NCBI RefSeq assembly: GCF_000023445.1
Contig: NC_012881.1
Location: forward strand, 2,361,501-2,425,500
Source: Maridesulfovibrio salexigens DSM 2638
Lineage (GTDB): Bacteria > Desulfobacterota > Desulfovibrionia > Desulfovibrionales > Desulfovibrionaceae
Length of the DNA: 64,000 nucleotides
Reading direction: 5' to 3'
Part shown: in pieces, positions 1 through 64,000 of the stretch
How the letters are laid out: each line of letters starts with the position of its first letter
Numbering within the stretch: the first letter of the stretch is position 1
The notes under the pieces: generated by a model
What the model was told of the DNA's origin: nothing
What the model saw: only the letters and a program-made list of their open reading frames with translations
The model's database searches: none
Position numbers and translations under genes: made by a program

Positions 1-23
1 GTTTAACCCCCTTCTCTACCCCA

Positions 24-63
24 ACAAAACGGCCCTGCTGAACGATCAGCAGGGCCGTTTTGT
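24..63. terminator. Bidirectional intrinsic terminator
   Basis: Perfect inverted repeat (arms of about 17 nt around the loop AACGAT) with A- and T-runs at its outer edges, so it can act in both directions. It probably ends a gene lying left of the window. Confidence 0.8.
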
Positions 64-69
64 TATTTT

Positions 70-366
70 GGTGCATATAAAAAGGTGATTAGCCCAAGCA
101 CGCCAAGGCTTCCCAGCTTAGCTGTGGTGCAAAAAATAAATTGCACCAAATGGGTATTCAGCAATCTTGCCGCAGAAAACAAATCACGCGAAACAACCGT
201 TAGCCCAATAACAACAACGGTTCTCTGCCTTCCGTAGGTGCAAAAATATTTTTGCACCAAATAGCCATTCAGTCCTGACTACAAGCCTTTGGGAATTTTG
301 GAATCCATCAATTGTAGGAGAAGGAAAAAACAAAACGGCGGCAAAAAGGTGCATTTCGTGGTGCAC
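70..366. repeat. Cluster of GGTGCA palindromic repeats
   Basis: Four GGTGCA boxes occur at 70, 126, 237 and 348. Two form inverted repeats: 126-147 (imperfect) and 237-258 (a perfect 22-bp palindrome). Both are followed by a similar string, CACCAAATGGGTATTCAG or CACCAAATAGCCATTCAG. The copies are about 110 bp apart. Short reading frames here on the minus strand are made of these repeats and look like no known protein. The block lies just downstream of tRNA-Ser, a frequent integration site, so it may be element debris; this is inference. Confidence 0.5.
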
Positions 367-384
367 AAAATCGGCCCCAAACAG

Positions 385-416
385 AAAAAGGCTTACGTCT
401 GTTGACGTAAGCCTTT
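385..416 (-). terminator. Terminator of tRNA-Ser
   Basis: Stem AAAGGCTTACGTC paired with its complement around a 4-nt loop, followed on the minus strand by a T-run. It lies directly downstream of the tRNA-Ser 3' end. Confidence 0.8.
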
Positions 417-424
417 GAATTTAC

Positions 425-514
425 TGGCGGAGAGGAGAGGATTTGAACCTCCGATAGCGTTAACTATACACGCTTTCCAGGCGTGCTCCTTAAGCCGGAC
501 TCGGACACCTCTCC
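425..514 (-). tRNA. tRNA-Ser (anticodon GGA)
   Basis: On the minus strand the acceptor GGAGAGG (from 514) pairs with CCTCTCC, followed by discriminator G and an encoded CCA (425-427). The anticodon loop CTGGAAA gives GGA, and there is the long variable arm expected of serine tRNAs (90 nt in all). A terminator follows. The upstream pyrD ends about 95 bp away; a plausible promoter (TTGCCA, 17 nt, TAAATC on the minus strand) lies between them. Confidence 0.93.
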
Positions 515-608
515 GCTTGGGTGAAAAAGGATTTAGCTAAATCAGACCTGCTTGGCAAGCACTTTTTTCAACTTTTCCCAATTATTCTAACTTAAATTAA
601 AAATGAAC

Positions 609-1526
609 CTATTTAGGCAGCTTCAAGCTTCCGATAAACTCATCAAGAGACTCGGCTTTTACCCTTTCCAGAACCTTGGGCAGCTCTTCAGCAATCCTGA
701 AGGCAGTATCAGGGCTGAGGAAGTTTCCGGTACCAATCTGTACTGCCTTGGCACCCACAAGCAGGAATTCCGCAGCGTCTTCAGCAGTAGTAATGCCGCC
801 AAGTCCCATAACCGGAATTTTCACAGCGTTTACAGTCTGATAAACACATCTAAGCGCAACAGGCTTCACCGCTGGACCGGACAAACCGCCGATTACGTTG
901 GCAAGACGCGGAGTTCTGCGCTCGATATCAACAGCCATACCGGACAAGGTATTGATTAATGAGAGAGCATCCGCTCCGCCGTCTTCAGCGGCTTTTGCAC
1001 AGACGGTGATATCGGTAACGTTGGGAGAAAGCTTGATGATAATCGGTTTGTTGCCGGCATTCTTCTTTACGGCCTCTGCAACCTTGGTAATCTGCTTAGG
1101 GTCCTGACCGAATGCAATACCACCCTCTTTTACGTTGGGGCAGGATACATTGACTTCAAGGGCTGCAACACCCTCTTCTCCGGCAAGAACGCCAGCCAGC
1201 TCACCGAACTCTTCCGCATCAGTGGCGTAAAGGTTCGCCAGAACAGGCAGAGTTTTCCAAGGAAGCTTAGGCAGCTTTTTATTGATGAATTCCTCAACAC
1301 CGGGGTTCTGAATGCCGATGGCATTAAGCATACCGCAAGGAGTTTCAGCAATACGGGGCATGGGGTTACCTTCCCTCGGCTTGAGGGAAAGTCCTTTAAC
1401 CACGATACCGCCAAGAGATTCCAGATCGCCGTAACGCTGGAACTCAAGGCCGAAACCGAAAGTACCGGATGCGGTAAGGATGGGGTTCTTAAGCTTCAGT
1501 CCGGCAAAATCAATTGATACATCCAT
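609..1526 (-). CDS. pyrD: Dihydroorotate dehydrogenase B, catalytic subunit
   Basis: FMN enzyme that oxidises dihydroorotate to orotate in de novo pyrimidine synthesis, in the cytoplasm. The 305-residue length and N-terminus (MDVSIDFAGLKLKNPILTAS) fit the class 1B family. Visible motifs are the active-site-loop sequence EVNVSCPNVKEGG (about residues 123-135, catalytic Cys), the substrate/FMN motif IIKLSPNVTD, and the FMN-phosphate region GLGGITTAEDAAEFLLVGA near the C-terminus. Class 1B enzymes pass electrons to the PyrK subunit, whose gene lies 3 bp upstream on the same strand. The two form a tight operon. Confidence 0.95.
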   Translation of the reverse strand: MDVSIDFAGLKLKNPILTASGTFGFGLEFQRYGDLESLGGIVVKGLSLKPREGNPMPRIAETPCGMLNAIGIQNPGVEEFINKKLPKLPWKTLPVLANLYATDAEEFGELAGVLAGEEGVAALEVNVSCPNVKEGGIAFGQDPKQITKVAEAVKKNAGNKPIIIKLSPNVTDITVCAKAAEDGGADALSLINTLSGMAVDIERRTPRLANVIGGLSGPAVKPVALRCVYQTVNAVKIPVMGLGGITTAEDAAEFLLVGAKAVQIGTGNFLSPDTAFRIAEELPKVLERVKAESLDEFIGSLKLPK

Positions 1527-1529
1527 TTC

Positions 1530-2324
1530 CTAATCCTCCAGACTGAGATTGTTGGCTTTGAAAACAGGACCGGTGGTACAGACCTGAGTATGATGGTCAT
1601 CGCCGTCCTTACAGACACAGCCAAGACAGGCACCAACGCCGCAAGCCATACGGTTTTCAAGAGAAAGTTCCGCATCAGCACCGTATTTGTTGGCAGCATT
1701 CCAGATGGTTTTCAGGAACGGATGAGGTCCACAGGCCACGATAAGGCCGTCTTTCTCTGCGTATTCCTTAACCAGCTCTTCCACCCTTGCGATGATAGTG
1801 GGAATATCTGAGGGCTTGGTTTCACGAATATCTTCCACATCGACCTTGGCCGCCATACCTTTATAAGGGTAGTTTTCCAGCGGGGGACGGTGCGCGAAAA
1901 ATAATTTCAGGTTTTCAGGCTGCGGATGGGTATCGACATATCCGCAAAAGGGGGCTAAACCCATCCCTCCGGCGAGCATGAGTACGGGACGGTTCTGCGG
2001 TTTACTGAAGAAGTTGCCCAGCGGTCCCCAGATATTCACTTCATCGCCCTCTTTCAGTTCCAGCAGACGCGCAGTTCCACGACCGACAACCTGAAAAAGA
2101 ATAGTCAGACTGGTCTCATCTGCGTTACAAATGGAGAAAGGACGTCCCCAAACGAGGTCCAAAGGCCATGAAACGGGCCTGATCATGACGAACTGTCCGG
2201 CCCGCCAACCCGGCTTCCAGTCCGGATATTCGAGTTTGAGTTCGACTATTTCCTCACCGGGTGAGGATAATCCGAGGGGCTTGTTGCTGATGACTTTAAC
2301 AGCCCTGCAATTGTTTGCACTCAT
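1530..2324 (-). CDS. pyrK: Dihydroorotate dehydrogenase B, electron-transfer subunit
   Basis: FAD and [2Fe-2S] subunit that passes electrons from the PyrD FMN to NAD+. The 264-residue protein has a ferredoxin-reductase-like fold: FAD-binding RPFSICNADETS (about residues 61-72), the NAD-binding motif MLAGGMGLAPF (about 115-125), and a C-terminal cysteine cluster CGVGACLGCVC followed by a further Cys (VCTTGP), which is the [2Fe-2S] ligand set of PyrK. It is the first gene of the pyrK-pyrD pair. It starts 56 bp from the divergent U32 gene, so the two promoters must lie in that short gap. Confidence 0.94.
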   Translation of the reverse strand: MSANNCRAVKVISNKPLGLSSPGEEIVELKLEYPDWKPGWRAGQFVMIRPVSWPLDLVWGRPFSICNADETSLTILFQVVGRGTARLLELKEGDEVNIWGPLGNFFSKPQNRPVLMLAGGMGLAPFCGYVDTHPQPENLKLFFAHRPPLENYPYKGMAAKVDVEDIRETKPSDIPTIIARVEELVKEYAEKDGLIVACGPHPFLKTIWNAANKYGADAELSLENRMACGVGACLGCVCKDGDDHHTQVCTTGPVFKANNLSLED

Positions 2325-2380
2325 GATTTAATCCTGTAGATTTTTGCTGACCGCACATTGCGGCGTAAGCGTGATACATT

Positions 2381-4357
2381 ATGAATGAACATAAACCAGA
2401 AATTCTTGCTCCGGCAGGCGATAAATCCTCTTTCCTTGCAGCTATAGCCGCAGGTGCGGACGCCGTGTATGCCGGACTTAAACATTTTTCCGCTCGCATG
2501 GAAGCTTATAATTTCGCTACTAGTGAGCTTGCAGCCCTTGCCGAACTGGGCCGGGAAAACGGGGTTCGCACCCATATCCCCATGAACACCCTCATCAAAC
2601 CTGATGATATCAACTCCGCAGCCCGCCTTGTAGAGCGCATCTCCCGTACGGTCAAACCGGATGCCCTGATCATTCAGGATCTCGCCATGGTTGAGATTGC
2701 CCGTCAAGCCGGCTTTGAAGGAGAACTGCATCTTTCCACCCTTGCAAACGTCAGCCACCCTGCGGCACTCAAGACCGCGGAAGAACTGGGCGTGGACCGG
2801 GTTGTCGTACCCCGTGAGCTGAACCTTGATGAAATCAGGATGATGGCCGAAGCCTGCCCTGATTCCATGACCCTTGAGATGTTCGTCCACGGAGCACTCT
2901 GCTATTCCGTTTCCGGCCGCTGCTACTGGAGCTCCTTTTTCGGAGGCAAGAGCAGCCTGCGCGGACGTTGCGTACAGCCCTGCCGCAGACTTTACGGCGG
3001 AGCAAAACGCAAGGATCAGCCCAAGCGCCTTTTCTCCTGTCTCGATCTCAGCCTCGATGTGCTGACCAAGCCGACCCTCGCAATTCCCAAGGTAAGCTCC
3101 TGGAAAATCGAAGGCCGCAAAAAAGGCCCCCACTACGTCTACTACACAGTAGCAGCTTACAAAATGCTGCGCGACAACCCCAATGACGCAAAGGTCAAAA
3201 AAGATGCCGTGGAGCTGCTTGAACTCGCACTGGGCAGACCGTCTTCACATTCCGTGTTCCTGCCGCAGCGCCCGTTCACCCCGCTTGATCCGTCCAACGA
3301 AACCGGCTCCGGTTTCCTCATCGGTATCACCAAGCAGGAGAAAAACGGAAAGCCCTATTTTAACTGTAGACAGGAACTCCTTGCCGGAGATTTCCTGCGT
3401 ATCGGTTATCAGGACCAGCCCGGACACCAGACCATGAAGATCCGCAAATTCATCCCCAAAAGGGGTAAGGTCTCCATTCCGGTTAAAGGAAAGATGCGCC
3501 TAAAATCAGGCACCCGTGTTTTCCTTATTGACCGCCGCGAAGAAGGTCTGACCAAGGCTCTCAAAAAACTTGATTCCAAACTTTCAAAGATCACTGTTGC
3601 GGAAAACGTGGCCAGCGACATGATTATTGATCTGCCGCAGCCCTGTCCGCTTCCGGAACGTACTGCACGTCATACTTTGCAGCGCAATCCGCCCAAGGGA
3701 AAAACCAAATTCGGCACCGATGTATGGCTTTCCATGAACGCCCTTAAGCGTACCCCCCGTCCGGCTGTTTCCAAGATCTGGTGGCATCTGCCCCCGGTGG
3801 TCTGGCCTGACGAGGAAAAGGAAGTCCAGAAGATCATCGACATCTGCCTCAGTGGTGGAGGACGCGATTTCGTCCTCAACGCGCCGTGGCAGAAAGCATT
3901 TTTCCCGAAAGATGCAAAAGTCCGCTTTCATGCCGGCCCCTTCTGCAACGTATCCAACCCGGTGACCATCGAGATGCTGGCCGATATGGGTTTTTCATCC
4001 GCATACGTCAGTCCGGAACTGGCCCGCGATGACTTCCTCGCCCTGCCGCAGAACAGCCCGCTTCCGCTTGGATTTGTTCTTTCCGGCATGTGGCCGCTCG
4101 GTCTTTCAAGGATCATGGCTGAGGAGACTGAACTTATGAGTCCCATTTACAGCCAGAAAAAAGAAATCTGCTGGGCCCGCAAATATGGACAGACCTATTG
4201 GATCTATCCCGGCTGGCCGCTCGATTTCGGCGCGGAACGTAAGGTGCTGGAAAACTCAGGCTACACCATGTTCCTTAACATTGAGGAACCATGGCCTCGC
4301 GCTGTACCTGAACCGCACCGCACCAGTAATTTCAACTGGGATTTAAGTTTATTGTAA
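2381..4357 (+). CDS. U32 family peptidase-like protein
   Basis: 658-residue member of the peptidase U32 family. Characterised relatives include RlhA and TrhP (tRNA/rRNA hydroxylation) and collagenase-type PrtC, so a role in RNA modification is possible but not shown here. The N-terminus EILAPAGDKSSFLAAIAAGADAVYAG is lost to no truncation and carries the family hallmark; EMFVHGALCYSVSGRCYWSS followed by CVQPCRR supplies the conserved cysteines (about residues 166-205). The roughly 350-residue C-terminal part is less conserved. Read from ATG 2381, divergent from pyrK. A 270-residue frame on the opposite strand is a shadow. Confidence 0.85.
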   Translation: MNEHKPEILAPAGDKSSFLAAIAAGADAVYAGLKHFSARMEAYNFATSELAALAELGRENGVRTHIPMNTLIKPDDINSAARLVERISRTVKPDALIIQDLAMVEIARQAGFEGELHLSTLANVSHPAALKTAEELGVDRVVVPRELNLDEIRMMAEACPDSMTLEMFVHGALCYSVSGRCYWSSFFGGKSSLRGRCVQPCRRLYGGAKRKDQPKRLFSCLDLSLDVLTKPTLAIPKVSSWKIEGRKKGPHYVYYTVAAYKMLRDNPNDAKVKKDAVELLELALGRPSSHSVFLPQRPFTPLDPSNETGSGFLIGITKQEKNGKPYFNCRQELLAGDFLRIGYQDQPGHQTMKIRKFIPKRGKVSIPVKGKMRLKSGTRVFLIDRREEGLTKALKKLDSKLSKITVAENVASDMIIDLPQPCPLPERTARHTLQRNPPKGKTKFGTDVWLSMNALKRTPRPAVSKIWWHLPPVVWPDEEKEVQKIIDICLSGGGRDFVLNAPWQKAFFPKDAKVRFHAGPFCNVSNPVTIEMLADMGFSSAYVSPELARDDFLALPQNSPLPLGFVLSGMWPLGLSRIMAEETELMSPIYSQKKEICWARKYGQTYWIYPGWPLDFGAERKVLENSGYTMFLNIEEPWPRAVPEPHRTSNFNWDLSLL

Positions 4358-4386
4358 TCCCAAAAAGTTTTACCAGACTTCATTAC

Positions 4387-4417
4387 GGGCTTCGCACATC
4401 AGTGCGGAGCCCTTTTT
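4387..4417 (+). terminator. Terminator after the U32 gene
   Basis: Stem GGGCTTCGCAC/GTGCGGAGCCC with loop ATCA followed by TTTTT, between two convergent genes. It slightly overlaps the stop of the XRE gene on the other strand. Confidence 0.8.
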
Positions 4418-5300
4418 ATTTGCAATCTTCGATCATCTTACGCAGATAATCCGCAGCTCTGCGCCCTTTGAGGGCTGGCCCCCAAAGTTCGCTGATCATC
4501 TTCTGATGCAGCTCAAGCGCTTCGGGTGCTGAGGTTAACATACCTACGCCGAGACGAACGTTGGGGAAATGACATAATTTGTATGGGCTCAGACATAAGG
4601 TTGAGCGTTCGGACTGGCGGAAAATTTGAAAATGCGTGCTGGGAACGGAATCAACAAGCAAACCGATCTGTACACCGATAGGCTGCTCTTCAAGCAGACT
4701 GATCACATTTTTCACCTCGCGCCGCGCGACTTCACGCCGCTTCTGCAATTCCTCTTCCGGCAGATCAAAAGTTCCGACAAAACCACTGCGCAGAAACTGC
4801 TCAAGATTGGTAGCCGAGGCAAGGTTAACCATGCTCGGTCTGCGCTGATAGTACCCTTTTTTACGTTCACGGAGTACTGATAAAATTTCAGAAACGCGGC
4901 CCATAATCTCAGGATCATCCTGCAATTCTTTGGGCAGGCCTTCTTTGATGGAAATTTCAAGATATTCGTCAAATTCATCTGTAGTCAGCAGATAGGAAAC
5001 CAGTCCGAACATTACTGCAAGCTGTTCCGACTCAGCTTCATTCTGACGCATACGTTCGAAAAAGCTGATCGCCGAAGAAATATACTCGACTCCGACCCCC
5101 ATCAAAGAGGTAAGTGAAACTCCAAGCAAGTCGGCTATGGATTCTAAAGTTTCCAGCTTAGGCGGATCACCTTTTTCATATCTGTACAGAGCAGCCCGGG
5201 AAATTCCGATCTTAGCGGCAATTTCCTCAGTGCTGTATTTACTGCCCAGCCTGAACGCTTTCAAACGCTGGCCTATCTCCTTGGGACTAAGTTCATTCAT
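4416..5300 (-). CDS. XRE-family transcriptional regulator
   Basis: 294-residue DNA-binding protein. An N-terminal helix-turn-helix of the Cro/C1 type spans about residues 5-60 (IGQRLKAFRLGSKYSTEEIA, then GISRAALYRYEKG). The remaining 230 residues form a helical C-terminal region I do not recognise, presumably for effector sensing or dimerisation. I chose ATG 5300, giving MNELSPKE, because GGAG lies 8 nt upstream; an ATG 30 bp earlier lacks that. The gene is divergent from the TRAP/pyrC/pyrE operon. The intergenic region has a perfect 14-bp inverted repeat next to that operon's promoter, so it probably regulates the operon (inference). Confidence 0.85.
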   Translation of the reverse strand: MNELSPKEIGQRLKAFRLGSKYSTEEIAAKIGISRAALYRYEKGDPPKLETLESIADLLGVSLTSLMGVGVEYISSAISFFERMRQNEAESEQLAVMFGLVSYLLTTDEFDEYLEISIKEGLPKELQDDPEIMGRVSEILSVLRERKKGYYQRRPSMVNLASATNLEQFLRSGFVGTFDLPEEELQKRREVARREVKNVISLLEEQPIGVQIGLLVDSVPSTHFQIFRQSERSTLCLSPYKLCHFPNVRLGVGMLTSAPEALELHQKMISELWGPALKGRRAADYLRKMIEDCK

Positions 5301-5405
5301 TCGCCCGTCTCCATGAAAGCTAAAATTCAACTGCCACCCTATATAATATGTATAAATTCACTATCTGACAGTCTCTTTATCATTATATTTATCAATTATG
5401 ACTCA

Positions 5406-5455
5406 AAATCTCATTTTTGTGAATATTTTTTTGAATTGTTTCAAAAATGAGATTT
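5406..5455. promoter_or_regulatory. Inverted repeat, candidate operator of the XRE regulator
   Basis: Perfect 14-bp arms AAATCTCATTTTTG (5406-5419) and its reverse complement (5442-5455) are separated by 22 bp. They end 3 bp before a -35-like TTGACA (5459). The position between divergent regulator and transporter genes suggests a binding site for the regulator. Confidence 0.6.
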
Positions 5456-5458
5456 ATC

Positions 5459-5487
5459 TTGACAAAATTCTATTTTTTGATTGAAAT
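5459..5487 (+). promoter_or_regulatory. Candidate sigma-70 promoter of the TRAP/pyr operon
   Basis: TTGACA (5459-5464), 17-nt spacer, TGAAAT (5482-5487). The -35 is consensus and the -10 is weak. The leader to the dctP start would be about 180 nt; I see no riboswitch in it. Confidence 0.5.
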
Positions 5488-5672
5488 CCACGAAATCAAA
5501 TCATAACTGCAAGCAAAAAAGAATTTGCTTTTAATTCATTTTGCTGGCTGTTAAATTTGCAATCAAACCCGATTGCCAGTCGGGAACATGCCGGAATCCT
5601 TGATTTCGGTACGACTTGATCTTGTGATTCTGCATGCCAGTTTCACGCTCACACTTTCAGGAGGCTTCCAGA

Positions 5673-6692
5673 ATGAAATTTTTCGGACGAATTGTTACAG
5701 TAGCTCTTGCTTTGTGCATGGTTATGGGTGGAGTTATCTCCGCTAATGCCGCTAAATACGAAGCACGCATCGGTCACCTTGAATCCCCCCTGCAGCCCCG
5801 TCATCAGGGTTTGGAAAAAGTCGCCAAGCTTGTTAAAGAGCGCACCAACGGCGAAGTTGAATTCAAAATTTTTCCTTCTTCTCAGCTTGGCAACCAGCGC
5901 CAGATGAACGAAGGCGTACAGTTCGGAACCATTGAAGGCACCGTTTCCGCTGCAGCTTTCCTCGGCGGTTTCAACCCTGTTGTTTCCATCATGGACATCC
6001 CCTTCCTGCTTCCTGTTGACCGCGCAAAGGCACAGGAACTGCGTCAGGGCAAATTTGGTAAAGCACTGCTCAAATCCTTTGACTCCAGAGGCTTTAAAGC
6101 AATCGCAACCTGGCCCAACGGTCGTAAAAACTTCACCTCCAACAAGCCTATTTCCACTATCGCAGACTACAAAGGCCAGTCCTTCCGCGTAATGGATTCC
6201 AAAATCCTCATCGAACAGTTCGCAGCTATCGGCGCATCTGCAATCGCTCTGCCTTTCGGTGAACTCTACACTGCTCTCCAGAACGGTGTTGTAGACGGCG
6301 AAGAAAACCCCCTCGACACCATCCAGCGCATGAAGTTCTACGAAGTACAGAAATACCTCGTAACTTCCGAGCACGGTGCAATGGAAGACTACGTTCTCTT
6401 CAACCCCTCCTACTGGGAATCCCTTCCTGAAAATTACCAGAAGATCATCGTGGATACTTTCATTGAAGTAATGCCCGGTGTTGAAGCCCACAAAGAACAG
6501 GCTCAGAAAGACGCTCTGGAAGTTATCAAAAAAGCAGGCGTTCAGGTTACTCCTTTGCAGGCTGCAGACCGCGCTGCCATGCGTGAACTCATGTACCCCA
6601 AAACCAAAGCTGCTTACCTTGCACGCGCAGGTGCTCAGGGTCAGGAGCTGATCAAACTTTACGAAGAAGAATACGCACGTATTGTAAAATAG
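5673..6692 (+). CDS. dctP: TRAP transporter periplasmic substrate-binding protein (DctP family)
   Basis: Periplasmic binding protein of a tripartite ATP-independent transporter. The 339-residue product begins with a Sec signal peptide (MKFFGRIV to SANAA, about 27 residues) and carries the DctP fold: KVAKLVKERTNGEVEFKIFP, QLGNQRQMNEGVQFGTIEG, and PFGELYTALQNGVVDGEENP (about residues 190-210). I chose ATG 5673, preceded by AGGAGG, over an ATG 39 bp upstream. A strong hairpin with a short T-run follows the gene, a common device for making more binding protein than membrane subunits. The substrate is unknown; downstream genes point to carbamoyl amino acids or pyrimidine precursors. Confidence 0.92.
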   Translation: MKFFGRIVTVALALCMVMGGVISANAAKYEARIGHLESPLQPRHQGLEKVAKLVKERTNGEVEFKIFPSSQLGNQRQMNEGVQFGTIEGTVSAAAFLGGFNPVVSIMDIPFLLPVDRAKAQELRQGKFGKALLKSFDSRGFKAIATWPNGRKNFTSNKPISTIADYKGQSFRVMDSKILIEQFAAIGASAIALPFGELYTALQNGVVDGEENPLDTIQRMKFYEVQKYLVTSEHGAMEDYVLFNPSYWESLPENYQKIIVDTFIEVMPGVEAHKEQAQKDALEVIKKAGVQVTPLQAADRAAMRELMYPKTKAAYLARAGAQGQELIKLYEEEYARIVK

Positions 6693-6707
6693 TAAGACGT
6701 TTATCCC

Positions 6708-6737
6708 GGCAGGAGAGGATGTCCTCTCCTGCCTTTT
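6708..6737 (+). terminator. Intra-operon hairpin after dctP
   Basis: Perfect 12-bp stem GGCAGGAGAGGA/TCCTCTCCTGCC with a 2-nt centre, then TTTT. It is probably a partial terminator or an mRNA 3'-end stabiliser separating dctP from dctQM. Confidence 0.7.
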
Positions 6738-6818
6738 GTTAAATATATTCATAAGATTAGAATTTGGTGAAAAAGACACCTAAAAATATTTTAGGTAGTT
6801 ACACCAGGAGTTTTCAGG

Positions 6819-7337
6819 ATGCGTGAGTTGCTTGGTTCCCTGCTGAACGGGATACGTTTAATAGAAAGAATGCTGATCATTTCCATCAACCTGATCATGG
6901 TCGGCTTATATACTTTTAATGTTCTGGTAAGGGAGACAATGCCTCAATACGCCAGCACTTTCGCATGGATTGATGAAGCTACCCGCTTGCTCATGGTCTG
7001 GGCGGTATTTCTCGCTCTAGGTCTCGCCCTTGAAAGAGGACGGCAGGTAGCTGTAACCACACTTTTTGAAAAAATGCCCGACCTGCCCCGCAAGGCGGTC
7101 GGCATCCTGATCAACCTGACCGGTACTGTTTTCAGCTGCTATCTGGTCTGGCTGGGTATCGCCCTTGTTAAATTCGTAATGCGCACCGGACAGCTCAGCC
7201 CCACATTGGGACTGCCCATGTACTGGCTCTACATTGCGCCTACTGTTGGATTCGGACTGCTGGCCCTGCGCTACCTGCTCGAACTCTTAAGTATTAACGA
7301 CCGCCACACCCGGCCCATCACCACCCCGACCAAGTAA
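6819..7337 (+). CDS. dctQ: TRAP transporter small membrane subunit (DctQ family)
   Basis: 172-residue inner-membrane protein with four predicted hydrophobic segments (about residues 18-38, 52-72, 93-113 and 134-156). It has the DctQ feature of a Trp/Arg-rich first loop (FAWIDEATRLLMVWAVFLAL) and the charged GRQVAV element. It forms the permease with DctM encoded 20 bp downstream. SD-like CCAGGAG precedes the ATG. Confidence 0.9.
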   Translation: MRELLGSLLNGIRLIERMLIISINLIMVGLYTFNVLVRETMPQYASTFAWIDEATRLLMVWAVFLALGLALERGRQVAVTTLFEKMPDLPRKAVGILINLTGTVFSCYLVWLGIALVKFVMRTGQLSPTLGLPMYWLYIAPTVGFGLLALRYLLELLSINDRHTRPITTPTK

Positions 7338-7357
7338 TTAATATAAGGTAGCAGAAA

Positions 7358-8635
7358 ATGACTCCTGTAATTATTATCATCGCTCTTCTAATGCTCGTCT
7401 GCGGTTTTGAAATGCTGCTGGTACTCGGCGTACCCGCATTCCTGACCAAGACTTTCATGTTTCCCCGAATTCCTGATCCGGTACTGATCCAGAAACTGGT
7501 CGGTGGGATCAACTTTTCCACTCTGCTGGCAATTCCTTTCTTCATCTTTGCAGCAGAGCTCATGGCATCCGGCCAGATTGCCAAGCGCCTCACCGATCTT
7601 ATCAAATATTTCACCGGACACCGTCTCGGCGGTATCGGACACACCACAATTTTCGGTTCCATGGCTTTCGGTTCCGTATCCGGTTCAGCACCGGCGACCG
7701 TTGCCGCAATGGGTAAACTCATGTACCCGGAACTGCGCAAAACCGGATTCAGTGAAAAATTCAGCCTCGGACTGATCGTTTCCAGTGCTGAAACCGCCCT
7801 GCTTATTCCGCCCAGTATTACCCTGATTATTTACGGTTGGATGACTGGGACCTCCATCACAGGACTGTTCATCGGCGGCCTTGGCGTAGGAGTGGCCCTA
7901 GGACTGGCCTTTGCAGGACTGGTTGTATTTGAGTCCCTGCGCAAAGGCGTGGGCCGTGGCGAAAAAACAACTGTACCTTTCTTTTCCGTTTTCAGATCAG
8001 CTGCATGGGCATTGGGCCTGCCGATTATTATTCTCGGCGGTATCTACTCCGGACTGTTCACTCCCACAGAGGCTGCAGCGGTGTCAGTTGTCTACGCTAT
8101 CCTTATTGAAGCATTCGTATACAAAAACCTGTCTTTCTCCCGGTTGATCAGCATCACCGAGAGAGCGGCTATCTCCACCACTATTATTTTTATCCTGCTG
8201 GCAATGGGAAGCGTGCTTTCCTACTTTGTAACGCTGGCTCAGGTTCCGGTTCTGATCACCAATTTCCTTAATGACATTCAGGCTGGCCCGATTACCTTCC
8301 TGATGATCGTTAACGTGGCATTTTTCCTTGCCGGGATGTTCATCGATCCCAACTCAGCTTTGCTGATCCTCGTGCCGCCTCTTTATCCGGTAGCACTTTC
8401 CATGGGTGTCGATCCCATTCACTTCGGTCAGATCGTCTGCCTGAACATCTGCATCGGCATGATCACCCCGCCCTTTGGACTGGATATCTTCGTGGCTTCC
8501 TCCACTTTGGAAAAGCCTGTCATGTCCATCATCAACGGGGTCTGGCCATTCCTGTTCATTAACATTCTGGTCCTTATTCTGGTAACCTACGTTCCCGGCG
8601 TGGCAACTTTCCTGCCCAGCCTTGTTGCCCCCTAA
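7358..8635 (+). CDS. dctM: TRAP transporter large membrane subunit (DctM family)
   Basis: 425-residue polytopic inner-membrane protein that catalyses sodium- or proton-driven uptake of the ligand delivered by DctP. Typical DctM sequences are visible: FGSMAFGSVSGSAPATVAAM (about residues 100-120), LLIPPSITLIIYG (about 148-160), PTEAAAVSVVYA and FIDPNSALLILVPPLYPVA. About a dozen hydrophobic stretches span the protein. It is followed after 14 bp by the hydrolase gene. Confidence 0.93.
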   Translation: MTPVIIIIALLMLVCGFEMLLVLGVPAFLTKTFMFPRIPDPVLIQKLVGGINFSTLLAIPFFIFAAELMASGQIAKRLTDLIKYFTGHRLGGIGHTTIFGSMAFGSVSGSAPATVAAMGKLMYPELRKTGFSEKFSLGLIVSSAETALLIPPSITLIIYGWMTGTSITGLFIGGLGVGVALGLAFAGLVVFESLRKGVGRGEKTTVPFFSVFRSAAWALGLPIIILGGIYSGLFTPTEAAAVSVVYAILIEAFVYKNLSFSRLISITERAAISTTIIFILLAMGSVLSYFVTLAQVPVLITNFLNDIQAGPITFLMIVNVAFFLAGMFIDPNSALLILVPPLYPVALSMGVDPIHFGQIVCLNICIGMITPPFGLDIFVASSTLEKPVMSIINGVWPFLFINILVLILVTYVPGVATFLPSLVAP

Positions 8636-8649
8636 AAAGGTAATCCAAT

Positions 8650-9984
8650 ATGATGAACGCAATGACCGGAAATATGGGTGGAACAGGTAACAGCACCAGC
8701 CCGCACCCGATTCCCCAGAATCAGGCATCACTGGAGCACCTTACCGCAGAAGCAGAGAAGCTCTTCAGCGATCTGGAAGAACTATCCCGTGATGTGGCCG
8801 GGGTATCCCGCCCTTCATATGGCGAAGCGGAAACCCGTGCTTTTGAAATGATTGAAAAGTTCGCACACAAGGAAGGTTTAATCACCTACCGCGACAATGC
8901 CGCAAACCTTGTAGTCGAACTGGAAAAGATACCCGAAAACGAGGAATATATCCTTATCGGATCTCACCTTGATTCCGTGCCCCAGGGCGGGAACTATGAT
9001 GGTGCAGCCGGAGTAATTGCAGGCCTGCTGTGCCTTGCAGAGATTAAACGCAGCGGCAAGACTCTTGACGTTCCGGTAAAGGTAATCGCCCTGCGCGGTG
9101 AAGAGAGCGCGTGGTTCGGAGCCTGTTATCTGGGTTCCAAAGCTTTGCTCGGTAAACTGGAAGAGTCCGAGCAGGAACTGCTTCAGCGTGATGACAGCCG
9201 TCCGTTAAAGGATCATATGATCGATTGCGGTGCTGATGTAGAACGCATTGCTAAAGGTGAAGTGCTCATCGACACCTCTAAAATTAAAGCTTTCTTTGAA
9301 CTGCACATCGAGCAGGGTCCGGTCATGATTGCCCGCAACCTGCCTGTTGCTGCTGTAACCGGAATCCGTGGTAATATCCGCCACCGCAAGATTAAATGCA
9401 TAGGTGAAGCCGGGCATTCCGGGGCTGTTCCCCGCTGGCTGCGCAAGGATGCAGTCTTTGCCACTGCGGAACTGATCACACGTATTGATGACCACTGGAC
9501 CACCATCCTTCAGCATGGTGGCGATCTGGTGGCGACCTGTGGTATCCTCACTACCGATCCGCAGCACCATGCCATGTCGCGTATTCCCGGTGAAGTGACC
9601 TTCAGCTTTGAAGCCCGCAGCCAGTATGAGCATACCCTTGCGGCTATTGAAGCCCTGCTCCACTCAGAATGCGCGACAATCACTTATGAACGCAGGGTTA
9701 AGTTTGAATTCGACAAGCCGGTTAAAACTCCGCCTGCGGTAATTGATCAGGAAATAGTGGATCGTATAAACAATGCTTGCATTGCGGAAGGCTTACCTGT
9801 AGAAGCTATTCCCAGTGGAGCTGGGCACGATGCCTCGCTCTTCGCCAACGCGGGTGTCCCCACAGGCATGATATTCGTGCGCAACCGCAACGGCTCTCAC
9901 AACCCGGAAGAGGAAATGGACATGGAAGACTTCATCCGGGGCCTTTCAGTACTGCACCGCACAATCACGGAGTTCAACTTATGA
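8650..9984 (+). CDS. N-carbamoyl-amino-acid hydrolase / allantoate amidohydrolase family (M20)
   Basis: 444-residue metal-dependent amidohydrolase of the M20 HyuC/AmaB/AllC group, which removes the carbamoyl group from N-carbamoyl amino acids or cleaves allantoate. Motifs are GSHLDSVPQGGNYDGAAGV (metal His and bridging Asp), ALRGEESAWFG (catalytic Glu and metal ligand), FELHIEQGPVM, GEAGHSGAVP, and GAGHDASLFA near the C-terminus. The last TTATGA overlaps the pyrC start by 4 bp, indicating translational coupling. With dihydroorotase next door, carbamoyl-aspartate or another ureido compound is a reasonable substrate, but specificity cannot be read from sequence. The N-terminal 25 residues are poorly conserved, so the true start could be slightly downstream. 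Confidence 0.88.
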   Translation: MMNAMTGNMGGTGNSTSPHPIPQNQASLEHLTAEAEKLFSDLEELSRDVAGVSRPSYGEAETRAFEMIEKFAHKEGLITYRDNAANLVVELEKIPENEEYILIGSHLDSVPQGGNYDGAAGVIAGLLCLAEIKRSGKTLDVPVKVIALRGEESAWFGACYLGSKALLGKLEESEQELLQRDDSRPLKDHMIDCGADVERIAKGEVLIDTSKIKAFFELHIEQGPVMIARNLPVAAVTGIRGNIRHRKIKCIGEAGHSGAVPRWLRKDAVFATAELITRIDDHWTTILQHGGDLVATCGILTTDPQHHAMSRIPGEVTFSFEARSQYEHTLAAIEALLHSECATITYERRVKFEFDKPVKTPPAVIDQEIVDRINNACIAEGLPVEAIPSGAGHDASLFANAGVPTGMIFVRNRNGSHNPEEEMDMEDFIRGLSVLHRTITEFNL

Positions 9985-11024
9985 ACAACGAAATAACCAT
10001 CATACGACCTGATGATTGGCATCTTCACCTGCGCGAAGGTGAAATGCTTGCGGCAGTGCTTCCTTCCAGTGCAAAGATTTACGGTCGGGCCATTGTCATG
10101 CCCAACCTTACTGTTCCGGTGACTACCGCAAAACAAGCCGAAGAGTACCGTAGAAGAATAATTGATGCCCGTCCTGAAGGTTCTAATTTTGAACCGCTCA
10201 TGACCTGCTACCTTACAGATTCAACTTCTGCTGAAGACATTCATACTGCCTACGCTGTCAAAGCATTTCATGCTGTTAAACTTTTCCCGGCCGGAGCGAC
10301 CACCAACTCCGACAACGGCGTTACCGACATCAAAAAAGTATACTCCGTGCTGGAAGCCATGCAGGAAATCGGCATGCCCCTTTCCGTACACGGCGAAGTA
10401 ACCGACCCGGAAGTGGACGTATTTGACCGTGAAGCAGTATTTATTGACCGTGTGCTTAAACCGGTTCGCGAAAATTTCCCTGAACTCAAAATCATATTCG
10501 AACACCTGACCAGTAAGGCCGGAGTCGACTACGTACTTGAGCAGGACGAAAACATGGTTGCGACAATCACCCCGCACCATCTGCTGCTCACCCGCAATGA
10601 TCTTTTCAAAGGCGGCATGAATCCGTACATGTACTGCCTGCCCGTAGCCAAGACCTTCGAAGACCGCGAGGCAGTGCGCAGGGCCGCAGTATCCGGTGAT
10701 GAAAGATTTTTCCTCGGCACTGATTCTGCCCCCCATCCGGCCCGAGCTAAAGAAAAGGCCGGAGCAGCGGCGGGTATTTTCAATGCCCCCACATCAATTG
10801 GATATGTAACTCAAGTGTTTGACGAGCTGAATGCTCTGGACAAACTCGAAGGGTTTACTTCAATATACGGTGCCAGATTTTACGGATTTTCTCCCAATGG
10901 CAGCACTATTACTTTAGCCAAACGAGAAAATCCCGTTGAAATGGACTGGCAAATCAAAGTCGGAGGAGATATCGTAAAGATATTCAAACCCGATACTCCC
11001 TTATTATGGGATTTGGTTGATTGA
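9981..11024 (+). CDS. pyrC: Dihydroorotase
   Basis: Zinc enzyme interconverting carbamoyl-aspartate and dihydroorotate. The 347-residue length matches the short, E. coli-type PyrC. Visible ligands are DDWHLHLREGEM (about residues 11-22, metal His pair), FPAGATTNSDNGV (about 96-108, with a Lys in the preceding VKLF), LSVHGEVTD, FEHLTS, ITPHHLLLTR and the catalytic Asp in GTDSAPHPARAKEKAGAAAG. Start ATG 9981 overlaps the hydrolase stop; a longer in-frame extension upstream reads through the hydrolase gene in another frame and is rejected. A terminator-shaped hairpin follows before pyrE. Confidence 0.95.
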   Translation: MNNEITIIRPDDWHLHLREGEMLAAVLPSSAKIYGRAIVMPNLTVPVTTAKQAEEYRRRIIDARPEGSNFEPLMTCYLTDSTSAEDIHTAYAVKAFHAVKLFPAGATTNSDNGVTDIKKVYSVLEAMQEIGMPLSVHGEVTDPEVDVFDREAVFIDRVLKPVRENFPELKIIFEHLTSKAGVDYVLEQDENMVATITPHHLLLTRNDLFKGGMNPYMYCLPVAKTFEDREAVRRAAVSGDERFFLGTDSAPHPARAKEKAGAAAGIFNAPTSIGYVTQVFDELNALDKLEGFTSIYGARFYGFSPNGSTITLAKRENPVEMDWQIKVGGDIVKIFKPDTPLLWDLVD

Positions 11025-11029
11025 TACCA

Positions 11030-11063
11030 GCTGAACCGATATATTTCGGTTCAGCTTTTTTTT
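11030..11063 (+). terminator. Terminator-like hairpin between pyrC and pyrE
   Basis: Stem GCTGAACCGA/TCGGTTCAGC with a 6-nt loop followed by eight T residues. It is strong enough to separate pyrE from pyrC or to attenuate read-through; I see no separate strong promoter in the 28 bp before pyrE. Confidence 0.8.
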
Positions 11064-11091
11064 CGCGATACAAATAACACAAGGAGAAAAA

Positions 11092-11787
11092 ATGGTTCCT
11101 ACCAGCTTTCCTGACAAAGAAACCATCGCTGAAATCACAGCGAAAATGCTCATCGAAGTAGAAGCAGTTCACTTCCGTGCAGATGAACCCTTCAAGTTCA
11201 CCTCCGGCTGGGCCAGCCCGGTTTACATTGACTGCCGTAAACTCATTTCCTTCCCCCGCGTCCGCAATACCCTGATGGATTTCGGTGCTTCCGTAATTCT
11301 GCGCGAAGTTGGATTCGAATCTATCGACTGCGTTGCAGGTGGTGAAACCGCAGGTATCCCCTTCGCCGCATGGCTTTCCGACCGTCTCATGCTGCCCATG
11401 CAGTACGTACGCAAAAAACCCAAAGGATTCGGCCGTGACGCTCAGATCGAAGGTGATTTTGCAGAAGGTTCAAAAGTCCTGCTGGTTGAAGACCTGACTA
11501 CTGATGGTCGCAGCAAGATCAACTTCGCACAGGCCCTGCGTAAAGCTGGTGCTGAAGTAACTCACACCTTCGTGCTCTTCCACTACGGCATCTTCCCCAA
11601 AGCAAAGGAAACCCTTGCCGAAGCAGGACTCGAAATGCTTTCTCTCGCAAACTGGTGGGATATCCTCAACGTTGCCAAGAAAGAAAAATACTTCGATAAC
11701 AAGTCACTCGAAGAAGTAGAAAAATTCCTCAACAACCCCGTTGACTGGTCTGCCGCTCACGGTGGAATCTCTACTTACCCTGAGTAA
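11092..11787 (+). CDS. pyrE: Orotate phosphoribosyltransferase
   Basis: 231-residue enzyme converting orotate and PRPP to OMP. The PRPP-binding motif is [14 protein letters not shown] (about residues 130-143); [16 protein letters not shown] near the N-terminus and [14 protein letters not shown] are typical of OPRTases. RBS AAGGAG precedes ATG 11092. It follows pyrC in the TRAP operon, 67 bp after the stop and just beyond a terminator-like hairpin. With PyrDK encoded 9 kb away, the window holds most steps from carbamoyl-aspartate to OMP. Confidence 0.93.
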
Positions 11788-11797
11788 GCCATCTAAT

Positions 11798-11836
11798 AAA
11801 AACGGGGGATATCGATCGATATCCCCCGTTTTTTTT
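11798..11836. terminator. Bidirectional terminator between pyrE and the chemoreceptor
   Basis: Long perfect palindrome centred near 11815 (arms AAAAACGGGGGATATCGAT and complement) with A and T runs outside. It serves both convergent genes and touches the chemoreceptor stop codon. Confidence 0.85.
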
Positions 11837-14006
11837 AGAACCTATCCATTCCATCATAATCATCAGCAGAAGCAAGAGCCTTTGTTTCGTTCAAATCGTC
11901 TACTTCGCAATGCCCCTCTGAATCACACCTAAAATAGCCCATCATCCTGCGCAGGCTTTCTGCCTGTCCAGCAAGTTCCTGCGATGTTGCCGAGACCTCT
12001 TCTGCCGCAGAAGCTGAGGTTTGTGTTGCCACCTCTACCTGCGAGACCGCTGCACCAATCTGTTTGATCGTTTCATCCTGCTCTGCGCAGGTGGCGTTAA
12101 TCTCTTCCACCAGATCGGAAGTCTTTCCAATTTCCGGTACCAACTCATTGAGCATCTGAATTGCCCTGTCTGCCACATTAAGAGTACTGGTAGAAAGTTC
12201 ACTGATTTCACCGGCAGCAACACCACTTCGTTCAGCCAGCTTTCTAACCTCTGCGGCGACAACAGCGAAGCCCTTACCATGCTCCCCGGCTCTGGCAGCT
12301 TCAATTGCAGCATTAAGTGCCAGTAAATTGGTTTGGCGCGCAATATCTTCAATGATGGTAATCCGCTCGGCAATATCTTTCATCGCCCCGACAGCACCGG
12401 ATACGACCTGTCCACTCTCATCTGCTTTTGCAGCTGCCTTAGATGCAATTTCAGATGTTGCTCGAGAATTATGAACGTTTTTTTCTATGGATCTAGTGAC
12501 TGAATTGATTGAGGCTGAAAGTTCTTCCACACTTGCAGCCTGTTCGGATGACCCTTGCGACATAGCCTCAGCGGTTGCAGCCAGCTCCTCACTGCCAGCC
12601 GCAATATTAGATACAGCTGAATTAACTCCGGTAACAACATCGCGAAGCTTGTAAATCATATTTCCCATAGCATTAAGCATTATTCCGGTTTCATCACGGC
12701 TGGAGGATTGCACGTTCTGGTTAAGGTCTCCATCAGCCATCTTCATAACGGTACTCTCTGCGGTACGTAACGGACGGGCAATAGAATTTGTAACCAGCAA
12801 AGAAATCACGATACCGATAAATAGTGCAGCTCCACCGATACCAATTGCAGTCTTTGAAAAAAAACCTGATTCCGCTTCAAGAGCTACGGTGCGTTGCCCC
12901 ATACTCTCTGCCGCCATATCCCTTATCTTTATCAACTCAGGTTCAATGGCATGAACTGCGTCACGCATAGCATTGTTTTGTTCAGCGATACGGTTATTTT
13001 CATCAACAAGACTCATGAAGGCAGCTCGATAGCTTTCGATCCCTTTCTCAATCTCAAGTCTATCTTCCTCCAATATTGATGAGTCGGCAAAAGCAACCTT
13101 GAGATTTTCAAGACTGGAAAGGGTTTTCTTTACATATTTATCGCTTCCACGGAGCAGATAATCCTTTTCATGCCTGCGTACTGAAAGAATTAATGATTGA
13201 ACCTGCGGAACAAATACGGATATCAAAGCTTTCTCCATATTCCCGGCCGAAGTGCGCGCCTGCAAATATAGTGAAGTCTGAACATCTGCAGGCACTCCCT
13301 GCATGATCCTTTTCATGGCTTGAGTATATGTTTTCAGTTCCTTAAGCTGTATTTCCTTGGCACTCTTAGCGCATTCACTGTTCTTTAATCCTTCTTTATA
13401 AGCATTCACGGCTGCAAAAAAACGGGTGCGATATTTGGCAGCTCCGGTTCTCATAAAGTCTTTTTCGTACCTGCGCATCTGTAACCATTCTAAATACAAA
13501 TCATCTACTGCAAATTCCGGCACACGACTCATTATCATATGGGCAGCAGATCTGAATTTTCCCTGTACCCCCTCTTCAGGAGTCAGCCCCTTTGCCACAT
13601 AACTTTGAACTACTTCCTTAAAAATTTTCGAATATTGAAGTGCATAATTTTTAATCTCAGAGGCAAGGTTTGCTATCTCATCAACTCCTGTATTGTGCCC
13701 AACTCTGGAAACACTATCCATTGCCGCAACGATCTCAGCTACACTCTTTTCAACTCGTGGTGGATATTTCATATCCTTGCGCAACATAAAATCCTTTTCA
13801 GCCCTGCGAGCTTCAAGCATGGCGATTTCAGCTTTTTGGACCTGCTGAGAGATATAAACCTCTTTACTGAGGACATCAGTATACCCGTTTCCAGATCTAG
13901 TAAGGGCAAACTGGTACATACCCAATGCAGAAGCGCACAAACTAAGGACAATTATGATATTGCCTAAAAACTTGGTCTTAATTTTAAAATTATCCAATAA
14001 GCTCAT
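11835..14006 (-). CDS. Methyl-accepting chemotaxis protein with HBM-type sensor
   Basis: 723-residue transmembrane chemoreceptor. TM1 is at about residues 13-33 and TM2 at about 375-400 ([18 protein letters not shown]). Between them lies a long, all-helical sensor with repeated [16 protein letters not shown] / [13 protein letters not shown] / [16 protein letters not shown] elements, the signature of helical bimodular (HBM) domains known to bind organic acids. HAMP follows (about 400-450), then the signalling domain with the hairpin-tip sequence [18 protein letters not shown]. There is no obvious C-terminal CheR-tethering pentapeptide. RBS GGGGG precedes the ATG. It is a single-gene unit, with no chemotaxis genes nearby. 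Confidence 0.93.
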
Positions 14007-14123
14007 ATTTCCCCCATTCTAAAGGACTAATACGAAATTCGCTGTAACTGCATGAGTGCCGCCATTACACCCGATACAACTTTGTAACGATAATGTAACA
14101 CAAGAATATATTTTTATACTAAT

Positions 14124-14163
14124 CAAAAAAAATCCCCCTCGTACTTTCAGTACAAGGGGGATT
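14124..14163 (-). terminator. Terminator of the PBP1A gene
   Basis: Stem AATCCCCCTTGTAC/GTACGAGGGGGATT as read on the minus strand, followed by a T-run (14124-14132). Confidence 0.8.
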
Positions 14164-14186
14164 AATTCGTTTTAACAGCGACTTAG

Positions 14187-16598
14187 CTAGAAGGTCTGCT
14201 TAAACAAATCCTCACTGGAGCCTACACCGCCGGAATCACCATCCTCACCTGAACCGGATGCGGTCCTTGTGGGCTGGGTGCCTTCCTTAAACGGCAGGAA
14301 GTAAGTTTCCTTGGAATTTGGTCCGGCAAGCAAGCCGGAGGCAGCATCAATCTTTGCCATAACCACACCATCTGGCTGCTGGAAATCCTCGTAGGGATAA
14401 TCCTTTTCCACTTGTTTACGATAGGCAACCCAGAGCGGACTTGCGGCACGGGAACCGGTTTCCCACTTACCCATCGGGGTGAGCTGGTCAAAGCCGACGA
14501 ATACACCGGTTACAAGATAAGGAGAAAATCCCATGTACCATGCATCCTGCTCGTTGTTAGTGGTTCCGGTTTTACCGGCAACCGGACGGCGCAGAACCTT
14601 TGCTCTCCAGCCTGTTCCATGCTTGACAACCTCTTTCATCAGGTCACACATAATGTAAGCAGTCTGAGGACTGATGGCATCGGTAATTTCCGGCTTGGAA
14701 TCGTAAAGCAGTTCGCCCCAGGCACTGTTAACTGAAAGAACCAAACGGGCCTTTACGCGAGAACCGCCTCTTGCGAAGGTTGAATAAGCTTCAACCATAT
14801 TCAGCAGGGTAACGGACCCGGAACCAAGTGCCACAGAAAGATCTCTGGGGAAATCGGCTTCGAGACCCATATCCTTAGCGCGCTGGATGATCTTATCGAT
14901 ACTCATCTTGCGGGCCAGCCTGATTGTCACGAGGTTTCTGGATTTAACCAGAGCTGTGCGCAGCAGGGTCGGCCCATAGAAAACACCCTCAAAGTTTTGG
15001 GGTTTCCAAAGCTTTCCGGCTTCCATGTCAGTGTACACAAAAGGTGCATCCATCATAATTGAAGCCGTGGTGAAACCATTATCCATAGCAGTGGAATAAA
15101 CAATAGGCTTGAAAGCAGAACCGGGCTGACGTTTAGCCTGAGTAGCACGGTTGAACTGGCTGCCATGACTACCGCCGAAAGCATAACCACCGACCATAGC
15201 CAAAACATCACCTGTCTTGGGGTCCATGGAAACAAGGGCACCCTGCACAACTGGCTTCTGCATCAGAGACACCAGCCAGCTGACATCTCCCAAGGTATCG
15301 GTTTCAGGATCAACCTGATTAAAATTGACTTCGCTGCCATCTTTGAAAAATGCCTTATCGAGCCTTGCCCAGACAACATCACCCTTCTTGAGAATCTTGG
15401 TGGCATCCTTCTGAGGGCGAACATCTTCAGGGGCTTTCTTCACATCAGGAGTACGGCACCATTTCATGCTCGTAACCGGCATGGTTGCAGCGTAAGTGCC
15501 GAACTTAACCAAAGCTTCCTTTTTGGAAACCTTGGTAACCAGAACCTTGGCCCATTTTCCGGGACGCAGTTCCGGTTCGGGAATAATTTCAGAAGCAAGG
15601 AATCCTGCATATTCAGCAGGCTTAAGTTCAAGCAGAGGCCCTCTCCAGCCACGACGTCTGGTGGAGGCTTCAAGCCCCTCCTTAACAGCTACATCAGCTG
15701 CATCCTGATGCTTGATATCGCAAGAGGTGTAAACGTTAAGACCACCTTTGTAGACAGTCTCTTCACCATATTTATCAATCAGCCAGCGGCGAACCTCTTC
15801 AAGAAAATACGGGCCGTGCTTCCATGAAGGATCTTCCATGCTCTTGTACACAAGCGGCTGTTCCACAGCTTTGTTGTATTCATCGCGGGTAATCCAATTA
15901 TGCTCATACATCTGCCCAAGTACGTAAAGCTGACGCGCCTTAGCCCTTTCAGGGTGACGCAGAGGATCATAACGGCTGGGTGCCTGCGGCAATCCGGCCA
16001 GCAACGCACATTCAGCAACGGTAAGTTCATTTACATGCTTACCAAAATAGGTACGCGCAGCAGCTTCAACACCATAAGCACCTGCGCCAAGATAAATCTG
16101 GTTCAGGTAAATGGTCAGGATTTCATCTTTCTCAAGATAATGCTCCAGACGGAAAGCAAGAATGGCTTCCTTAAGCTTACGCTTGTAGCTCTTCTCTGGA
16201 GTCAGCAGCAAACGTTTAATGATCTGCTGGGTGATGGTACTCCCGCCCTGAGTTTTTGCGCCGCTCTTCATGTTGGCAACAAAAGCACGAGAAATAGCGG
16301 TAAAATCAACACCGTCGTGCTGATAAAAAGAAGCGTCTTCCGCAGCCAGAAAAGCCTTGGGCAATAACGGAGTCATCTCATCCATTCGGACCAGAAAACG
16401 CTTTTCCTTATAAAAATATCCGAGAACCTTGTGGTTGCGGGAATAAACAGTTGTAACCAGAGGAGGGTTATAATCGGTAATATTTTTAAATCCGGGCAGA
16501 TCGCTGGCAGCCCAGAAATAAAGTCCGGCCATGGACCCTACGCCGAGGATTCCCATCGCCAACGTCACTATCAGTAGGATTTTATATACTTTTTTCAT
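14187..16598 (-). CDS. mrcA: Penicillin-binding protein 1A (glycosyltransferase/transpeptidase)
   Basis: 803-residue bifunctional class A PBP that polymerises and crosslinks peptidoglycan in the periplasm. It has an N-terminal membrane anchor (about residues 8-30). The GT51 domain carries AAEDASFYQHDGVD (catalytic Glu), GGSTITQQIIKRLLL and LEHYLEKDEILTIYLNQIY. The transpeptidase domain has QPGSAFKPIVYS (SxxK nucleophile, about residue 484), KSRN (SxN motif) and GKTGTTNNEQDAWY (KTG). An OB-like insert lies between them. The YkgJ gene lies 12 bp upstream on the same strand, so they are probably cotranscribed. Confidence 0.94.
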   Translation of the reverse strand: MKKVYKILLIVTLAMGILGVGSMAGLYFWAASDLPGFKNITDYNPPLVTTVYSRNHKVLGYFYKEKRFLVRMDEMTPLLPKAFLAAEDASFYQHDGVDFTAISRAFVANMKSGAKTQGGSTITQQIIKRLLLTPEKSYKRKLKEAILAFRLEHYLEKDEILTIYLNQIYLGAGAYGVEAAARTYFGKHVNELTVAECALLAGLPQAPSRYDPLRHPERAKARQLYVLGQMYEHNWITRDEYNKAVEQPLVYKSMEDPSWKHGPYFLEEVRRWLIDKYGEETVYKGGLNVYTSCDIKHQDAADVAVKEGLEASTRRRGWRGPLLELKPAEYAGFLASEIIPEPELRPGKWAKVLVTKVSKKEALVKFGTYAATMPVTSMKWCRTPDVKKAPEDVRPQKDATKILKKGDVVWARLDKAFFKDGSEVNFNQVDPETDTLGDVSWLVSLMQKPVVQGALVSMDPKTGDVLAMVGGYAFGGSHGSQFNRATQAKRQPGSAFKPIVYSTAMDNGFTTASIMMDAPFVYTDMEAGKLWKPQNFEGVFYGPTLLRTALVKSRNLVTIRLARKMSIDKIIQRAKDMGLEADFPRDLSVALGSGSVTLLNMVEAYSTFARGGSRVKARLVLSVNSAWGELLYDSKPEITDAISPQTAYIMCDLMKEVVKHGTGWRAKVLRRPVAGKTGTTNNEQDAWYMGFSPYLVTGVFVGFDQLTPMGKWETGSRAASPLWVAYRKQVEKDYPYEDFQQPDGVVMAKIDAASGLLAGPNSKETYFLPFKEGTQPTRTASGSGEDGDSGGVGSSEDLFKQTF

Positions 16599-16610
16599 CT
16601 GTGATTCTCA

Positions 16611-17141
16611 TCAGTCATCTGCATGTGGAGCAAAACCCCAAGCTATTCTCAATCGGCTGTGCAATTCACGCACTTCGGCCTGGGTAAGTCCAAGAGCTTT
16701 AAAAAGCCTGCCCGGAGTCTTATTTTCGTGCTGGGCTAGGCATTTTTCAACTTCAAGAAGTGTAATTCTGCCATTTTCATCTGTCCAAAAAGGAAAAAGC
16801 CGGCAATACAAGGGCCGGACTTCTTTAGGGATAATACAGCCCTCGCTGCCAAGAAACAAACATTTACCATTGGAATCAACTTCCAAACGGTAATGCATTC
16901 CACCGGGAGGAAAAAGTTCTTTTACTTTTTTGCGTTGTCCCGGAAAAAGTCTAAATAAATTTTCAATAAAAATTGGGGTGTTCACTTGCAAAGCAAACCC
17001 ACCGGAATCGGGAACGCATTCGATGATGCGTTCCCGTTCATATTCAGAAACAGGGAAGCAAACTTCCTCTGCACCCGGAGTCAGTTCACAACATGTCGGC
17101 CCCTTGGCGGCACATCTGGCGCATACAAAAGGATCGCTCAT
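16611..17141 (-). CDS. YkgJ-family cysteine cluster protein
   Basis: 176-residue small protein with the CxxCxxxxxxCC pattern (CARCAAKGPTCC, about residues 6-17) and later cysteines (CLFLGSEGCIIPKEVRPLYC), typical of the YkgJ/UPF0153 metal-cluster family. Biochemical function is not established for the family; an Fe-S or Zn site is presumed. I chose ATG 17141 (MSDPFVC) over a TTG three codons upstream. It sits between purF and mrcA, 24 bp after purF, likely in one minus-strand transcript. Confidence 0.8.
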   Translation of the reverse strand: MSDPFVCARCAAKGPTCCELTPGAEEVCFPVSEYERERIIECVPDSGGFALQVNTPIFIENLFRLFPGQRKKVKELFPPGGMHYRLEVDSNGKCLFLGSEGCIIPKEVRPLYCRLFPFWTDENGRITLLEVEKCLAQHENKTPGRLFKALGLTQAEVRELHSRLRIAWGFAPHADD

Positions 17142-17165
17142 GATAATCAAAGACTCCCGGTTCTA

Positions 17166-18557
17166 TTAGCCTTCATTCTCAAGGCACATTTTTCCGTATC
17201 CCTTGCAAGGAGCAATGGGGTAATCGCCGTTGAAGCATGCAAGGCAGTATGAATCCTTGTCTTCCACTGAACTCAACAATCCGTCGATGGACAGATAGTG
17301 CAGGGAATCAAGGCCGAGGAAACGTGCAATTTCCTCTTCAGTGCTGTTAGCGGCAATGAGTTCTCCTTTGGAAGAGAAGTCAATACCGTAGTAGCAAGGG
17401 AAGCGAATCGGCGGGCAGCTTACCCGCATATGAATCTCACGGGCACCGAGTTCACGCAGCTTCTTGATTCTGGTCCGGGTGGTAGTACCGCGGACAATGG
17501 AATCTTCCACGATCATGATTTTCTTGCCCTTGATCATGGATTTAACCGGGTTGAGTTTCACACGGACGCTGAAATCACGCATATCCTGAGAAGGCTGAAT
17601 AAAAGTACGGCCTACGTAATGGTTACGAATCATAGCCAGCTCAAGTGGCAGACCGGACTGCTGGGAAAAACCTACAGCAGCATAGTTACCGGAATCCGGA
17701 AAAGGCATGACGAAATCAACATCAACCGGCTGTTCCTCTGCCAGAACCGCACCCATTTTCTTACGTCTTTCATAAACGACTTCACCGAATACAGTAGAGT
17801 CAGGACGTGCGAAATAAATAAGTTCAAAAATACACTGACGCTTGGGAGCGCTTTCGCAGTAGGTGTAGGAAGTCAGTTTGCCGCCTTCCACTACAACCAT
17901 TTCACCTGCATTGAGAGGACGAATTTCCTCAGCATCGATCAGGTCAAATGCACAGGTCTCTGAAGCGAAAACATAGTTATCACCGACTCGGCCGATAGCC
18001 AGCGGACGGAAACCATTGGGATCCTTAACCGCAATAAGCTTATCATTAGCCATGATCAGCAGGGAGAAAGCTCCTTTACACTTACGGCAGGCCTTCATGA
18101 CAGCATCTTCAATGGTATTGCCGTTAAGATTCTTGGCAATCAGGTGAACAAAGACCTCAGAGTCCATAGTAGTTTGGAAAATAGATCCCTGAGCCTCAAG
18201 TTCCTGACGCAGTTCAAGGGTGTTTACGAGGTTTCCGTTATGAGCGATAGCCAGATGCAAATCGCCAAACTTAACGAGAAAAGGCTGCGCGTTCCTGATC
18301 AGAGAAGCCCCGGTTGTGGAATAACGGATATGTCCGACACCAATGTCGCCTTTAAGTTCTTTGCCCAAATGACGTTCATTGAAAACATCAGCAACAAGGC
18401 CCATACCCTTCTGCTCTCGGATACTTGTACCATCCCAGGTAACAATCCCGGCAGATTCCTGTCCGCGATGCTGCATAGCGTAAAGGCCAAAGTATGTCAT
18501 TCTTGCTGCTTCAGGATGTCCATAAATCCCGAACAGTCCGCAATATTCTTTTTTCAT
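17166..18557 (-). CDS. purF: Amidophosphoribosyltransferase
   Basis: First committed enzyme of purine synthesis: PRPP plus glutamine gives phosphoribosylamine. The 463-residue product begins MKKEYCGLFG; Cys6 is the N-terminal nucleophile exposed when the five-residue propeptide is removed, which fixes the start at 18557 (AGGA upstream) rather than 105 bp earlier. The PRPP motif is IMIVEDSIVRGTTTR (about residues 336-350). Cysteines at CIFELIYFARPDS, RFPCYYG and SYCLACF match the ligands of the [4Fe-4S], Bacillus-type enzyme, so this copy probably holds an oxygen-sensitive cluster. Confidence 0.95.
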   Translation of the reverse strand: MKKEYCGLFGIYGHPEAARMTYFGLYAMQHRGQESAGIVTWDGTSIREQKGMGLVADVFNERHLGKELKGDIGVGHIRYSTTGASLIRNAQPFLVKFGDLHLAIAHNGNLVNTLELRQELEAQGSIFQTTMDSEVFVHLIAKNLNGNTIEDAVMKACRKCKGAFSLLIMANDKLIAVKDPNGFRPLAIGRVGDNYVFASETCAFDLIDAEEIRPLNAGEMVVVEGGKLTSYTYCESAPKRQCIFELIYFARPDSTVFGEVVYERRKKMGAVLAEEQPVDVDFVMPFPDSGNYAAVGFSQQSGLPLELAMIRNHYVGRTFIQPSQDMRDFSVRVKLNPVKSMIKGKKIMIVEDSIVRGTTTRTRIKKLRELGAREIHMRVSCPPIRFPCYYGIDFSSKGELIAANSTEEEIARFLGLDSLHYLSIDGLLSSVEDKDSYCLACFNGDYPIAPCKGYGKMCLENEG

Positions 18558-18669
18558 CTTTCCTGCTCTTGCAATGTAAGCTTTAAAATTACGGCTACGT
18601 TTTTTGCAAAACAATCCAATACAAATGGGCGTTCCGAGGCCGGTAAGCCCCATTGGAATCACCCTAAAA

Positions 18670-18699
18670 AGGAAAAGGACCGCGCGTTAAGCCCGGTCC
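18670..18699 (-). terminator. Terminator downstream of carB
   Basis: Minus-strand stem GGACCG/CGGTCC with an 11-nt loop followed by TTTTCCTTTTT. It separates carB from purF, implying a purF promoter in the roughly 110 bp that remain. Confidence 0.7.
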
Positions 18700-18720
18700 G
18701 TTATCCTGTTTATATACTCT

Positions 18721-21700
18721 TTACATGTCGTGATAGTGCTGTAAGCACTGCACATCAAGCCCTTTACCGCGTTGTTCCTCAATTGCCAGACTCATGGCAT
18801 GGGCACCCGCGACAGTGGTTGTATATGCCAGTCCATAAAGCAATGTTGTCTGTCTGATCTCCTTGGAGTCAGAAACAGTCTGCTTACCGGACGGGGTGTT
18901 GATCAAAAGGTCGATGTCGCCGTTCTTGATATAGTCAACAACGTGCGGACGACCTTCGTTAACCTTAAGAATCTTCTTGGTAGCGATTCCGTTTTCAAAA
19001 AGGTAATTAGCTGTCCCTCCCGTTGCCAGAATCTTAAATCCAAGTTTCTCGAAGTTTCTGGCAGTGGGCAGAATAGCTTCCTTATCCCGGTCTTTGACTG
19101 AGATGAAGACAGTACCTTCCATGGGCAGTTTAATTCCTGCACCAAGCTGAGCTTTCATGAATGCAAGGCCGGGAGTGTAATCCATCCCCATAACCTCACC
19201 GGTGGAACGCATCTCAGGTCCAAGCATTACGTCAACATTGGGGAACCTGTTGAAGGGGAATACTGCCTCTTTGACGGAGTAGAACCCTTCTTTACGCATA
19301 GCCCAGGGATCAAGGTCCTTGAGCTTTTCACCAAGCATAACCTTGGTTGCCATCTTAGCCAGCTGAATACCGGTGGCCTTACTTACGAAAGGCACGGTTC
19401 TGGATGCACGAGGGTTAACCTCGATGATGTATATATCGCCGTCTTTGACTGCGAACTGGATGTTCATCAAGCCGACAACTTCCAGCTCTTCAGCAAGGGC
19501 TACAGTCTGACGCTCAATTTCCTTGACGATTTCATCGCTAAGGGTGTGCGGAGGCAGAACACAGGCAGAGTCACCGGAGTGAATTCCAGCTTCTTCAATG
19601 TGTTCCATAACTCCAGCAACATAGGTCTGTTCGCCGTCAGCGAGAGCATCTACATCGACTTCAACCGCATTCTCGAGGAACTTGTCAATGAGAATCGGAT
19701 GTTCCGGCGAAACAACTGCTGCTTCACGGAAGTAGGAATCGAATTCCTCGTCACTGTATACGATATCCATTCCACGTCCGCCGAGAACGTAGGAAGGACG
19801 AAGCACCAGAGGATAATCAAGACGCTCAGCAATGGCTTTAGCGTCCTCAAGGGACATAGCGGTTCCGTTCGGCGGCTGCTTAAGATCAAGTTTCTTGAGC
19901 AGAGCCTGGAATCTTTCCCTGTCTTCAGCACGGTCAATTGCATCCGGGGAAGTTCCCAGAATATTAACGCCGGCCTTAAGCAGCGGAATCGCAAGGTTCA
20001 GAGGAGTCTGACCACCAAACTGGACGATTACGCCTTCAGGTTTTTCAAACTCAATAATGTTGAGCACATCTTCATAAGTAAGAGGCTCAAAATAGAGTCT
20101 GTCGGAAGTATCGTAGTCTGTGGATACGGTCTCAGGGTTGGAGTTGACCATAATCGACTTCACGCCCATGTCTTCCAGCGCGAAAGCGGAGTGACAGCAG
20201 CAATAGTCAAACTCAATGCCCTGCCCGATCCTGTTAGGTCCACCGCCGAGAATCATAACCTTGCGTTCAGGCATTGATTCAGCTTCCTGACCGGACTCGT
20301 AAGTGGAGTAGAAATAAGGGGTGTAAGCCTCAAATTCCGCAGCACAGGTATCAACCAGATAATATGTAGGAACAAGACCGAGTTTTTTCCTGAAATTACG
20401 GACGTTCTCTTCAGTCTCTCTCCACATGGTTGCCAGCTGCGGATCGGAGTAACCGTATTCCTTGGCTTTTTTGAACATGACCGGAACCCGCTCATCACCG
20501 GAGTAAAGTCCGGTTTCAAGTGAGAACTGGCGGAGTTCTTTTTCAAAAGTAACCAAGTCTTCGAACTGGTGCAGATACCAGGGATCAATCTTGGTGATAT
20601 CGAAAATTTCCTCAAGGGTCATACCGGCGAGAAAAGCTTCACGCAGGTAAAACATGCGTTTGGAGTTGGGCTTGCGGATCAGACCAATCAATTTCTCACG
20701 GTCGATATCGCTGGGCTCGAAGACCTTACCGAAACCGGGCATACCGACTTCAAGAGAACGCAAACCTTTCTGCAAACATTCCTTAAAAGTTCTACCGATT
20801 GCCATGGTCTCACCGACACTCTTCATGGCGGTGGTCAGGTAATCTTCGGAACCGGGGAATTTCTCGAAAGTAAATCTGGGAATCTTAATTACGCAGTAGT
20901 CAATGGTCGGCTCAAAAGAGGCCATTGTCTCGCGGGTAATATCGTTGGGAATTTCATCAAGGGTGTAGCCCACTGCAAGTTTCGCTGCGATCTTGGCAAT
21001 GGGAAATCCGGTTGCTTTGGATGCAAGTGCGGAAGAGCGGGATACACGCGGATTCATCTCGATGATAGCCAGCTCGCCATTCTCAGGGTTGATTGCAAAC
21101 TGTACGTTTGAACCACCGGTTTCAACACCGATTTCGCGCATAATGGCGAGAGAAGCATCCCTGAGCATCTGGTATTCAACATCGGTCAAAGTCTGTGCAG
21201 GAGCAACGGTGATGGAGTCACCGGTATGCACACCCATGGGGTCGATATTTTCAATGGAACAGATAATTACGCAGTTATCCTTGCGGTCACGCATGACCTC
21301 AAGTTCATATTCCTTCCAGCCGAGGATGGACTCCTCAAGCATGACCTCGTTCTGGAGGCTGGCAGAAATACCCTGCATGGCGATATCTTCAAGATCTTCC
21401 ATGTTGTATGCAACACCGCCGCCGGTACCACCAAGGGTGAAGGCAGGACGGATGATAATGGGAAAACTTATTTCCTTTCCGCAGCGGCGGACATCATCAA
21501 TATTGCGTGCAATACGGCTGGTAGGAACCTTGAGACCGATTTTTTCCATAGCTGCACGGAAAAGCTCACGGCTCTCGGCTTTTTCAATTACATCAACAGA
21601 TGCACCGATCAGTTCCACACCGAATTTATCAAGCACTCCCATTTCTGCAACGGCAAGTGCGGTATTCAATGCGGTCTGTCCGCCAAGGGTAGGCAGCAGT

Positions 21701-21954
21701 GCATCCGGTCGTTCTTTTTCTATGATTTTGGCAATGGTGCCGGGTTCGATGGGTTCAATGTATGTTCGATCCGCTAAAACGGGATCGGTCATGATGGTTG
21801 CGGGGTTAGAGTTTACGAGAATAACCTCGTACCCCTCTTCTTTAAGGGCTTTGAGAGCCTGAGTACCGGAATAGTCAAACTCGCAGGCCTGACCAATGAC
21901 GATCGGCCCGGAGCCGATGAGCATAATTTTCTTGATATCAGTGCGTTTAGGCAT
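18721..21954 (-). CDS. carB: Carbamoyl-phosphate synthase, large subunit
   Basis: 1077-residue synthetase subunit making carbamoyl phosphate for pyrimidines and arginine, with the small subunit CarA (not in this window). It has two homologous ATP-grasp halves: N-half [20 protein letters not shown] and [11 protein letters not shown]-half [20 protein letters not shown] and [10 protein letters not shown]. The C-terminal MGS-like allosteric domain is about residues 940-1077 ([16 protein letters not shown]), where UMP and ornithine bind in relatives. The start at 21954 (MPKRTDIKK) matches the canonical family N-terminus and has GGATGGAG upstream; an ATG three codons earlier is less likely. The length is normal. 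Confidence 0.95.
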
Positions 21955-22087
21955 GAACTCCATCCAATAATGGTTTTGAAATATTGGCGTTAGGACTTGT
22001 GGTGAGACAGAAAGACATAAATCATTACTCGCAGATGGGCAAGCATAGAGTTGCCTACCTTATTTGTATGATAATTCCAGCACACCA

Positions 22088-22116
22088 TTGACAAAGTACA
22101 CAACTGACTTTAAATT
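22088..22116 (+). promoter_or_regulatory. Candidate promoter of feoA
   Basis: Consensus TTGACA (22088-22093), 17-nt spacer, TAAATT (22111-22116). A start near 22123 would leave only 3-12 nt before the possible start codons, so the mRNA may be leaderless or nearly so. Confidence 0.6.
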
Positions 22117-22125
22117 TCAATTGCA

Positions 22126-22398
22126 ATGAACGTAATGGCAAAAACAGCAGATACAAGGCCGCTCTCCAGCTACAAAAGCGGAATGTCGGTCAGAGTAACC
22201 GGGTTTGATGCAGGAAAGTGCTGCCGCGGCAGGCTTCTTTCCATGGGCATAATACCCGGAACAGTCGTTGACATCGTTAGCAATAATGGTCGCATGAATA
22301 TACGTGTGCGCAACTCCCAGTATGCCATTGGTTGCGAAATGGCCAAAAAGATCATGGCAATCCCCGTCTGTGACTGCAACAAATGCAGTGCGTTTTAA
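22126..22398 (+). CDS. feoA: FeoA-family iron transport protein
   Basis: 90-residue SH3-like protein. FeoA is a cytosolic accessory factor of the FeoB ferrous iron permease. Family features are LSSYKSGMSVRVTGFDAGKC, LLSMGIIPGTVVDIV and the closing IGCEMAKKIMAI. The C-terminal tail VCDCNKC is unusually cysteine-rich. No feoB follows, so this copy acts alone here or serves a FeoB encoded elsewhere. ATG 22135 (MAKTADTR) is an alternative start; neither ATG has a clear Shine-Dalgarno sequence. Confidence 0.85.
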   Translation: MNVMAKTADTRPLSSYKSGMSVRVTGFDAGKCCRGRLLSMGIIPGTVVDIVSNNGRMNIRVRNSQYAIGCEMAKKIMAIPVCDCNKCSAF

Positions 22399-22442
22399 TA
22401 TACACGCAACAACAATTTTCTCCAAATCAAGAGTATTACTTC

Positions 22443-22709
22443 ATGGGCTCAGACGCAAAATGGCAATCCCTTGAAATTCTTGCCACCGACGGGTCATGGT
22501 GGTCGTTGACTATTCTGGAAATGAAAAAAGTTCATGACCGGATTAAGGCAACCTACGGAGTCTGGGCCAGCACTGAAGACTCCATTGAGACAATGATTTC
22601 ACTCAAGAATTACAAAGACTTCGTTGAACGCACCGAAGGCCGGGTTGTTGACCTCGTCATTAATGGTGTTGATATTCCTTACGACCTGCCCAAAAAGACA
22701 AAAGCTTAA
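22443..22709 (+). CDS. Conserved hypothetical protein, 88 aa
   Basis: I do not recognise this family. The product MGSDAKWQSLEILATDGS... is acidic/basic mixed, cytoplasmic, without membrane segments or cysteines, and ends in a Lys-rich tail. The spacing (45 bp after feoA, 55 bp before slyX), plus-strand orientation and clean ATG with AAGAG upstream support a real gene in a small operon. No function is proposed. Confidence 0.65.
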   Translation: MGSDAKWQSLEILATDGSWWSLTILEMKKVHDRIKATYGVWASTEDSIETMISLKNYKDFVERTEGRVVDLVINGVDIPYDLPKKTKA

Positions 22710-22764
22710 TTCCTTTCAGCTCGTTTCATTTGCCTTCCCGCGACTCTTCTGGCATTTTTCAGCC

Positions 22765-22998
22765 ATGAGTAATATAAAATCTACCGAAGAAAGAATAGAA
22801 AGTCTTGAGACTGCACTCGCGCTTCAGGATCAGACAGTTGAAGAGCTTAACAAGTTCATCATTGCCCAACAAAAGCAGATATCTGAGCTTGAAAAGAAGT
22901 TGCAGCTCATGGTCAATCAAATGAAAGACCTGAAAGATGCTGTTGCCCATGCTTCACCGCAGGATGACGTTCCTCCGCCCCACTACGGCCAGCTTTAA
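22765..22998 (+). CDS. slyX: SlyX family protein
   Basis: 77-residue coiled-coil protein. The pattern EERIESLETALALQDQTVEE followed by LNKFIIAQQKQISELEKKLQ and the C-terminal proline motif VPPPHYGQL are hallmarks of SlyX, a small protein of unknown function. The start is ATG 22765; longer in-frame upstream sequence overlaps the preceding gene and is unlikely. Confidence 0.85.
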   Translation: MSNIKSTEERIESLETALALQDQTVEELNKFIIAQQKQISELEKKLQLMVNQMKDLKDAVAHASPQDDVPPPHYGQL

Positions 22999-23048
22999 AT
23001 TTCCAAGTTTCAGCTCAATCCACATAACTGCCAGCCTTGGACTTCGAT

Positions 23049-23984
23049 ATGAAAAAAATTGACGTTCTCATCAATGCTTACGGCAAGCCTTTTCAAACGG
23101 CCCTTTCCCTGCTTTCGCTAATGAAACACAGCGGGCAATGGATTGACCGCATATGGTTTGTGCAGGATAGACCGGAGGAAACCAAGGTTCTAGGCAGGCA
23201 ATTTATTCTGGATTTGCTGGACAATGTAACCCTGTATAAACCTTCAGACTGGCGCTGGATCAATCACATTGAAGAAGATCTTCTTACTGATGAAGCCTAC
23301 CGCCACTCGGTCCGCTATCAATACGGATGGGAACATACAGATAAAGATTATGTGCTGACCGTCCACAATGATGTGTACTTTACTGCTGATCCGGTAAATC
23401 TCCTTATGGAAGCGATCGGAAACAACATTGCAGCAGGGGAAATAGGTTTATGCTGCCAATGCCCGGCATTTCACCACAAACTATGTTCACCGGAAACATA
23501 TCAAAACTACCGCCCGAACCTGAAAGAATTCATAGCCATAGCCAGTGACCCCAAGGGCTATATACCAACTGATGTATCAAATTACATGGTATGTCCCTCG
23601 CTGCGCAAGAAACCTTGGCCGCTCCCTTCATGCCGTGTAAATGAGTGGTGCGCACTAATAGATATGACGAAAGCTCGACCCGCGACAGTACCATTCGGTC
23701 CGGCACGTCCCTTCGGAGCACACGTGTTTGAGGGAATCAAACGCAAATTAAAAGACGGGGAAAAATGGCAGGAATTCGAAAATACTCTTGGGATCGTGTA
23801 TGACACTGCAATGGCGTGGTTTCGGGATGTCCATCACCAAGGATACACCTGCGCCCATCAGAATTTATCGAAAGTCGCGCAACACTGGAGCGGTCACCAA
23901 GCTCTTTTCGATACAGATCTTTACGCGGAAAATGAAAATCGAGCCAAGAAGATCTTAGAACAAGAATTCAACCTTGAATTTTAA
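23049..23984 (+). CDS. Putative glycosyltransferase-like protein
   Basis: 311-residue soluble protein I can only place loosely. The N-terminus MKKIDVLINAYGKPFQTALSL resembles the first beta strand of GT-A type nucleotide-sugar enzymes, and YVLTVHNDVYFTADP (about residues 100-115) resembles the DxD-type region of such folds. Cysteines cluster at GLCCQCPAFHHKLC (about 138-151). It starts at ATG 23049 (a TTG four codons upstream is possible), 50 bp after slyX. Function unproven; it could also be an uncharacterised Desulfovibrio family. Confidence 0.55.
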   Translation: MKKIDVLINAYGKPFQTALSLLSLMKHSGQWIDRIWFVQDRPEETKVLGRQFILDLLDNVTLYKPSDWRWINHIEEDLLTDEAYRHSVRYQYGWEHTDKDYVLTVHNDVYFTADPVNLLMEAIGNNIAAGEIGLCCQCPAFHHKLCSPETYQNYRPNLKEFIAIASDPKGYIPTDVSNYMVCPSLRKKPWPLPSCRVNEWCALIDMTKARPATVPFGPARPFGAHVFEGIKRKLKDGEKWQEFENTLGIVYDTAMAWFRDVHHQGYTCAHQNLSKVAQHWSGHQALFDTDLYAENENRAKKILEQEFNLEF

Positions 23985-24014
23985 AATTGATTCAGCCAAC
24001 AAATCCAAACAACT

Positions 24015-24049
24015 AAAAAAGCCCCGCACTCAAAGAGTACGGGGCTTTT
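24015..24049. terminator. Bidirectional terminator
   Basis: Stem GCCCCGCACTC/GAGTACGGGGC with loop AAA, flanked by A6 and T4 runs, between the convergent glycosyltransferase-like gene and metG. Confidence 0.8.
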
Positions 24050-24071
24050 CATTTATATTCTATTTGCTGGT

Positions 24072-26012
24072 TTAAGAAACCTTGCAACCATTCGCAACAG
24101 GTGCGGAAACACTTAGCAGCTGCATCTCTTCACCGTTACGCACAGCGAGGATCATGCCCTGAGACACTTCACCGCGCAGCTTGCGAGGCTGGAGGTTAAC
24201 AACCACTACGACCTGACGGCCTTCCAGTTCTTCGGGCTTGAAGAACTCAGCCAATCCTGCCACAACCTGACGCGGTTCATCATCGCCGGTATCGATCTTA
24301 ACCAGCAGCAGCTTATCTGCATCAGGGTGCTTGGTTACGGAAAGGACGGTTCCAACACGCATATCCACTTTCTGGAAATCGGGGAACTCAATTACTCCGG
24401 GGATTTCTTCCTTAGCCTGTTTGGACTGCTTCTTGGATTTCTTTGCTTCCTTTTTCTGGGGAGCAGGTTCTTCCTTAGGCAATTCCACTCTCGGAAAGAG
24501 ATTGGACTTTTTAGCTACTTCAGTGCCCGGATCAAGAAGACCCCAGACATCAATTTCGCCCTGCAGGTTTACCTTTTCAGGAGCAAACTGAATACCCAGC
24601 TGTCCCAGCATCATCTCACTGGCTTCAGGCATAACAGGCCAGAGATGAACTGCAATCTTACGCATGTTCTCAAGCAGAACATACATCACAGTTCCGAGGC
24701 GGGACATATTTTCTTCTTTATAAAGAGTCCACGGCTGGGTGGTATCAATATATTTATTCAAGCCACGCACAAGCTCCCAAAGACCTTCGAGGCCACGGGA
24801 GAATTTAGCATCAATGAAATTATTCTGGAACTCGGCCATAGCTTTGCGGCCAAGGCTCTTGATTTCACAATCTTCATCAGCTTCATCACCCTGAGCAGGA
24901 ACCTTACCCTCAAAATACTTGTGGGTCATAGACAGGGTACGGCTGAAAAGGTTGCCGAGGTCGTTGGCAAGATCAGCATTGAGGCGGCCCACAAGAGCTT
25001 CCTCTGAAAAGCTGGAATCGTTGCCGAAAACCATTTCACGCAGCAGAAAATAACGAAAAGCATTAACACCGTATTTCTCTGCCATTTCAAGCGGAGAAAC
25101 AACGTTGCCCAAAGACTTGGACATCTTGGTGTCTTTGATCAGCCAGTAACCGTGCACATTAAGGTGCTGGTAAGGCTCAATTTCTGCGGCCTTAAGCATT
25201 GTAGGCCAGAAGATTGCGTGAGGCTTGAGAATATCCTTGGCAACGAGGTGGTTGGCTTTGGGCCAGAATTTCTCGTATTTTTCTCCGTCAGGGTATTCAA
25301 GCGCTGTAATGTAGTTGATAAGTGCATCAAACCACACATAAGTAACAAATTTATCGTCGAACGGCAGCTCGATGCCCCACTCCAGGCGGCTCTTGGGACG
25401 GGAAATACAAAGATCTTCCAATTCGCCGGACTTAAGAAGACTCAGCACCTCATTGCGGTACCTTTCAGGACGGATAAATTCAGGGTTGTCATTGATATGA
25501 GCAATGAGCCAGTCCTGATACTTGGACATCTTGAAGAAATAGTTCTTCTCAGCAATATATTCGGGAACTGTTTCATGCTGAGGACATTTTCCGTCAACCA
25601 GTTCCTTCTCGGTATAGAATCTTTCACATCCGAAGCAGTAATGCCCGCCGTATTCACCGAAATAAATATCACCTTTATCGTAAACCTTCTGCAGAACTTC
25701 CTGAACGCACTTAATGTGCCTTTCCTGAGTAGTCCTGATGAAATCGTCGTTTTCAATCTGCAGACCGGGCCACAGGCCACTGAACAGAGAGCTTATCTCA
25801 TCGACGTATTCACGGGGTGTCTGGCCACCTTTTTCCGCGGCCTGTACAATCTTGTCACCGTGCTCGTCTGTTCCGGTGAGAAAGAAAGTTTCATCTCCCA
25901 GCAGCTTGTGAAACCTATTCATGGAATCAGCAAGAATTGTTGTGTAGGCATGGCCGAGATGCGGCTTAGCATTAACATAATAGATGGGAGTTGTAATAAA
26001 AAACGAATCCAA
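24072..26012 (-). CDS. metG: Methionyl-tRNA synthetase
   Basis: 646-residue class I synthetase. It has the Rossmann HIGH-type motif PHLGHAYTT (about residues 17-25), a Zn-knuckle region CFGCERFYTEKELVDGKCPQ, and KMSKSLGN (about 298-305). A C-terminal tRNA-binding (Trbp111-like) domain follows a Lys/Glu-rich linker (about residues 515-545), with FQKVDMRVGTVLSV. The start codon is TTG at 26012 with AGGAG 9 nt upstream; the sequence following it, FFITTPIYYVNAKPH, is the normal MetRS N-terminus, so no ATG start is expected. Confidence 0.95.
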   Translation of the reverse strand: MDSFFITTPIYYVNAKPHLGHAYTTILADSMNRFHKLLGDETFFLTGTDEHGDKIVQAAEKGGQTPREYVDEISSLFSGLWPGLQIENDDFIRTTQERHIKCVQEVLQKVYDKGDIYFGEYGGHYCFGCERFYTEKELVDGKCPQHETVPEYIAEKNYFFKMSKYQDWLIAHINDNPEFIRPERYRNEVLSLLKSGELEDLCISRPKSRLEWGIELPFDDKFVTYVWFDALINYITALEYPDGEKYEKFWPKANHLVAKDILKPHAIFWPTMLKAAEIEPYQHLNVHGYWLIKDTKMSKSLGNVVSPLEMAEKYGVNAFRYFLLREMVFGNDSSFSEEALVGRLNADLANDLGNLFSRTLSMTHKYFEGKVPAQGDEADEDCEIKSLGRKAMAEFQNNFIDAKFSRGLEGLWELVRGLNKYIDTTQPWTLYKEENMSRLGTVMYVLLENMRKIAVHLWPVMPEASEMMLGQLGIQFAPEKVNLQGEIDVWGLLDPGTEVAKKSNLFPRVELPKEEPAPQKKEAKKSKKQSKQAKEEIPGVIEFPDFQKVDMRVGTVLSVTKHPDADKLLLVKIDTGDDEPRQVVAGLAEFFKPEELEGRQVVVVVNLQPRKLRGEVSQGMILAVRNGEEMQLLSVSAPVANGCKVS

Positions 26013-26234
26013 AATCAGTCACTCCTGTTAAGGTGATAACAATCGGATTTAATAAAGGTTATATAAAGCGGCTACTGCCGCATGCAAAATCCGAAATGAA
26101 TACAGCGTAAAAAATCTCAACAGCCGGGTGAGAATTTTGACATTTTCAACCGGCCGCAAGATTGCTTACTGCTCACGGGCAGAACGCATATAGCGAAGAA
26201 CCCGAAGATTAGCAAATATTTCTATTCTTACAAA

Positions 26235-27536
26235 TTAATTGCTCTTATTCTTCCGCTGACCGGAAGGCTTGCGCTTACGCCTGCGCCTTGCAGGGCGGCG
26301 ACGCGAAGACTTCTTAGGCTTATCAGAATCATCCTTTTCACCGGATGGAGCTGGAGTCGCAGGCTGTTTATCCTGCTCCGGCTTTTGCTGTTCCGGTTTC
26401 TGCTGAGGGCGATCCTTTCTTACCGGACGCTTACGGCGATCCTGCTGCTGAGAGTCATCCTTTCTGCGTTCCTCTTTAACTTCCGGTTTATCAACTGAGA
26501 CTTTCGGCTGATCAGTTTTTTCCCGTTCAGGGTTCACACGTCCAGGCTTGCGTTCCGGTCTGGGGCGATCAGAATTTGATCTATCGCTTCTTGAACGATC
26601 AGGACGAGAACGGTCAGAACGTGACCTTTGAGGTCTTGAACTGTTGCCGTCACGGTCTCCCCTGCCTTCAGAACGTCCTCTGCGAGGCTCATCTGAACGG
26701 AAATCGGATTCACCGCCTCGATCAGAACCGGAAGGCTTAATCATATCCGGCCAATCATCCAAGGGAATCTCGATTTCATCACCCTGCTCCGGCAAAACGG
26801 TCAGAGTATTCCTGAAAAAGTTTGTCCGTGTAACCCTTACAGTACCGTGAACGGTATTGTATTTCTTCCCGGTCTTGGGACTTTTACGGTGGAAATCTTC
26901 GTAGTTTTCCTGCTCGAAAGACAAACAGCAGAGCAATCTGCCGCAAATACCGGAAATTTTAGTCGGGTTAAGGAAAAGATTCTGCTCCTTGGCCATACGG
27001 ATGGTTACCGGCATGAACTTGCGCATAAAGCGACGGCAGCAACAAATTTGACCGCAGTTACCGATGGCACCCAGCATCTGGGTTTCATGGCGTACGCCGA
27101 TCTGACGCAGCTCAATGCGGGTCCTGTATTCCTTAACCAGATCCTTAACCAGCTCACGGAAATCAATCCTGCCCGGAGCGGTAAAGTAAAAAATCATCTT
27201 GCTGCGATCGAAAAACACCTCAACGTCTACAAGCTTCATTTCCAGCTTCTGACGATCGATACAATTCTTGCAGAACCTGTATGCTGTGCGGGAGAGTTCT
27301 TTGTTCTCAACCTCAGCTTCAAGGTCCTCTTCACCGGCAAGACGGTAAATAGTTTTAATTGAGTCCTCGGATACATCTTCGGGCAAATCCTGTTGCACGA
27401 CAAAGACTTTACCGAGCCCCATGCCCTGTTCGGTCTTCACGATGACCGAATGTCCTTCCCGGACAACGAAAGGACCGGACGAAAAATAATATATCTGTCC
27501 GAAATCGTTAAATTTAACGCCTAAAATCTGTGACAT
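26235..27536 (-). CDS. ricT: PSP1-domain protein of the RicT/YaaT family with long basic tail
   Basis: 433-residue protein. Residues 1-about 265 form the PSP1/RicT module with conserved cysteines CKNC, GNCGQICCCRRFM and ICGRLLCCLSFEQENYEDF; in Bacillus, RicT joins RicA and RicF in an Fe-S-binding complex controlling RNase Y-dependent RNA processing. From about residue 269 to the end (165 residues) the chain is a low-complexity Arg/Ser/Asp/Pro/Gln/Lys tail, with SRSDRSRPDRSRSDRS and a final RRRPARRRRKRK stretch, probably disordered and RNA-binding (inference). The gene lies upstream of metG on the same strand, a common neighbourhood. Confidence 0.9.
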   Translation of the reverse strand: MSQILGVKFNDFGQIYYFSSGPFVVREGHSVIVKTEQGMGLGKVFVVQQDLPEDVSEDSIKTIYRLAGEEDLEAEVENKELSRTAYRFCKNCIDRQKLEMKLVDVEVFFDRSKMIFYFTAPGRIDFRELVKDLVKEYRTRIELRQIGVRHETQMLGAIGNCGQICCCRRFMRKFMPVTIRMAKEQNLFLNPTKISGICGRLLCCLSFEQENYEDFHRKSPKTGKKYNTVHGTVRVTRTNFFRNTLTVLPEQGDEIEIPLDDWPDMIKPSGSDRGGESDFRSDEPRRGRSEGRGDRDGNSSRPQRSRSDRSRPDRSRSDRSNSDRPRPERKPGRVNPEREKTDQPKVSVDKPEVKEERRKDDSQQQDRRKRPVRKDRPQQKPEQQKPEQDKQPATPAPSGEKDDSDKPKKSSRRRPARRRRKRKPSGQRKNKSN

Positions 27537-27680
27537 TGTTAAAAAACCTTATATAAAACCGCAACTCATGGCGGATAAAACTTGATATGAAGGAGTCACA
27601 ATAGACCACTTCCTAAGGAACTTCAATTCTGTTTTCCATTCCTAATAGCCCTGAATAAAACAATTTTTAATATTTAGCAA

Positions 27681-27708
27681 AAAAAATCCGCAGCAATAGC
27701 CGCGGATT
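27681..27708 (-). terminator. Terminator downstream of the receiver gene
   Basis: Minus-strand stem AATCCGC/GCGGATT with a 10-nt loop followed by T8. A second, weaker hairpin with a T7 run lies closer to the gene, at about 27737-27757. Confidence 0.7.
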
Positions 27709-27779
27709 CCTCCCTGATTTCAGGGCAAAAATATAAAAAAACAGGACTCTATTAACATCCTGAAATTTGCTAAAAAAAA

Positions 27780-28178
27780 TTAAACTGAAAAGCCGAGATT
27801 TTTAAGCTCCTTTACAAGCTTGCTTTCTTCAATTGGCTTAACAAGATATGAAGTCGCTCCGCCAAGGAAGAAGGCATCATGTGTTTCCTTGCGGTCATCA
27901 AGCATGGTAGTAACGATTACCTTAACCGCGCCATCTTCCTCGACCTTGAAATCTTTCTCAATGGATCTGATCTCACGCAAAGCCTGTTGTCCGTCCATTT
28001 CCGGCATCACAAGATCCAGACAGACCAGATCATAAGCATTACCAGATTCAAGGCCCTTCTTAAATGCAAAGACAGCCTCTTCACCGTTAACGGCAATATC
28101 GCACTGTGCATATGGCTTCATGATCTCATGCAACATATTGCGGCAATAAAAATCATCATCAACTATCAGCACCCGCAT
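27780..28178 (-). CDS. Receiver-only response regulator
   Basis: 132-residue CheY-like protein without an output domain. The acidic pocket is IVDDDFY; the phosphoacceptor Asp is in VCLDLVMPEMDG (about residue 58); the conserved Thr is in IVTTML and the Lys in LVKPIEESKLV. GGAGG lies 9 nt before ATG 28178. No kinase is adjacent, so the partner is unknown. It stands alone between comEC (124 bp upstream) and ricT. Confidence 0.88.
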   Translation of the reverse strand: MRVLIVDDDFYCRNMLHEIMKPYAQCDIAVNGEEAVFAFKKGLESGNAYDLVCLDLVMPEMDGQQALREIRSIEKDFKVEEDGAVKVIVTTMLDDRKETHDAFFLGGATSYLVKPIEESKLVKELKNLGFSV

Positions 28179-28302
28179 GCAGACAAACCTCCATTCATCA
28201 TAGGCTTTTCACATAGACTTCGGTCAATGGGTAGACATTGGCACTTTTGCACATGAAAATCAAGTTTTCAGAACAACATTAATCAGAAAAATGCATTTTA
28301 AA

Positions 28303-30708
28303 TCAGGGGGCAGTTATCACTGTCCCGTCACTATCCCATTCCACGGATACTATCCCGTGTGCGGAAGTCGTATACATACATACATGTCTTTTATCCAGTT
28401 CCCTTACAACCTTTTTTGCGACAAATTTAAAACGATTTAAAAAACCGCATGCAGCGACAGCAATTTCAGGATCAACTCGTTCATACAATTCAGGCGAATA
28501 AGACCCGGCACTCCCATGATGCGGGAGAACAAGTACACTGGAAGAAAGATCTTGCGAACCTTTTAAAACTGACCGTATACCCTTGCGATCAAGATCGCCT
28601 GATATGGACAACAACGGATGCCCGTTCCAGAGCAATCTAAGATATAAAGACCGGTCGTTACGGCTACCTTCAAAATCAGACGAAGGATGCAATACCTCCA
28701 TGATTAATCCCGGTTCAAGAACTACATTATCACCGCTTACAAGAGTTTGTGCATCTATTTCCTTAGTTTCAAACGCGGCCTTAAAACGCTCACCTATTCT
28801 GCCACTGGGAATATCTCCATTGGAATAAAAACGGCTCACCGAAAATTTCTCCAGAAGAAAAGCCAATCCTCCGGCGTGATCCCTATCCCCGTGAGTCATA
28901 AAAATATTATCAACCCTCGGCAAATGTCCGTAAGTTAACCATGGACCGACTATAGAACGTCCCATGTCAAAAGTTCTGCCGAAGCCACCGCCGCCATCCA
29001 CAACTGTGCGTGTTCCTTTAGGCCCCGTAATCACAACACATTGGGATTGTCCGGTATCAAGAACATCCATACGCACCCTCTCCGGCCCGAATTCTCCGGA
29101 AAGACGCACACCGAACAGCAACACAACCAAGAAAAGCATCAATCGTGCTTGTCGGGAATTCCCGTAAATCACTAAAAGAACAGCTCCCAGCACAAGGTAG
29201 TAAATCAGTAACCCTTCCCAATGAGGACGGTAAAAAGCATACTCCGGCAGCAAACCGAGACTGACCGCATCTCTCACCAGTTGCAAAAGCCACTCAAAAA
29301 CTTTTGCTCCGAGCCCAAACAATGAATGCGAAAGTTCCGGGCTGATATATGAAAACAATAAACCGCCCACGCCGCAAATAGGCATAACAACTGACCCGAT
29401 AATGGGCACAAAAAGTATGTTGAAAAGAAAATTTGGAGTGAGTACCCCGAAATTCCAAATTATGATCGGCAATAAAGCAATATTGGCTGACAAGCTGACA
29501 AAAAAAACTGCCAGCACGAAACGGGCTGCCTTAGCCAGCAAGCTGTGACCTGAAGGCATCAATCGCGCGAACACCGGGTAAAACAAAGAAATCCCGGCAA
29601 CAGCCAAGACTGAAAGCTGGAATCCCAGATCAAAAACACTGAGCGGTGAAAAGCTCAAAATCACTACAACAGCCAGAAATAGGCCATCCAGAAGCACTCT
29701 GCCCCGGTTAAAAAACATGAGCAGACCCCAGAAGCCGAACATGCACACAGCACGCAAGAGCGAGGGACTGAACTGACCCAGCCAGAGATAACATAAAACC
29801 GGAACAGCAGATAAAAGAACGCCCAAACGCATTTTGGGAAGCCGCAAATATATACGCGGATATATCAGTCCGATCAGCCAAGCCAGCCCGAAACCCATAG
29901 CTACGAGGAACCCGACATGCAACCCGGATAAAGCCAGAATATGCGAGACACCGGCCCTGCGAATAAGTTCCACACTATCCCGAGAGAGATAAAAGCGATC
30001 CCCAGCCAACAGTGCCGGAAAAATTGCCCCGCCGTCAGTGGGGGGAGCATTCTTCAGAATATGCTCACGCAGGGAAGCCCGCAACTTCTGCAAACCATGT
30101 GTTTCGTACGGTTTTAAACCACCATTTTTAATCTTTCCCTGAGTGTACGTGCGGTACCGAATATCCTTTGTGCGGCAATAAAAATCGTAATCCCAAAGAC
30201 CGCTGTTGCGAAAACCGTGAATCGGCTTAACCCGCGCGACAAAGGAGACCTGCTGCCCCACAAAAGGAAACTGGCCCGGTTTATCCCATGTCCAGTTAAG
30301 ATATCCACCAAGGTCGGTTATAGCTGACTTGCTCTGGCAACTGACATTCTCAAGCAGAATTTTAAGACGATTTCCCGGAGCTCCCTTGATGCTGTGAATC
30401 GTTCCGCTAAGCTGCACCTTTTCACGAGCAGCCATCCAATCCGGCATTGGTCCGGGACCGGGAGGAAGAACAAAATTGCCATACCAATGCCCAATACTGA
30501 AGAGCACCAGCATCCCAAAAGCCGCACCTTTTTCAGGTCGAAAGAAAAAAACAAGGAAGAGATAGACCAGCAAAGCGGCCAAGGAAGGAAGCATCCACTG
30601 GATGGAAAGGATGCCAAAAGCAAACGCAGGAACGAGAACCTGCCATAAAAACAGGCCCGGAATCCCGGGCCTGCTCTTTTTAATCAAATTATCCGCAACC
30701 TGTTGCAT
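28303..30708 (-). CDS. comEC: ComEC/Rec2 family DNA uptake channel protein
   Basis: 801-residue polytopic membrane protein, the presumed channel for single-stranded DNA entry in natural competence. It has an N-terminal hydrophobic region, an OB-like periplasmic segment, the Competence domain (about residues 220-480, with GVSHILALSGLHVGFLVAMG), and a C-terminal metallo-beta-lactamase-like domain (FMTHGDRDHAGGLAFL, VLPHHGSAGSYS). It starts 15 bp after murA. The first 25 codons contain a terminator-shaped hairpin (30646-30673), so the true start could be the internal Met in IQWMLPSL, or the hairpin may tune expression. Confidence 0.9.
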   Translation of the reverse strand: MQQVADNLIKKSRPGIPGLFLWQVLVPAFAFGILSIQWMLPSLAALLVYLFLVFFFRPEKGAAFGMLVLFSIGHWYGNFVLPPGPGPMPDWMAAREKVQLSGTIHSIKGAPGNRLKILLENVSCQSKSAITDLGGYLNWTWDKPGQFPFVGQQVSFVARVKPIHGFRNSGLWDYDFYCRTKDIRYRTYTQGKIKNGGLKPYETHGLQKLRASLREHILKNAPPTDGGAIFPALLAGDRFYLSRDSVELIRRAGVSHILALSGLHVGFLVAMGFGLAWLIGLIYPRIYLRLPKMRLGVLLSAVPVLCYLWLGQFSPSLLRAVCMFGFWGLLMFFNRGRVLLDGLFLAVVVILSFSPLSVFDLGFQLSVLAVAGISLFYPVFARLMPSGHSLLAKAARFVLAVFFVSLSANIALLPIIIWNFGVLTPNFLFNILFVPIIGSVVMPICGVGGLLFSYISPELSHSLFGLGAKVFEWLLQLVRDAVSLGLLPEYAFYRPHWEGLLIYYLVLGAVLLVIYGNSRQARLMLFLVVLLFGVRLSGEFGPERVRMDVLDTGQSQCVVITGPKGTRTVVDGGGGFGRTFDMGRSIVGPWLTYGHLPRVDNIFMTHGDRDHAGGLAFLLEKFSVSRFYSNGDIPSGRIGERFKAAFETKEIDAQTLVSGDNVVLEPGLIMEVLHPSSDFEGSRNDRSLYLRLLWNGHPLLSISGDLDRKGIRSVLKGSQDLSSSVLVLPHHGSAGSYSPELYERVDPEIAVAACGFLNRFKFVAKKVVRELDKRHVCMYTTSAHGIVSVEWDSDGTVITAP
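30646..30673 (-). terminator. Intrinsic terminator shape inside the 5' end of comEC
   Basis: Minus-strand stem CAGGCCCGG/CCGGGCCTG with loop GATT, then TTTTT. It sits 50 nt after the murA stop, the expected place for a murA terminator, yet within the comEC reading frame. Confidence 0.7.
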
Positions 30709-30723
30709 GAAGCGTCAGGGCAA

Positions 30724-31977
30724 CTACTCTTGCTCGCGCCAGACCCTCGCGCCTACAGCGGAAAGCTTGTCTTCAAGCTTCTCATATCCTCTATCGAGGT
30801 GGTAGATACGCTGAACATCTGTACGTCCATGAGCGGCTAATCCTGCAACAACAAGAGAAGCACTGGCCCGCAGGTCAGAAGCCATAACCGGAGCTCCGGT
30901 CATCTTCTCGACTCCGCGAATCATGGCGGTACGGCCCTTAAGCTTAATGTTCGCGCCCATGCGTACAAGTTCCTGCACATGCATGAAACGGTTCTCGAAA
31001 ATCTTCTCTTCGATGGTTCCGGCACCATTGGACAGACACATCAGGGTCATAAGCTGGGCCTGCATGTCAGTGGGAAAGCCGGGATAAGGCTGAGTGGTGA
31101 TATCAACACCGGAAATAAGGCCGTTTGCACGACGTACGCGGACACCGCCTTCCTCTTCCTCAAGGGAAACGCCCATCTTGCGCAGCTTGTAAACAACAGA
31201 CTCAAGCTCCTGAAAAGGACAATCCTGAATAAGCAGTTCACCGTCAGTCATTGCCGCAGCAACCATGTAGGTTCCGGCTTCAATGCGGTCGGGCATGATT
31301 TTGTAGTCACACCCTTTAAGTGATGGAACACCCTGAATGGTGATGATGCTCGTTCCATGACCGGATATTTTTGCGCCGCAAGCAATAAGGAACTTGGCAA
31401 GATCGACAACTTCCGGCTCACGGGCAGCGTTTTCAATAATGGTTTCCCCTTCGGCAATTGCGGCAGCCATGAGCACGTTTTCAGTACCGCCTACAGTGGG
31501 GAAATCAAAGTTGATGTGCGCACCTTTAAGCTTGTCGCATTTACCATGGATATAACCGGAATCGAGATCAAAGGTAGCACCCATCTGTTCAAATGCAGTC
31601 AGGTGCAGATCCACAGGACGTGCCCCGATAGCGCAACCGCCGGGAAGCGCAACCTTGGCCTCGCCTTTAAGAGCCAGTAAGGGACCGAGACAGAGCACGG
31701 AAGCACGCATGGTCTTAACCAGGTCGTACGGGGCTTCTATTTTAAGATCCTTAACCTCACTGCAAACAGTATTGCCATCAAAAGAGGTCTCACAGCCAAG
31801 AATATCAAGCAGCTTAAGAGTAGTATGAATATCCCTCAAACGGGGGACGTTGCTAAGACAGATCGGACCTTCCGGTAAAATGCAAGCCAGCAGAATGGGT
31901 AGCGCTGCGTTTTTAGAACCACTGACCCTGATAGGGCCGTTAAGAGATACTCCACCTTCAATTACTAATTTATCCAT
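30724..31977 (-). CDS. murA: UDP-N-acetylglucosamine 1-carboxyvinyltransferase
   Basis: 417-residue cytosolic enzyme that adds enolpyruvate from PEP to UDP-GlcNAc, the first step of peptidoglycan synthesis. Family motifs are [14 protein letters not shown] (about residues 17-30, Lys-Asn pair), the loop [16 protein letters not shown] with the fosfomycin-target Cys (about residue 115), and [21 protein letters not shown] at the C-terminus. AAGGA lies upstream of ATG 31977. The length is normal. Confidence 0.95.
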
Positions 31978-32261
31978 CTAAAAATCCTTATATTTATCAG
32001 GTAATAAGCTGCTGCTTTTAAAAGCTTAAAATCAATTTTGCCACAGCCTGATGAAAAGACATTGCCTTTTCCGCGACCCCTGATTGCTTTCAGTATTAAA
32101 AGAACAAATTGTTTGTGGCACAAAATAACCCTTTAGTGAAGAGTGTGCACAACCTATTTTTCTATTAAGATCAAAAGATCGTTTTATAAACAAGTTAATC
32201 ATCCCTTTTACTTGCAAGATTTGATTATTACAAAAAAAATGATCTTTTTTTCAAAAACTTC
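31978..32261. other. Intergenic region upstream of murA, no gene seen
   Basis: AT-rich stretch of about 280 bp. The only long frame (61 codons, minus strand) has no ribosome-binding site or recognisable sequence. It must hold the murA promoter, which I cannot place with confidence. Confidence 0.4.
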
Positions 32262-32290
32262 TTGACCATCACACCCAGCTTAGTTAAACA
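32262..32290 (+). promoter_or_regulatory. Promoter of the tRNA-His pair
   Basis: TTGACC (32262-32267), 17-nt spacer, TAAACA (32285-32290), 16 nt before the first tRNA. Confidence 0.6.
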
Positions 32291-32305
32291 CCTCCTCACA
32301 GACGC

Positions 32306-32382
32306 GGTGGGTGTAGCTCAGTTGGTAGAGCACTTGGTTGTGGCCCAAGTGGCCGGGGGTTCAAGTCCCCTCACTCACCCCA
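32306..32382 (+). tRNA. tRNA-His (anticodon GTG), copy 1
   Basis: Acceptor GTGGGTG pairs with CACTCAC, with the extra encoded G at position -1 opposite C before the CCA, as required for histidine tRNA. Anticodon loop TTGTGGC gives GTG. T-arm GGGGGTTCAAGTCCCC. 77 nt. Confidence 0.95.
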
Positions 32383-32395
32383 TTTGACATCTCTA

Positions 32396-32423
32396 GGGAT
32401 CAGGAATCCCTGACCCCTTTTTT
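32396..32423 (+). terminator. Terminator between the two tRNA-His genes
   Basis: Stem GGGATCAGG/CCTGACCC with one bulged A, followed by TTTTTT. With it in place, copy 2 depends on read-through or a promoter within the 43-bp spacer or copy 1. Confidence 0.65.
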
Positions 32424-32425
32424 AA

Positions 32426-32502
32426 GGTGGGTGTAGCTCAGTTGGTAGAGCACTTGGTTGTGGCCCAAGTGGCCGGGGGTTCAAGTCCCCTCACTCACCC
32501 CA
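32426..32502 (+). tRNA. tRNA-His (anticodon GTG), copy 2
   Basis: Identical over all 77 nt to copy 1, 120 bp downstream. The flanks are unrelated, so the duplication is limited to the tRNA or the spacer has diverged. Confidence 0.95.
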
Positions 32503-32510
32503 TATTTTCA

Positions 32511-32538
32511 GGACCGGATTTATCCGGTCCTTTTTTTT
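32511..32538 (+). terminator. Terminator after tRNA-His copy 2
   Basis: Perfect stem GGACCGGA/TCCGGTCC with loop TTTA, then T8. Confidence 0.85.
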
Positions 32539-32758
32539 GGCCTACAGACAGGCAGGACTCCCCTCGATAGAATTCCCCGGCAATACTTGGGAATTAAAGC
32601 ACAAAGTTTTCTTTCAAAACCCCATTGACATGAAATTTCTGCGGCATTATCAGGGTCTTTTTTCCGCGCGAGTTCCAGCCTCTGGCCAATTCATTTCAAA
32701 AAAATATGACCACCGACTGAGCCCCACGGAGACACCACCAAAACAAGGAGGTTTCTCA

Positions 32759-34483
32759 ATGGACACTTACGTCTGTTCAAAACTAAACCGTTTCATTCCG
32801 ACCAGCTTCAAATTCATTAAATCAGGCTGCTCTCCAACCACCTTACGACAAGATATTGCCGCCGGAGTTACAGTAGGTATTGTGGCTCTCCCGCTGGCTA
32901 TGGCCTTCGCTATTGCATCGGGTGCAAGCCCGGCTACAGGCCTTTTTACTGCCATCATCGCCGGATTCATTATTTCAGCATTTGGCGGAACTCGTTTTCA
33001 GATCGGTGGACCTACCGGAGCTTTTGTCATTATCATATCCGGAATCATTGCCCGACACGGATACGAAGGACTCATTCTCGCCACTATCATGGCCGGAATA
33101 ATTCTTTTGGTAATGGGTTGCCTCGGGCTTGGTAAACTCCTGCAATACATTCCTTACCCTGTGACCACCGGATTTACCTCCGGCATCGGCATCCTGATCT
33201 TTTCCACTCAGATCAAGGATTTCCTCGGACTGCAAATTGATCAAATGCCTGCTGATTTCCTGCCTCGGCTCAAGGCGTGCGCAGTCTCACTTCCAAGCAC
33301 CGATCCAACAACTCTCGGCTTGGGTATGTTGACCGTAGTTTCAATGCTGCTGGTCAGGAAATTTATCCCCCGAATTCCTGCCCCTTTTGTTGGTATTGCC
33401 TTGGCAAGCTTAATCACTTGGCTCATGGGATTGCAGACAGAAACCATCGGCAGCAGATTCGGCGGAATTCCCACCATCCTGCCTGATGCAGTTTCTTTTT
33501 CCGGCCTCGACCTGATGCAGCTGAAAACCCTGATCCCTGAAGCTTTCACTATCGCCATCCTCGCCGGGATCGAATCCTTGCTAAGTGCAACAGTTGCAGA
33601 CGGCATGAGCGGTGACCGCCACAACTCATCCAACGAACTAATTGCTCAAGGATTGGCAAACATCGGTTCAGCCCTTTTCGGGGGTCTCCCTGCGACCGGA
33701 GCAATTGCCCGTACTGCAACCAACATTCGCGCCGGGGCACATTCGCCTGTAGCAGGTATCATTCACGCTCTGACCTTAATCATGTTCATCAAGGTCTGCG
33801 CTCCGCTGGCCTCCATGATTCCCCTTGCCAGCCTTGCCGGGGTTCTCATGCTGGTTGCATGGGATATGAGTGAAGTACATCGCATCAAGCGTTTGCTCTT
33901 CGCTCCCAAGTCTGACTCACTGGTCATGCTCATAGCCCTGCTGCTGACTGTATTCGTAGACCTGACCGTAGCAGTAGAAGTAGGTGTGGTTATGGCTGCA
34001 ATGCTCTTCATGAAACGCATGAGCCAATTGACTGACGTACACAGCCTCGACACAGGGCTGCCCGAAGAAGAAATTATCGACCGCAAGAACGGACATGAAA
34101 AAGTTGTGGTTTATGAAATCAACGGTCCCATGTTTTTCGGCATGGCCCAAAGATTTGTTGATGTCATGAGCTTCACCCGCAAGAAACCCGAAGTGATTGT
34201 TTTCTGCATGCGCCTTGTTCCGACCATGGACGCAACAGGTATCGAAGCCCTTGAGACCGTAATTCGCAGGGCTCATGCTCAAAACGTTAAGATACTTCTT
34301 TCCGGCGTAAATCCGCGAATCCGAAAAACAATGGCCCGTCTGGGAACAGATAAACTTGTCGGAGCTGATAATATCTTCCCGGACTTTTCCACTGCAGTAG
34401 CAAAGACGATTCTCCACGTGGATAAAAATTCAGGACTGCCCCGCTGCACTCCTCCAAAACAATTTACCGCAACAACGGCGTAA
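32759..34483 (+). CDS. SulP family anion transporter with STAS domain
   Basis: 574-residue inner-membrane transporter for sulfate, bicarbonate or a related anion. The SulP core (about residues 30-420) contains TVGIVALPLAMAFAIASGAS, FGGTRFQIGGPTGAFVIIIS and GLPATGAIARTATNIRAGAH; the C-terminal STAS domain (about 450-555) has VYEINGPMFFGMAQRF and VPTMDATGIEALETV. I chose ATG 32759 with AAGGAGG 7 nt upstream; a frame extending 222 bp further upstream begins inside the tRNA terminator and is rejected. In a sulfate reducer sulfate uptake is attractive, but some SulP proteins carry bicarbonate, so substrate is open. Confidence 0.92.
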   Translation: MDTYVCSKLNRFIPTSFKFIKSGCSPTTLRQDIAAGVTVGIVALPLAMAFAIASGASPATGLFTAIIAGFIISAFGGTRFQIGGPTGAFVIIISGIIARHGYEGLILATIMAGIILLVMGCLGLGKLLQYIPYPVTTGFTSGIGILIFSTQIKDFLGLQIDQMPADFLPRLKACAVSLPSTDPTTLGLGMLTVVSMLLVRKFIPRIPAPFVGIALASLITWLMGLQTETIGSRFGGIPTILPDAVSFSGLDLMQLKTLIPEAFTIAILAGIESLLSATVADGMSGDRHNSSNELIAQGLANIGSALFGGLPATGAIARTATNIRAGAHSPVAGIIHALTLIMFIKVCAPLASMIPLASLAGVLMLVAWDMSEVHRIKRLLFAPKSDSLVMLIALLLTVFVDLTVAVEVGVVMAAMLFMKRMSQLTDVHSLDTGLPEEEIIDRKNGHEKVVVYEINGPMFFGMAQRFVDVMSFTRKKPEVIVFCMRLVPTMDATGIEALETVIRRAHAQNVKILLSGVNPRIRKTMARLGTDKLVGADNIFPDFSTAVAKTILHVDKNSGLPRCTPPKQFTATTA

Positions 34484-34485
34484 AA

Positions 34486-34521
34486 TGAAAAAGTCCGGGA
34501 CCAATACAGTCCCGGACTTTT
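34486..34521. terminator. Bidirectional terminator
   Basis: Stem AAAAAGTCCGGGAC/GTCCCGGACTTTTT with loop CAATACA, between the convergent SulP gene and the secreted protein gene. Confidence 0.85.
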
Positions 34522-34525
34522 TTAT

Positions 34526-35062
34526 TTATTCTACAATTTCAAAATCAATATCTTTCCTGAATTCCTGCCCGCTGATCATGTCATGCAAAACAATAAGGTA
34601 TCGATACTTCCCGGCCGGGAGGCTCCCCAGATTAAAGTCATTTGTCATGTATATATCAAGAATTGGCTTACCGGTATTGTATTGCATGCTCAAAAGCTTT
34701 TCCCGGTCAAAGAGGACTTCACCGGATGCGGATTCAAGCTTCACGTCCTGAGTAAGGTAAAACTCATACCTGCCCTGCTGCACAGACGTGAACCAGTTAA
34801 TAGGCTCGTAGTATAAAAGTAAACTTGAACCGCGTTGGATCTTGTTTTCCGGCAGAGCGTAATAGGAGGAATAGTTGAGAACCTTCTTGCATAAGACAAA
34901 TTCCTGCACCCCGAGCTTTCCCTTATTCTGCTTTTCTATAATTTCATTCTTTAATTTCAGGATAGTTTCCGCGTCACCAGAACGGGCGGGAGAAACAAAA
35001 ATCATACTCAAAAGAAAAACACAGAATATCGCAACCACCAACGGATAAAACTTTCTAACCAT
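34526..35062 (-). CDS. Secreted protein of unknown function
   Basis: 178-residue product with a clear signal peptide (MVRKFYPLVVAIFCVFLLSM to PARSG, about 28 residues). The mature part looks beta-rich: YEFYLTQDVKLESASGEVLF and LGSLPAGKYRYLIVLHDM resemble an immunoglobulin-like or chaperone-like fold, but I recognise no family. A single Cys is present. ATG 35062 has GAGGAG 7 nt upstream and is preferred over an ATG two codons earlier. It is a single gene, ended by a shared terminator. Confidence 0.7.
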   Translation of the reverse strand: MVRKFYPLVVAIFCVFLLSMIFVSPARSGDAETILKLKNEIIEKQNKGKLGVQEFVLCKKVLNYSSYYALPENKIQRGSSLLLYYEPINWFTSVQQGRYEFYLTQDVKLESASGEVLFDREKLLSMQYNTGKPILDIYMTNDFNLGSLPAGKYRYLIVLHDMISGQEFRKDIDFEIVE

Positions 35063-35152
35063 CCCCATGCTCCTCAGTTTGGAATTTATACATTACAGAC
35101 CAAACCGACTATAACACCCTGAGCAAATCTCAGCTAGAAAAAGACGCAAAAA

Positions 35153-35186
35153 AAAGCCCGGACTCTCACGAATCCGGGCTTTCAAA
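35153..35186. repeat. 34-bp direct repeat, left copy (terminator-like)
   Basis: Hairpin AAAGCCCGGA...TCCGGGCTTT. It is identical over 34 bp to 35776-35809; together they flank the toxin-antitoxin pair. Confidence 0.9.
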
Positions 35187-35263
35187 TTTTCTTGCCATAC
35201 TCAAATTCAATCATTATTATTCATAGTGACTACAAACGATAACAAACGTATTTGAGGTGAATT

Positions 35264-35500
35264 ATGCCCCAATCAAGCACAAGTTTCCGCACCGACCCAG
35301 AAACGCTGTCCTCTCTTGATGAAATAGCCAAGGACATGGGAAGAAGCCGAAACTGGGTTCTAAACAAAGCTATCAAAGATTTTATTGAATATCAGCAATG
35401 GTTCAAAAAACAGGTTCAGGAAGGATTAGTTGCGGCTGCTAATGGTGAATTTGCTTCTGATGAAGAGATTAACGATCTATTCAACAGGTTCGGTGGATAA
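35264..35500 (+). CDS. Ribbon-helix-helix antitoxin
   Basis: 78-residue antitoxin of the CopG/RHH type: SSTSFRTDPETLSSLDEIAK forms the N-terminal strand and helix, GRSRNWVLNKAIKDFIEYQQ the second helix. The acidic C-terminal tail (SDEEINDLFNRFGG) would bind the toxin. RBS GAGGTG precedes the ATG. Its stop overlaps the toxin start by one base (TAATG), typical of such pairs. Such antitoxins usually repress their own promoter; the direct repeats ACAAACG at about 35231-35247 could be the operator. Confidence 0.88.
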   Translation: MPQSSTSFRTDPETLSSLDEIAKDMGRSRNWVLNKAIKDFIEYQQWFKKQVQEGLVAAANGEFASDEEINDLFNRFGG

Positions 35501-35775
35501 TGCCCCGCTGGACAAAACCTGCACAAAAAGACCTGCAAGCCCAACTCGAATATATTGAACGTGAGAATCCAGACATTGTTTCCCGGATTGCCACTCAAAT
35601 CAGAAAAGCAACCGAATCACTGGATACATTTCCACAGCTTGGACGTGATGGGACTGTCGAAGGTACCCGCGAACTGGTTATCCCTAAGCTGCCCTTCATC
35701 TGTGTCTACCGAATCAAAGACAGCCATGTTGAAATCATCCGTTTTTTGCATGAACGCATGCGCATGCTAAAATAG
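35500..35775 (+). CDS. ParE/RelE superfamily toxin
   Basis: 91-residue basic toxin: WTKPAQKDLQAQLEYIERE, ATESLDTFPQLGRDG, TRELVIPKLPFICVYRI and IIRFLHERM are the ParE/RelE fold landmarks. RelE-type members cleave ribosome-bound mRNA and ParE-type members poison gyrase; the sequence looks closer to ParE, but the target cannot be settled by eye. The stop codon TAG directly abuts the right 34-bp repeat (35776). Confidence 0.88.
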   Translation: MPRWTKPAQKDLQAQLEYIERENPDIVSRIATQIRKATESLDTFPQLGRDGTVEGTRELVIPKLPFICVYRIKDSHVEIIRFLHERMRMLK

Positions 35776-35809
35776 AAAGCCCGGACTCTCACGAATCCGG
35801 GCTTTCAAA
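35776..35809. repeat. 34-bp direct repeat, right copy (selB terminator)
   Basis: Exact copy of 35153-35186. In this position it is the natural terminator of selB, whose stop lies 5 bp away on the minus strand, and can also serve the toxin gene. Confidence 0.9.
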
Positions 35810-35814
35810 CTTAT

Positions 35815-37722
35815 TTAACTCTGCTTACGCAACCTGCGTTTATCACCAACTCGAATGGTGACCTTTTCCTTATCCATGTATTCAAGCAATGGAATGGAAA
35901 ACTTACGCGACAGACCGACCAAAGCCTTGAAATCCTGCGGGCCAAGCTCTTCATTTTCAGCAAAATAACCCTCAAGAGTCTCCTGCAAGCCATCCACTGC
36001 GGACTTGGCGAAATACATGTCATCCTTGATCCTGACCAGCAGCCCTTCATCCTGCAAAAGCTTGTAAACTGGTGCGGCCTCTTTGAAAACCAGATCAAGA
36101 GGATCAAGCACATCTTTCAAGTTCGGAGGAGTCAATCCACCCTTCTCGTAATTATCCATCAAAGTATCACGCAGTTTCTGTTGATCCGACGCAAGGGAGA
36201 CCTTATGCCCGGGCAAGTGCAGAATCTCCTGAACCGCCACGATTTCATTCTTCTTGAGCAGACGTTCCACAATGGAATGAAACAATTTATCCGGCAATCC
36301 CTTGCCGTAAGTTGATCCGATTTCTCCGCGGGAGACCCCCGGTTTCATGGGTTCTTTTTTATGAAATTCCGCAAGGTGAGCCAGCAGCCCCTGCACCAGA
36401 TTCTCATAATGGGTGCCGGAAACATAGCTGCGGGTTTCCTTATCATATAAGAAAACTTTCTGCTGCCCGCCCATAGTCTGGAGCATCTTCTCCAGCGGCT
36501 TGGAGGCAACATTGCTCAGAATGGAAAGCTCCTGAAAAGTAAGGCCAGCCCTGCCTGCCAAATCAAGCTGGGTCAAGACCAGATCTTCCGGTTCTGCTGC
36601 TATGAGCGACTCCAGACGTTTCACATCATCTGAAAAACGTTTCACCTTACGGCCCAACGGGTTGATAATGCTACCCCCGGCAATGGTGCGCAACGGTGAA
36701 AAGGAACGCAATACAACACGATCACCATAAACCCCGGTCATGAGCTTATCAAAACGGATCTGACAAACGGCCCGTTCACCCTTTTCCAGCTTTTCGCGGT
36801 CAAGAAAGTAAACCTTGGCCATCACTTCCTTGGAACCGTGATGAAAATGGATTTCCTTACGATGCTTCAAACTTTTCGGAGAAGACGGCAGACAGGTCAG
36901 TTCCACGTCCCAAACCTTGGACGGGAAAAGCGTTCCCGGTCTACCCAGCACTTCACCGCGCTCAATCTCTTCTACTTCCAGACCGTGCAGGTTGATGGCG
37001 GTCCTGCGACCAGCCGGAGCAGTCTCTACGGATGCCCCGTGGGACTGCAAGCTACGCACCTTTGTCTCGGTCATTTTAGGGTAAAGAACCACATCGTCAC
37101 CAACGGAAAGCTGACCTGAAATTAATGTCCCGGTTACCACTGTACCGTGCCCTTTCATGGTAAACACACGGTCCACAGGCAGACGAGCCAGATCGGTCCT
37201 GCGTTTTGGAGAAAAACCTTTCATGAATTTCGCAATCTCACCGCGTAATTCATCCAGCCCTTGTCCGGTATGCGAGGAAACAGCATGAATCGGGGCTTCA
37301 GCCAGAAAACTCGGTGCGAGGAATTCCCGAACATCTTCCTGAACCATCTCCATCCAGTCTTCATCAACCATGTCCGCTTTGGTCAGGACAACGAAGCCCT
37401 TCTCAATGCCCAACAAGGTGCAGATTTCCAGATGCTCACGGGTCTGGGGCATTACACCCTCATCAGCGGCAATGACCAACAGCACGAAATCAATACCCGC
37501 TGCCCCGGCAACCATATTTTTCACAAATTTCTCATGGCCCGGAACATCAATGATACTCAGATGTTCATCACCGCCAAGATCAAGGCTGGCAAAGCCCAGT
37601 TCGATGGTGATCCCGCGTTTCTTTTCCTCGGCCAGACGGTCACAGTCCGTTCCGGTCAAAGCCTTAATCAAGCTGGTCTTACCGTGGTCGATATGACCCG
37701 CAGTACCCATAACAACAGGCAT
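35815..37722 (-). CDS. selB: Selenocysteine-specific translation elongation factor
   Basis: 635-residue GTPase that delivers Sec-tRNA to UGA codons marked by a SECIS hairpin. G motifs: GTAGHIDHGKTSL (P-loop), RGITIELGFASL (switch I), DVPGHEKF (switch II) and TKADM. EF-Tu-like beta domains follow, then C-terminal winged-helix repeats (about residues 370-635) that bind the SECIS RNA. ATG 37722 (MPVVMGTAGHIDHGKT) with AAGGAG upstream is chosen over a start 78 bp earlier inside an intergenic repeat. It pairs functionally with selA 1.7 kb upstream, and with a UGA-containing gene at 54527. Confidence 0.95.
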   Translation of the reverse strand: MPVVMGTAGHIDHGKTSLIKALTGTDCDRLAEEKKRGITIELGFASLDLGGDEHLSIIDVPGHEKFVKNMVAGAAGIDFVLLVIAADEGVMPQTREHLEICTLLGIEKGFVVLTKADMVDEDWMEMVQEDVREFLAPSFLAEAPIHAVSSHTGQGLDELRGEIAKFMKGFSPKRRTDLARLPVDRVFTMKGHGTVVTGTLISGQLSVGDDVVLYPKMTETKVRSLQSHGASVETAPAGRRTAINLHGLEVEEIERGEVLGRPGTLFPSKVWDVELTCLPSSPKSLKHRKEIHFHHGSKEVMAKVYFLDREKLEKGERAVCQIRFDKLMTGVYGDRVVLRSFSPLRTIAGGSIINPLGRKVKRFSDDVKRLESLIAAEPEDLVLTQLDLAGRAGLTFQELSILSNVASKPLEKMLQTMGGQQKVFLYDKETRSYVSGTHYENLVQGLLAHLAEFHKKEPMKPGVSRGEIGSTYGKGLPDKLFHSIVERLLKKNEIVAVQEILHLPGHKVSLASDQQKLRDTLMDNYEKGGLTPPNLKDVLDPLDLVFKEAAPVYKLLQDEGLLVRIKDDMYFAKSAVDGLQETLEGYFAENEELGPQDFKALVGLSRKFSIPLLEYMDKEKVTIRVGDKRRLRKQS

Positions 37723-37734
37723 AGTTCTCCTTTT

Positions 37735-37820
37735 GCCTCCGGCGGCTAGGGAAGAGAAACTTTTGCAAAAGTTTCCCTTCCCCAGACCCCATCCCTTCAA
37801 AAACTTTTAGCTTGCTTCGC
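37735..37820. repeat. Palindromic intergenic repeat, copy 1
   Basis: Starts GCCTCCGGCGGC, has a perfect 20-bp palindrome centred on CTTTTGCAAAAG (37756-37775) and ends CTTTTAGCTTGCTTCGC. It has the same architecture as copies at 39321 and 40894 but a diverged palindrome. It lies directly upstream of selB. Confidence 0.75.
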
Positions 37821-37880
37821 ATTTAGAGCATAGCAATGATCTTCGAATAAAGTCCTAACAAAACCTAATAAAAGGTTTAA

Positions 37881-37905
37881 GGCCCCCGGCAGGGCTGCCG
37901 GAGGC
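37881..37905 (-). terminator. Terminator-like hairpin after the aminopeptidase
   Basis: Minus-strand stem GCCTCCGGCA/TGCCGGGGGC-type pairing around a short loop. The T-run is poor. It also contains the GCCGGAGGC box of the nearby repeat family. Confidence 0.5.
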
Positions 37906-37914
37906 TTCATAAAA

Positions 37915-39303
37915 TTAATTCTTCAAGAAAGTACGGAATGCCAGTTCAGTAGCGTAAAGGTCTGCCTTACTGGTCAACTCGAACGGGCTGTGCATGGAAA
38001 GCACCGGAGGTCCGAAATCGATAACATCCATGCCATAGAGAGCGAGGAATTTAGCGACTGTTCCGCCACCGCCGAGATCGACCTTGCCAAGCTCAGCCAT
38101 CTGCCACGGAGCTCCGGCTTCACTCAGGATGTTACGCAGCCATGCCACAAACTCAGGATGAGCATCATTAGCACCGACCTTACCGCGATGTCCGGTAAAC
38201 TTGCAGAAGCAGGGACCGTAACCGAGATAGGCTGAGTTGAGCTTCTCGTGCACATCCTGATAGTCGGGGTCGATTGCCGCATGCACATCGGTGGAAAGCG
38301 CTTTACCGGCCATCATAACCCGGGACATCTTAGCGTTGGGTTCCCATGCATCAATCAGGTCTTCAAGGCAGTATTCGAAGAAGAGAGACTTTGCACCGGT
38401 AGAACCTTCTGAACCGACCTCTTCTTTGTCGTAAAAAAGTACTATCTGGGCATGTTCAGGCTCAGGAGCATTGAGGAATGCTTCAAGGGCGAGGAATACG
38501 CAGGAACGGTCATCCTGTCCGTAACCGCCCACAACAGACTTATCCAAACCAACGTAACGGGCAGGACCGGCAGGGACAATGTGCATTTCCGCGCTGAACA
38601 GGTCTTCTTCAACGATGTCGTATTTCTCGTTAAGCAGCTCAAGTACTTTACGCTTTACGGAAGGCTTGCCATTACCCTCTTCCTTATCGTCTTCGTCCTT
38701 AGAAAAAGACAGGGAATGCCCCATAAGAATATTCAGTTTCTCAGCTTCAAAAGCATCGGTGACCTTCTTCTCCACCTGCTTGTAAGCAAGATGCGGAAGC
38801 AGATCGAGAATGGTAAGAACCGGATCATTAACATCCTCGCCGATAACAACATCAACCTTGGTGCCGTCCGCTTTAACGACCACGCCGTGCAGGGCAAGAG
38901 GCCGTGCCAGCCACTGGTATTTGCGAATGCCGCCATAGTAGTGAGTCTTAGCCATGGACATTCCAAGGTCTTCGTAAAGAGGATGCTGCTTCAGGTCGAG
39001 ACGCGGAGTATCTGCGTGTGCACCGACCAGACGAAAGCCCTGAGAAAGCGGATTTTTCCCCTTACGGGCAATAAAAATGGTCTTATCGCGAAAGGAGCGG
39101 AAGCACTGATCTGCTCCGAGATAATCTTCAAAACCCGCTTCCTTCAGTTTTTCTTCCACATATTTAATGGTCTCGCGTTCGGTCTTGCAGCGGGTCAGAA
39201 AATCAATATAACGGGCTGCGAGGTCGTCCATGCCCTGCTGGTGCTCTTCATCTTTGAAGATTTCCCAGCAGCTTTTCGGTTCATGTTCAAGTTGCTTATT
39301 CAT
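37915..39303 (-). CDS. M18 family aminopeptidase
   Basis: 462-residue cytosolic metallopeptidase, probably removing N-terminal Asp/Glu residues. M18 signatures: VGAHADTPRLDLK (metal His/Asp, about residues 92-104), YGQDDRSCVFLALEAF (bridging Asp), FYDKEEVGSEGSTGAKS (catalytic Glu pair), STDVHAAIDPDY and LSMHSPFELTSK (last metal His). It lies between selA and selB on the same strand, separated from both by repeats, so it is probably not functionally linked to selenium. Confidence 0.92.
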   Translation of the reverse strand: MNKQLEHEPKSCWEIFKDEEHQQGMDDLAARYIDFLTRCKTERETIKYVEEKLKEAGFEDYLGADQCFRSFRDKTIFIARKGKNPLSQGFRLVGAHADTPRLDLKQHPLYEDLGMSMAKTHYYGGIRKYQWLARPLALHGVVVKADGTKVDVVIGEDVNDPVLTILDLLPHLAYKQVEKKVTDAFEAEKLNILMGHSLSFSKDEDDKEEGNGKPSVKRKVLELLNEKYDIVEEDLFSAEMHIVPAGPARYVGLDKSVVGGYGQDDRSCVFLALEAFLNAPEPEHAQIVLFYDKEEVGSEGSTGAKSLFFEYCLEDLIDAWEPNAKMSRVMMAGKALSTDVHAAIDPDYQDVHEKLNSAYLGYGPCFCKFTGHRGKVGANDAHPEFVAWLRNILSEAGAPWQMAELGKVDLGGGGTVAKFLALYGMDVIDFGPPVLSMHSPFELTSKADLYATELAFRTFLKN

Positions 39304-39320
39304 GTATAATTATCCTTTTT

Positions 39321-39375
39321 GCCTCCGGCGGCTTAAACCCTTTTGCAAAAGGGTTTAAGAATCCCAAAACCTTTT
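39321..39375 (+). repeat. Palindromic intergenic repeat, copy 2
   Basis: GCCTCCGGCGGC, then a perfect 28-bp palindrome centred on CTTTTGCAAAAG (39332-39359), then AATCCCAAAACCTTTT. It is the reverse complement of copy 3 (40894-40948) with one mismatch in 55 bp; the two flank selA. A tail AACAAGGCTTCGC extends the similarity to copy 1. Confidence 0.88.
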
Positions 39376-39404
39376 AACAAGGCTTCGCTGCTAATGGAGG
39401 TGAA

Positions 39405-40802
39405 TTATTCTAAAATTTGATTAATAGCTTCAGCGCAGAGTTTGTACTCTTCGCGTGTGAGTGTTCGTGGATCAAGACAAAATGCATCTTCTTCAATTCG
39501 TCCCACCAGCGGCGGTTCAGTTGAAAGAAGTCCTTCTTTCAATTCTTCAACTGTCACCTTTGCACTCGGAACTACGGTAACAAGAAAAGTCTTTAAGTCC
39601 TGCTCCGGAAATGCTCCGCCGCCTACACGGGAAACCCCCTCACGCACACCGATATTCGCAGTTTCGCCAAGCTCGCGACGTAATGTGCGGGCAAGGGCTT
39701 GAGCCTGTTTTTTAAGATTCTCAGGCTTCTCGGTAATCATGCGCACTGTGGGCACTTCGCGCTTGGCAGTCTCCGGATCAAGGTAAAGGCGCAGGGTCGC
39801 TTCAAGGGCAGCAAGAGTCATCTTATCAATACGAACCGCACGGTTAAGCGGATTCTTCTTGATAGCATCGATATATTTCTTCTTACCGACTATAATCCCC
39901 GCCTGCGGGCCACCGAGCACTTTGTCACCGGAAAATGAAACTACATCCACATCCTCGGCTACAACTTCCTGTACTGTGGGTTCCCGCATCAGGCCGAGGC
40001 CGGAAAAATTGGTCAGGTTACCGCTGCCAAGGTCTTCATAGACCGGAAGGTCATGCTTACGCCCCAGTTCAGCCAATTCGCCACCGGAAACTTCCTTGGT
40101 GAATCCAATAACCCGGAAATTGGAGGTATGCACTTTCATAAGAAGTGCTGTTTCCTCGTTAATGGCATTTTCATAATCGTGCAGATGGGTACGGTTGGTA
40201 GCACCAACTTCACGCAAAAACGCCCCGCTCTTGGTCATGACATCAGGAATACGGAAAGATCCGCCGATCTCAACAAGCTGACCGCGGGAAACAATTGCTT
40301 CGCGACCCTTTGCAAGGGTTTCAAGGGTAATCAATACCGCTGAAGCATTGTTGTTAACCACCAAAGCGGCCTCAGCCCCGGTAATCTCGCAGATCAGCTT
40401 TTCCACGTGACTGTAACGACTACCACGCTCTCCGGTCTTCAGATCAAACTCAAGGTTGGAATAGCAGGCACAAGCCTCAGTCACCGCTTTTACTGCAGAT
40501 TCGGCCAGCAGAGAACGACCGAGGTTAGTATGCACCACCACCCCGGTTCCGTTAAGCACACGCCGGAAATGAGGTTTAGCACCGGCCCGCACATGGCAGG
40601 TCAGGCGCGGGAAAAGCACATCCGGGGAAAGCTGCTTTTCTTCAGTGATAATCCCGCCTTTGATTTCCTCGCGGCAGACATCAAGAAAGCCGTTAACCAG
40701 ATCACGGGAAAGGGTCCTCGGCAGTCCATCAATGACACCCTCTTCTTCAAGACGGGTCAGCACAGAATCAACGGAAGGAAGATATTTAAAAAGATTAGAC
40801 AA
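39405..40802 (-). CDS. selA: L-seryl-tRNA(Sec) selenium transferase
   Basis: 465-residue PLP enzyme converting Ser-tRNA(Sec) to Sec-tRNA(Sec) with selenophosphate. The PLP lysine lies in FSGDKVLGGPQAGIIVG (about residues 287-303). VVHTNLGRSLL, FDLKTGERGSRYSHVE and GATNRTHLHDYENAI are SelA family motifs. The start is TTG 40802 with GGAGG 6 nt upstream, giving a product beginning (M)SNLFKYLPSVD as in the family; an ATG 60 bp upstream has no such signal. It is flanked by inverted 55-bp repeats. Confidence 0.95.
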   Translation of the reverse strand: MSNLFKYLPSVDSVLTRLEEEGVIDGLPRTLSRDLVNGFLDVCREEIKGGIITEEKQLSPDVLFPRLTCHVRAGAKPHFRRVLNGTGVVVHTNLGRSLLAESAVKAVTEACACYSNLEFDLKTGERGSRYSHVEKLICEITGAEAALVVNNNASAVLITLETLAKGREAIVSRGQLVEIGGSFRIPDVMTKSGAFLREVGATNRTHLHDYENAINEETALLMKVHTSNFRVIGFTKEVSGGELAELGRKHDLPVYEDLGSGNLTNFSGLGLMREPTVQEVVAEDVDVVSFSGDKVLGGPQAGIIVGKKKYIDAIKKNPLNRAVRIDKMTLAALEATLRLYLDPETAKREVPTVRMITEKPENLKKQAQALARTLRRELGETANIGVREGVSRVGGGAFPEQDLKTFLVTVVPSAKVTVEELKEGLLSTEPPLVGRIEEDAFCLDPRTLTREEYKLCAEAINQILE

Positions 40803-40893
40803 AAAATGCCTCCGAAATTTAAAGCCACCAACAAAATCCCATCCAACTGATTCGACGGACAACTCATCGAATTTCAGCCAAAATTAAACCAAT

Positions 40894-40948
40894 AAAAGGT
40901 TTTGGGATTCTTAAACCCTTTTGCAAAAGGGTTTAAGACGCCGGAGGC
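40894..40948 (-). repeat. Palindromic intergenic repeat, copy 3
   Basis: Inverted copy of 39321-39375 (54 of 55 bases equal). It lies between the selA start and the folC stop; the hairpin may serve as the folC 3' end. Confidence 0.88.
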
Positions 40949-42162
40949 ATTCTTCTTAAAAATTCTGGGTATCTTGTATAAAAAGCTGCCAGCAAATACA
41001 AGGACCCGCAGATTAGAACTGTTTTCTCACCGGAATTAAGCATTGAGAGAGCATCGTCAATAGTTTTAGCAGCTTTTGCCCGCTCTCCAAGGACCGCAGC
41101 TAAATCTTTATATGGATACGCCCGTTCATTCCCCTCAATCCCGCTGGCGAGAATCGGACCGTCAGTCAAACGAAAAAGAGTCTCCTTCACCGGACCAAGA
41201 TTCTTATCCTTCATACAGGAAAAAATAATCGCATCCAGTTTTACTCCAGACCGTTCCAGCTCGGCTTCCAGTGCGGCAAAAGCATGTGTGTTGTGCGCGC
41301 CATCAAGGATGTAAGTCCTAGCCGACTTGATAATCTGCAACCTTCCGGCAATGAATGCCTTTTCCACCCCGCTGCGGACCTTATCTGCGTCAAAATCAAT
41401 ACCTGATTTCCCGCAGAACAAACGCCAAGCACAGGCTGCAAGACCTGCATTCTCCTTCTGGTGCTCCCCGGCAAGAGATGGATTAAGGTCCGCAACAATC
41501 TCCTGATCATTTATATGATGAAGATCGCAGCCTAATTCCTTAGCACGCGTCTCAAGGACCGTCTTAGCTTCAGGAACCTGCACGGCAGTGATGGCAGTTC
41601 CATTCTCACGCATGGCATCGGCCTTATCTGCTGCAATCAGGTCAATTGTCGAACCTAGCACCTTCTCATGATCCAGCCCGATGGGGGTAAATACTGTCAG
41701 ATCAGGATCAACCGTATTAGTGGCATCGTAACGGCCGCCAAGCCCAGCCTCCATGACCGCCAGATCAATTTCATTATTTTTAAAAGCCACCAACGCCATA
41801 CAGGTTAACAATTCGAAATAAGTTAAACCCGCATCCGGGGCTATTTCCATGACCTGATTAGCCAGTTCGCACCACTCTTCTTCAGAAAGCATAGAGCCGT
41901 TAATAGTAATACGCTCACGGGGAGTGACGAAATGAGGAGAAGTAAAGGTCCCAACCTTAAGTCCGTGTTCACATCCAATAGAGGTAATGTATGATGAAGT
42001 TGACCCTTTTCCATTTGTTCCGACAACATGGATAACCGGAAAGCTGGACTTTCCACCCCAGTTACGGACAAACTCTTCCATTCTGCCAAGGCTCAAATCC
42101 ATATGGAAAAGGCCAAGGTCATCCAGATAACCGCTAAATTCTAGAAAATTTTTAAATTTCAA
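40933..42162 (-). CDS. folC: Folylpolyglutamate synthase / dihydrofolate synthase
   Basis: Mur-ligase-like enzyme adding glutamates to folates and, in bifunctional members, making dihydrofolate. The P-loop is VVGTNGKGSTSSY; EAGLGGRYDATNTVDPD and ILDGAHNTHAF are family motifs. About 409 residues from TTG 42162 (KFKNFLEFSGYLDDLG). An ATG at 42216 would give 427 residues but sits in the promoter region of the divergent tRNA-Arg and adds an unconserved basic extension; neither start has a strong Shine-Dalgarno, so the start is uncertain. The C-terminal residues overlap repeat copy 3. Confidence 0.88.
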   Translation of the reverse strand: MKFKNFLEFSGYLDDLGLFHMDLSLGRMEEFVRNWGGKSSFPVIHVVGTNGKGSTSSYITSIGCEHGLKVGTFTSPHFVTPRERITINGSMLSEEEWCELANQVMEIAPDAGLTYFELLTCMALVAFKNNEIDLAVMEAGLGGRYDATNTVDPDLTVFTPIGLDHEKVLGSTIDLIAADKADAMRENGTAITAVQVPEAKTVLETRAKELGCDLHHINDQEIVADLNPSLAGEHQKENAGLAACAWRLFCGKSGIDFDADKVRSGVEKAFIAGRLQIIKSARTYILDGAHNTHAFAALEAELERSGVKLDAIIFSCMKDKNLGPVKETLFRLTDGPILASGIEGNERAYPYKDLAAVLGERAKAAKTIDDALSMLNSGEKTVLICGSLYLLAAFYTRYPEFLRRMPPAS

Positions 42163-42182
42163 AACTTTTTTCCATTTTTTGC

Positions 42183-42209
42183 TTGACCGCCAAGTGCGGT
42201 TTGTATAAA
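42183..42209 (+). promoter_or_regulatory. Promoter of tRNA-Arg
   Basis: TTGACC (42183-42188) and TATAAA (42204-42209) with a short 15-nt spacer, 14 nt before the tRNA. Confidence 0.5.
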
Positions 42210-42223
42210 CAGACATCTCTCGC

Positions 42224-42300
42224 GGGGCAGTAGCTCAGTTGGATAGAGCAACGGCCTTCTAAGCCGTTGGCCGAGGGTTCGAATCCTTCCTGCCCCGCCA
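42224..42300 (+). tRNA. tRNA-Arg (anticodon TCT)
   Basis: Acceptor GGGGCAG pairs with CTGCCCC, discriminator G and encoded CCA. D-arm TAGCTCAGTTGGATAGAGCA, anticodon loop CTTCTAA (TCT), T-arm GAGGGTTCGAATCCTTC. 77 nt. Confidence 0.95.
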
Positions 42301-42313
42301 CTTAGAAATCACA

Positions 42314-42344
42314 GGGTTACAAACGAAAGTTTGTAACCCTTTTT
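42314..42344 (+). terminator. Terminator of tRNA-Arg
   Basis: Perfect stem GGGTTACAAAC/GTTTGTAACCC with tetraloop GAAA and T5. Confidence 0.9.
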
Positions 42345-42563
42345 CTTTTGGATTTTGTACTATCCACAATTGAGATAAAGAATGATAAAAGCCCATTAAA
42401 AAGATTTCCCTTAGCTTGTATTCAAAAAACAGATGACTACACAGCAGGAGGAATTAGCTCAAGGCTAAAATCATAATCAATTCAGAATATATTTTGACCG
42501 CAACAGATATTTTTTAGATTTGCGGATGTCTCTACTTCACTATCGGCGTTTTTAAAAACCTTG

Positions 42564-43898
42564 TTATTCCTGCTCTTCCATGCGCTTTAATTTTTCACGT
42601 AGAGTCTTACGGTTTATGCCCAGTATCTCGGCAGCGCGGGTCTTGTTATTATCAGTCATAATCAGCACATTTTTTATATGCTCCTGCTCCACTTCTGCCA
42701 GAGAACGGTCAACACGTTCTTCCATCGGCAAACTGAAACGCATATTAGGGGGCAGATCCGTAACCTCAATCGGATCATGGTCCACAATAACCACCATCCT
42801 CTGAATAAGATTTTCCAATTCTCTTACGTTTCCCGGCCATGAATAATTACGTAAAGCAGTCAGGGCCTCGTCCGTAATACTTGGTGTGGGACATTGCATG
42901 GTCTTGGAAAATTTAACCAGAAAATTACTGATCAAAATCAGAATATCATCACCACGCTCGGCAAGAGACGGCACAGGGATATCCACTACGTGCAACCTAT
43001 AGTAAAGGTCCTCACGAAATGATCCGTCCTCAACAAGTCGTTTTAAATCCTTGTGCGTAGCGGCTAAAATACGGGTATCTACCGTATGAACAACACTTGA
43101 CCCAACTTTACAGTATTCCTTGGATTGCAAAATACGCAAAAGCTTGGCCTGCATGTTTGGGCTGGCATCACCGATTTCATCAAGAAAAACAGTACCACCA
43201 TTAGCTATCTCAAAAAAACCTGCTCTGGCCTCTTTCGCCCCGGTAAAAGCACCTTTAACGTGTCCGAAAAGTTCACTCTCAACCAAAGAATCAGGTATTG
43301 CAGCACAATTGACCGGAACGAAAGGTGCCGCCCTGCGGTCACTGTGGTAGTGCACAGCTCTGGCGACCAACTCCTTACCCGTACCGGAATCACCGGAGAT
43401 AAGAACGTTGGCATTAGTTGCAGCAGCTTTACCGATCCTGCGAAAAACAAGCTGCATACCGGGAGAATTTCCGACAATACCATAAGTTTCATCCGGGACC
43501 TCGACCGCTTTGAGTGCCCGCCTGCGGTGAACACGTTCAACGATGCGGTCCATTGCCCCCTGCAACTCCTCAGAAGTGAATGGCTTAGGCAGATATTCGC
43601 CTGCACCATCCTTTATGGCTTCCACTGCACCGGATATTGACGGGTATCCGGTTATCATCATTAATTCCACATCACGATGGTTCTCACGCACGTGCCTGAT
43701 CAAATCCAGACCTGTGGCCTGAGGCATCCTAAAATCTGTTATGACTATATCTATTTCATGTTCTTCAAGCAGAGACAGAGCCTCGTCCACCCGCAAACAA
43801 GTTAATACATCGTAACCTTGTGATTCAAGATTGCGCTTGAGTACTTCCAGTGTACTTTTGCTGTCGTCTACCGCGAGAATCCTAATCTTTTCGCTCAT
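42564..43898 (-). CDS. Sigma-54-dependent response regulator (NtrC family)
   Basis: 444-residue transcription activator. The receiver domain (about residues 1-120) has VDDSKS and the phosphoacceptor in VITDFRMPQ. The AAA+ domain (about 140-375) has Walker A GDSGTGKE, the sigma-54-contacting loop GAFTGA and Walker B VFLDEIGD. The C-terminal Fis-type helix-turn-helix has NKTRAAEILGINRKTLREKL. It lies 15 bp after its likely partner kinase and ends a minus-strand cluster whose first gene has a consensus sigma-54 promoter (50580-50594), suggesting self-activation of the cluster. Confidence 0.95.
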   Translation of the reverse strand: MSEKIRILAVDDSKSTLEVLKRNLESQGYDVLTCLRVDEALSLLEEHEIDIVITDFRMPQATGLDLIRHVRENHRDVELMMITGYPSISGAVEAIKDGAGEYLPKPFTSEELQGAMDRIVERVHRRRALKAVEVPDETYGIVGNSPGMQLVFRRIGKAAATNANVLISGDSGTGKELVARAVHYHSDRRAAPFVPVNCAAIPDSLVESELFGHVKGAFTGAKEARAGFFEIANGGTVFLDEIGDASPNMQAKLLRILQSKEYCKVGSSVVHTVDTRILAATHKDLKRLVEDGSFREDLYYRLHVVDIPVPSLAERGDDILILISNFLVKFSKTMQCPTPSITDEALTALRNYSWPGNVRELENLIQRMVVIVDHDPIEVTDLPPNMRFSLPMEERVDRSLAEVEQEHIKNVLIMTDNNKTRAAEILGINRKTLREKLKRMEEQE

Positions 43899-43913
43899 CT
43901 TCCATCCGTGCGG

Positions 43914-45410
43914 CTATTCAACCGACTGGTTATTTTGCAAACAAGGCAAAGCTATCTCAAAACTGGTTCCGTGCCCATATTCGCTTTGCACCTGAATCAA
44001 TCCTTTATGGGCTTTTACGATTCCCAAAACAACTGAAAGCCCCAACCCGGTTCCCTTATCAACGTCCTTGGTAGTGAAAAAAGGATTAAAAATCTGTTTT
44101 AAATCATCAGCATGAATACCCGGTCCATTATCGTCCACAATGATATACACGTCATTACCATCACTGAGAGTCTTTATGGTCAACACCCCGCCTTCATCCA
44201 TAGCCTGAATGGCATTGGCAGCCAAATTGACAATAACCTGTTTGATATGCCGGGGGTCAGCAGACACCAGTGGAAGTTTTTCATCAAATTCACAACGAAT
44301 CTCAATATTACCGCGTTTAGCTGCAGTCCCGGTTATGCGCAGAGCATCTCGAATAGTCTGATTTAAATCTGTTGGAATAAATTGAGGCGGCAACTGCCTG
44401 CTGAAAAACATGATCTTCTTTATGATCTCACGCGCATGCAGCGAAGAATCAACTATATTATCTAGATCCATGCGCACCTGATCAGGCAGTTCAGGAGTCT
44501 GCAATGCAAGCTGTGCATAACCGAGGATATTAGCCAACGGTTCATTAATCTCATGCGCTACTCCGGCGGAGAACTGTCCGATCTTGGCTAACCGATCCGC
44601 CTGGCGCAACTGCTGCTCAAGCTCCTGCCGGGCAGTCTTAATCTCTTTTTTCGCTACAATTAGGCCGATCTGCTGTGCCGTTGTGACCAACAATTCGTTT
44701 TCATCTTCAAGAAAAATGGATTCCCCTTTTCTCTTATGACCTGCATATTCTACGGACACAGTGATAGAGCCGCGTATCTCCGGACCGGACTCAATCGACT
44801 CAACTAAAACATTCTCCGTCTTATAGTACCCTTCTGTTTCCCAACAAAGATTGCCGATACGCAAACGAATATGGGTCTTATCCGGATTTTGAAATCCAGA
44901 AGGCAGCAGATTTACTATCTTTCTAAGGGTCTCTTTTAAATCCAGATCGCCGTCAGCCCCGAGCTTACTGATCTCATATAGGCAATTAAGCTCCTTATTG
45001 CGTTCAATCAGGTTGAACCGCTCCCGAAGCAGACCATTCTGGCGCCGCATGTGCTCGGTTACATCCTGTCCTACACAAAGGATGCTGATTGTACTGGAAT
45101 CCGAATCAGTTAAGGCTTTCAAATTCCAATCAATATAAATTTTTTCTCCACTTCTGGCCCTGATACTGCCGGAAATTCTGGAAATATCCTTTTTTCCGGC
45201 CTTATCCAATACCTCTTTGCGTGAATCAGCACGCTGTTCCTGAGGTATAAAGGTCTCAAACCAATCTTTGCCGGCCAATTCCTGCATGGAATAACCGGAC
45301 AACGATTCGAGCATGGAGTTGCCGTGAATGATAACACCGTCCAAATCAAGTGTGACCACAATGCCATGACTCAACTGCATTATAGTGTCATAATATTCCT
45401 GAAGATTCAT
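43914..45410 (-). CDS. PAS-domain sensor histidine kinase
   Basis: 498-residue kinase without clear membrane segments. A PAS domain spans about residues 5-115 (GIVVTLDLDGVIIHGNSMLE, then a PAC-like region), followed by a GAF-like middle region (about 150-260). HisKA has the phosphoacceptor in FSAGVAHEINEPLANILGY. HATPase has N-box NLAANAIQAMDEGG, and G boxes DDNGPGIHADD and GTGLGLSVVLG. GAGG lies upstream of ATG 45410. It is the likely cognate kinase of the NtrC-type regulator downstream; the soluble architecture suggests sensing of a cytoplasmic or redox signal. Confidence 0.92.
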   Translation of the reverse strand: MNLQEYYDTIMQLSHGIVVTLDLDGVIIHGNSMLESLSGYSMQELAGKDWFETFIPQEQRADSRKEVLDKAGKKDISRISGSIRARSGEKIYIDWNLKALTDSDSSTISILCVGQDVTEHMRRQNGLLRERFNLIERNKELNCLYEISKLGADGDLDLKETLRKIVNLLPSGFQNPDKTHIRLRIGNLCWETEGYYKTENVLVESIESGPEIRGSITVSVEYAGHKRKGESIFLEDENELLVTTAQQIGLIVAKKEIKTARQELEQQLRQADRLAKIGQFSAGVAHEINEPLANILGYAQLALQTPELPDQVRMDLDNIVDSSLHAREIIKKIMFFSRQLPPQFIPTDLNQTIRDALRITGTAAKRGNIEIRCEFDEKLPLVSADPRHIKQVIVNLAANAIQAMDEGGVLTIKTLSDGNDVYIIVDDNGPGIHADDLKQIFNPFFTTKDVDKGTGLGLSVVLGIVKAHKGLIQVQSEYGHGTSFEIALPCLQNNQSVE

Positions 45411-45531
45411 AATTAAAACCTCATGTTCAAGAATACGGCAAAGTTATATGTGAGTAAAGTATGAACGGACGATCCGGCAAGGAAGGAAGCCGGACCGCCC
45501 GCCACATATCTTAGGAAATCATCCGGACTTC

Positions 45532-46221
45532 CTAATGCCCAAGATTCAGACCCCATCCTTCGAACACAAACAGGATGGCGAATCCGTACCACAAAGTATA
45601 AACCACATAGAAGATCAGAGAGAAGATAACCAGACCGAGCTCATCAGTTATGTCGAGAGGCTCAATCTCATAATAGTTGTATGCTGTCTCAACTGCCTTC
45701 TTCATTACGGTAGATGTTACCTTGGCAACTTTAAACTCTTCCTGACCGTTCAGAGCCTTTTCCATCAGCCCCAGAGAAGTCCACCAGTTAAAAGTGGTCC
45801 TGCGAGCCTCTACACCGTACTTACCTTCGAGGGCTTCTGCATCGTTATGATACATGAGTTCCGCATCATCGAGGCTGGCGTTAAGTATATCCACAACAGA
45901 ACCGGTAACTTCAAGGGCCTTTCCATTTAAGCTTACCTTTACCCCGGCTTTTTCAAACAGCTTGGCAGACTGTTCAGCCTGTACACCAGTAGTATAGGTC
46001 AGCTTGAGAGTCAGATCCTTTTTAACCGCAGGGTCTTTCACTTCATCACGCAGCGGAGCCACGTAATTTACAGACCCCTTGGAGATTGAGTTGTACATGG
46101 CATCGAGATATGCCATCGCATTCTTTCCGTCGAAAATGGGCTGGAACATCACAGCAAGTACGATAAAGAAAGCTGCGAGAAGCGCCAGACCGCCAGAGAA
46201 TTCTTTTTTGTTAATAATCAT
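45532..46221 (-). CDS. Membrane protein paired with TauE/SafE permease, unknown function
   Basis: 229-residue protein not assignable to a named family by eye. One N-terminal hydrophobic segment (about residues 10-30, GGLALLAAFFIVLAVMFQPI) and one or two C-terminal ones (about 198-222, GLVIFSLIFYVVYTLWYGFA) bracket a roughly 160-residue, probably periplasmic domain with a Lys/Glu-rich, cysteine-free sequence. It starts 1 bp after the permease stop, so it is translationally coupled to it. A role as an accessory subunit of the exporter is inferred from position only. Confidence 0.8.
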   Translation of the reverse strand: MIINKKEFSGGLALLAAFFIVLAVMFQPIFDGKNAMAYLDAMYNSISKGSVNYVAPLRDEVKDPAVKKDLTLKLTYTTGVQAEQSAKLFEKAGVKVSLNGKALEVTGSVVDILNASLDDAELMYHNDAEALEGKYGVEARRTTFNWWTSLGLMEKALNGQEEFKVAKVTSTVMKKAVETAYNYYEIEPLDITDELGLVIFSLIFYVVYTLWYGFAILFVFEGWGLNLGH

Positions 46222-46222
46222 C

Positions 46223-47503
46223 TTAGTGTGCCCCTTCTGCCTTAAGATTCTGGATATTCTTCAAGAAAGTACCGATAACCCAGACCGAAAAACCGCCAAT
46301 TACTACAAAGAACGCCCAGATACCTATGGTGTTCAAAGTGTCGCCAAGGGCCGGAGAAATCGGGATGTATCCCATTTCACCCAGCTTTCCGGGCAGAGCA
46401 AAAATACGGTTAACGAAACCGGCCAGAACAGCCATGGCGTAGAATCCACGAATGGTAATACCGGGAACAACCTTAGTTACCAGTGCGCCAATCTGAATAC
46501 CGAGCAGGGAACCAAGCAGCATACCCATTGCAAGAGTATAGAAGATGAACCCGTAAATGGCATACTGGGAAATAGAGGCGAAACCTGCGGTAAAAACAAT
46601 CTGGAAGATATCAGTACCAACAGTTGTCATAGAGGATACGCCAAGCACGTATACGAAGATGGGGAAGGTAAGGAAGCCTCCGCCGACACCCATGATACCT
46701 GCGGCCAGACCTACCAGTGCACCGGAGAGGACCAAAAAGATCCAAGAGATCTGACGTCCGCCGGGAGTAAGGTCCTGATCGAATTTTACCATAGGCGGAA
46801 AGTTAACGGATTGCAGAGACTTACTGAGAGCACCCAGCTCTGCTCCTTCTCCGCCGCCGTGCGCGCAACCACCGGAACCGGCTTTGCGGGCTTTCAGGTA
46901 GTCAAACATGGCGTAGAAGCCGAGGAATCCGAGCATTAACGAATAAACAGTAGTAATAAACGCATCGGAAAGCACGGGGTTAATTTCATAAAGAACACGG
47001 TTGATAATACCGCCCGCAGTGGCTCCGACAATTGCACCGATAAGGAACACTACCGCCAGAGGCACAGACACGTTACCCATCTTGCGGTGGATGACACTAC
47101 CCATAATCGCCTTAGCGAAAATGTGGAACAAGTCAGTACCAACAGCCAGAATACCCTTAATACCGGCACTCATAAGTGCGGGGGCGATAATAAATCCACC
47201 GCCAGCGCCGATACAGCCGGTAATCAGTCCTGCACCAAGACCGATGGCTATCGACACCATAAAAATGCCGAAGCTGTAGAATGCGGGGCTATACGCTTTT
47301 TTGCCGCCGAGAAGATCCGGAAGAACCGGAGCAATATCATCGGCAAAAGCAATACCGCCCAAGATCACGGGGATCAGCATCAGCCCGAGCAGCATACGTA
47401 ATTTCTTGCTGCCCATGATCGCCTTTGCGTTATCGATCTCCCAGCGGGCCATGTAACCGGCCCCAGCCATCATAAATTTACCCCATTGATTGAAAAAACT
47501 CAT
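46223..47503 (-). CDS. TauE/SafE family sulfite/anion permease
   Basis: 426-residue polytopic inner-membrane protein. Two TauE/SafE half-repeats are visible: LGAGLITGCIGAGGGFIIAPALMSAGI (first) and VGLAAGIMGVGGGFLTFPIF (second), the Gly-rich hallmark of the family that exports sulfite, sulfoacetate or similar organosulfur anions. About nine hydrophobic segments. A His/Gly-containing loop (CAHGGGEGAEL) lies between the halves. ATG 47503 has GAGGATAA upstream. It is embedded among two-component genes, implying tightly regulated anion export in a sulfur-metabolising cell. Confidence 0.9.
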   Translation of the reverse strand: MSFFNQWGKFMMAGAGYMARWEIDNAKAIMGSKKLRMLLGLMLIPVILGGIAFADDIAPVLPDLLGGKKAYSPAFYSFGIFMVSIAIGLGAGLITGCIGAGGGFIIAPALMSAGIKGILAVGTDLFHIFAKAIMGSVIHRKMGNVSVPLAVVFLIGAIVGATAGGIINRVLYEINPVLSDAFITTVYSLMLGFLGFYAMFDYLKARKAGSGGCAHGGGEGAELGALSKSLQSVNFPPMVKFDQDLTPGGRQISWIFLVLSGALVGLAAGIMGVGGGFLTFPIFVYVLGVSSMTTVGTDIFQIVFTAGFASISQYAIYGFIFYTLAMGMLLGSLLGIQIGALVTKVVPGITIRGFYAMAVLAGFVNRIFALPGKLGEMGYIPISPALGDTLNTIGIWAFFVVIGGFSVWVIGTFLKNIQNLKAEGAH

Positions 47504-47575
47504 GATTATCCTCACAAATTCATTTCTATTGTTACCTTCGCTCCGGCCGGCTTTTCTACACTTGCCACCCGGACC

Positions 47576-47947
47576 TTAATTACTATTTGCAGCCACACCC
47601 TTGATCTTTACGATCAGTTCATCCGCATTAATCGGCTTAAGGAGATACTCGGATGCCCCCATAGCCTGACAGGATATGACAAGATCAGGACTGATATGAG
47701 CAGTGAGCATCAAAACCCCAATCTGCGGATAAAGTCGCTTTATTTCTCCAAGAAGCCTGATTCCGTCCCTGCCGGGCATTTTGACATCAAGCAGAACAAC
47801 ATCCATCACTTTAAGCCTAAGCGTCTCCATGGCTTCATTTGCGCATGAAGCCGTGCTGACATCCACCCCCCGCCTCTCAAGCCTGCAAGCAAGCACGCGG
47901 GAGAAATCAACTTCATCGTCAACCAGAAGAACTTTAATCCTTTTCAT
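47576..47947 (-). CDS. Receiver-only response regulator
   Basis: 123-residue CheY-like protein. Acidic pocket LLVDDEVDF, phosphoacceptor Asp in VVLLDVKMPGRDG (about residue 53), Thr in MLTAH and Lys in LLKPINADELI. ATG 47947 has AAGGAGG 6 nt upstream. Its start overlaps the end of the preceding receiver gene by 14 bp. Confidence 0.9.
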   Translation of the reverse strand: MKRIKVLLVDDEVDFSRVLACRLERRGVDVSTASCANEAMETLRLKVMDVVLLDVKMPGRDGIRLLGEIKRLYPQIGVLMLTAHISPDLVISCQAMGASEYLLKPINADELIVKIKGVAANSN

Positions 47948-48335
47948 GGACATCCTCCTTCCGGATACATACCTGCCGTACTTTTTCTAACAGCAGTTCG
48001 AAATCGACCGGCTTAGACAGATAATCTGCAACTCCCAACCTGATGCTCTCAGCTGCGGCCTTTTCACAGCCATGACCGGTAAGCATCAAAACCGGCAGTT
48101 CCGGAGCAAGCATCTTGAAAACTTTTAAAATTTCGATTCCATCCATGCCTTCAAGCTTCAGATCAAGGACCGCGACATCAAACTCTTTTTCGCGGAGCAT
48201 TCTCACTGCATCTTCACCGCGGTATGCGGTCTCAACAAGAATGCCCCGCCTGCTCAATCGTTTACGCAATACCTCCGCAAAGCCGACCTCGTCGTCGACC
48301 ATGAGCAGCTTTATTGCCTTGTTGTCATTCCTCAT
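47934..48335 (-). CDS. Receiver-only response regulator
   Basis: 133-residue CheY-like protein. Pocket LMVDDEVGF, phosphoacceptor in VAVLDLKLEGMDG (about residue 59), Thr in MLTGH, Lys in LSKPVDFELLL. It is the second of three consecutive receivers between a Cache-type kinase and the TauE/SafE permease; it starts 18 bp after the first. Confidence 0.9.
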   Translation of the reverse strand: MRNDNKAIKLLMVDDEVGFAEVLRKRLSRRGILVETAYRGEDAVRMLREKEFDVAVLDLKLEGMDGIEILKVFKMLAPELPVLMLTGHGCEKAAAESIRLGVADYLSKPVDFELLLEKVRQVCIRKEDVHEKD

Positions 48336-48353
48336 CTGAACACCATCGGCCCC

Positions 48354-48785
48354 TTAAGCCATACGATTGGTTATCTCATCGATACGAGCCATGGTTTCTT
48401 CATCTTCATGCTCGTGATACAGCTTCATAGCTGCACGTATTTTTTCAACGAGATCATCAATTGAACACGGCTTCATAAGATAATCGAAGGCTCCGTTCTG
48501 CATGCCGGTTATTGCCGATTCCACTGTTGCATGACCGGTGAGCATAATTACTTCGACCAGGGGAAAGTCCCTTTTGATTTCCTGCAACACGGTGAGCCCA
48601 TCCTTATAGGGCATCTTCACATCCAGAATGACCACTTCAATTCCGGGATTCTTGCCCAGCATACTCAGGCCTTCATCACCGCTGTATGCTTTGTGGACAG
48701 TCATGTTGCGCCGCTCAAGCCTCTTAGACATAGCTTCTACAAAAGCTTCCTCATCATCCACGAACAGAATGGTTGCGTTCGTCAT
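48354..48785 (-). CDS. Receiver-only response regulator
   Basis: 143-residue CheY-like protein. Pocket LFVDDEEAF, phosphoacceptor in VVILDVKMPYKDG, Thr in MLTGHATVES, Lys in LMKPCSIDDLV. I chose ATG 48785 (MTNATILF) with AAGGAGG upstream; this overlaps the kinase 3' end by 32 bp in another frame. A longer frame 93 bp upstream has no support. The adjacent kinase is the natural phosphodonor. Confidence 0.9.
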   Translation of the reverse strand: MTNATILFVDDEEAFVEAMSKRLERRNMTVHKAYSGDEGLSMLGKNPGIEVVILDVKMPYKDGLTVLQEIKRDFPLVEVIMLTGHATVESAITGMQNGAFDYLMKPCSIDDLVEKIRAAMKLYHEHEDEETMARIDEITNRMA

Positions 48786-50520
48786 GATCTTCCTCCTTGT
48801 TGTATTCATGAACATTTTCGGAATGAGGCAGGGGTAACCAGATATTAAAACGGGCTCCCCGACCCAAGTCGCTTTCAACCTCTATTTCGCCGCCCATTTG
48901 ATGGACAAGTCCGTAACAAATGGACAGTCCCAGTCCGCTCCCCTTCCCCACCGGTTTAGTGGTGAAAAAGGGATCAAAAATTCTACCAAGATTGGCTGCC
49001 GGAATACCGGGGCCCGTATCTGCAATTGAGACCAAAGCATGCTCATTCTCAGCATGGCAGCTGATCATAAGTTTTCCACCCTTGGACTCCATGGCCTGAA
49101 TGGCATTGTTGATCAGGTTCAGAAAAACCTGCTGCAACTCTGATACAGAGGCCCGGACCGGGGGCATGCCTTTATCCAGATCAAGCGAGAGCTCCACCTG
49201 AGCATAACGGGCCTGCTGCATTGAAATTTCAACAATCTCTTCAATAAGACCCGGAAGCTGAACATCAGCGACACGAGAATCGGTCTGACGAGCAAAACTG
49301 AGCAGCTTATGGGTGATATCTTTGCAACGTCCACCCTGAGTACGGACCTGTTCCAAAGCTCTGCTGATCTCTGTGTAACTGGTGATCTCACCTTCCTCGT
49401 CTTCCAGCAGATCCTGAACCCAACCGGCTTCTTCAATCATTATGGCAACCGGATTATTGATTTCGTGCGCTATACCTGCTGCCAACTCACCAATGGAGGC
49501 CAGCTTTCCGGTTTCCACCATCTGCCTGTTCATCAGCTCATTTTCTTCATCAATGGCCTGAAAACGGACGACCAGTTTTCTGGAGAGATAAATGGCCATC
49601 ACGACAATCGCGATTCCTCCGGAAAGGAAAATAGCCAAGGTAAAGGATTCACTGCGGATCATGGCGGAAAAAGCATCACTTGCATCCTGCTGGTAGACCA
49701 GCTTCCAATCTCCATCCTTAAGTTGGGAAGAAACCGTCACGTATTCTTCCCCGTCACTGCCATGAGAAAGCTGCACAACAACTCCATCCTCGGCCTGAAA
49801 GCGGCGCACGGTCTCATAAGGAGTCAGCACCAAATTGCTTTCACGGTTAGCCGGCGGCTTGGTCTGAAAAACTCCACTGCGATTAAGTATGTATGCGTAT
49901 CCGGTCTCACCGATGCGAATGTTCTCGACAAGATGTGAGAATGCCAGGAAATCTATTGTTGCACGCAAGGTCCACTGGCGTCCGTCAGGATCAGCTCCGC
50001 CCTGTTCGCTGTTGACTGCAATGATGAAATGCGGGGATTGGCGTAAGCCCATAAACACATCACTGATCCCGGTGACCTTTCCACGGCTGTTCAAATACCA
50101 GTTAGCATCAGAGTAATCCGCTCCAAGCAGATTAAATGGGCCGGCATAAGCAACCTGACGGCCACTCTCGTCAACTACCCCCAGATCCACAAAAATGAGT
50201 CCGTACTGCTGCTGCATGAACTTGAGAGTTTTTTCCAGAAACAGCGGATCAGTAAGTTGGTCATAGGAATAGGCCCGGGTCAGAAACTGAAGCTCGGCCT
50301 GCTTCTCTCTCAGAAAGTTGTTAACGTTGTCTTTATGCTTATCCACCACCTCTGCTAAATGGGCGTAGACCTTAGCGCGGTAGATGGAACGAAATTGGTC
50401 GAAGATAAGGCCGCCCACCAAGATCAACGGTGCAATGGATACCGTGATCACTATGAGGGCGACCTTGCGGGAAAGCTTGTCGTATGAGGTCTTGTTTTCA
50501 GTCTGCATATTCGTTTCCAT
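48754..50520 (-). CDS. Cache-domain sensor histidine kinase
   Basis: 588-residue membrane kinase. TM1 is about residues 20-42 and TM2 about 294-318, with a roughly 250-residue periplasmic Cache-type sensor (GYAYILNRSGVFQTKP, DGDWKLVYQQDASDAF). HisKA has the phosphoacceptor in LAAGIAHEINNPVAIMIEE; HATPase has NLINNAIQAMESKGG, DTGPGIPAANL and GSGLGLSICYGL. It is the first gene of the sigma-54-linked cluster. The 60 bp upstream of ATG 50520 contain the promoter -12/-24 element. ATG 50508 (four codons in) is an alternative start. Confidence 0.92.
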   Translation of the reverse strand: METNMQTENKTSYDKLSRKVALIVITVSIAPLILVGGLIFDQFRSIYRAKVYAHLAEVVDKHKDNVNNFLREKQAELQFLTRAYSYDQLTDPLFLEKTLKFMQQQYGLIFVDLGVVDESGRQVAYAGPFNLLGADYSDANWYLNSRGKVTGISDVFMGLRQSPHFIIAVNSEQGGADPDGRQWTLRATIDFLAFSHLVENIRIGETGYAYILNRSGVFQTKPPANRESNLVLTPYETVRRFQAEDGVVVQLSHGSDGEEYVTVSSQLKDGDWKLVYQQDASDAFSAMIRSESFTLAIFLSGGIAIVVMAIYLSRKLVVRFQAIDEENELMNRQMVETGKLASIGELAAGIAHEINNPVAIMIEEAGWVQDLLEDEEGEITSYTEISRALEQVRTQGGRCKDITHKLLSFARQTDSRVADVQLPGLIEEIVEISMQQARYAQVELSLDLDKGMPPVRASVSELQQVFLNLINNAIQAMESKGGKLMISCHAENEHALVSIADTGPGIPAANLGRIFDPFFTTKPVGKGSGLGLSICYGLVHQMGGEIEVESDLGRGARFNIWLPLPHSENVHEYNKEEDHDERNHSVRG

Positions 50521-50579
50521 TCTTTTATCTGCTTAAGGCTACGGCCCCCGTTGAAGAGGGTGGTCCCTAATGCCCCAGA

Positions 50580-50594
50580 GCAAACGCTGTGCCA
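50580..50594 (-). promoter_or_regulatory. Sigma-54 promoter (-24/-12)
   Basis: Minus-strand TGGCACAGCGTTTGC: exact TGGCAC-N5-TTGC consensus with GG and GC ten bases apart, 60 bp before the kinase start. It points at the signalling/TauE cluster that ends with an NtrC-type activator. Confidence 0.85.
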
Positions 50595-51024
50595 CACTAC
50601 GAGCTGGACACTTTGGCCCCACCTAGAGGTCTTAATGGAATAACATGCTGAAATAATGAATTTTTAGTCTAAAAAACAGGTATGCAAAGCTTATTCAAGC
50701 GCAAAAGAGCATCGGAACTAAAAAGCCTGTTTTGCTCACAATTAATCCCTATCGATACCTTTCACCCCGTGCGGTACAAATTGTGCCAGCACCTCCAAAA
50801 GAGGACATCTCCCCCTCGTCTGTTACTAAATTCACAAAGATGCAGATATTGAAAATAAACACACTGGCACAAAATGAACCACTGACTGGGGAAGTACAGG
50901 ATAGAGGCAAATTCCTAATTCATATTAGATAGACTTTTTTTGAATACGGCTAAAAAAAATGTTCAAGGAGATATGCGCTAAACCCAGCCTGCACCGACTG
51001 TGTTTGCCGTAAGGAAAAGAGATT

Positions 51025-51040
51025 TGGCATATAGATTGTA
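51025..51040 (+). promoter_or_regulatory. Weak sigma-54-like element
   Basis: TGGCATATAGATTGTA, correct spacing, but GT in place of the -12 GC and T in place of the -24 C. It lies 38 bp before the receiver gene at 51078. Confidence 0.35.
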
Positions 51041-51077
51041 ATTCAGACAGCACAGACTTTAAACTACGGGGGAAGAC

Positions 51078-51464
51078 ATGGCACAGATTCGAGTACTTAT
51101 TATTGACGATGAAATAGGTTTTTCTTCAGTCCTCGCCAAAAGGCTAGGCAGGAGAGAGGTAGACGTTAGCACTGCATCCTGTGGCGAAGAGGCACTGCAC
51201 CTACTTACGCAAAACACATATCATGTAGCCATACTGGACATGAATATGCCCGGTATGAACGGACTTCAGGTGCTTAGAGCTATAAAAAAAGATTATCCCT
51301 TTGTGGAAGTAATTCTACTGACCGGAAACGCGGATATAAAAAGTGCGCAAGCATCCATGAATGCAGGAGCATTCGACTTCATTCTCAAGCCTGCCGATAC
51401 AGAAATTATCAGCAACAAAATCATCGATGCTGCCCGGATTAGCGGACAGCAAAACCGAATATAA
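51078..51464 (+). CDS. Receiver-only response regulator
   Basis: 128-residue CheY-like protein, strongly similar in layout to the three receivers on the other strand: pocket LIIDDEIGF, phosphoacceptor in VAILDMNMPGMNG, Thr in LLTGNADIKSA, Lys in ILKPADTEII. RRLGRREVDVSTASCGEEAL matches the RLERRGVDVSTASCANEAM of the receiver at 47576, indicating a recent family expansion. RBS GGGGGAAG precedes the ATG. It stands alone, divergent from the sigma-54 cluster. Confidence 0.9.
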   Translation: MAQIRVLIIDDEIGFSSVLAKRLGRREVDVSTASCGEEALHLLTQNTYHVAILDMNMPGMNGLQVLRAIKKDYPFVEVILLTGNADIKSAQASMNAGAFDFILKPADTEIISNKIIDAARISGQQNRI

Positions 51465-51484
51465 ATTAACGGGAACTGCTCAGG

Positions 51485-54085
51485 CTACGTTTCAGAAACT
51501 TCATCCTTAACCTCAAACCTCTTGAAGTCGTTAAAGAAACGTTGCCTGTAAGTCTCCACCTGCTTAGGACTGGTCATAATCATATCCAGCTGGCGAGTAT
51601 GGGTGATCAGATAGCCCAAAACCTTTAGGTGATATTCCATATCCTGACGATCAAGTCCCTCAAGACGCGCATTTAGATTGTCTTCCCGAATGCGGACCCT
51701 GAAATCTAGTTCCTCAAGTATCTCACCGATAAATCTGGCCCTCAAAATCCTTCGCTCCGGGTTGGCAGCCCCACCCTTGAATTGGAAACTGGCATAATTC
51801 TCCACGGTACGCTCACCCACCAATGACTCCACGGAACAAAAATGGAAACCAAATCGGGATTGCAAACAGCAATAATTTTCCGAAATCATGAAATAATTCT
51901 TTTGAGTATACGATGAACGCGAAGCCACATTCAAATTAGGGTTCATGGTCGCTTCGAACATGACCGACATCAGCCCTTTGCCATGAATGGCAGGGGGACC
52001 ATCCCAGACAACTGCCTGCATACCGGCCCAAAGCGCGCGCATGGGAATGGAACGGACATGCTCCATGAAGACACATTTCTGGTTGATCTCACTCTCATCA
52101 CTGACACCGTTACCCAAATCCAGAATCCAGAACTGTCTGGGCACGTTACATACCAGCTGTCTTGATGCAGCCGCAATGTGCTCATCGCTGATGCCGAAGC
52201 CGAACATCTCACGCACAGCCATTTCATGGCAAAACCTCATAATATCATGATAAGTCCGGCACTTGGACGGCCTGAAGTCTGGAGAATCTGAATCAGTAAG
52301 GTTAAGACGGACGATATAACGGGCAGCTTTGCGCAGGGAAGCCTGTACAGGACTACCTTTCATCAGTCGTTTTCGCGGCTTTTCAGTAACTAAAGAATCC
52401 ATTGAACCTGAATAGACAGCATGGCCATCAGCATCAACTGTAACTATCTGTCCTGATTCGAGTTTTTCAAGGGCATCCTTTACACCGAATAAAGCCGGAA
52501 CCCCGAATTCTCGGGCAACATTAGCCAGATGCCCGGCCAAACCGCCCTGCTCAGTGATGACAGCGCTGCAACGGTCCAATAGAGCTGCCCTATTAGGCAG
52601 AGCCTGTTTGAGCACCATTACCCCGCCATCAGGAAATGAAAGTTTATCCGCGCTCTTACGAATGGCAAACACAGGTCCTATCCCGACTCCGGGACTGGCT
52701 GTTTTACCACCAGAAAGCAATGGTGCAGGCAGATCGGGATCACCAAAGGCATGTTCTTCATTGTCGTTTTCAATAAGTAATAGCGGACGGCATTGCAGCA
52801 AAACAAAGGTTCCGTCATCGGTAAAGGTCCATTCAATGTCCTGAGGGATTCCGAAAAAATCTTCCAACTGTATGACAGTCTCAGACACCAGAAGAGCCTG
52901 ATCCTCACTTAACGAAGGTTGAAAAGCTTCCTCTCCAAGCTGGACAGTTGCGCAGACACCTTCAGCTGTATCACATACGAACCTGCTGTTTTTCTCCGCA
53001 ATTTCGGTCCTCAAGACCTGAGCCGGGTTACCGCGCGATACGATAAATTCATCAGTTTCGGCTGAACCATCCACAACAGCCTTCGGCAGCCCCCACACGG
53101 AATAGATGTTAACATTACGGTCACGTACATTCACAGGACTCCGAGAATAAGCCACCCCGGACGAGCTGGCATGTATCATCTCAATACATCCCACACTCAT
53201 GGCCATATCCTCATCACGCAATCCGCGATTATTGCGGTAAGCCATGGCCTGCAAGGAATATTTGGAGGCCATAACCTCCTTCACCGCATCGGTCAGAGAA
53301 GCTCTTCCGACATTCAGTATGGACCGATACTGCCCCGCAAAGGCCGCCCCCTCCAAATCTTCACCGAGCGCACTTGAACGTACAGCCAGATTAACCTCTC
53401 TGCCCAACTCTGCGCAGAGAGTGTCGTATGCATCCAAAATCGCATCAGAAAGCTCTTCAGGCAATTCAGTCTCCAGAATCAATCCCATCACCGCTGAAGA
53501 AAGCTGAAAAATCTCATTGCGATCATTTAAGTCTGTGGATTGGATACGCCGGTCAATTTCCTTCTGTAGCCCCCCAGAGTTCATAAACAAATTAAAGGCT
53601 GCGGTTGAAACCACAAAGCCAGGTGGGATATTCAAATCAAGCTTGGCCCCGGCTTCACCAAGCAACGCCATTTTAGGACCGCACAGATCTATTTGCTCTC
53701 TTCCCACATCATTGAGGTTCAAGACCAGATCACCCTCTCCGGTAAGTTGCACAGGCTCAATATGTTCTGCAATTCGTTCCTGTATCTCTTCAAACCTATC
53801 ATACAATTTGAGATATCCATCCGGCTTAAGCTCATTGAGATATTTGATCATTTGATAGGTTGAGACAGAAATACGAGTGCACTGGGCTCGAACATAATGC
53901 ATTCCGTATGGAGTATAACCGCGTAAGGCTTCCTCCAACTCAGCTACATATTCATGCATTCTGGTATTGGCTTGGATGAGCATACGAAAACTATTGTAGC
54001 GGTCTGTAAGCATCTGCCGGGCTAATTCCGGATCAATACTTTCCTTTTTCTTTTTCCCGAAAGGCAACCAATCAAAGAAACTCAT
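51485..54085 (-). CDS. PEP synthase-like protein with unassigned C-terminal domain
   Basis: 866-residue protein. After a Lys-rich N-terminus and helical region (about 1-130), an ATP-grasp/pyruvate-binding domain is clear: GPKMALLGEAGAKL, NIPPGFVVST, AVRSSALGEDLEGAAFAGQY, GVAYSRSP and DIEWTFTDDGTFVLLQCRPL (to about residue 440). The swivelling phosphohistidine domain follows (VITEQGGLAGHLANVAREFG, His about residue 520). The usual PEP-binding barrel is absent; instead about 300 residues (560-866) are unfamiliar, with QKNYFMISENYCCLQSRFG as a notable stretch. It may phosphorylate a non-pyruvate substrate, as rifampicin phosphotransferase does, but no function is proposed. Confidence 0.8.
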   Translation of the reverse strand: MSFFDWLPFGKKKKESIDPELARQMLTDRYNSFRMLIQANTRMHEYVAELEEALRGYTPYGMHYVRAQCTRISVSTYQMIKYLNELKPDGYLKLYDRFEEIQERIAEHIEPVQLTGEGDLVLNLNDVGREQIDLCGPKMALLGEAGAKLDLNIPPGFVVSTAAFNLFMNSGGLQKEIDRRIQSTDLNDRNEIFQLSSAVMGLILETELPEELSDAILDAYDTLCAELGREVNLAVRSSALGEDLEGAAFAGQYRSILNVGRASLTDAVKEVMASKYSLQAMAYRNNRGLRDEDMAMSVGCIEMIHASSSGVAYSRSPVNVRDRNVNIYSVWGLPKAVVDGSAETDEFIVSRGNPAQVLRTEIAEKNSRFVCDTAEGVCATVQLGEEAFQPSLSEDQALLVSETVIQLEDFFGIPQDIEWTFTDDGTFVLLQCRPLLLIENDNEEHAFGDPDLPAPLLSGGKTASPGVGIGPVFAIRKSADKLSFPDGGVMVLKQALPNRAALLDRCSAVITEQGGLAGHLANVAREFGVPALFGVKDALEKLESGQIVTVDADGHAVYSGSMDSLVTEKPRKRLMKGSPVQASLRKAARYIVRLNLTDSDSPDFRPSKCRTYHDIMRFCHEMAVREMFGFGISDEHIAAASRQLVCNVPRQFWILDLGNGVSDESEINQKCVFMEHVRSIPMRALWAGMQAVVWDGPPAIHGKGLMSVMFEATMNPNLNVASRSSYTQKNYFMISENYCCLQSRFGFHFCSVESLVGERTVENYASFQFKGGAANPERRILRARFIGEILEELDFRVRIREDNLNARLEGLDRQDMEYHLKVLGYLITHTRQLDMIMTSPKQVETYRQRFFNDFKRFEVKDEVSET

Positions 54086-54526
54086 AGGGCAATATCCTTA
54101 TGGAATTACGAGAACACCGATGCCGTAATTATCGTCTGAAACACATTTCAGACCATACATTTTCAGCACAGAAAAATACAAACATTCACAGTCAGACACA
54201 TTTCACAGCCTACTGACATATTACCTTCACCACAATCTCCGAAATGAACAGTAAATACCAGTAAACCCGAAATTTACCCTTGCAATATTAGTGCAACACT
54301 AACGAAGTCGTCTTCGAAAAACCATCCATAAACGCCACCCGCAGCACACTACGACAAAAAGCTGAAATTCACCGCCTCTCGGAGTAAGTACTTGCTTAAA
54401 GAAAAAAGTACGATATTCTTTCAGAACTTCTAAACGAACTCCATCAATTAACCAGATGCCAATGAAAGCTGTAACATTCAAACAAAACAGTTAAAATTAG
54501 AAAAATAAACAATACAGGAGAATAAA
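54086..54526. other. Intergenic region, no gene seen
   Basis: AT-rich stretch between the divergent PEP-synthase-like and selenoprotein genes. It holds short frames without ribosome-binding sites. The promoters must lie here; none stands out. Confidence 0.4.
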
Positions 54527-55174
54527 ATGAGTAACCTCCATGAACAACTGGAAGAAATACAAATTAACGCAAAAGCGAACATCCCCACTGCCACCTTCAA
54601 TACCATGCTTGATGAAACTGCTAAACTTAAAGCTTCAGGGATTGAAGGCAAAGCAGTACAGAACGGCGAAAAAGCACCGGATTTCACCCTCCCCAACCAT
54701 CTGGGGCAGGATATCAATCTTGGCGCAATGCTTAAAGGAGGTCCGGTTGTAGTCAGCTTCTACCGGGGAGGATGGTGACCCTATTGCAACATAGAGCTGG
54801 TAGCTCTGCAAAAAAAACTCCCGGAAATCGAAGCCCTCGGTGCAAAACTCATCTGCATTACTCCTGAAACACCGGACAACACCCTCTCAACAAAAGAGAA
54901 GCAGGGGCTGTCGTTCGAAGTACTCTACGATGCAGGCAACAAGATTGCTGAATCCTACGGACTGGTATTCACCCTCAGTAACGATTTAAAAGAAATCTAT
55001 AGCGGTTTCGGAATAAACTTAGACGTCCAAAACGGCGACGACACTTGGGCTCTACCGTTACCTGCCACTTACGTCATAAAATCTGATGGAACCGTGGCAT
55101 ACCATTTCGCTGATGCGGATTACACCAAACGTCTCGAGCCGGAAGAAATCGTAACAGCCTTGAAAAATCTGTAA
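54527..55174 (+). CDS. Selenocysteine-containing peroxiredoxin-like protein
   Basis: 215 residues if the in-frame TGA at 54776-54778 is read as selenocysteine (residue 84). Both sides continue one thioredoxin-fold AhpC/TSA-like protein: APDFTLPNHLGQDINLG and VVVSFYRGGW before, then Sec-PYCNIELVALQKKLPEIE after, giving the active site FYRGGWUPYCN where homologues have Cys-x-x-Cys. The post-TGA part runs open for 131 codons to TAA. The hairpin after the TGA (54784-54811) has the bacterial SECIS form. AGGAG lies upstream of the ATG; a terminator follows. SelA and SelB are encoded in the window. Conventional gene callers would end the gene at 83 codons. Confidence 0.92.
54784..54811 (+). promoter_or_regulatory. 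SECIS-like hairpin
   Basis: Upper stem AGAGCT/AGCTCT (54793-54798 with 54802-54807) closes the three-base loop GGT; a lower stem TTGC/GCAA (54784-54787 with 54808-54811) is joined by a 5-nt bulge. The apical GGU loop 20 nt after UGA matches the loop recognised by SelB in E. coli fdhF. Confidence 0.75.
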
Positions 55175-55193
55175 TCTTCCCCACAAAAAACAA

Positions 55194-55225
55194 GACGCTG
55201 CCTGTTTATTACAGGCAGCGTCTTT
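55194..55225 (+). terminator. Terminator of the selenoprotein gene
   Basis: Perfect stem GACGCTGCCTGT/ACAGGCAGCGTC with loop TTATT, then TTT. Confidence 0.8.
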
Positions 55226-55367
55226 CATTAGATCACTGGTTACAACTTCTCTGCGAATCAAAGGTGGGAGTGTTTATAATATAGGAAATGGAAACACGGT
55301 GTAGAAATACCTTATCCGCAACATGCAACCGTGATCACCGATCCTGCGGTACATACAGGACCGAGAT

Positions 55368-56444
55368 TTATTCAAATGCAGGTTTTACCCCTTGGGCCAC
55401 TCCGGAGAAGTACTTCCGTTTGAAATGCAGGGCGACATTAACCAAGGCTATAAGGACGGGCACTTCCACCAATGGTCCGATTACAGCTGCAAACGCTTCC
55501 CCGGAATTTATTCCGAAAACCGCAATGGCGACCGCAATGGCAAGCTCGAAGTTGTTGGAAGCTGCGGTAAAGCTCAGAGTAGCAGCCTGCTCGTATGTAG
55601 CATCCGCTTTGTATGAAAGGTAAAAGGAAACCAGAAACATAACCAGAAAATAAATTGTCAGGGGAATGGCAATACGAATTACGTCAAAAGGAAGCTCAAT
55701 AACCTTATCACCCTTAAGCGAAAACATGACCAAAATAGTAAAGAGCAGAAATACAAGGGTCAACGGGCTGATGCGGGGAATGAAATCTTTTTCATACCAC
55801 TCCTTGCCCTTTACTCTTATACCGATAAAACGGGTCAGCATTCCGGCGATAAACGGGATTCCCAGATAGATGAAAACACTCTCCGCAATCTGGCCGATGG
55901 AAATATCCACTACAGCACCTTCAAGGCCAAACCATCCGGGCAGGACAGTCAGGAAAACATACGCATATACTGAAAAAAAGATCACCTGAAAGATAGAGTT
56001 AAAAGCAACCAGTCCGGCACAGTATTCGGTATCTCCCTTGGCAAGATCGTTCCAGACAATAACCATCGCAATGCAGCGGGCAAGACCGATCATTATCAAT
56101 CCCACCATATATTCGTGGTATCCGGACAGAAAGGTAATCGCTAAAGCAAACATGAGCACTGGGCCGATAATCCAGTTCTGAGCAAGGGAGAGCAAAAGCA
56201 CTTTATAGTTTCTGAAAACCTTACCCAGCTCTTCATATTTTACCTTCGCCAAAGGCGGATACATCATCAGGATCAGCCCGATAGCAATGGGGATATTAGT
56301 GGTTCCCACCTGAAAAGAATTAATAACATCCTTCATTGCCGGATAGAAATATCCACACCCCACCCCGACAAACATTGCCAGAAAAATCCACAAGGTCAGA
56401 TACCGATCCAGAAAAGATAACTTTTTAATAGTTGACTCAGCCAT
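55368..56444 (-). CDS. acr3: ACR3-family arsenite efflux permease
   Basis: 358-residue inner-membrane protein with ten hydrophobic segments. The family's essential Cys lies in [20 protein letters not shown] (about residue 128), and [18 protein letters not shown] and [18 protein letters not shown] are typical. It exports arsenite, normally without an ATPase. GGAG precedes ATG 56444. The promoter overlaps a perfect palindrome, consistent with ArsR repression. arsR lies upstream on the same strand but is separated by a terminator. Confidence 0.93.
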
Positions 56445-56511
56445 ATTAACTCCAATTGATAATGTTTAAGCACCCATAATTTAGTCATGAAAAAGCATTG
56501 GACCTTGGCGC

Positions 56512-56539
56512 AACATATCCGCATATGCGGATATGTCAA
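56512..56539 (-). promoter_or_regulatory. acr3 promoter with palindromic operator
   Basis: Minus-strand TTGACA (56539-56534), 16-nt spacer, TATGTT (56517-56512). A perfect 24-bp palindrome (56513-56536, half ACATATCCGCAT) occupies the spacer and parts of both boxes, ideal for blocking polymerase; ArsR is the obvious ligand. Confidence 0.8.
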
Positions 56540-56670
56540 CACATAGAAATTTAATCATCTAAAAGTATGAGAACACGAAAAAGAAATGTGATGGATAATA
56601 ACTGATCAGGAGAAAGGGACCATTGTCATACTAATATGCACGACCAAAGGCCTGAAAAGGGAATGGACAA

Positions 56671-56698
56671 AAAAAGGCCGTTTCAAAAAAAACGGCCT
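56671..56698 (-). terminator. Terminator of arsR
   Basis: Minus-strand stem AGGCCGTTT/AAACGGCCT with a short A/T loop followed by TTTTTTT. Confidence 0.8.
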
Positions 56699-56703
56699 CG
56701 TAA

Positions 56704-57048
56704 TTAACAACTTTCGGTTACCTTGGTTTCAAGATAGCTGCACAAACGCTTATAATCCTCTTCGGCTTGGGGGACTTGCTGGAGACCTTCACGCAGAACC
56801 TCCAAAACACGACGCTGAATTGAATCTTCCGGTTCGGCCAGACTGTAATAAACCCACTTTCCTCTTCTTACGCCGGTCACCCATCCTGAATTTTTCAAGA
56901 AAGACATGTGACGGGAAACCTTGGATTGCGGAAGATCTAAACCTTCCATCAAATCACAAACGCACAATTCTCCACGCTCAAGCAAACGGATGACCCGTAA
57001 TCGGGTTGGATCAGAGAGGGCTTTCAAACATTCTGCTATTTTTTCCAT
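56704..57048 (-). CDS. arsR: ArsR-family transcriptional repressor
   Basis: 114-residue winged-helix regulator. The metal site ELCVCDLM (about residues 27-34) is the As(III)-binding motif of ArsR; SKVSRHMSFLKNSGWV is the DNA-recognition region, and GKWVYYSLAEPED the wing. ATG 57048 begins the usual MEKIAECLKALSDPTRLR, but no Shine-Dalgarno is present and the promoter places the transcript start at about the ATG, so it may be leaderless. It likely represses acr3 and itself, and perhaps the thioredoxin-ccdA genes upstream. Confidence 0.93.
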   Translation of the reverse strand: MEKIAECLKALSDPTRLRVIRLLERGELCVCDLMEGLDLPQSKVSRHMSFLKNSGWVTGVRRGKWVYYSLAEPEDSIQRRVLEVLREGLQQVPQAEEDYKRLCSYLETKVTESC

Positions 57049-57054
57049 ACCGAA

Positions 57055-57082
57055 GTTTTATGCGCTTACACAAATATGTCAA
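57055..57082 (-). promoter_or_regulatory. Candidate arsR promoter
   Basis: Minus-strand TTGACA (57082-57077), 16-nt spacer, TAAAAC (57060-57055). It shares GTTGACATAT with the acr3 promoter, so one operator half-site is conserved. Confidence 0.55.
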
Positions 57083-57118
57083 CATACATACAGCTAACAA
57101 TTTATCCAAAAATAAAGC

Positions 57119-57817
57119 TCATAAAACAGGACGAATCACAAAATACAAACCCATCAATCCGACAGTTACCCCGGCCAGCTTGCGAAAAACACTACCACCC
57201 TGCTGCCAACTGCTGCTTTCAATCATACGTCTGACCAAAGCAGTGGAACTCCCCGCAACAGCTATGGGTAGGCAATGACCTATTCCGAAGAGAACTATAA
57301 GCAGCATTCCGACTGCAACATCGCCCTGCACGGTAATAATCGCCAGAATAGGGGCAACAAAACCAAAAGTGCATGAACCGGACAGGATACCATATGCCAA
57401 ACCAAGTACAAAAGCACCGCTGTATCCTTTCAACTTAAGATGCCCCATCAAGCTGCCGGATATGGAACATGTTGCTAGACCAAGCATATCCGCAGCTACC
57501 CAAAGCAGGATAAGCCCAACCAAAACCGTCCACCAAGGCCCAACATCGCCCATCATCCGGCCCAAAAAGGCACAGGTAATACCGATCAGCGCGATGGTTA
57601 TGAACAGTCCAAGAGTAAACAATCCGGCATAAACCGAGGCCCTGCGCCCTTGCACAAGCTCGTTCTGCCCGCCCACGTAGCCGACAATAAGTGGAATTGA
57701 GGCCAGATGGCATGGTGAAAACAAAACACTCACCATGCCCCAAAGAAGACAGCCGAGCTCAGCCCAAGCCGTGCCGCTTACAATCCAGCTGTTAATGGCA
57801 ACCAGAAACTGATCCAT
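57119..57817 (-). CDS. CcdA-family thiol-disulfide electron carrier
   Basis: 232-residue membrane protein with six hydrophobic segments that passes electrons from cytoplasmic thioredoxin to periplasmic thiols. The redox cysteines are in FSPCHLASIP (TM1) and GSCTFGFVAP (TM4), the CcdA/DsbD-beta pair. It starts 4 bp after the thioredoxin lipoprotein stop, a natural partner on the periplasmic side. It ends the three-gene operon started at 58497. Confidence 0.9.
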   Translation of the reverse strand: MDQFLVAINSWIVSGTAWAELGCLLWGMVSVLFSPCHLASIPLIVGYVGGQNELVQGRRASVYAGLFTLGLFITIALIGITCAFLGRMMGDVGPWWTVLVGLILLWVAADMLGLATCSISGSLMGHLKLKGYSGAFVLGLAYGILSGSCTFGFVAPILAIITVQGDVAVGMLLIVLFGIGHCLPIAVAGSSTALVRRMIESSSWQQGGSVFRKLAGVTVGLMGLYFVIRPVL

Positions 57818-57821
57818 ATCC

Positions 57822-58247
57822 TTACCGGACGCCCAGCTCTTTCAACTTCGCCACAATGCTCTTCTTATCCAAAAAACCTACATGGCGATATTGTTCCTTA
57901 CCATCAGCATCATAGAATATCTGCGTTGGAATAGAACGGATATTGTATTTAGCCGCCTCTTCGCGATATTCCCATACGTCAATGAAAGCAATTGCGGCCC
58001 GCCCATCATACTCCTTGGACAATTCCTCAATCACCGGAGTCATCATTTTACAGGGCACACAGGCGTGGGCACCGATATCGACCATAGTTACCATGCCGGT
58101 AATGGGAAGCTCATGCGGTTTACCTGAAATTAGATCGGAAGCTGCGATTCCTGCCGTTTCACGGTCCTCAGCATCTGCGCTGCATGCGCCAAGGCACATT
58201 CCCAGAACCAGCAGACAACCTATCAAAACAAAAATTCTCTTAGGCAT
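57822..58247 (-). CDS. Thioredoxin-fold lipoprotein
   Basis: 141-residue protein with a lipoprotein signal (VLGMCLGAC; probable lipobox Cys about residue 22) and a thioredoxin domain whose active site is ACVPCKMMTPVIEEL (about 62-76); the cis-proline is in IRSIPTQIFYD. It probably works in the periplasm, reduced by the CcdA protein encoded directly downstream. GGAG precedes ATG 58247. Confidence 0.9.
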   Translation of the reverse strand: MPKRIFVLIGCLLVLGMCLGACSADAEDRETAGIAASDLISGKPHELPITGMVTMVDIGAHACVPCKMMTPVIEELSKEYDGRAAIAFIDVWEYREEAAKYNIRSIPTQIFYDADGKEQYRHVGFLDKKSIVAKLKELGVR

Positions 58248-58266
58248 GCTTACTCCTCAAGCTTGA

Positions 58267-58497
58267 TTATTTCAGCCACTTGAGCACTTCATTCTTACTG
58301 GGCACCTTGCCCATAACCTTTACTTCACCATCTATAGCAACTGCAGGAGTGGAAAAAACACCCATCATGGCAATTTCCTGAAAATCGCTGATTTTTACGA
58401 CTTCAGCCTGAATCCCACTTTCTGCAACCGCTTCCTGTACAATCTTTTCCGCCTTGGCACACTTGGGACAACCGGGTCCGAGAACTTGAATTTTCAT
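58267..58497 (-). CDS. Small thioredoxin-like protein (CPKC type)
   Basis: 76-residue cytosolic thioredoxin/glutaredoxin-like protein: MKIQVLGPGCPKCAKAEKIV with active site CPKC (about residues 10-13) and cis-proline in VFSTPAVAIDG. Such redox-active disulfide proteins often accompany arsenic or CcdA genes. AGGAG precedes ATG 58497. It is first in a three-gene operon with the lipoprotein and ccdA. Confidence 0.9.
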   Translation of the reverse strand: MKIQVLGPGCPKCAKAEKIVQEAVAESGIQAEVVKISDFQEIAMMGVFSTPAVAIDGEVKVMGKVPSKNEVLKWLK

Positions 58498-58518
58498 GTC
58501 ATACTCCTTTTATGTTTA

Positions 58519-58554
58519 TATTTGGCAAATTAACCAAATACTAGGCAATGTCAA
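58519..58554 (-). promoter_or_regulatory. Promoter and inverted repeat of the thioredoxin-ccdA operon
   Basis: Minus-strand TTGACA (58554-58549), 16-nt spacer, TAATTT (58532-58527). An inverted repeat TATTTGG-N8-CCAAATA (58519-58540) overlaps the -10, suggesting repressor control; it differs from the acr3 palindrome. The rest of 58555-58838 is AT-rich with no gene seen. Confidence 0.55.
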
Positions 58555-58838
58555 TAAAACACAGCTAAATAGCATTCACAATATTCATTTTAATTTTACA
58601 AATAATAGTATGGACAAGATTAATTGTTTTACGCGTTACAAACTATAAGTTAATTAATCACTGTTTTTAGCATAAAAGATCAGACAATTAAGAAAACAAT
58701 TATGCCCGAAACTAATGATAGAAATTTTGATTTTAAGCTTCTGACATTTATCTGATGACACAGGAAAATAGTTCTTTATAATATTTGGTGAAACTTGCGC
58801 CCTAACCTACATAAACTCAATAACGACAAGGGAAAATT

Positions 58839-59006
58839 ATGCTCAATTTCAAAGTAAACGAAGACCGCTGCATCCGGTGCGGTAAGTGCATCACAGACTG
58901 TCCCCCCATGTGCATATCCATGCAGGAAGGAGATTTCCCGGTAATTCAGGACGAGAACAAATGCCTGCGCGTCTGTCTGGCTATCTGTCCTACTGCCGCC
59001 ATATGA
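58839..59006 (+). CDS. Ferredoxin-like module, interrupted before nitroreductase
   Basis: 55-residue ferredoxin-like product. The first cluster is intact (CIRCGKCITDCP). The second is degenerate: CLRVCLAICP has C-x3-C-x3-C instead of the C-x2-C-x2-C-x3-C of homologues, so it probably holds a single [4Fe-4S]. The frame ends at TGA 59004-59006, and after ATC it continues in the same frame into the nitroreductase ATG at 59010. In related bacteria such modules are fused N-terminally to a nitroreductase. RBS AAGGGAAAA precedes the ATG. Whether the TGA is stop, Sec or a mutation is open. Confidence 0.7.
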   Translation: MLNFKVNEDRCIRCGKCITDCPPMCISMQEGDFPVIQDENKCLRVCLAICPTAAI

Positions 59007-59009
59007 ATC

Positions 59010-59669
59010 ATGGGCGTAAACCCTGACAACAGCATTGAACTGCAATACGAACTGCCCACCGCTCACTCCATGGAAGCCCTTATCAAGGGTCGACGCTCAA
59101 TTCGTAAGTACAAAAAGAAAGCCCTTGATGAAAAAACCATCACAAAGCTGCTCGAAACATCTTTTCACGCACCTACCGGAGTCAACGCACAAGGCGTATT
59201 CTTCACCGCCACTACCACGGCTGAAGCAACAGAAGAATTGCGCAAAGAGATCTACACCAAAGTCGGCAAGCTGCTTAGCAATTCAGACTTTGATGAAAAC
59301 GACATGCGCTTCCAGTACCTGAAAATGGCACATGGAGCATACACTAACCATGATATGGATATCATTCTTCGCGGCGCTCCTCATATTCTCGTTGCCAGTG
59401 CATCAAATAACGTCCCCCTGCCTAAGGAGGATTGCCTGATTGCCTTAACAACTTTTGACCTGCTTGCTCAATCCATGGGGGTCGGAACCCTGTGGGACGG
59501 CATGCTCAAATGGTGCGTAGACGATTTCTTCCCCGAGCTGGCCGGAAGACTAGGAGTGCCCGAAGATCATGCTATCGGATACACAATGATCTTCGGACAC
59601 CCGGCAGTACAGTATCAACGCACAGTACAGCGCACCCCGCCTAGAATAAATCTCGTCAGCAAGTTCTAG
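59010..59669 (+). CDS. Nitroreductase family protein
   Basis: 219-residue FMN-dependent oxidoreductase domain: IKGRRSIRKYKKKALDEKTI (FMN-phosphate Arg cluster), HAPTGVNAQGVFFT, GAPHILVASAS and AQSMGVGTLWDGML. The natural substrate is unknown. ATG 59010 lies 3 bp after the ferredoxin TGA, in the same frame and without a Shine-Dalgarno, so it is translated by reinitiation or by reading the TGA. As a fusion the protein would be 276 residues, the usual length of ferredoxin-nitroreductase proteins. Confidence 0.85.
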   Translation: MGVNPDNSIELQYELPTAHSMEALIKGRRSIRKYKKKALDEKTITKLLETSFHAPTGVNAQGVFFTATTTAEATEELRKEIYTKVGKLLSNSDFDENDMRFQYLKMAHGAYTNHDMDIILRGAPHILVASASNNVPLPKEDCLIALTTFDLLAQSMGVGTLWDGMLKWCVDDFFPELAGRLGVPEDHAIGYTMIFGHPAVQYQRTVQRTPPRINLVSKF

Positions 59670-59672
59670 ATC

Positions 59673-59709
59673 AGAAAAACGAAGGACTCATATGAGTTCT
59701 TCGTTTTTC
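59673..59709 (+). terminator. Terminator after the nitroreductase gene
   Basis: Long inverted repeat with arms AAAAACGAAG/CTTCGTTTTT and inner ACTCATATGAGT, ending in TTTTTC. Confidence 0.75.
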
Positions 59710-59778
59710 TTTATTGACGCACCACCCTTCAAGTGCTATCAATCGCCTCAATCCAAAAGAACAAACACGAGGCACAAT

Positions 59779-60675
59779 ATGGATTATATAGAATACATTG
59801 ATCGCGAATCGGGACAACTTCAAAAAGAAACCGTTCCTGGAGAAGGATGGCTGAAATGGCTTTACCACAATCCATTAGGGAAACTGGCCCTGCACGGGAT
59901 AGTTAAAAGAAAGTTTATATCCAAATGGTATGGCAAAAAAATGGACACTGCGGACTCAAAAGCAAAAATCCCCGGTTTCGTAAAAGACTTGGGGATCGAC
60001 ATGGATGAAGCCACCCGTCCGGTGGAAGATTATGATTCATTCAACGACTTCTTTATCCGCGAACTTAAGCCTGAAGCCAGACCGATTGATAATGCTCCCG
60101 ACTCAATAGTTTCTCCGGCAGACGGTAAAATACTTGCCTTCGAAAACATCCGCGGCCTTGATTCCTTTTTTGTAAAAGGGCAGCAATTTTCACTTGATAA
60201 ATTCCTGCAAAACAGCATGCTCAGCAATAAGTACGAAGGTGGAACACTGCTGATCATTCGTCTTGCACCGGTTGATTATCACCGCTTCCACTTCCCGGCT
60301 GAAGGTAAAGCTTCTGCTTCCACCCTTATCAACGGGGAATATTTCTCAGTATCACCTTATGCAGTTAAGAATATGCTTAACGTATATTGGGAAAACAAAA
60401 GAGAATACAGCATCCTTAAAACTCCAGCAGCTGGAGACATTCTACTTTGTGAAGTAGGCGCAACCATGGTCGGTTCCATTGAACAGACCTACACGCCTGA
60501 TAGTGACGTCAAGAAAGGTCAGGAAAAAGGATGGTTTAAATTCGGCGGCTCAACCGTCATAATGCTTTTGGAAAAAGACAAAGCTCAGATTGATGCCGAC
60601 ATTCTCGCAAACACAGGTAACGGTTTCGAAACCAGTGTTAAAATTGGAGTACACATAGCAACAATCCGCGCTTAG
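59779..60675 (+). CDS. psd: Phosphatidylserine decarboxylase proenzyme
   Basis: 298-residue membrane-associated enzyme making phosphatidylethanolamine. The self-cleavage site is FKFGGSTVIML (about residues 252-262); the Ser becomes the pyruvoyl group of the alpha chain. SPADGKILAFENI and LAPVDYHRFHFPAEG are family motifs. ATG 59779 has GAGG 6 nt upstream; a frame beginning 87 bp earlier overlaps the preceding terminator and is rejected. Confidence 0.93.
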   Translation: MDYIEYIDRESGQLQKETVPGEGWLKWLYHNPLGKLALHGIVKRKFISKWYGKKMDTADSKAKIPGFVKDLGIDMDEATRPVEDYDSFNDFFIRELKPEARPIDNAPDSIVSPADGKILAFENIRGLDSFFVKGQQFSLDKFLQNSMLSNKYEGGTLLIIRLAPVDYHRFHFPAEGKASASTLINGEYFSVSPYAVKNMLNVYWENKREYSILKTPAAGDILLCEVGATMVGSIEQTYTPDSDVKKGQEKGWFKFGGSTVIMLLEKDKAQIDADILANTGNGFETSVKIGVHIATIRA

Positions 60676-60693
60676 ATTTGAGTAAAAAAGAGA

Positions 60694-60734
60694 AATAAGG
60701 ATTATGCATCCCCTCACATAATCCTTATTTTTTA
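60694..60734 (+). terminator. Terminator of psd
   Basis: Stem AATAAGGATTATG/CATAATCCTTATT with a short loop, then TTTTT. Confidence 0.8.
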
Positions 60735-60917
60735 GACACTTAAAAACATACATTCATTAATGCATTTTTCTCTTGCAATAAGTATTAAGAAAATATAGGG
60801 AGGGGCTTCACATTTGCTTAGAAATAATGTAAATATATATCTTCAGTAGCACAATTATATAACAAACAATACAAGCTCTATTATTAATACAATTTCACCG
60901 ATCCGGGGAGGGAGTCT

Positions 60918-61034
60918 GTGGAAACCACTTTTCTTTATGTTCTGGACATCTTACGTCCAGAACACACCCTATTCTCATGCAAGATTGAACAACCTTCAAT
61001 CGCCTTCAAGCATCGTCACCGTATTTCCTGCTAA
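60918..61034 (+). CDS. Possible small ORF, 38 codons
   Basis: GTG start with GGGAGGGAG just upstream, an unusually good Shine-Dalgarno in an otherwise empty 515-bp gap. The product (METTFLYVLDILRPEH... to RISC) resembles nothing I know. Its coding region holds an inverted repeat, TGTTCTGGAC/GTCCAGAACA (60938-60964), without a T-run. It could be a leader peptide of the downstream secretion genes. Low confidence. Confidence 0.3.
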   Translation: METTFLYVLDILRPEHTLFSCKIEQPSIAFKHRHRISC

Positions 61035-61190
61035 AAGCAATTATACCCGAACATTCAATCGGTATAACTGCCCTAAAATCGTATTATAAACTTTCTTTAG
61101 AACTTTTCATTTGATTATAATTCTTTTATAGCGATGTAGTGTCGAACTGGCATTATTTTCTAGATAAGAACAAAAAGGAATTGAACAGCA

Positions 61191-62273
61191 ATGGCTTACA
61201 ACAGCAATAAATATAGACTATATTTAACTTTATCAATCTTCGTACTTCTTGCAGTTATCATCAGCGTGGTAATTAGTTTTGCCTTTTTGAAAACTCTCTT
61301 CGCTACATCAGAAATAATCAACTCCATTATCCTTACTGTATTTGCAGGGAGTGTCTTCACAGCCTTCCGCTATATCTTTTCGGTACGCAGAGATATGAAA
61401 CTTTTCGCAGCCTTCACTGACTGGTGCGAGAAACCTGAAGAAAGCACCTTTGAATTGGATGATTTGAACAAAGGATTGCTCGGAAACGTACTTGTTTCCA
61501 TAGGTTGCTCCATTAAAGAAAATGGCGTGCTGATCGTTAGATCGTCCAGTGACAGCCGTTCCATTATAGAAAGCCTTGAACAAAATATTTCTTCACGTTC
61601 ATCCTTGATTTCTTTTCTGAGCGGATTTCTTGTCCTGCTCGGCCTCATGGGAACTTTCCTTGGACTGACCCTGACCCTGCAATCAATGGGTGACATCCTT
61701 TCTACCCTTGCCGGAGGTCTGACCGACTCCAGCGACACTTCCATCATGCAGGTTATGATTCAGCTTATTGTTGAATTGAAAACCCCGATGGCAGGAATGG
61801 GTACAGCTTTTTCAACCTCTCTGTTCGGTCTTGCGGGCAGTGCTGTTGTAGGTGTTCTTTCTATCCTTATTGGTCGCATGCATGACCAGCTCAAACAACG
61901 TCTTGAGAATTGGCTGAACGAAAAAACAGAATACGCTGCAAGCAAATCCGGCAATGCAGGCACAGTTTCTCCTGATCTGGACCTGGGCAGCCAGATGGCA
62001 GCGATCTCCACCCAGTTAGAAAAGAACAACGTAGCGTTACTTGAATCACTTGAAAACACTAACAAGTTCCTGTTGAAACTGACCCTGCTTCAGCAACGCT
62101 CAGCCGAAGCTATTAATACTGTTCAGGATCAGTCTATGGAAACCACCAAAGAAATCGGTCTCGGCAATGAACTGACCGGAAGACTGATCAAAGAGTCGCG
62201 CCAGATGGTCACCGCTTTGGAAAGGAGCATCGAGACCATGAATATTATGAATGAAAGACATCATAAAAATTAA
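61191..62273 (+). CDS. MotA/TolQ/ExbB-like proton channel family protein
   Basis: 360-residue inner-membrane protein. Hydrophobic segments are at about residues 12-35, 42-62, 140-165 and 205-228; the pair FLSGFLVLLGLMGTFLGLTLTLQSMG and MAGMGTAFSTSLFGLAGSAVVGVL is the MotA/TolQ/ExbB core. A long helical C-terminal tail follows, with a final coiled coil. It lies 29 bp before a tolC gene, so it probably energises an export or adhesion apparatus and is not a flagellar stator. AAGGAA precedes the ATG. Confidence 0.85.
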   Translation: MAYNSNKYRLYLTLSIFVLLAVIISVVISFAFLKTLFATSEIINSIILTVFAGSVFTAFRYIFSVRRDMKLFAAFTDWCEKPEESTFELDDLNKGLLGNVLVSIGCSIKENGVLIVRSSSDSRSIIESLEQNISSRSSLISFLSGFLVLLGLMGTFLGLTLTLQSMGDILSTLAGGLTDSSDTSIMQVMIQLIVELKTPMAGMGTAFSTSLFGLAGSAVVGVLSILIGRMHDQLKQRLENWLNEKTEYAASKSGNAGTVSPDLDLGSQMAAISTQLEKNNVALLESLENTNKFLLKLTLLQQRSAEAINTVQDQSMETTKEIGLGNELTGRLIKESRQMVTALERSIETMNIMNERHHKN

Positions 62274-62302
62274 GCTGTTACTAAATACTTCGGGTGAAAA
62301 AC

Positions 62303-63844
62303 ATGTCTGCGCATATGATTAAAAAATTTGGAACAGCTTGCATTCTTTGTACACTCCTTACCATTCAGAGCAATGTTTCTTTTGCTGATAACTCCACAGA
62401 AGGCACCCCTCCCCAGCCTGTAGTGGAAACCTCAATGGAAACAGTAAGCCTTTCTGATCTGGAGAATAAGAATAAAGAATACAAAAATGCTGAAGATATT
62501 GAATCCTTTAAACAGGGAGTCATCAAAATTGAAGACCCCGGTGTAAAAGGATCTTCCTTGCAGGAAAACAGCCCAAATGCTGCAAATGCAACTACCCTGA
62601 CCTTGCAGCGGGCTTGTGAACTGGCTGTGGGCAACCATCCTTTGGTGGCATCATCCCGGTATTCTTTGCTTGAAAAGACTGCCGAGTACGGCATGGCCCG
62701 TCAGGTTTACATGCCTAGGATCGACTTCACTGCACAGGCTGGTCCCTCGCACAATCTTGACACCGATACCACCAGCTACGGTCAATCCTCTGTAGCCATG
62801 ACCCAGACCTTCTTCAACTTCGGCGGTCTCGATGACAGCGTAGACAGTGCAAAGATGAAGGCGGTAGGTGCCAAGTACCGTTTGGCACGCACACAGGAAG
62901 ACATCGCCGCCCTTGCCATCAACTCCTACCTGAGCGTGATGCAGGCGCAGGAAACCTTGCAAGTCTACAACAACTCTCTGGAATTCTATAACAAACTGTT
63001 GAAGACTTTCTGGGAACGCTACAATGCCGGTATCTCCTCCAAGGCTGATGCCCGCAAAGTGGAAGTATCGCTGCGGTCCACAGAATCTCAGGTAACTGTA
63101 CAGAAGCAGCAGCTCAAGACAGCCAGACTGCTTCTTGAAAACATCATCAAACAGCCGGTTAATGAAGTTGAAACAGACATCTCAATGGCTAAGATGGAAA
63201 TTTCAGAAACCCTTGAAGGTGCCTACGAAATAGCCAAAGCCAACAACGTAAACCTCAGGGCTTACGATGCTGAGATTGAATCACAGAAAAAAGCGGTTTC
63301 CACTGTGGAAGCCAACTACTACCCCTCTTTCGGGTACAGATTACAGGCCAAAAGTGAATTTAAGAAATATGACGGTTACGAAAATGCTCTTGATGCACAG
63401 CTCACCGTCAACTGGAACCTGTTTAACGGCTATGCCACAGATGAAGGCGTAAAAAGGGAAGAAGCCGTCCTTAAAAGATTACAGGCTACCAAGGAAGCAA
63501 CTGAGCTTGAGGTTCAGAACATTCTTTCCGATGCCTTCAATGCTTACAAATCATCTGAAAAAGAATTTGAACTTGCCCGCGATGCCTATGACGCAAGTAT
63601 CAACCTCATGAGCCTCTATTTGAGCGAGTTTGATCTCGGCATCAGAACCCTTCTTGATCTTATTACCGCCCGCGAAGGGCAAACAAGCGCAGCTGTGCGC
63701 GAAGTAAATGCCCGCTACGCCAGAATCCGTGCGGCACTCAACATTTTTCTCGAACAAGGCAGACTCCCCGAAATTCTGGGGCTCCCGGTGGAAGAAGTTC
63801 CATTTGAAAACAGTAATTCTCTCTACTCTGCTAAAGGTGAATAA
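62303..63844 (+). CDS. tolC: TolC-family outer membrane efflux protein
   Basis: 513-residue outer-membrane channel. Signal peptide MSAHMIKKFG to NVSFA (about 28 residues), an unusual 65-residue acidic linker, then two TolC repeats rich in coiled coil: LTLQRACELAVGNHPLVASS, YMPRIDFTAQAG, and later YYPSFGYRLQAKSE, with the closing LDLITAREGQTSAAVREVNA. ATG 62303 is chosen; a GTG three codons upstream is also possible. It fits type I secretion with the neighbouring MotA/TolQ-like protein and the gene that follows by 2 bp. Confidence 0.92.
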   Translation: MSAHMIKKFGTACILCTLLTIQSNVSFADNSTEGTPPQPVVETSMETVSLSDLENKNKEYKNAEDIESFKQGVIKIEDPGVKGSSLQENSPNAANATTLTLQRACELAVGNHPLVASSRYSLLEKTAEYGMARQVYMPRIDFTAQAGPSHNLDTDTTSYGQSSVAMTQTFFNFGGLDDSVDSAKMKAVGAKYRLARTQEDIAALAINSYLSVMQAQETLQVYNNSLEFYNKLLKTFWERYNAGISSKADARKVEVSLRSTESQVTVQKQQLKTARLLLENIIKQPVNEVETDISMAKMEISETLEGAYEIAKANNVNLRAYDAEIESQKKAVSTVEANYYPSFGYRLQAKSEFKKYDGYENALDAQLTVNWNLFNGYATDEGVKREEAVLKRLQATKEATELEVQNILSDAFNAYKSSEKEFELARDAYDASINLMSLYLSEFDLGIRTLLDLITAREGQTSAAVREVNARYARIRAALNIFLEQGRLPEILGLPVEEVPFENSNSLYSAKGE

Positions 63845-63846
63845 TC

Positions 63847-64000
63847 ATGGCTGACGCTCAGAAAGTTTCTCCGTCGACAGTTTATAACGTTCAAGGATCA
63901 CCCGACGACTACAACTATATCCTCAAGGGTGCCGACCTTATTCTGGTCAACAAACAGACCAATGAAGAACAGGTCTTTCTCTTTGTCGGTAACATCATGA
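63847..64000 (+). CDS. Start of a probable large secreted adhesin (cut by window end)
   Basis: 51 codons are visible: MADAQKVSPSTVYNVQGSPD continuing to FVGNIM, still open at the window edge. It has no classical signal peptide, as expected for a type I secretion substrate, and it directly follows tolC. Large LapA/RTX-like adhesins in similar loci begin with a short cytoplasmic/retention-type module like this, but the family cannot be fixed from 51 residues. Confidence 0.5.
   Translation, partial: MADAQKVSPSTVYNVQGSPDDYNYILKGADLILVNKQTNEEQVFLFVGNIM

Follow-up and report, generated by a model that had tools for sequence, protein, structure and literature searches.

A candidate UxxC selenoprotein of the AhpC/TSA family, with selenocysteine predicted at an in-frame UGA, in Maridesulfovibrio salexigens

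The window analyzed here is a stretch of 64,000 nucleotides of the genome of M. salexigens DSM 2638 (NC_012881.1, positions 2,361,501 to 2,425,500). It contains a gene of the AhpC-TSA family (Table 1), the frame of which runs from an ATG at 54527 to an in-frame TGA at 54776-54778, continues for 131 sense codons and ends at a TAA at 55172-55174, exactly as described in the initial annotation. Under translation table 11, only the 83 codons ahead of the TGA are read, resulting in an 83-aa ORF; standard annotation would indeed shorten the gene, as had been anticipated. When the TGA is translated as U, a protein of 215 residues is obtained with U84 in the sequence YRGGWUPYC and with a Pfam match to AhpC-TSA (PF00578; E 1.2e-30). 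The genes flanking the selenoprotein gene on both sides are located on the minus strand, and a promoter scan found no plus-strand promoter upstream of it. A search of the window with Rfam at gathering thresholds yielded four tRNAs and nothing else.

Table 1. Features of the candidate selenoprotein locus and of the selenocysteine machinery in the window (positions are those of the window).
Feature	Position	Strand	Evidence or remark
selB, Sec-specific elongation factor	35815..37800	-	TIGR00475, 384.6 bits; SelB winged helices
selA, Sec synthase	39405..40862	-	TIGR00474, 615 bits
AGGAG, ribosome-binding-site-like	54517..54521	+	5 nt 5' of ATG; by eye
Predicted selenoprotein gene, AhpC-TSA family	54527..55174	+	215 codons with UGA read as Sec84; PF00578 E 1.2e-30; pLDDT 96.5
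In-frame UGA, predicted Sec84 of UxxC motif	54776..54778	+	TGA in 30/113, Cys codon in 83/113 strong relatives
Bacterial SECIS-like hairpin, GGU loop 54799-54801	54784..54811	+	RNAfold, recoding and family controls
Cys87 codon, second half of UxxC	54785..54787	+	Cys in 113/113; aligns with Cys of SxxC in PrxQ 2cx3
14-bp inverted repeat between selenoprotein gene and convergent acr3	55192..55224	.	Terminator-like on - strand only (scan)

On the minus strand at 55368-58497, an arsenic-type cluster is found with ACR3 (TIGR00832, 460 bits), an ArsR-family regulator and a DsbD_TM protein. It also contains a thioredoxin, in which the motif HACVPC is present and the start is lipobox-like as judged by eye, as well as a 76-aa frame encoding GPGCPKC (58267-58497). 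An operon was considered by comparing the frames of at least 110 aa between 44 and 64 kb of the window (20 kb) by BLASTP with each of three congeneric regions of 13-14 kb, and was rejected: only the gene itself and one frame of L158 (29-30%) were matched.

Relatives of the gene were collected from three sources. Of 17 genomes of the genus, 16 contained a match at E 0.001 and three, including the own genome, a match better than 1e-50; in a phylum sample of 395 genomes, 29 genomes matched at E 1e-20, at 31 places; and a set of genome contigs provided 138 confirmed stretches, the best 80 of which were kept. These 80 Cys loci are a biased sample, as Cys is fixed in one search pattern and the search tool handles stop-containing genes less well, and their proportion is therefore uninformative on the frequency of selenocysteine (Sec). 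Altogether, 125 loci match at E 1e-5, of which 113 score above 100 bits to the query. The other 12, several of which contain a TxxU-like motif (DFTFVUATE), score at most 48.5 bits and were excluded from the site count.

The 113 strong members were selected independently of the motif; in them, the column of residue 84 holds a TGA 30 times, a Cys codon 83 times and no other residue. The in-frame UGA is thus aligned with a conserved Cys/Sec position of the homologues, as is required of a selenoprotein gene. This agrees with the initial placement of the UGA at the first active-site Cys expected in the sequence GGWUPYC; homologues with neither Cys nor Sec at this site, which had been named as counter-evidence, were not encountered among the 113. 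Besides Cys/Sec84, the residues R80, W83, C87, L91, D135, and R202 are invariant in all strong members, and among 75 aligned members, columns 84 and 87 are the only ones in which Cys is found in eight or more. The 30 TGA loci comprise the window gene, the congeneric locus L003, and 28 further loci of the phylum sample, of which 27 are intact genes and one, L153, is a fragment. L153 also contains a second TGA and was excluded from the hairpin counts, leaving 29 TGA genes. These span 15 family codes, with eight genes in one close clade (f28) and five in f56, and do not represent 29 independent events. In the phylum sample, 28 of the 31 places, own gene included, contain exactly one in-frame TGA, two lack a stop, and one is a fragment with two TGAs and a TAA. 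This fragment (L153, from G270), with one TGA at the site, is possibly a decayed copy. Another locus, L154 in G402, is a second UGA paralogue within one genome and has the variant motif WUVFC in place of WUPYC.

An AlphaFold model of the 215-residue protein, based on the 75-row alignment (A1), has a mean pLDDT of 96.5 and a pTM of 0.93, and the position of the UGA is spanned within one domain. Residue 84 lies past strand 74-78 and just ahead of helix 85-103. Among the 50 PDB matches listed by Foldseek (E 2e-14 to 4e-11), both Bcp/PrxQ/AhpE and ResA are found, and the best PDB matches by sequence are peroxiredoxins (PrxQ/Bcp). In an HMMER alignment with the Aeropyrum PrxQ 2cx3, U84 falls on the Ser of the SxxC motif and C87 on its Cys. 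Thus, Sec84 would occupy the Thr/Ser position of peroxiredoxins, and Cys87 occupies the position of their peroxidatic Cys. The motif Pxxx(T/S)xxCP is reported to be present in 99.3% of 38,739 peroxiredoxins (PMC5302317). In all 113 strong members, R80 replaces the Pro and U/C84 the Thr/Ser of Pxxx(T/S)xxC. Furthermore, the cis-Pro position of thioredoxins is described as Pro in these proteins and as Arg in peroxiredoxins (PMC2757866). P179 is aligned with Arg122 of 2cx3 in a weak tail of the HMMER alignment (6.0 bits), and in the column so placed, P is found 86 times, A 13 times, S 11 times, T twice, V once, and R in none of the 113 members; two residues further, at column 181, Arg is present in 45 of the 113. 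By this weak tail alignment, the Arg of canonical peroxiredoxins is absent from column 179.

Since neither the catalytic motif nor the Arg column of peroxiredoxins is found, the protein is more likely to act as a UxxC thiol:disulfide oxidoreductase than as a classical peroxidase, and we consider the former role rather likely. With a PF00578 domain and a UxxC motif, the protein belongs to the UxxC subclass under the naming rule of PMC9312934. It could, with a lower probability that leaves the proposal doubtful, work as a true peroxidase, in which either Cys87, at the peroxidatic position, or Sec84 attacks the peroxide and the other residue resolves. The AhpC-TSA match, the PrxQ/Bcp proteins as best PDB sequence matches, the alignment of C87 with the Cys of SxxC, and the Arg at column 181 in 45 of 113 members would fit such an activity, whereas the invariant R80 and U/C84 in place of Pro and Thr/Ser, and the lack of any Arg in the column aligned with the peroxiredoxin Arg, argue against it. 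The description of the protein as peroxiredoxin-like in the initial annotation therefore holds for its sequence family (AhpC/TSA), but not for the catalytic motif.

Bacterial SECIS elements are hairpins whose first two loop bases include a G, the loop being located about 16-37 nt after the UGA. The minimum-energy fold predicted by RNAfold for the 47 nt after the UGA is exactly the hairpin at 54784-54811, in which two stems of 5 bp, separated by a 5-nt bulge on the 5' side, carry the GGU loop at 54799-54801; both the loop bases and the distance from the UGA agree with these properties. The hairpin proposed initially from its resemblance to SECIS elements was thus refolded identically. For comparison between genes, a hairpin score was defined as the number of contiguous stem pairs plus the number of GC pairs, for loops of 3-14 nt with a G in the first two bases and starting 17-37 nt past the first base of the UGA. 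The window gene scores 10, a value reached by 1.2% of 1000 synonymous recodings; its folding energy is reached by 6.6% of the recodings (0.066), which is not significant. In the family, scores of at least 10 are found in 26 of 29 UGA genes vs. 7 of 83 Cys genes, the remaining three UGA genes scoring 8, 8, and 9. The mean score of the UGA genes is 11.8, as compared with 6.5 in synonymous shuffles, and that of the Cys genes 4.3, as compared with 3.9. The two classes differ with a Mann-Whitney p of 1e-14, which is overstated because the rows are related. Tested individually against synonymous recoding, p is <0.05 for 16 of the 29 TGA genes, as compared with 4 of the 83 Cys genes.

When the same genes were scored at 15 further offsets, values of at least 10 were reached by 0-14 of the 29 TGA genes and by 1-23 of up to 83 Cys genes. 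The largest off-site excesses in the TGA genes were found at -60 nt (14/29 vs. 16/82) and at +240 nt (11/29 vs. 7/83), and given these excesses, part of the difference between the classes may be general. Two loop types are common, i.e., GGN at columns 24-26 and GUCAU or GUCGU at columns 27-31, numbered from the first base of the UGA. In the 21 UGA genes with a GGN loop, 96.6% of the stem cells pair, and none of the seven pairs has changed on both sides, a count that omits 8 of the 29 UGA genes (L126-L130, L132, L152, and L154). The hairpin stretch is constrained by the conserved protein that it encodes.

The genes for Sec incorporation are present. The presence of selA and selB, noted initially, was substantiated by matches to TIGR00474 and TIGR00475 within the window. 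Elsewhere in the own genome, a tRNA-Sec is located at C1 1968624-1968713 (82.5 bits, anticodon TCA), and selD at C1 696728-697651 (L159); selA, selB, selC, and selD are thus all present in this genome. The selD gene has one in-frame TGA, and its product, selenophosphate synthetase, is probably a selenoprotein itself. In related genomes, selA scores over the cut-off in 43 of 44, and tRNA-Sec is likewise found in 43 of 44. The exception, G371 (82% complete), contains a UGA gene, and neither selA nor tRNA-Sec was found in it. A second selenoprotein candidate of the own genome (G000) lies at about 1008.4-1009.2 kb of C1 (L157:4389-5210); it matches AhpC-TSA and 1-cysPrx_C and has a TxxU motif (DFTFVUATE), and its TGA motif is also present in the congeneric loci L011, L013, L019, L020, and L023.

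Because the site column contains only TGA and Cys codons, hairpins are enriched after the UGA, and selA, selB, selD, and tRNA-Sec are all encoded in the genome, the gene very probably encodes a selenoprotein in which the UGA is read as Sec at residue 84. The initial reading of the locus is thereby supported. Consistently, the frame after the UGA is intact in L003 and in 27 other UGA relatives, and the broken downstream frame in close relatives that had been considered as an argument against this reading was not encountered among them. The window gene is 64% identical to L003 overall, with an identity of 0.593 over the 81 codons 5' of the UGA and of 0.672 over the 131 codons 3' of it; pS is 0.84 before and 0.77 after the UGA, with synonymous sites saturated, and pN is 0.27 and 0.24, respectively. 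Decoding of the UGA as a different amino acid, or a main role for it as a switch yielding the 83-aa fragment, is very unlikely: as a Sec UGA in bacteria competes with termination, some fragment is likely to be formed at low selenium, but in all 83 strong relatives that have no UGA this position is Cys, and neither Cys87 nor most of the strands are included in the fragment. Still less credible is a true stop, a mutation or a sequencing error, with a dead remnant after it, which would accord with the 83-aa ORF of table 11, but not with the TGA at the same codon in 28 other intact genes, a part after the UGA that is no less conserved than the part before, and the location of Cys87 and most of the modeled fold after the TGA.

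With Sec at residue 84 as the preferred reading, the observed hairpin and machinery genes suggest that SelB with Sec-tRNA would bind the hairpin just 3' of the UGA. Insertion of Sec at residue 84 would then result in a 215-aa protein with a thioredoxin fold, belonging to the AhpC/TSA clan. Sec84 and Cys87 would constitute a UxxC redox center, positioned at the N-terminus of a helix in the model. Most likely, Sec84 would be the attacking residue, as in thioredoxin-type catalysis, and Cys87 would resolve via a selenenylsulfide, the reaction being disulfide reduction.

The Sec and Cys forms of the family interleave. On a quick tree of 111 rows (L086 was omitted, being too short), at least seven changes between them are needed, three of which are forced by the strongly supported branches alone; a tree of 33 hand-chosen rows needs five changes, of which three are forced. 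Within the genus, the latter tree gives the order (window Sec,(L003 Sec, L004 Cys)), with a support of 94/86, not starred. At L004, a locus of genome G004, the site contains TGC, and differences break the stem; the hairpin score is 6, which is reached by 44% of recodings. G004 retains selA and tRNA-Sec. The most economical interpretation of L004, by one step, is a probable Sec-to-Cys change, for which the support is moderate. G004 has two Cys paralogues (L004:1501-2145 and L018:1492-2136), one within the clade of the window gene (59% to the window) and the other grouping with a sequence of Ancylomarina (Bacteroidota), which suggests that they were acquired separately. The gene is present in only three of the 17 genus genomes, own genome included (match better than 1e-50), and the neighbors of the window gene were not detected next to L003 or L004; thus, the gene looks as if it has often been gained or lost in the genus. 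Tentatively, and with a low probability, the family may be a bridge between thioredoxin-type and peroxiredoxin-type catalysis, with Sec at the Thr/Ser position of peroxiredoxins beside an intact Cys at the peroxidatic position, and with repeated Sec/Cys switching, of which the Sec-to-Cys change within one genus, accompanied by loss of the SECIS element, would be a recent case.

The standard code yields an 83-aa fragment without Cys87, and reading the UGA as Sec would add a selenoenzyme to the genome. The window gene and L003 vs. L004 offer close Sec and Cys relatives with which the contribution of selenium to a UxxC enzyme can be examined.

Several known systems resemble the window protein. 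PrxU, a Sec-containing peroxiredoxin with a TxxU motif, is also a member of the AhpC-TSA family, and the own genome likewise encodes a TxxU protein (L157:4389-5210). However, PrxU has its Sec at the peroxidatic position, whereas that predicted in the window protein is located three residues earlier, and the window protein scores 35.7 bits with the PrxU model NF040737, vs. a cut-off of 270. ResA-type oxidoreductases share a CxxC-type dyad and a similar fold with it (Foldseek E about 1e-12), but their identity to the window protein is about 16-23%, and the ResA model gives 46.2 bits vs. a cut-off of 170. The name "peroxiredoxin-like family protein", under which Cys homologues are annotated, is carried by eight of the 15 plasmid matches listed, all below 60% identity. 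The Cys-type relatives from the genus, phylum and genome-contig sets, as distinct from these plasmid matches, mostly lack the hairpin, unlike the window gene. The peroxiredoxin-like selenoproteins of cd02970 are described with a UxxS motif (PMC13188914), which is not found in the window protein with its UxxC. A literature search found no paper joining Maridesulfovibrio with selenocysteine, and among the titles retrieved for Desulfovibrio salexigens and selenoprotein, none was on the window gene.

The closest counterparts are the Prx-like thiol:disulfide oxidoreductase selenoproteins. PMC1794560 lists them in several Deltaproteobacteria, with eight genes, three Cys-to-Sec events and, in that list, no Sec-to-Cys events; the initial statement that Sec-containing Prx-like proteins are a known class in these bacteria is borne out by this source. 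An entry of the same name in PMC5029168 gives 28 and 32, which we take as the numbers of organisms and genes. Proteins with PF00578 and UxxC or UxxU are listed among predicted selenoproteins (PMC13188914, PMC9312934), "Prx-like 1" denotes PF00578 with UxxC (PMC2398784), and Cys homologues of the UxxC/UxxU selenoproteins are known (PMC13188914, PMC9312934, PMC1794560, PMC1088965). Compared by the published descriptions, these proteins share PF00578 and UxxC with the window protein, and no difference was found. As judged from its sequence, the window gene matches this class, which is already known; it leaves the known picture of bacterial selenoproteins unchanged, as a further example that is well supported but ordinary.
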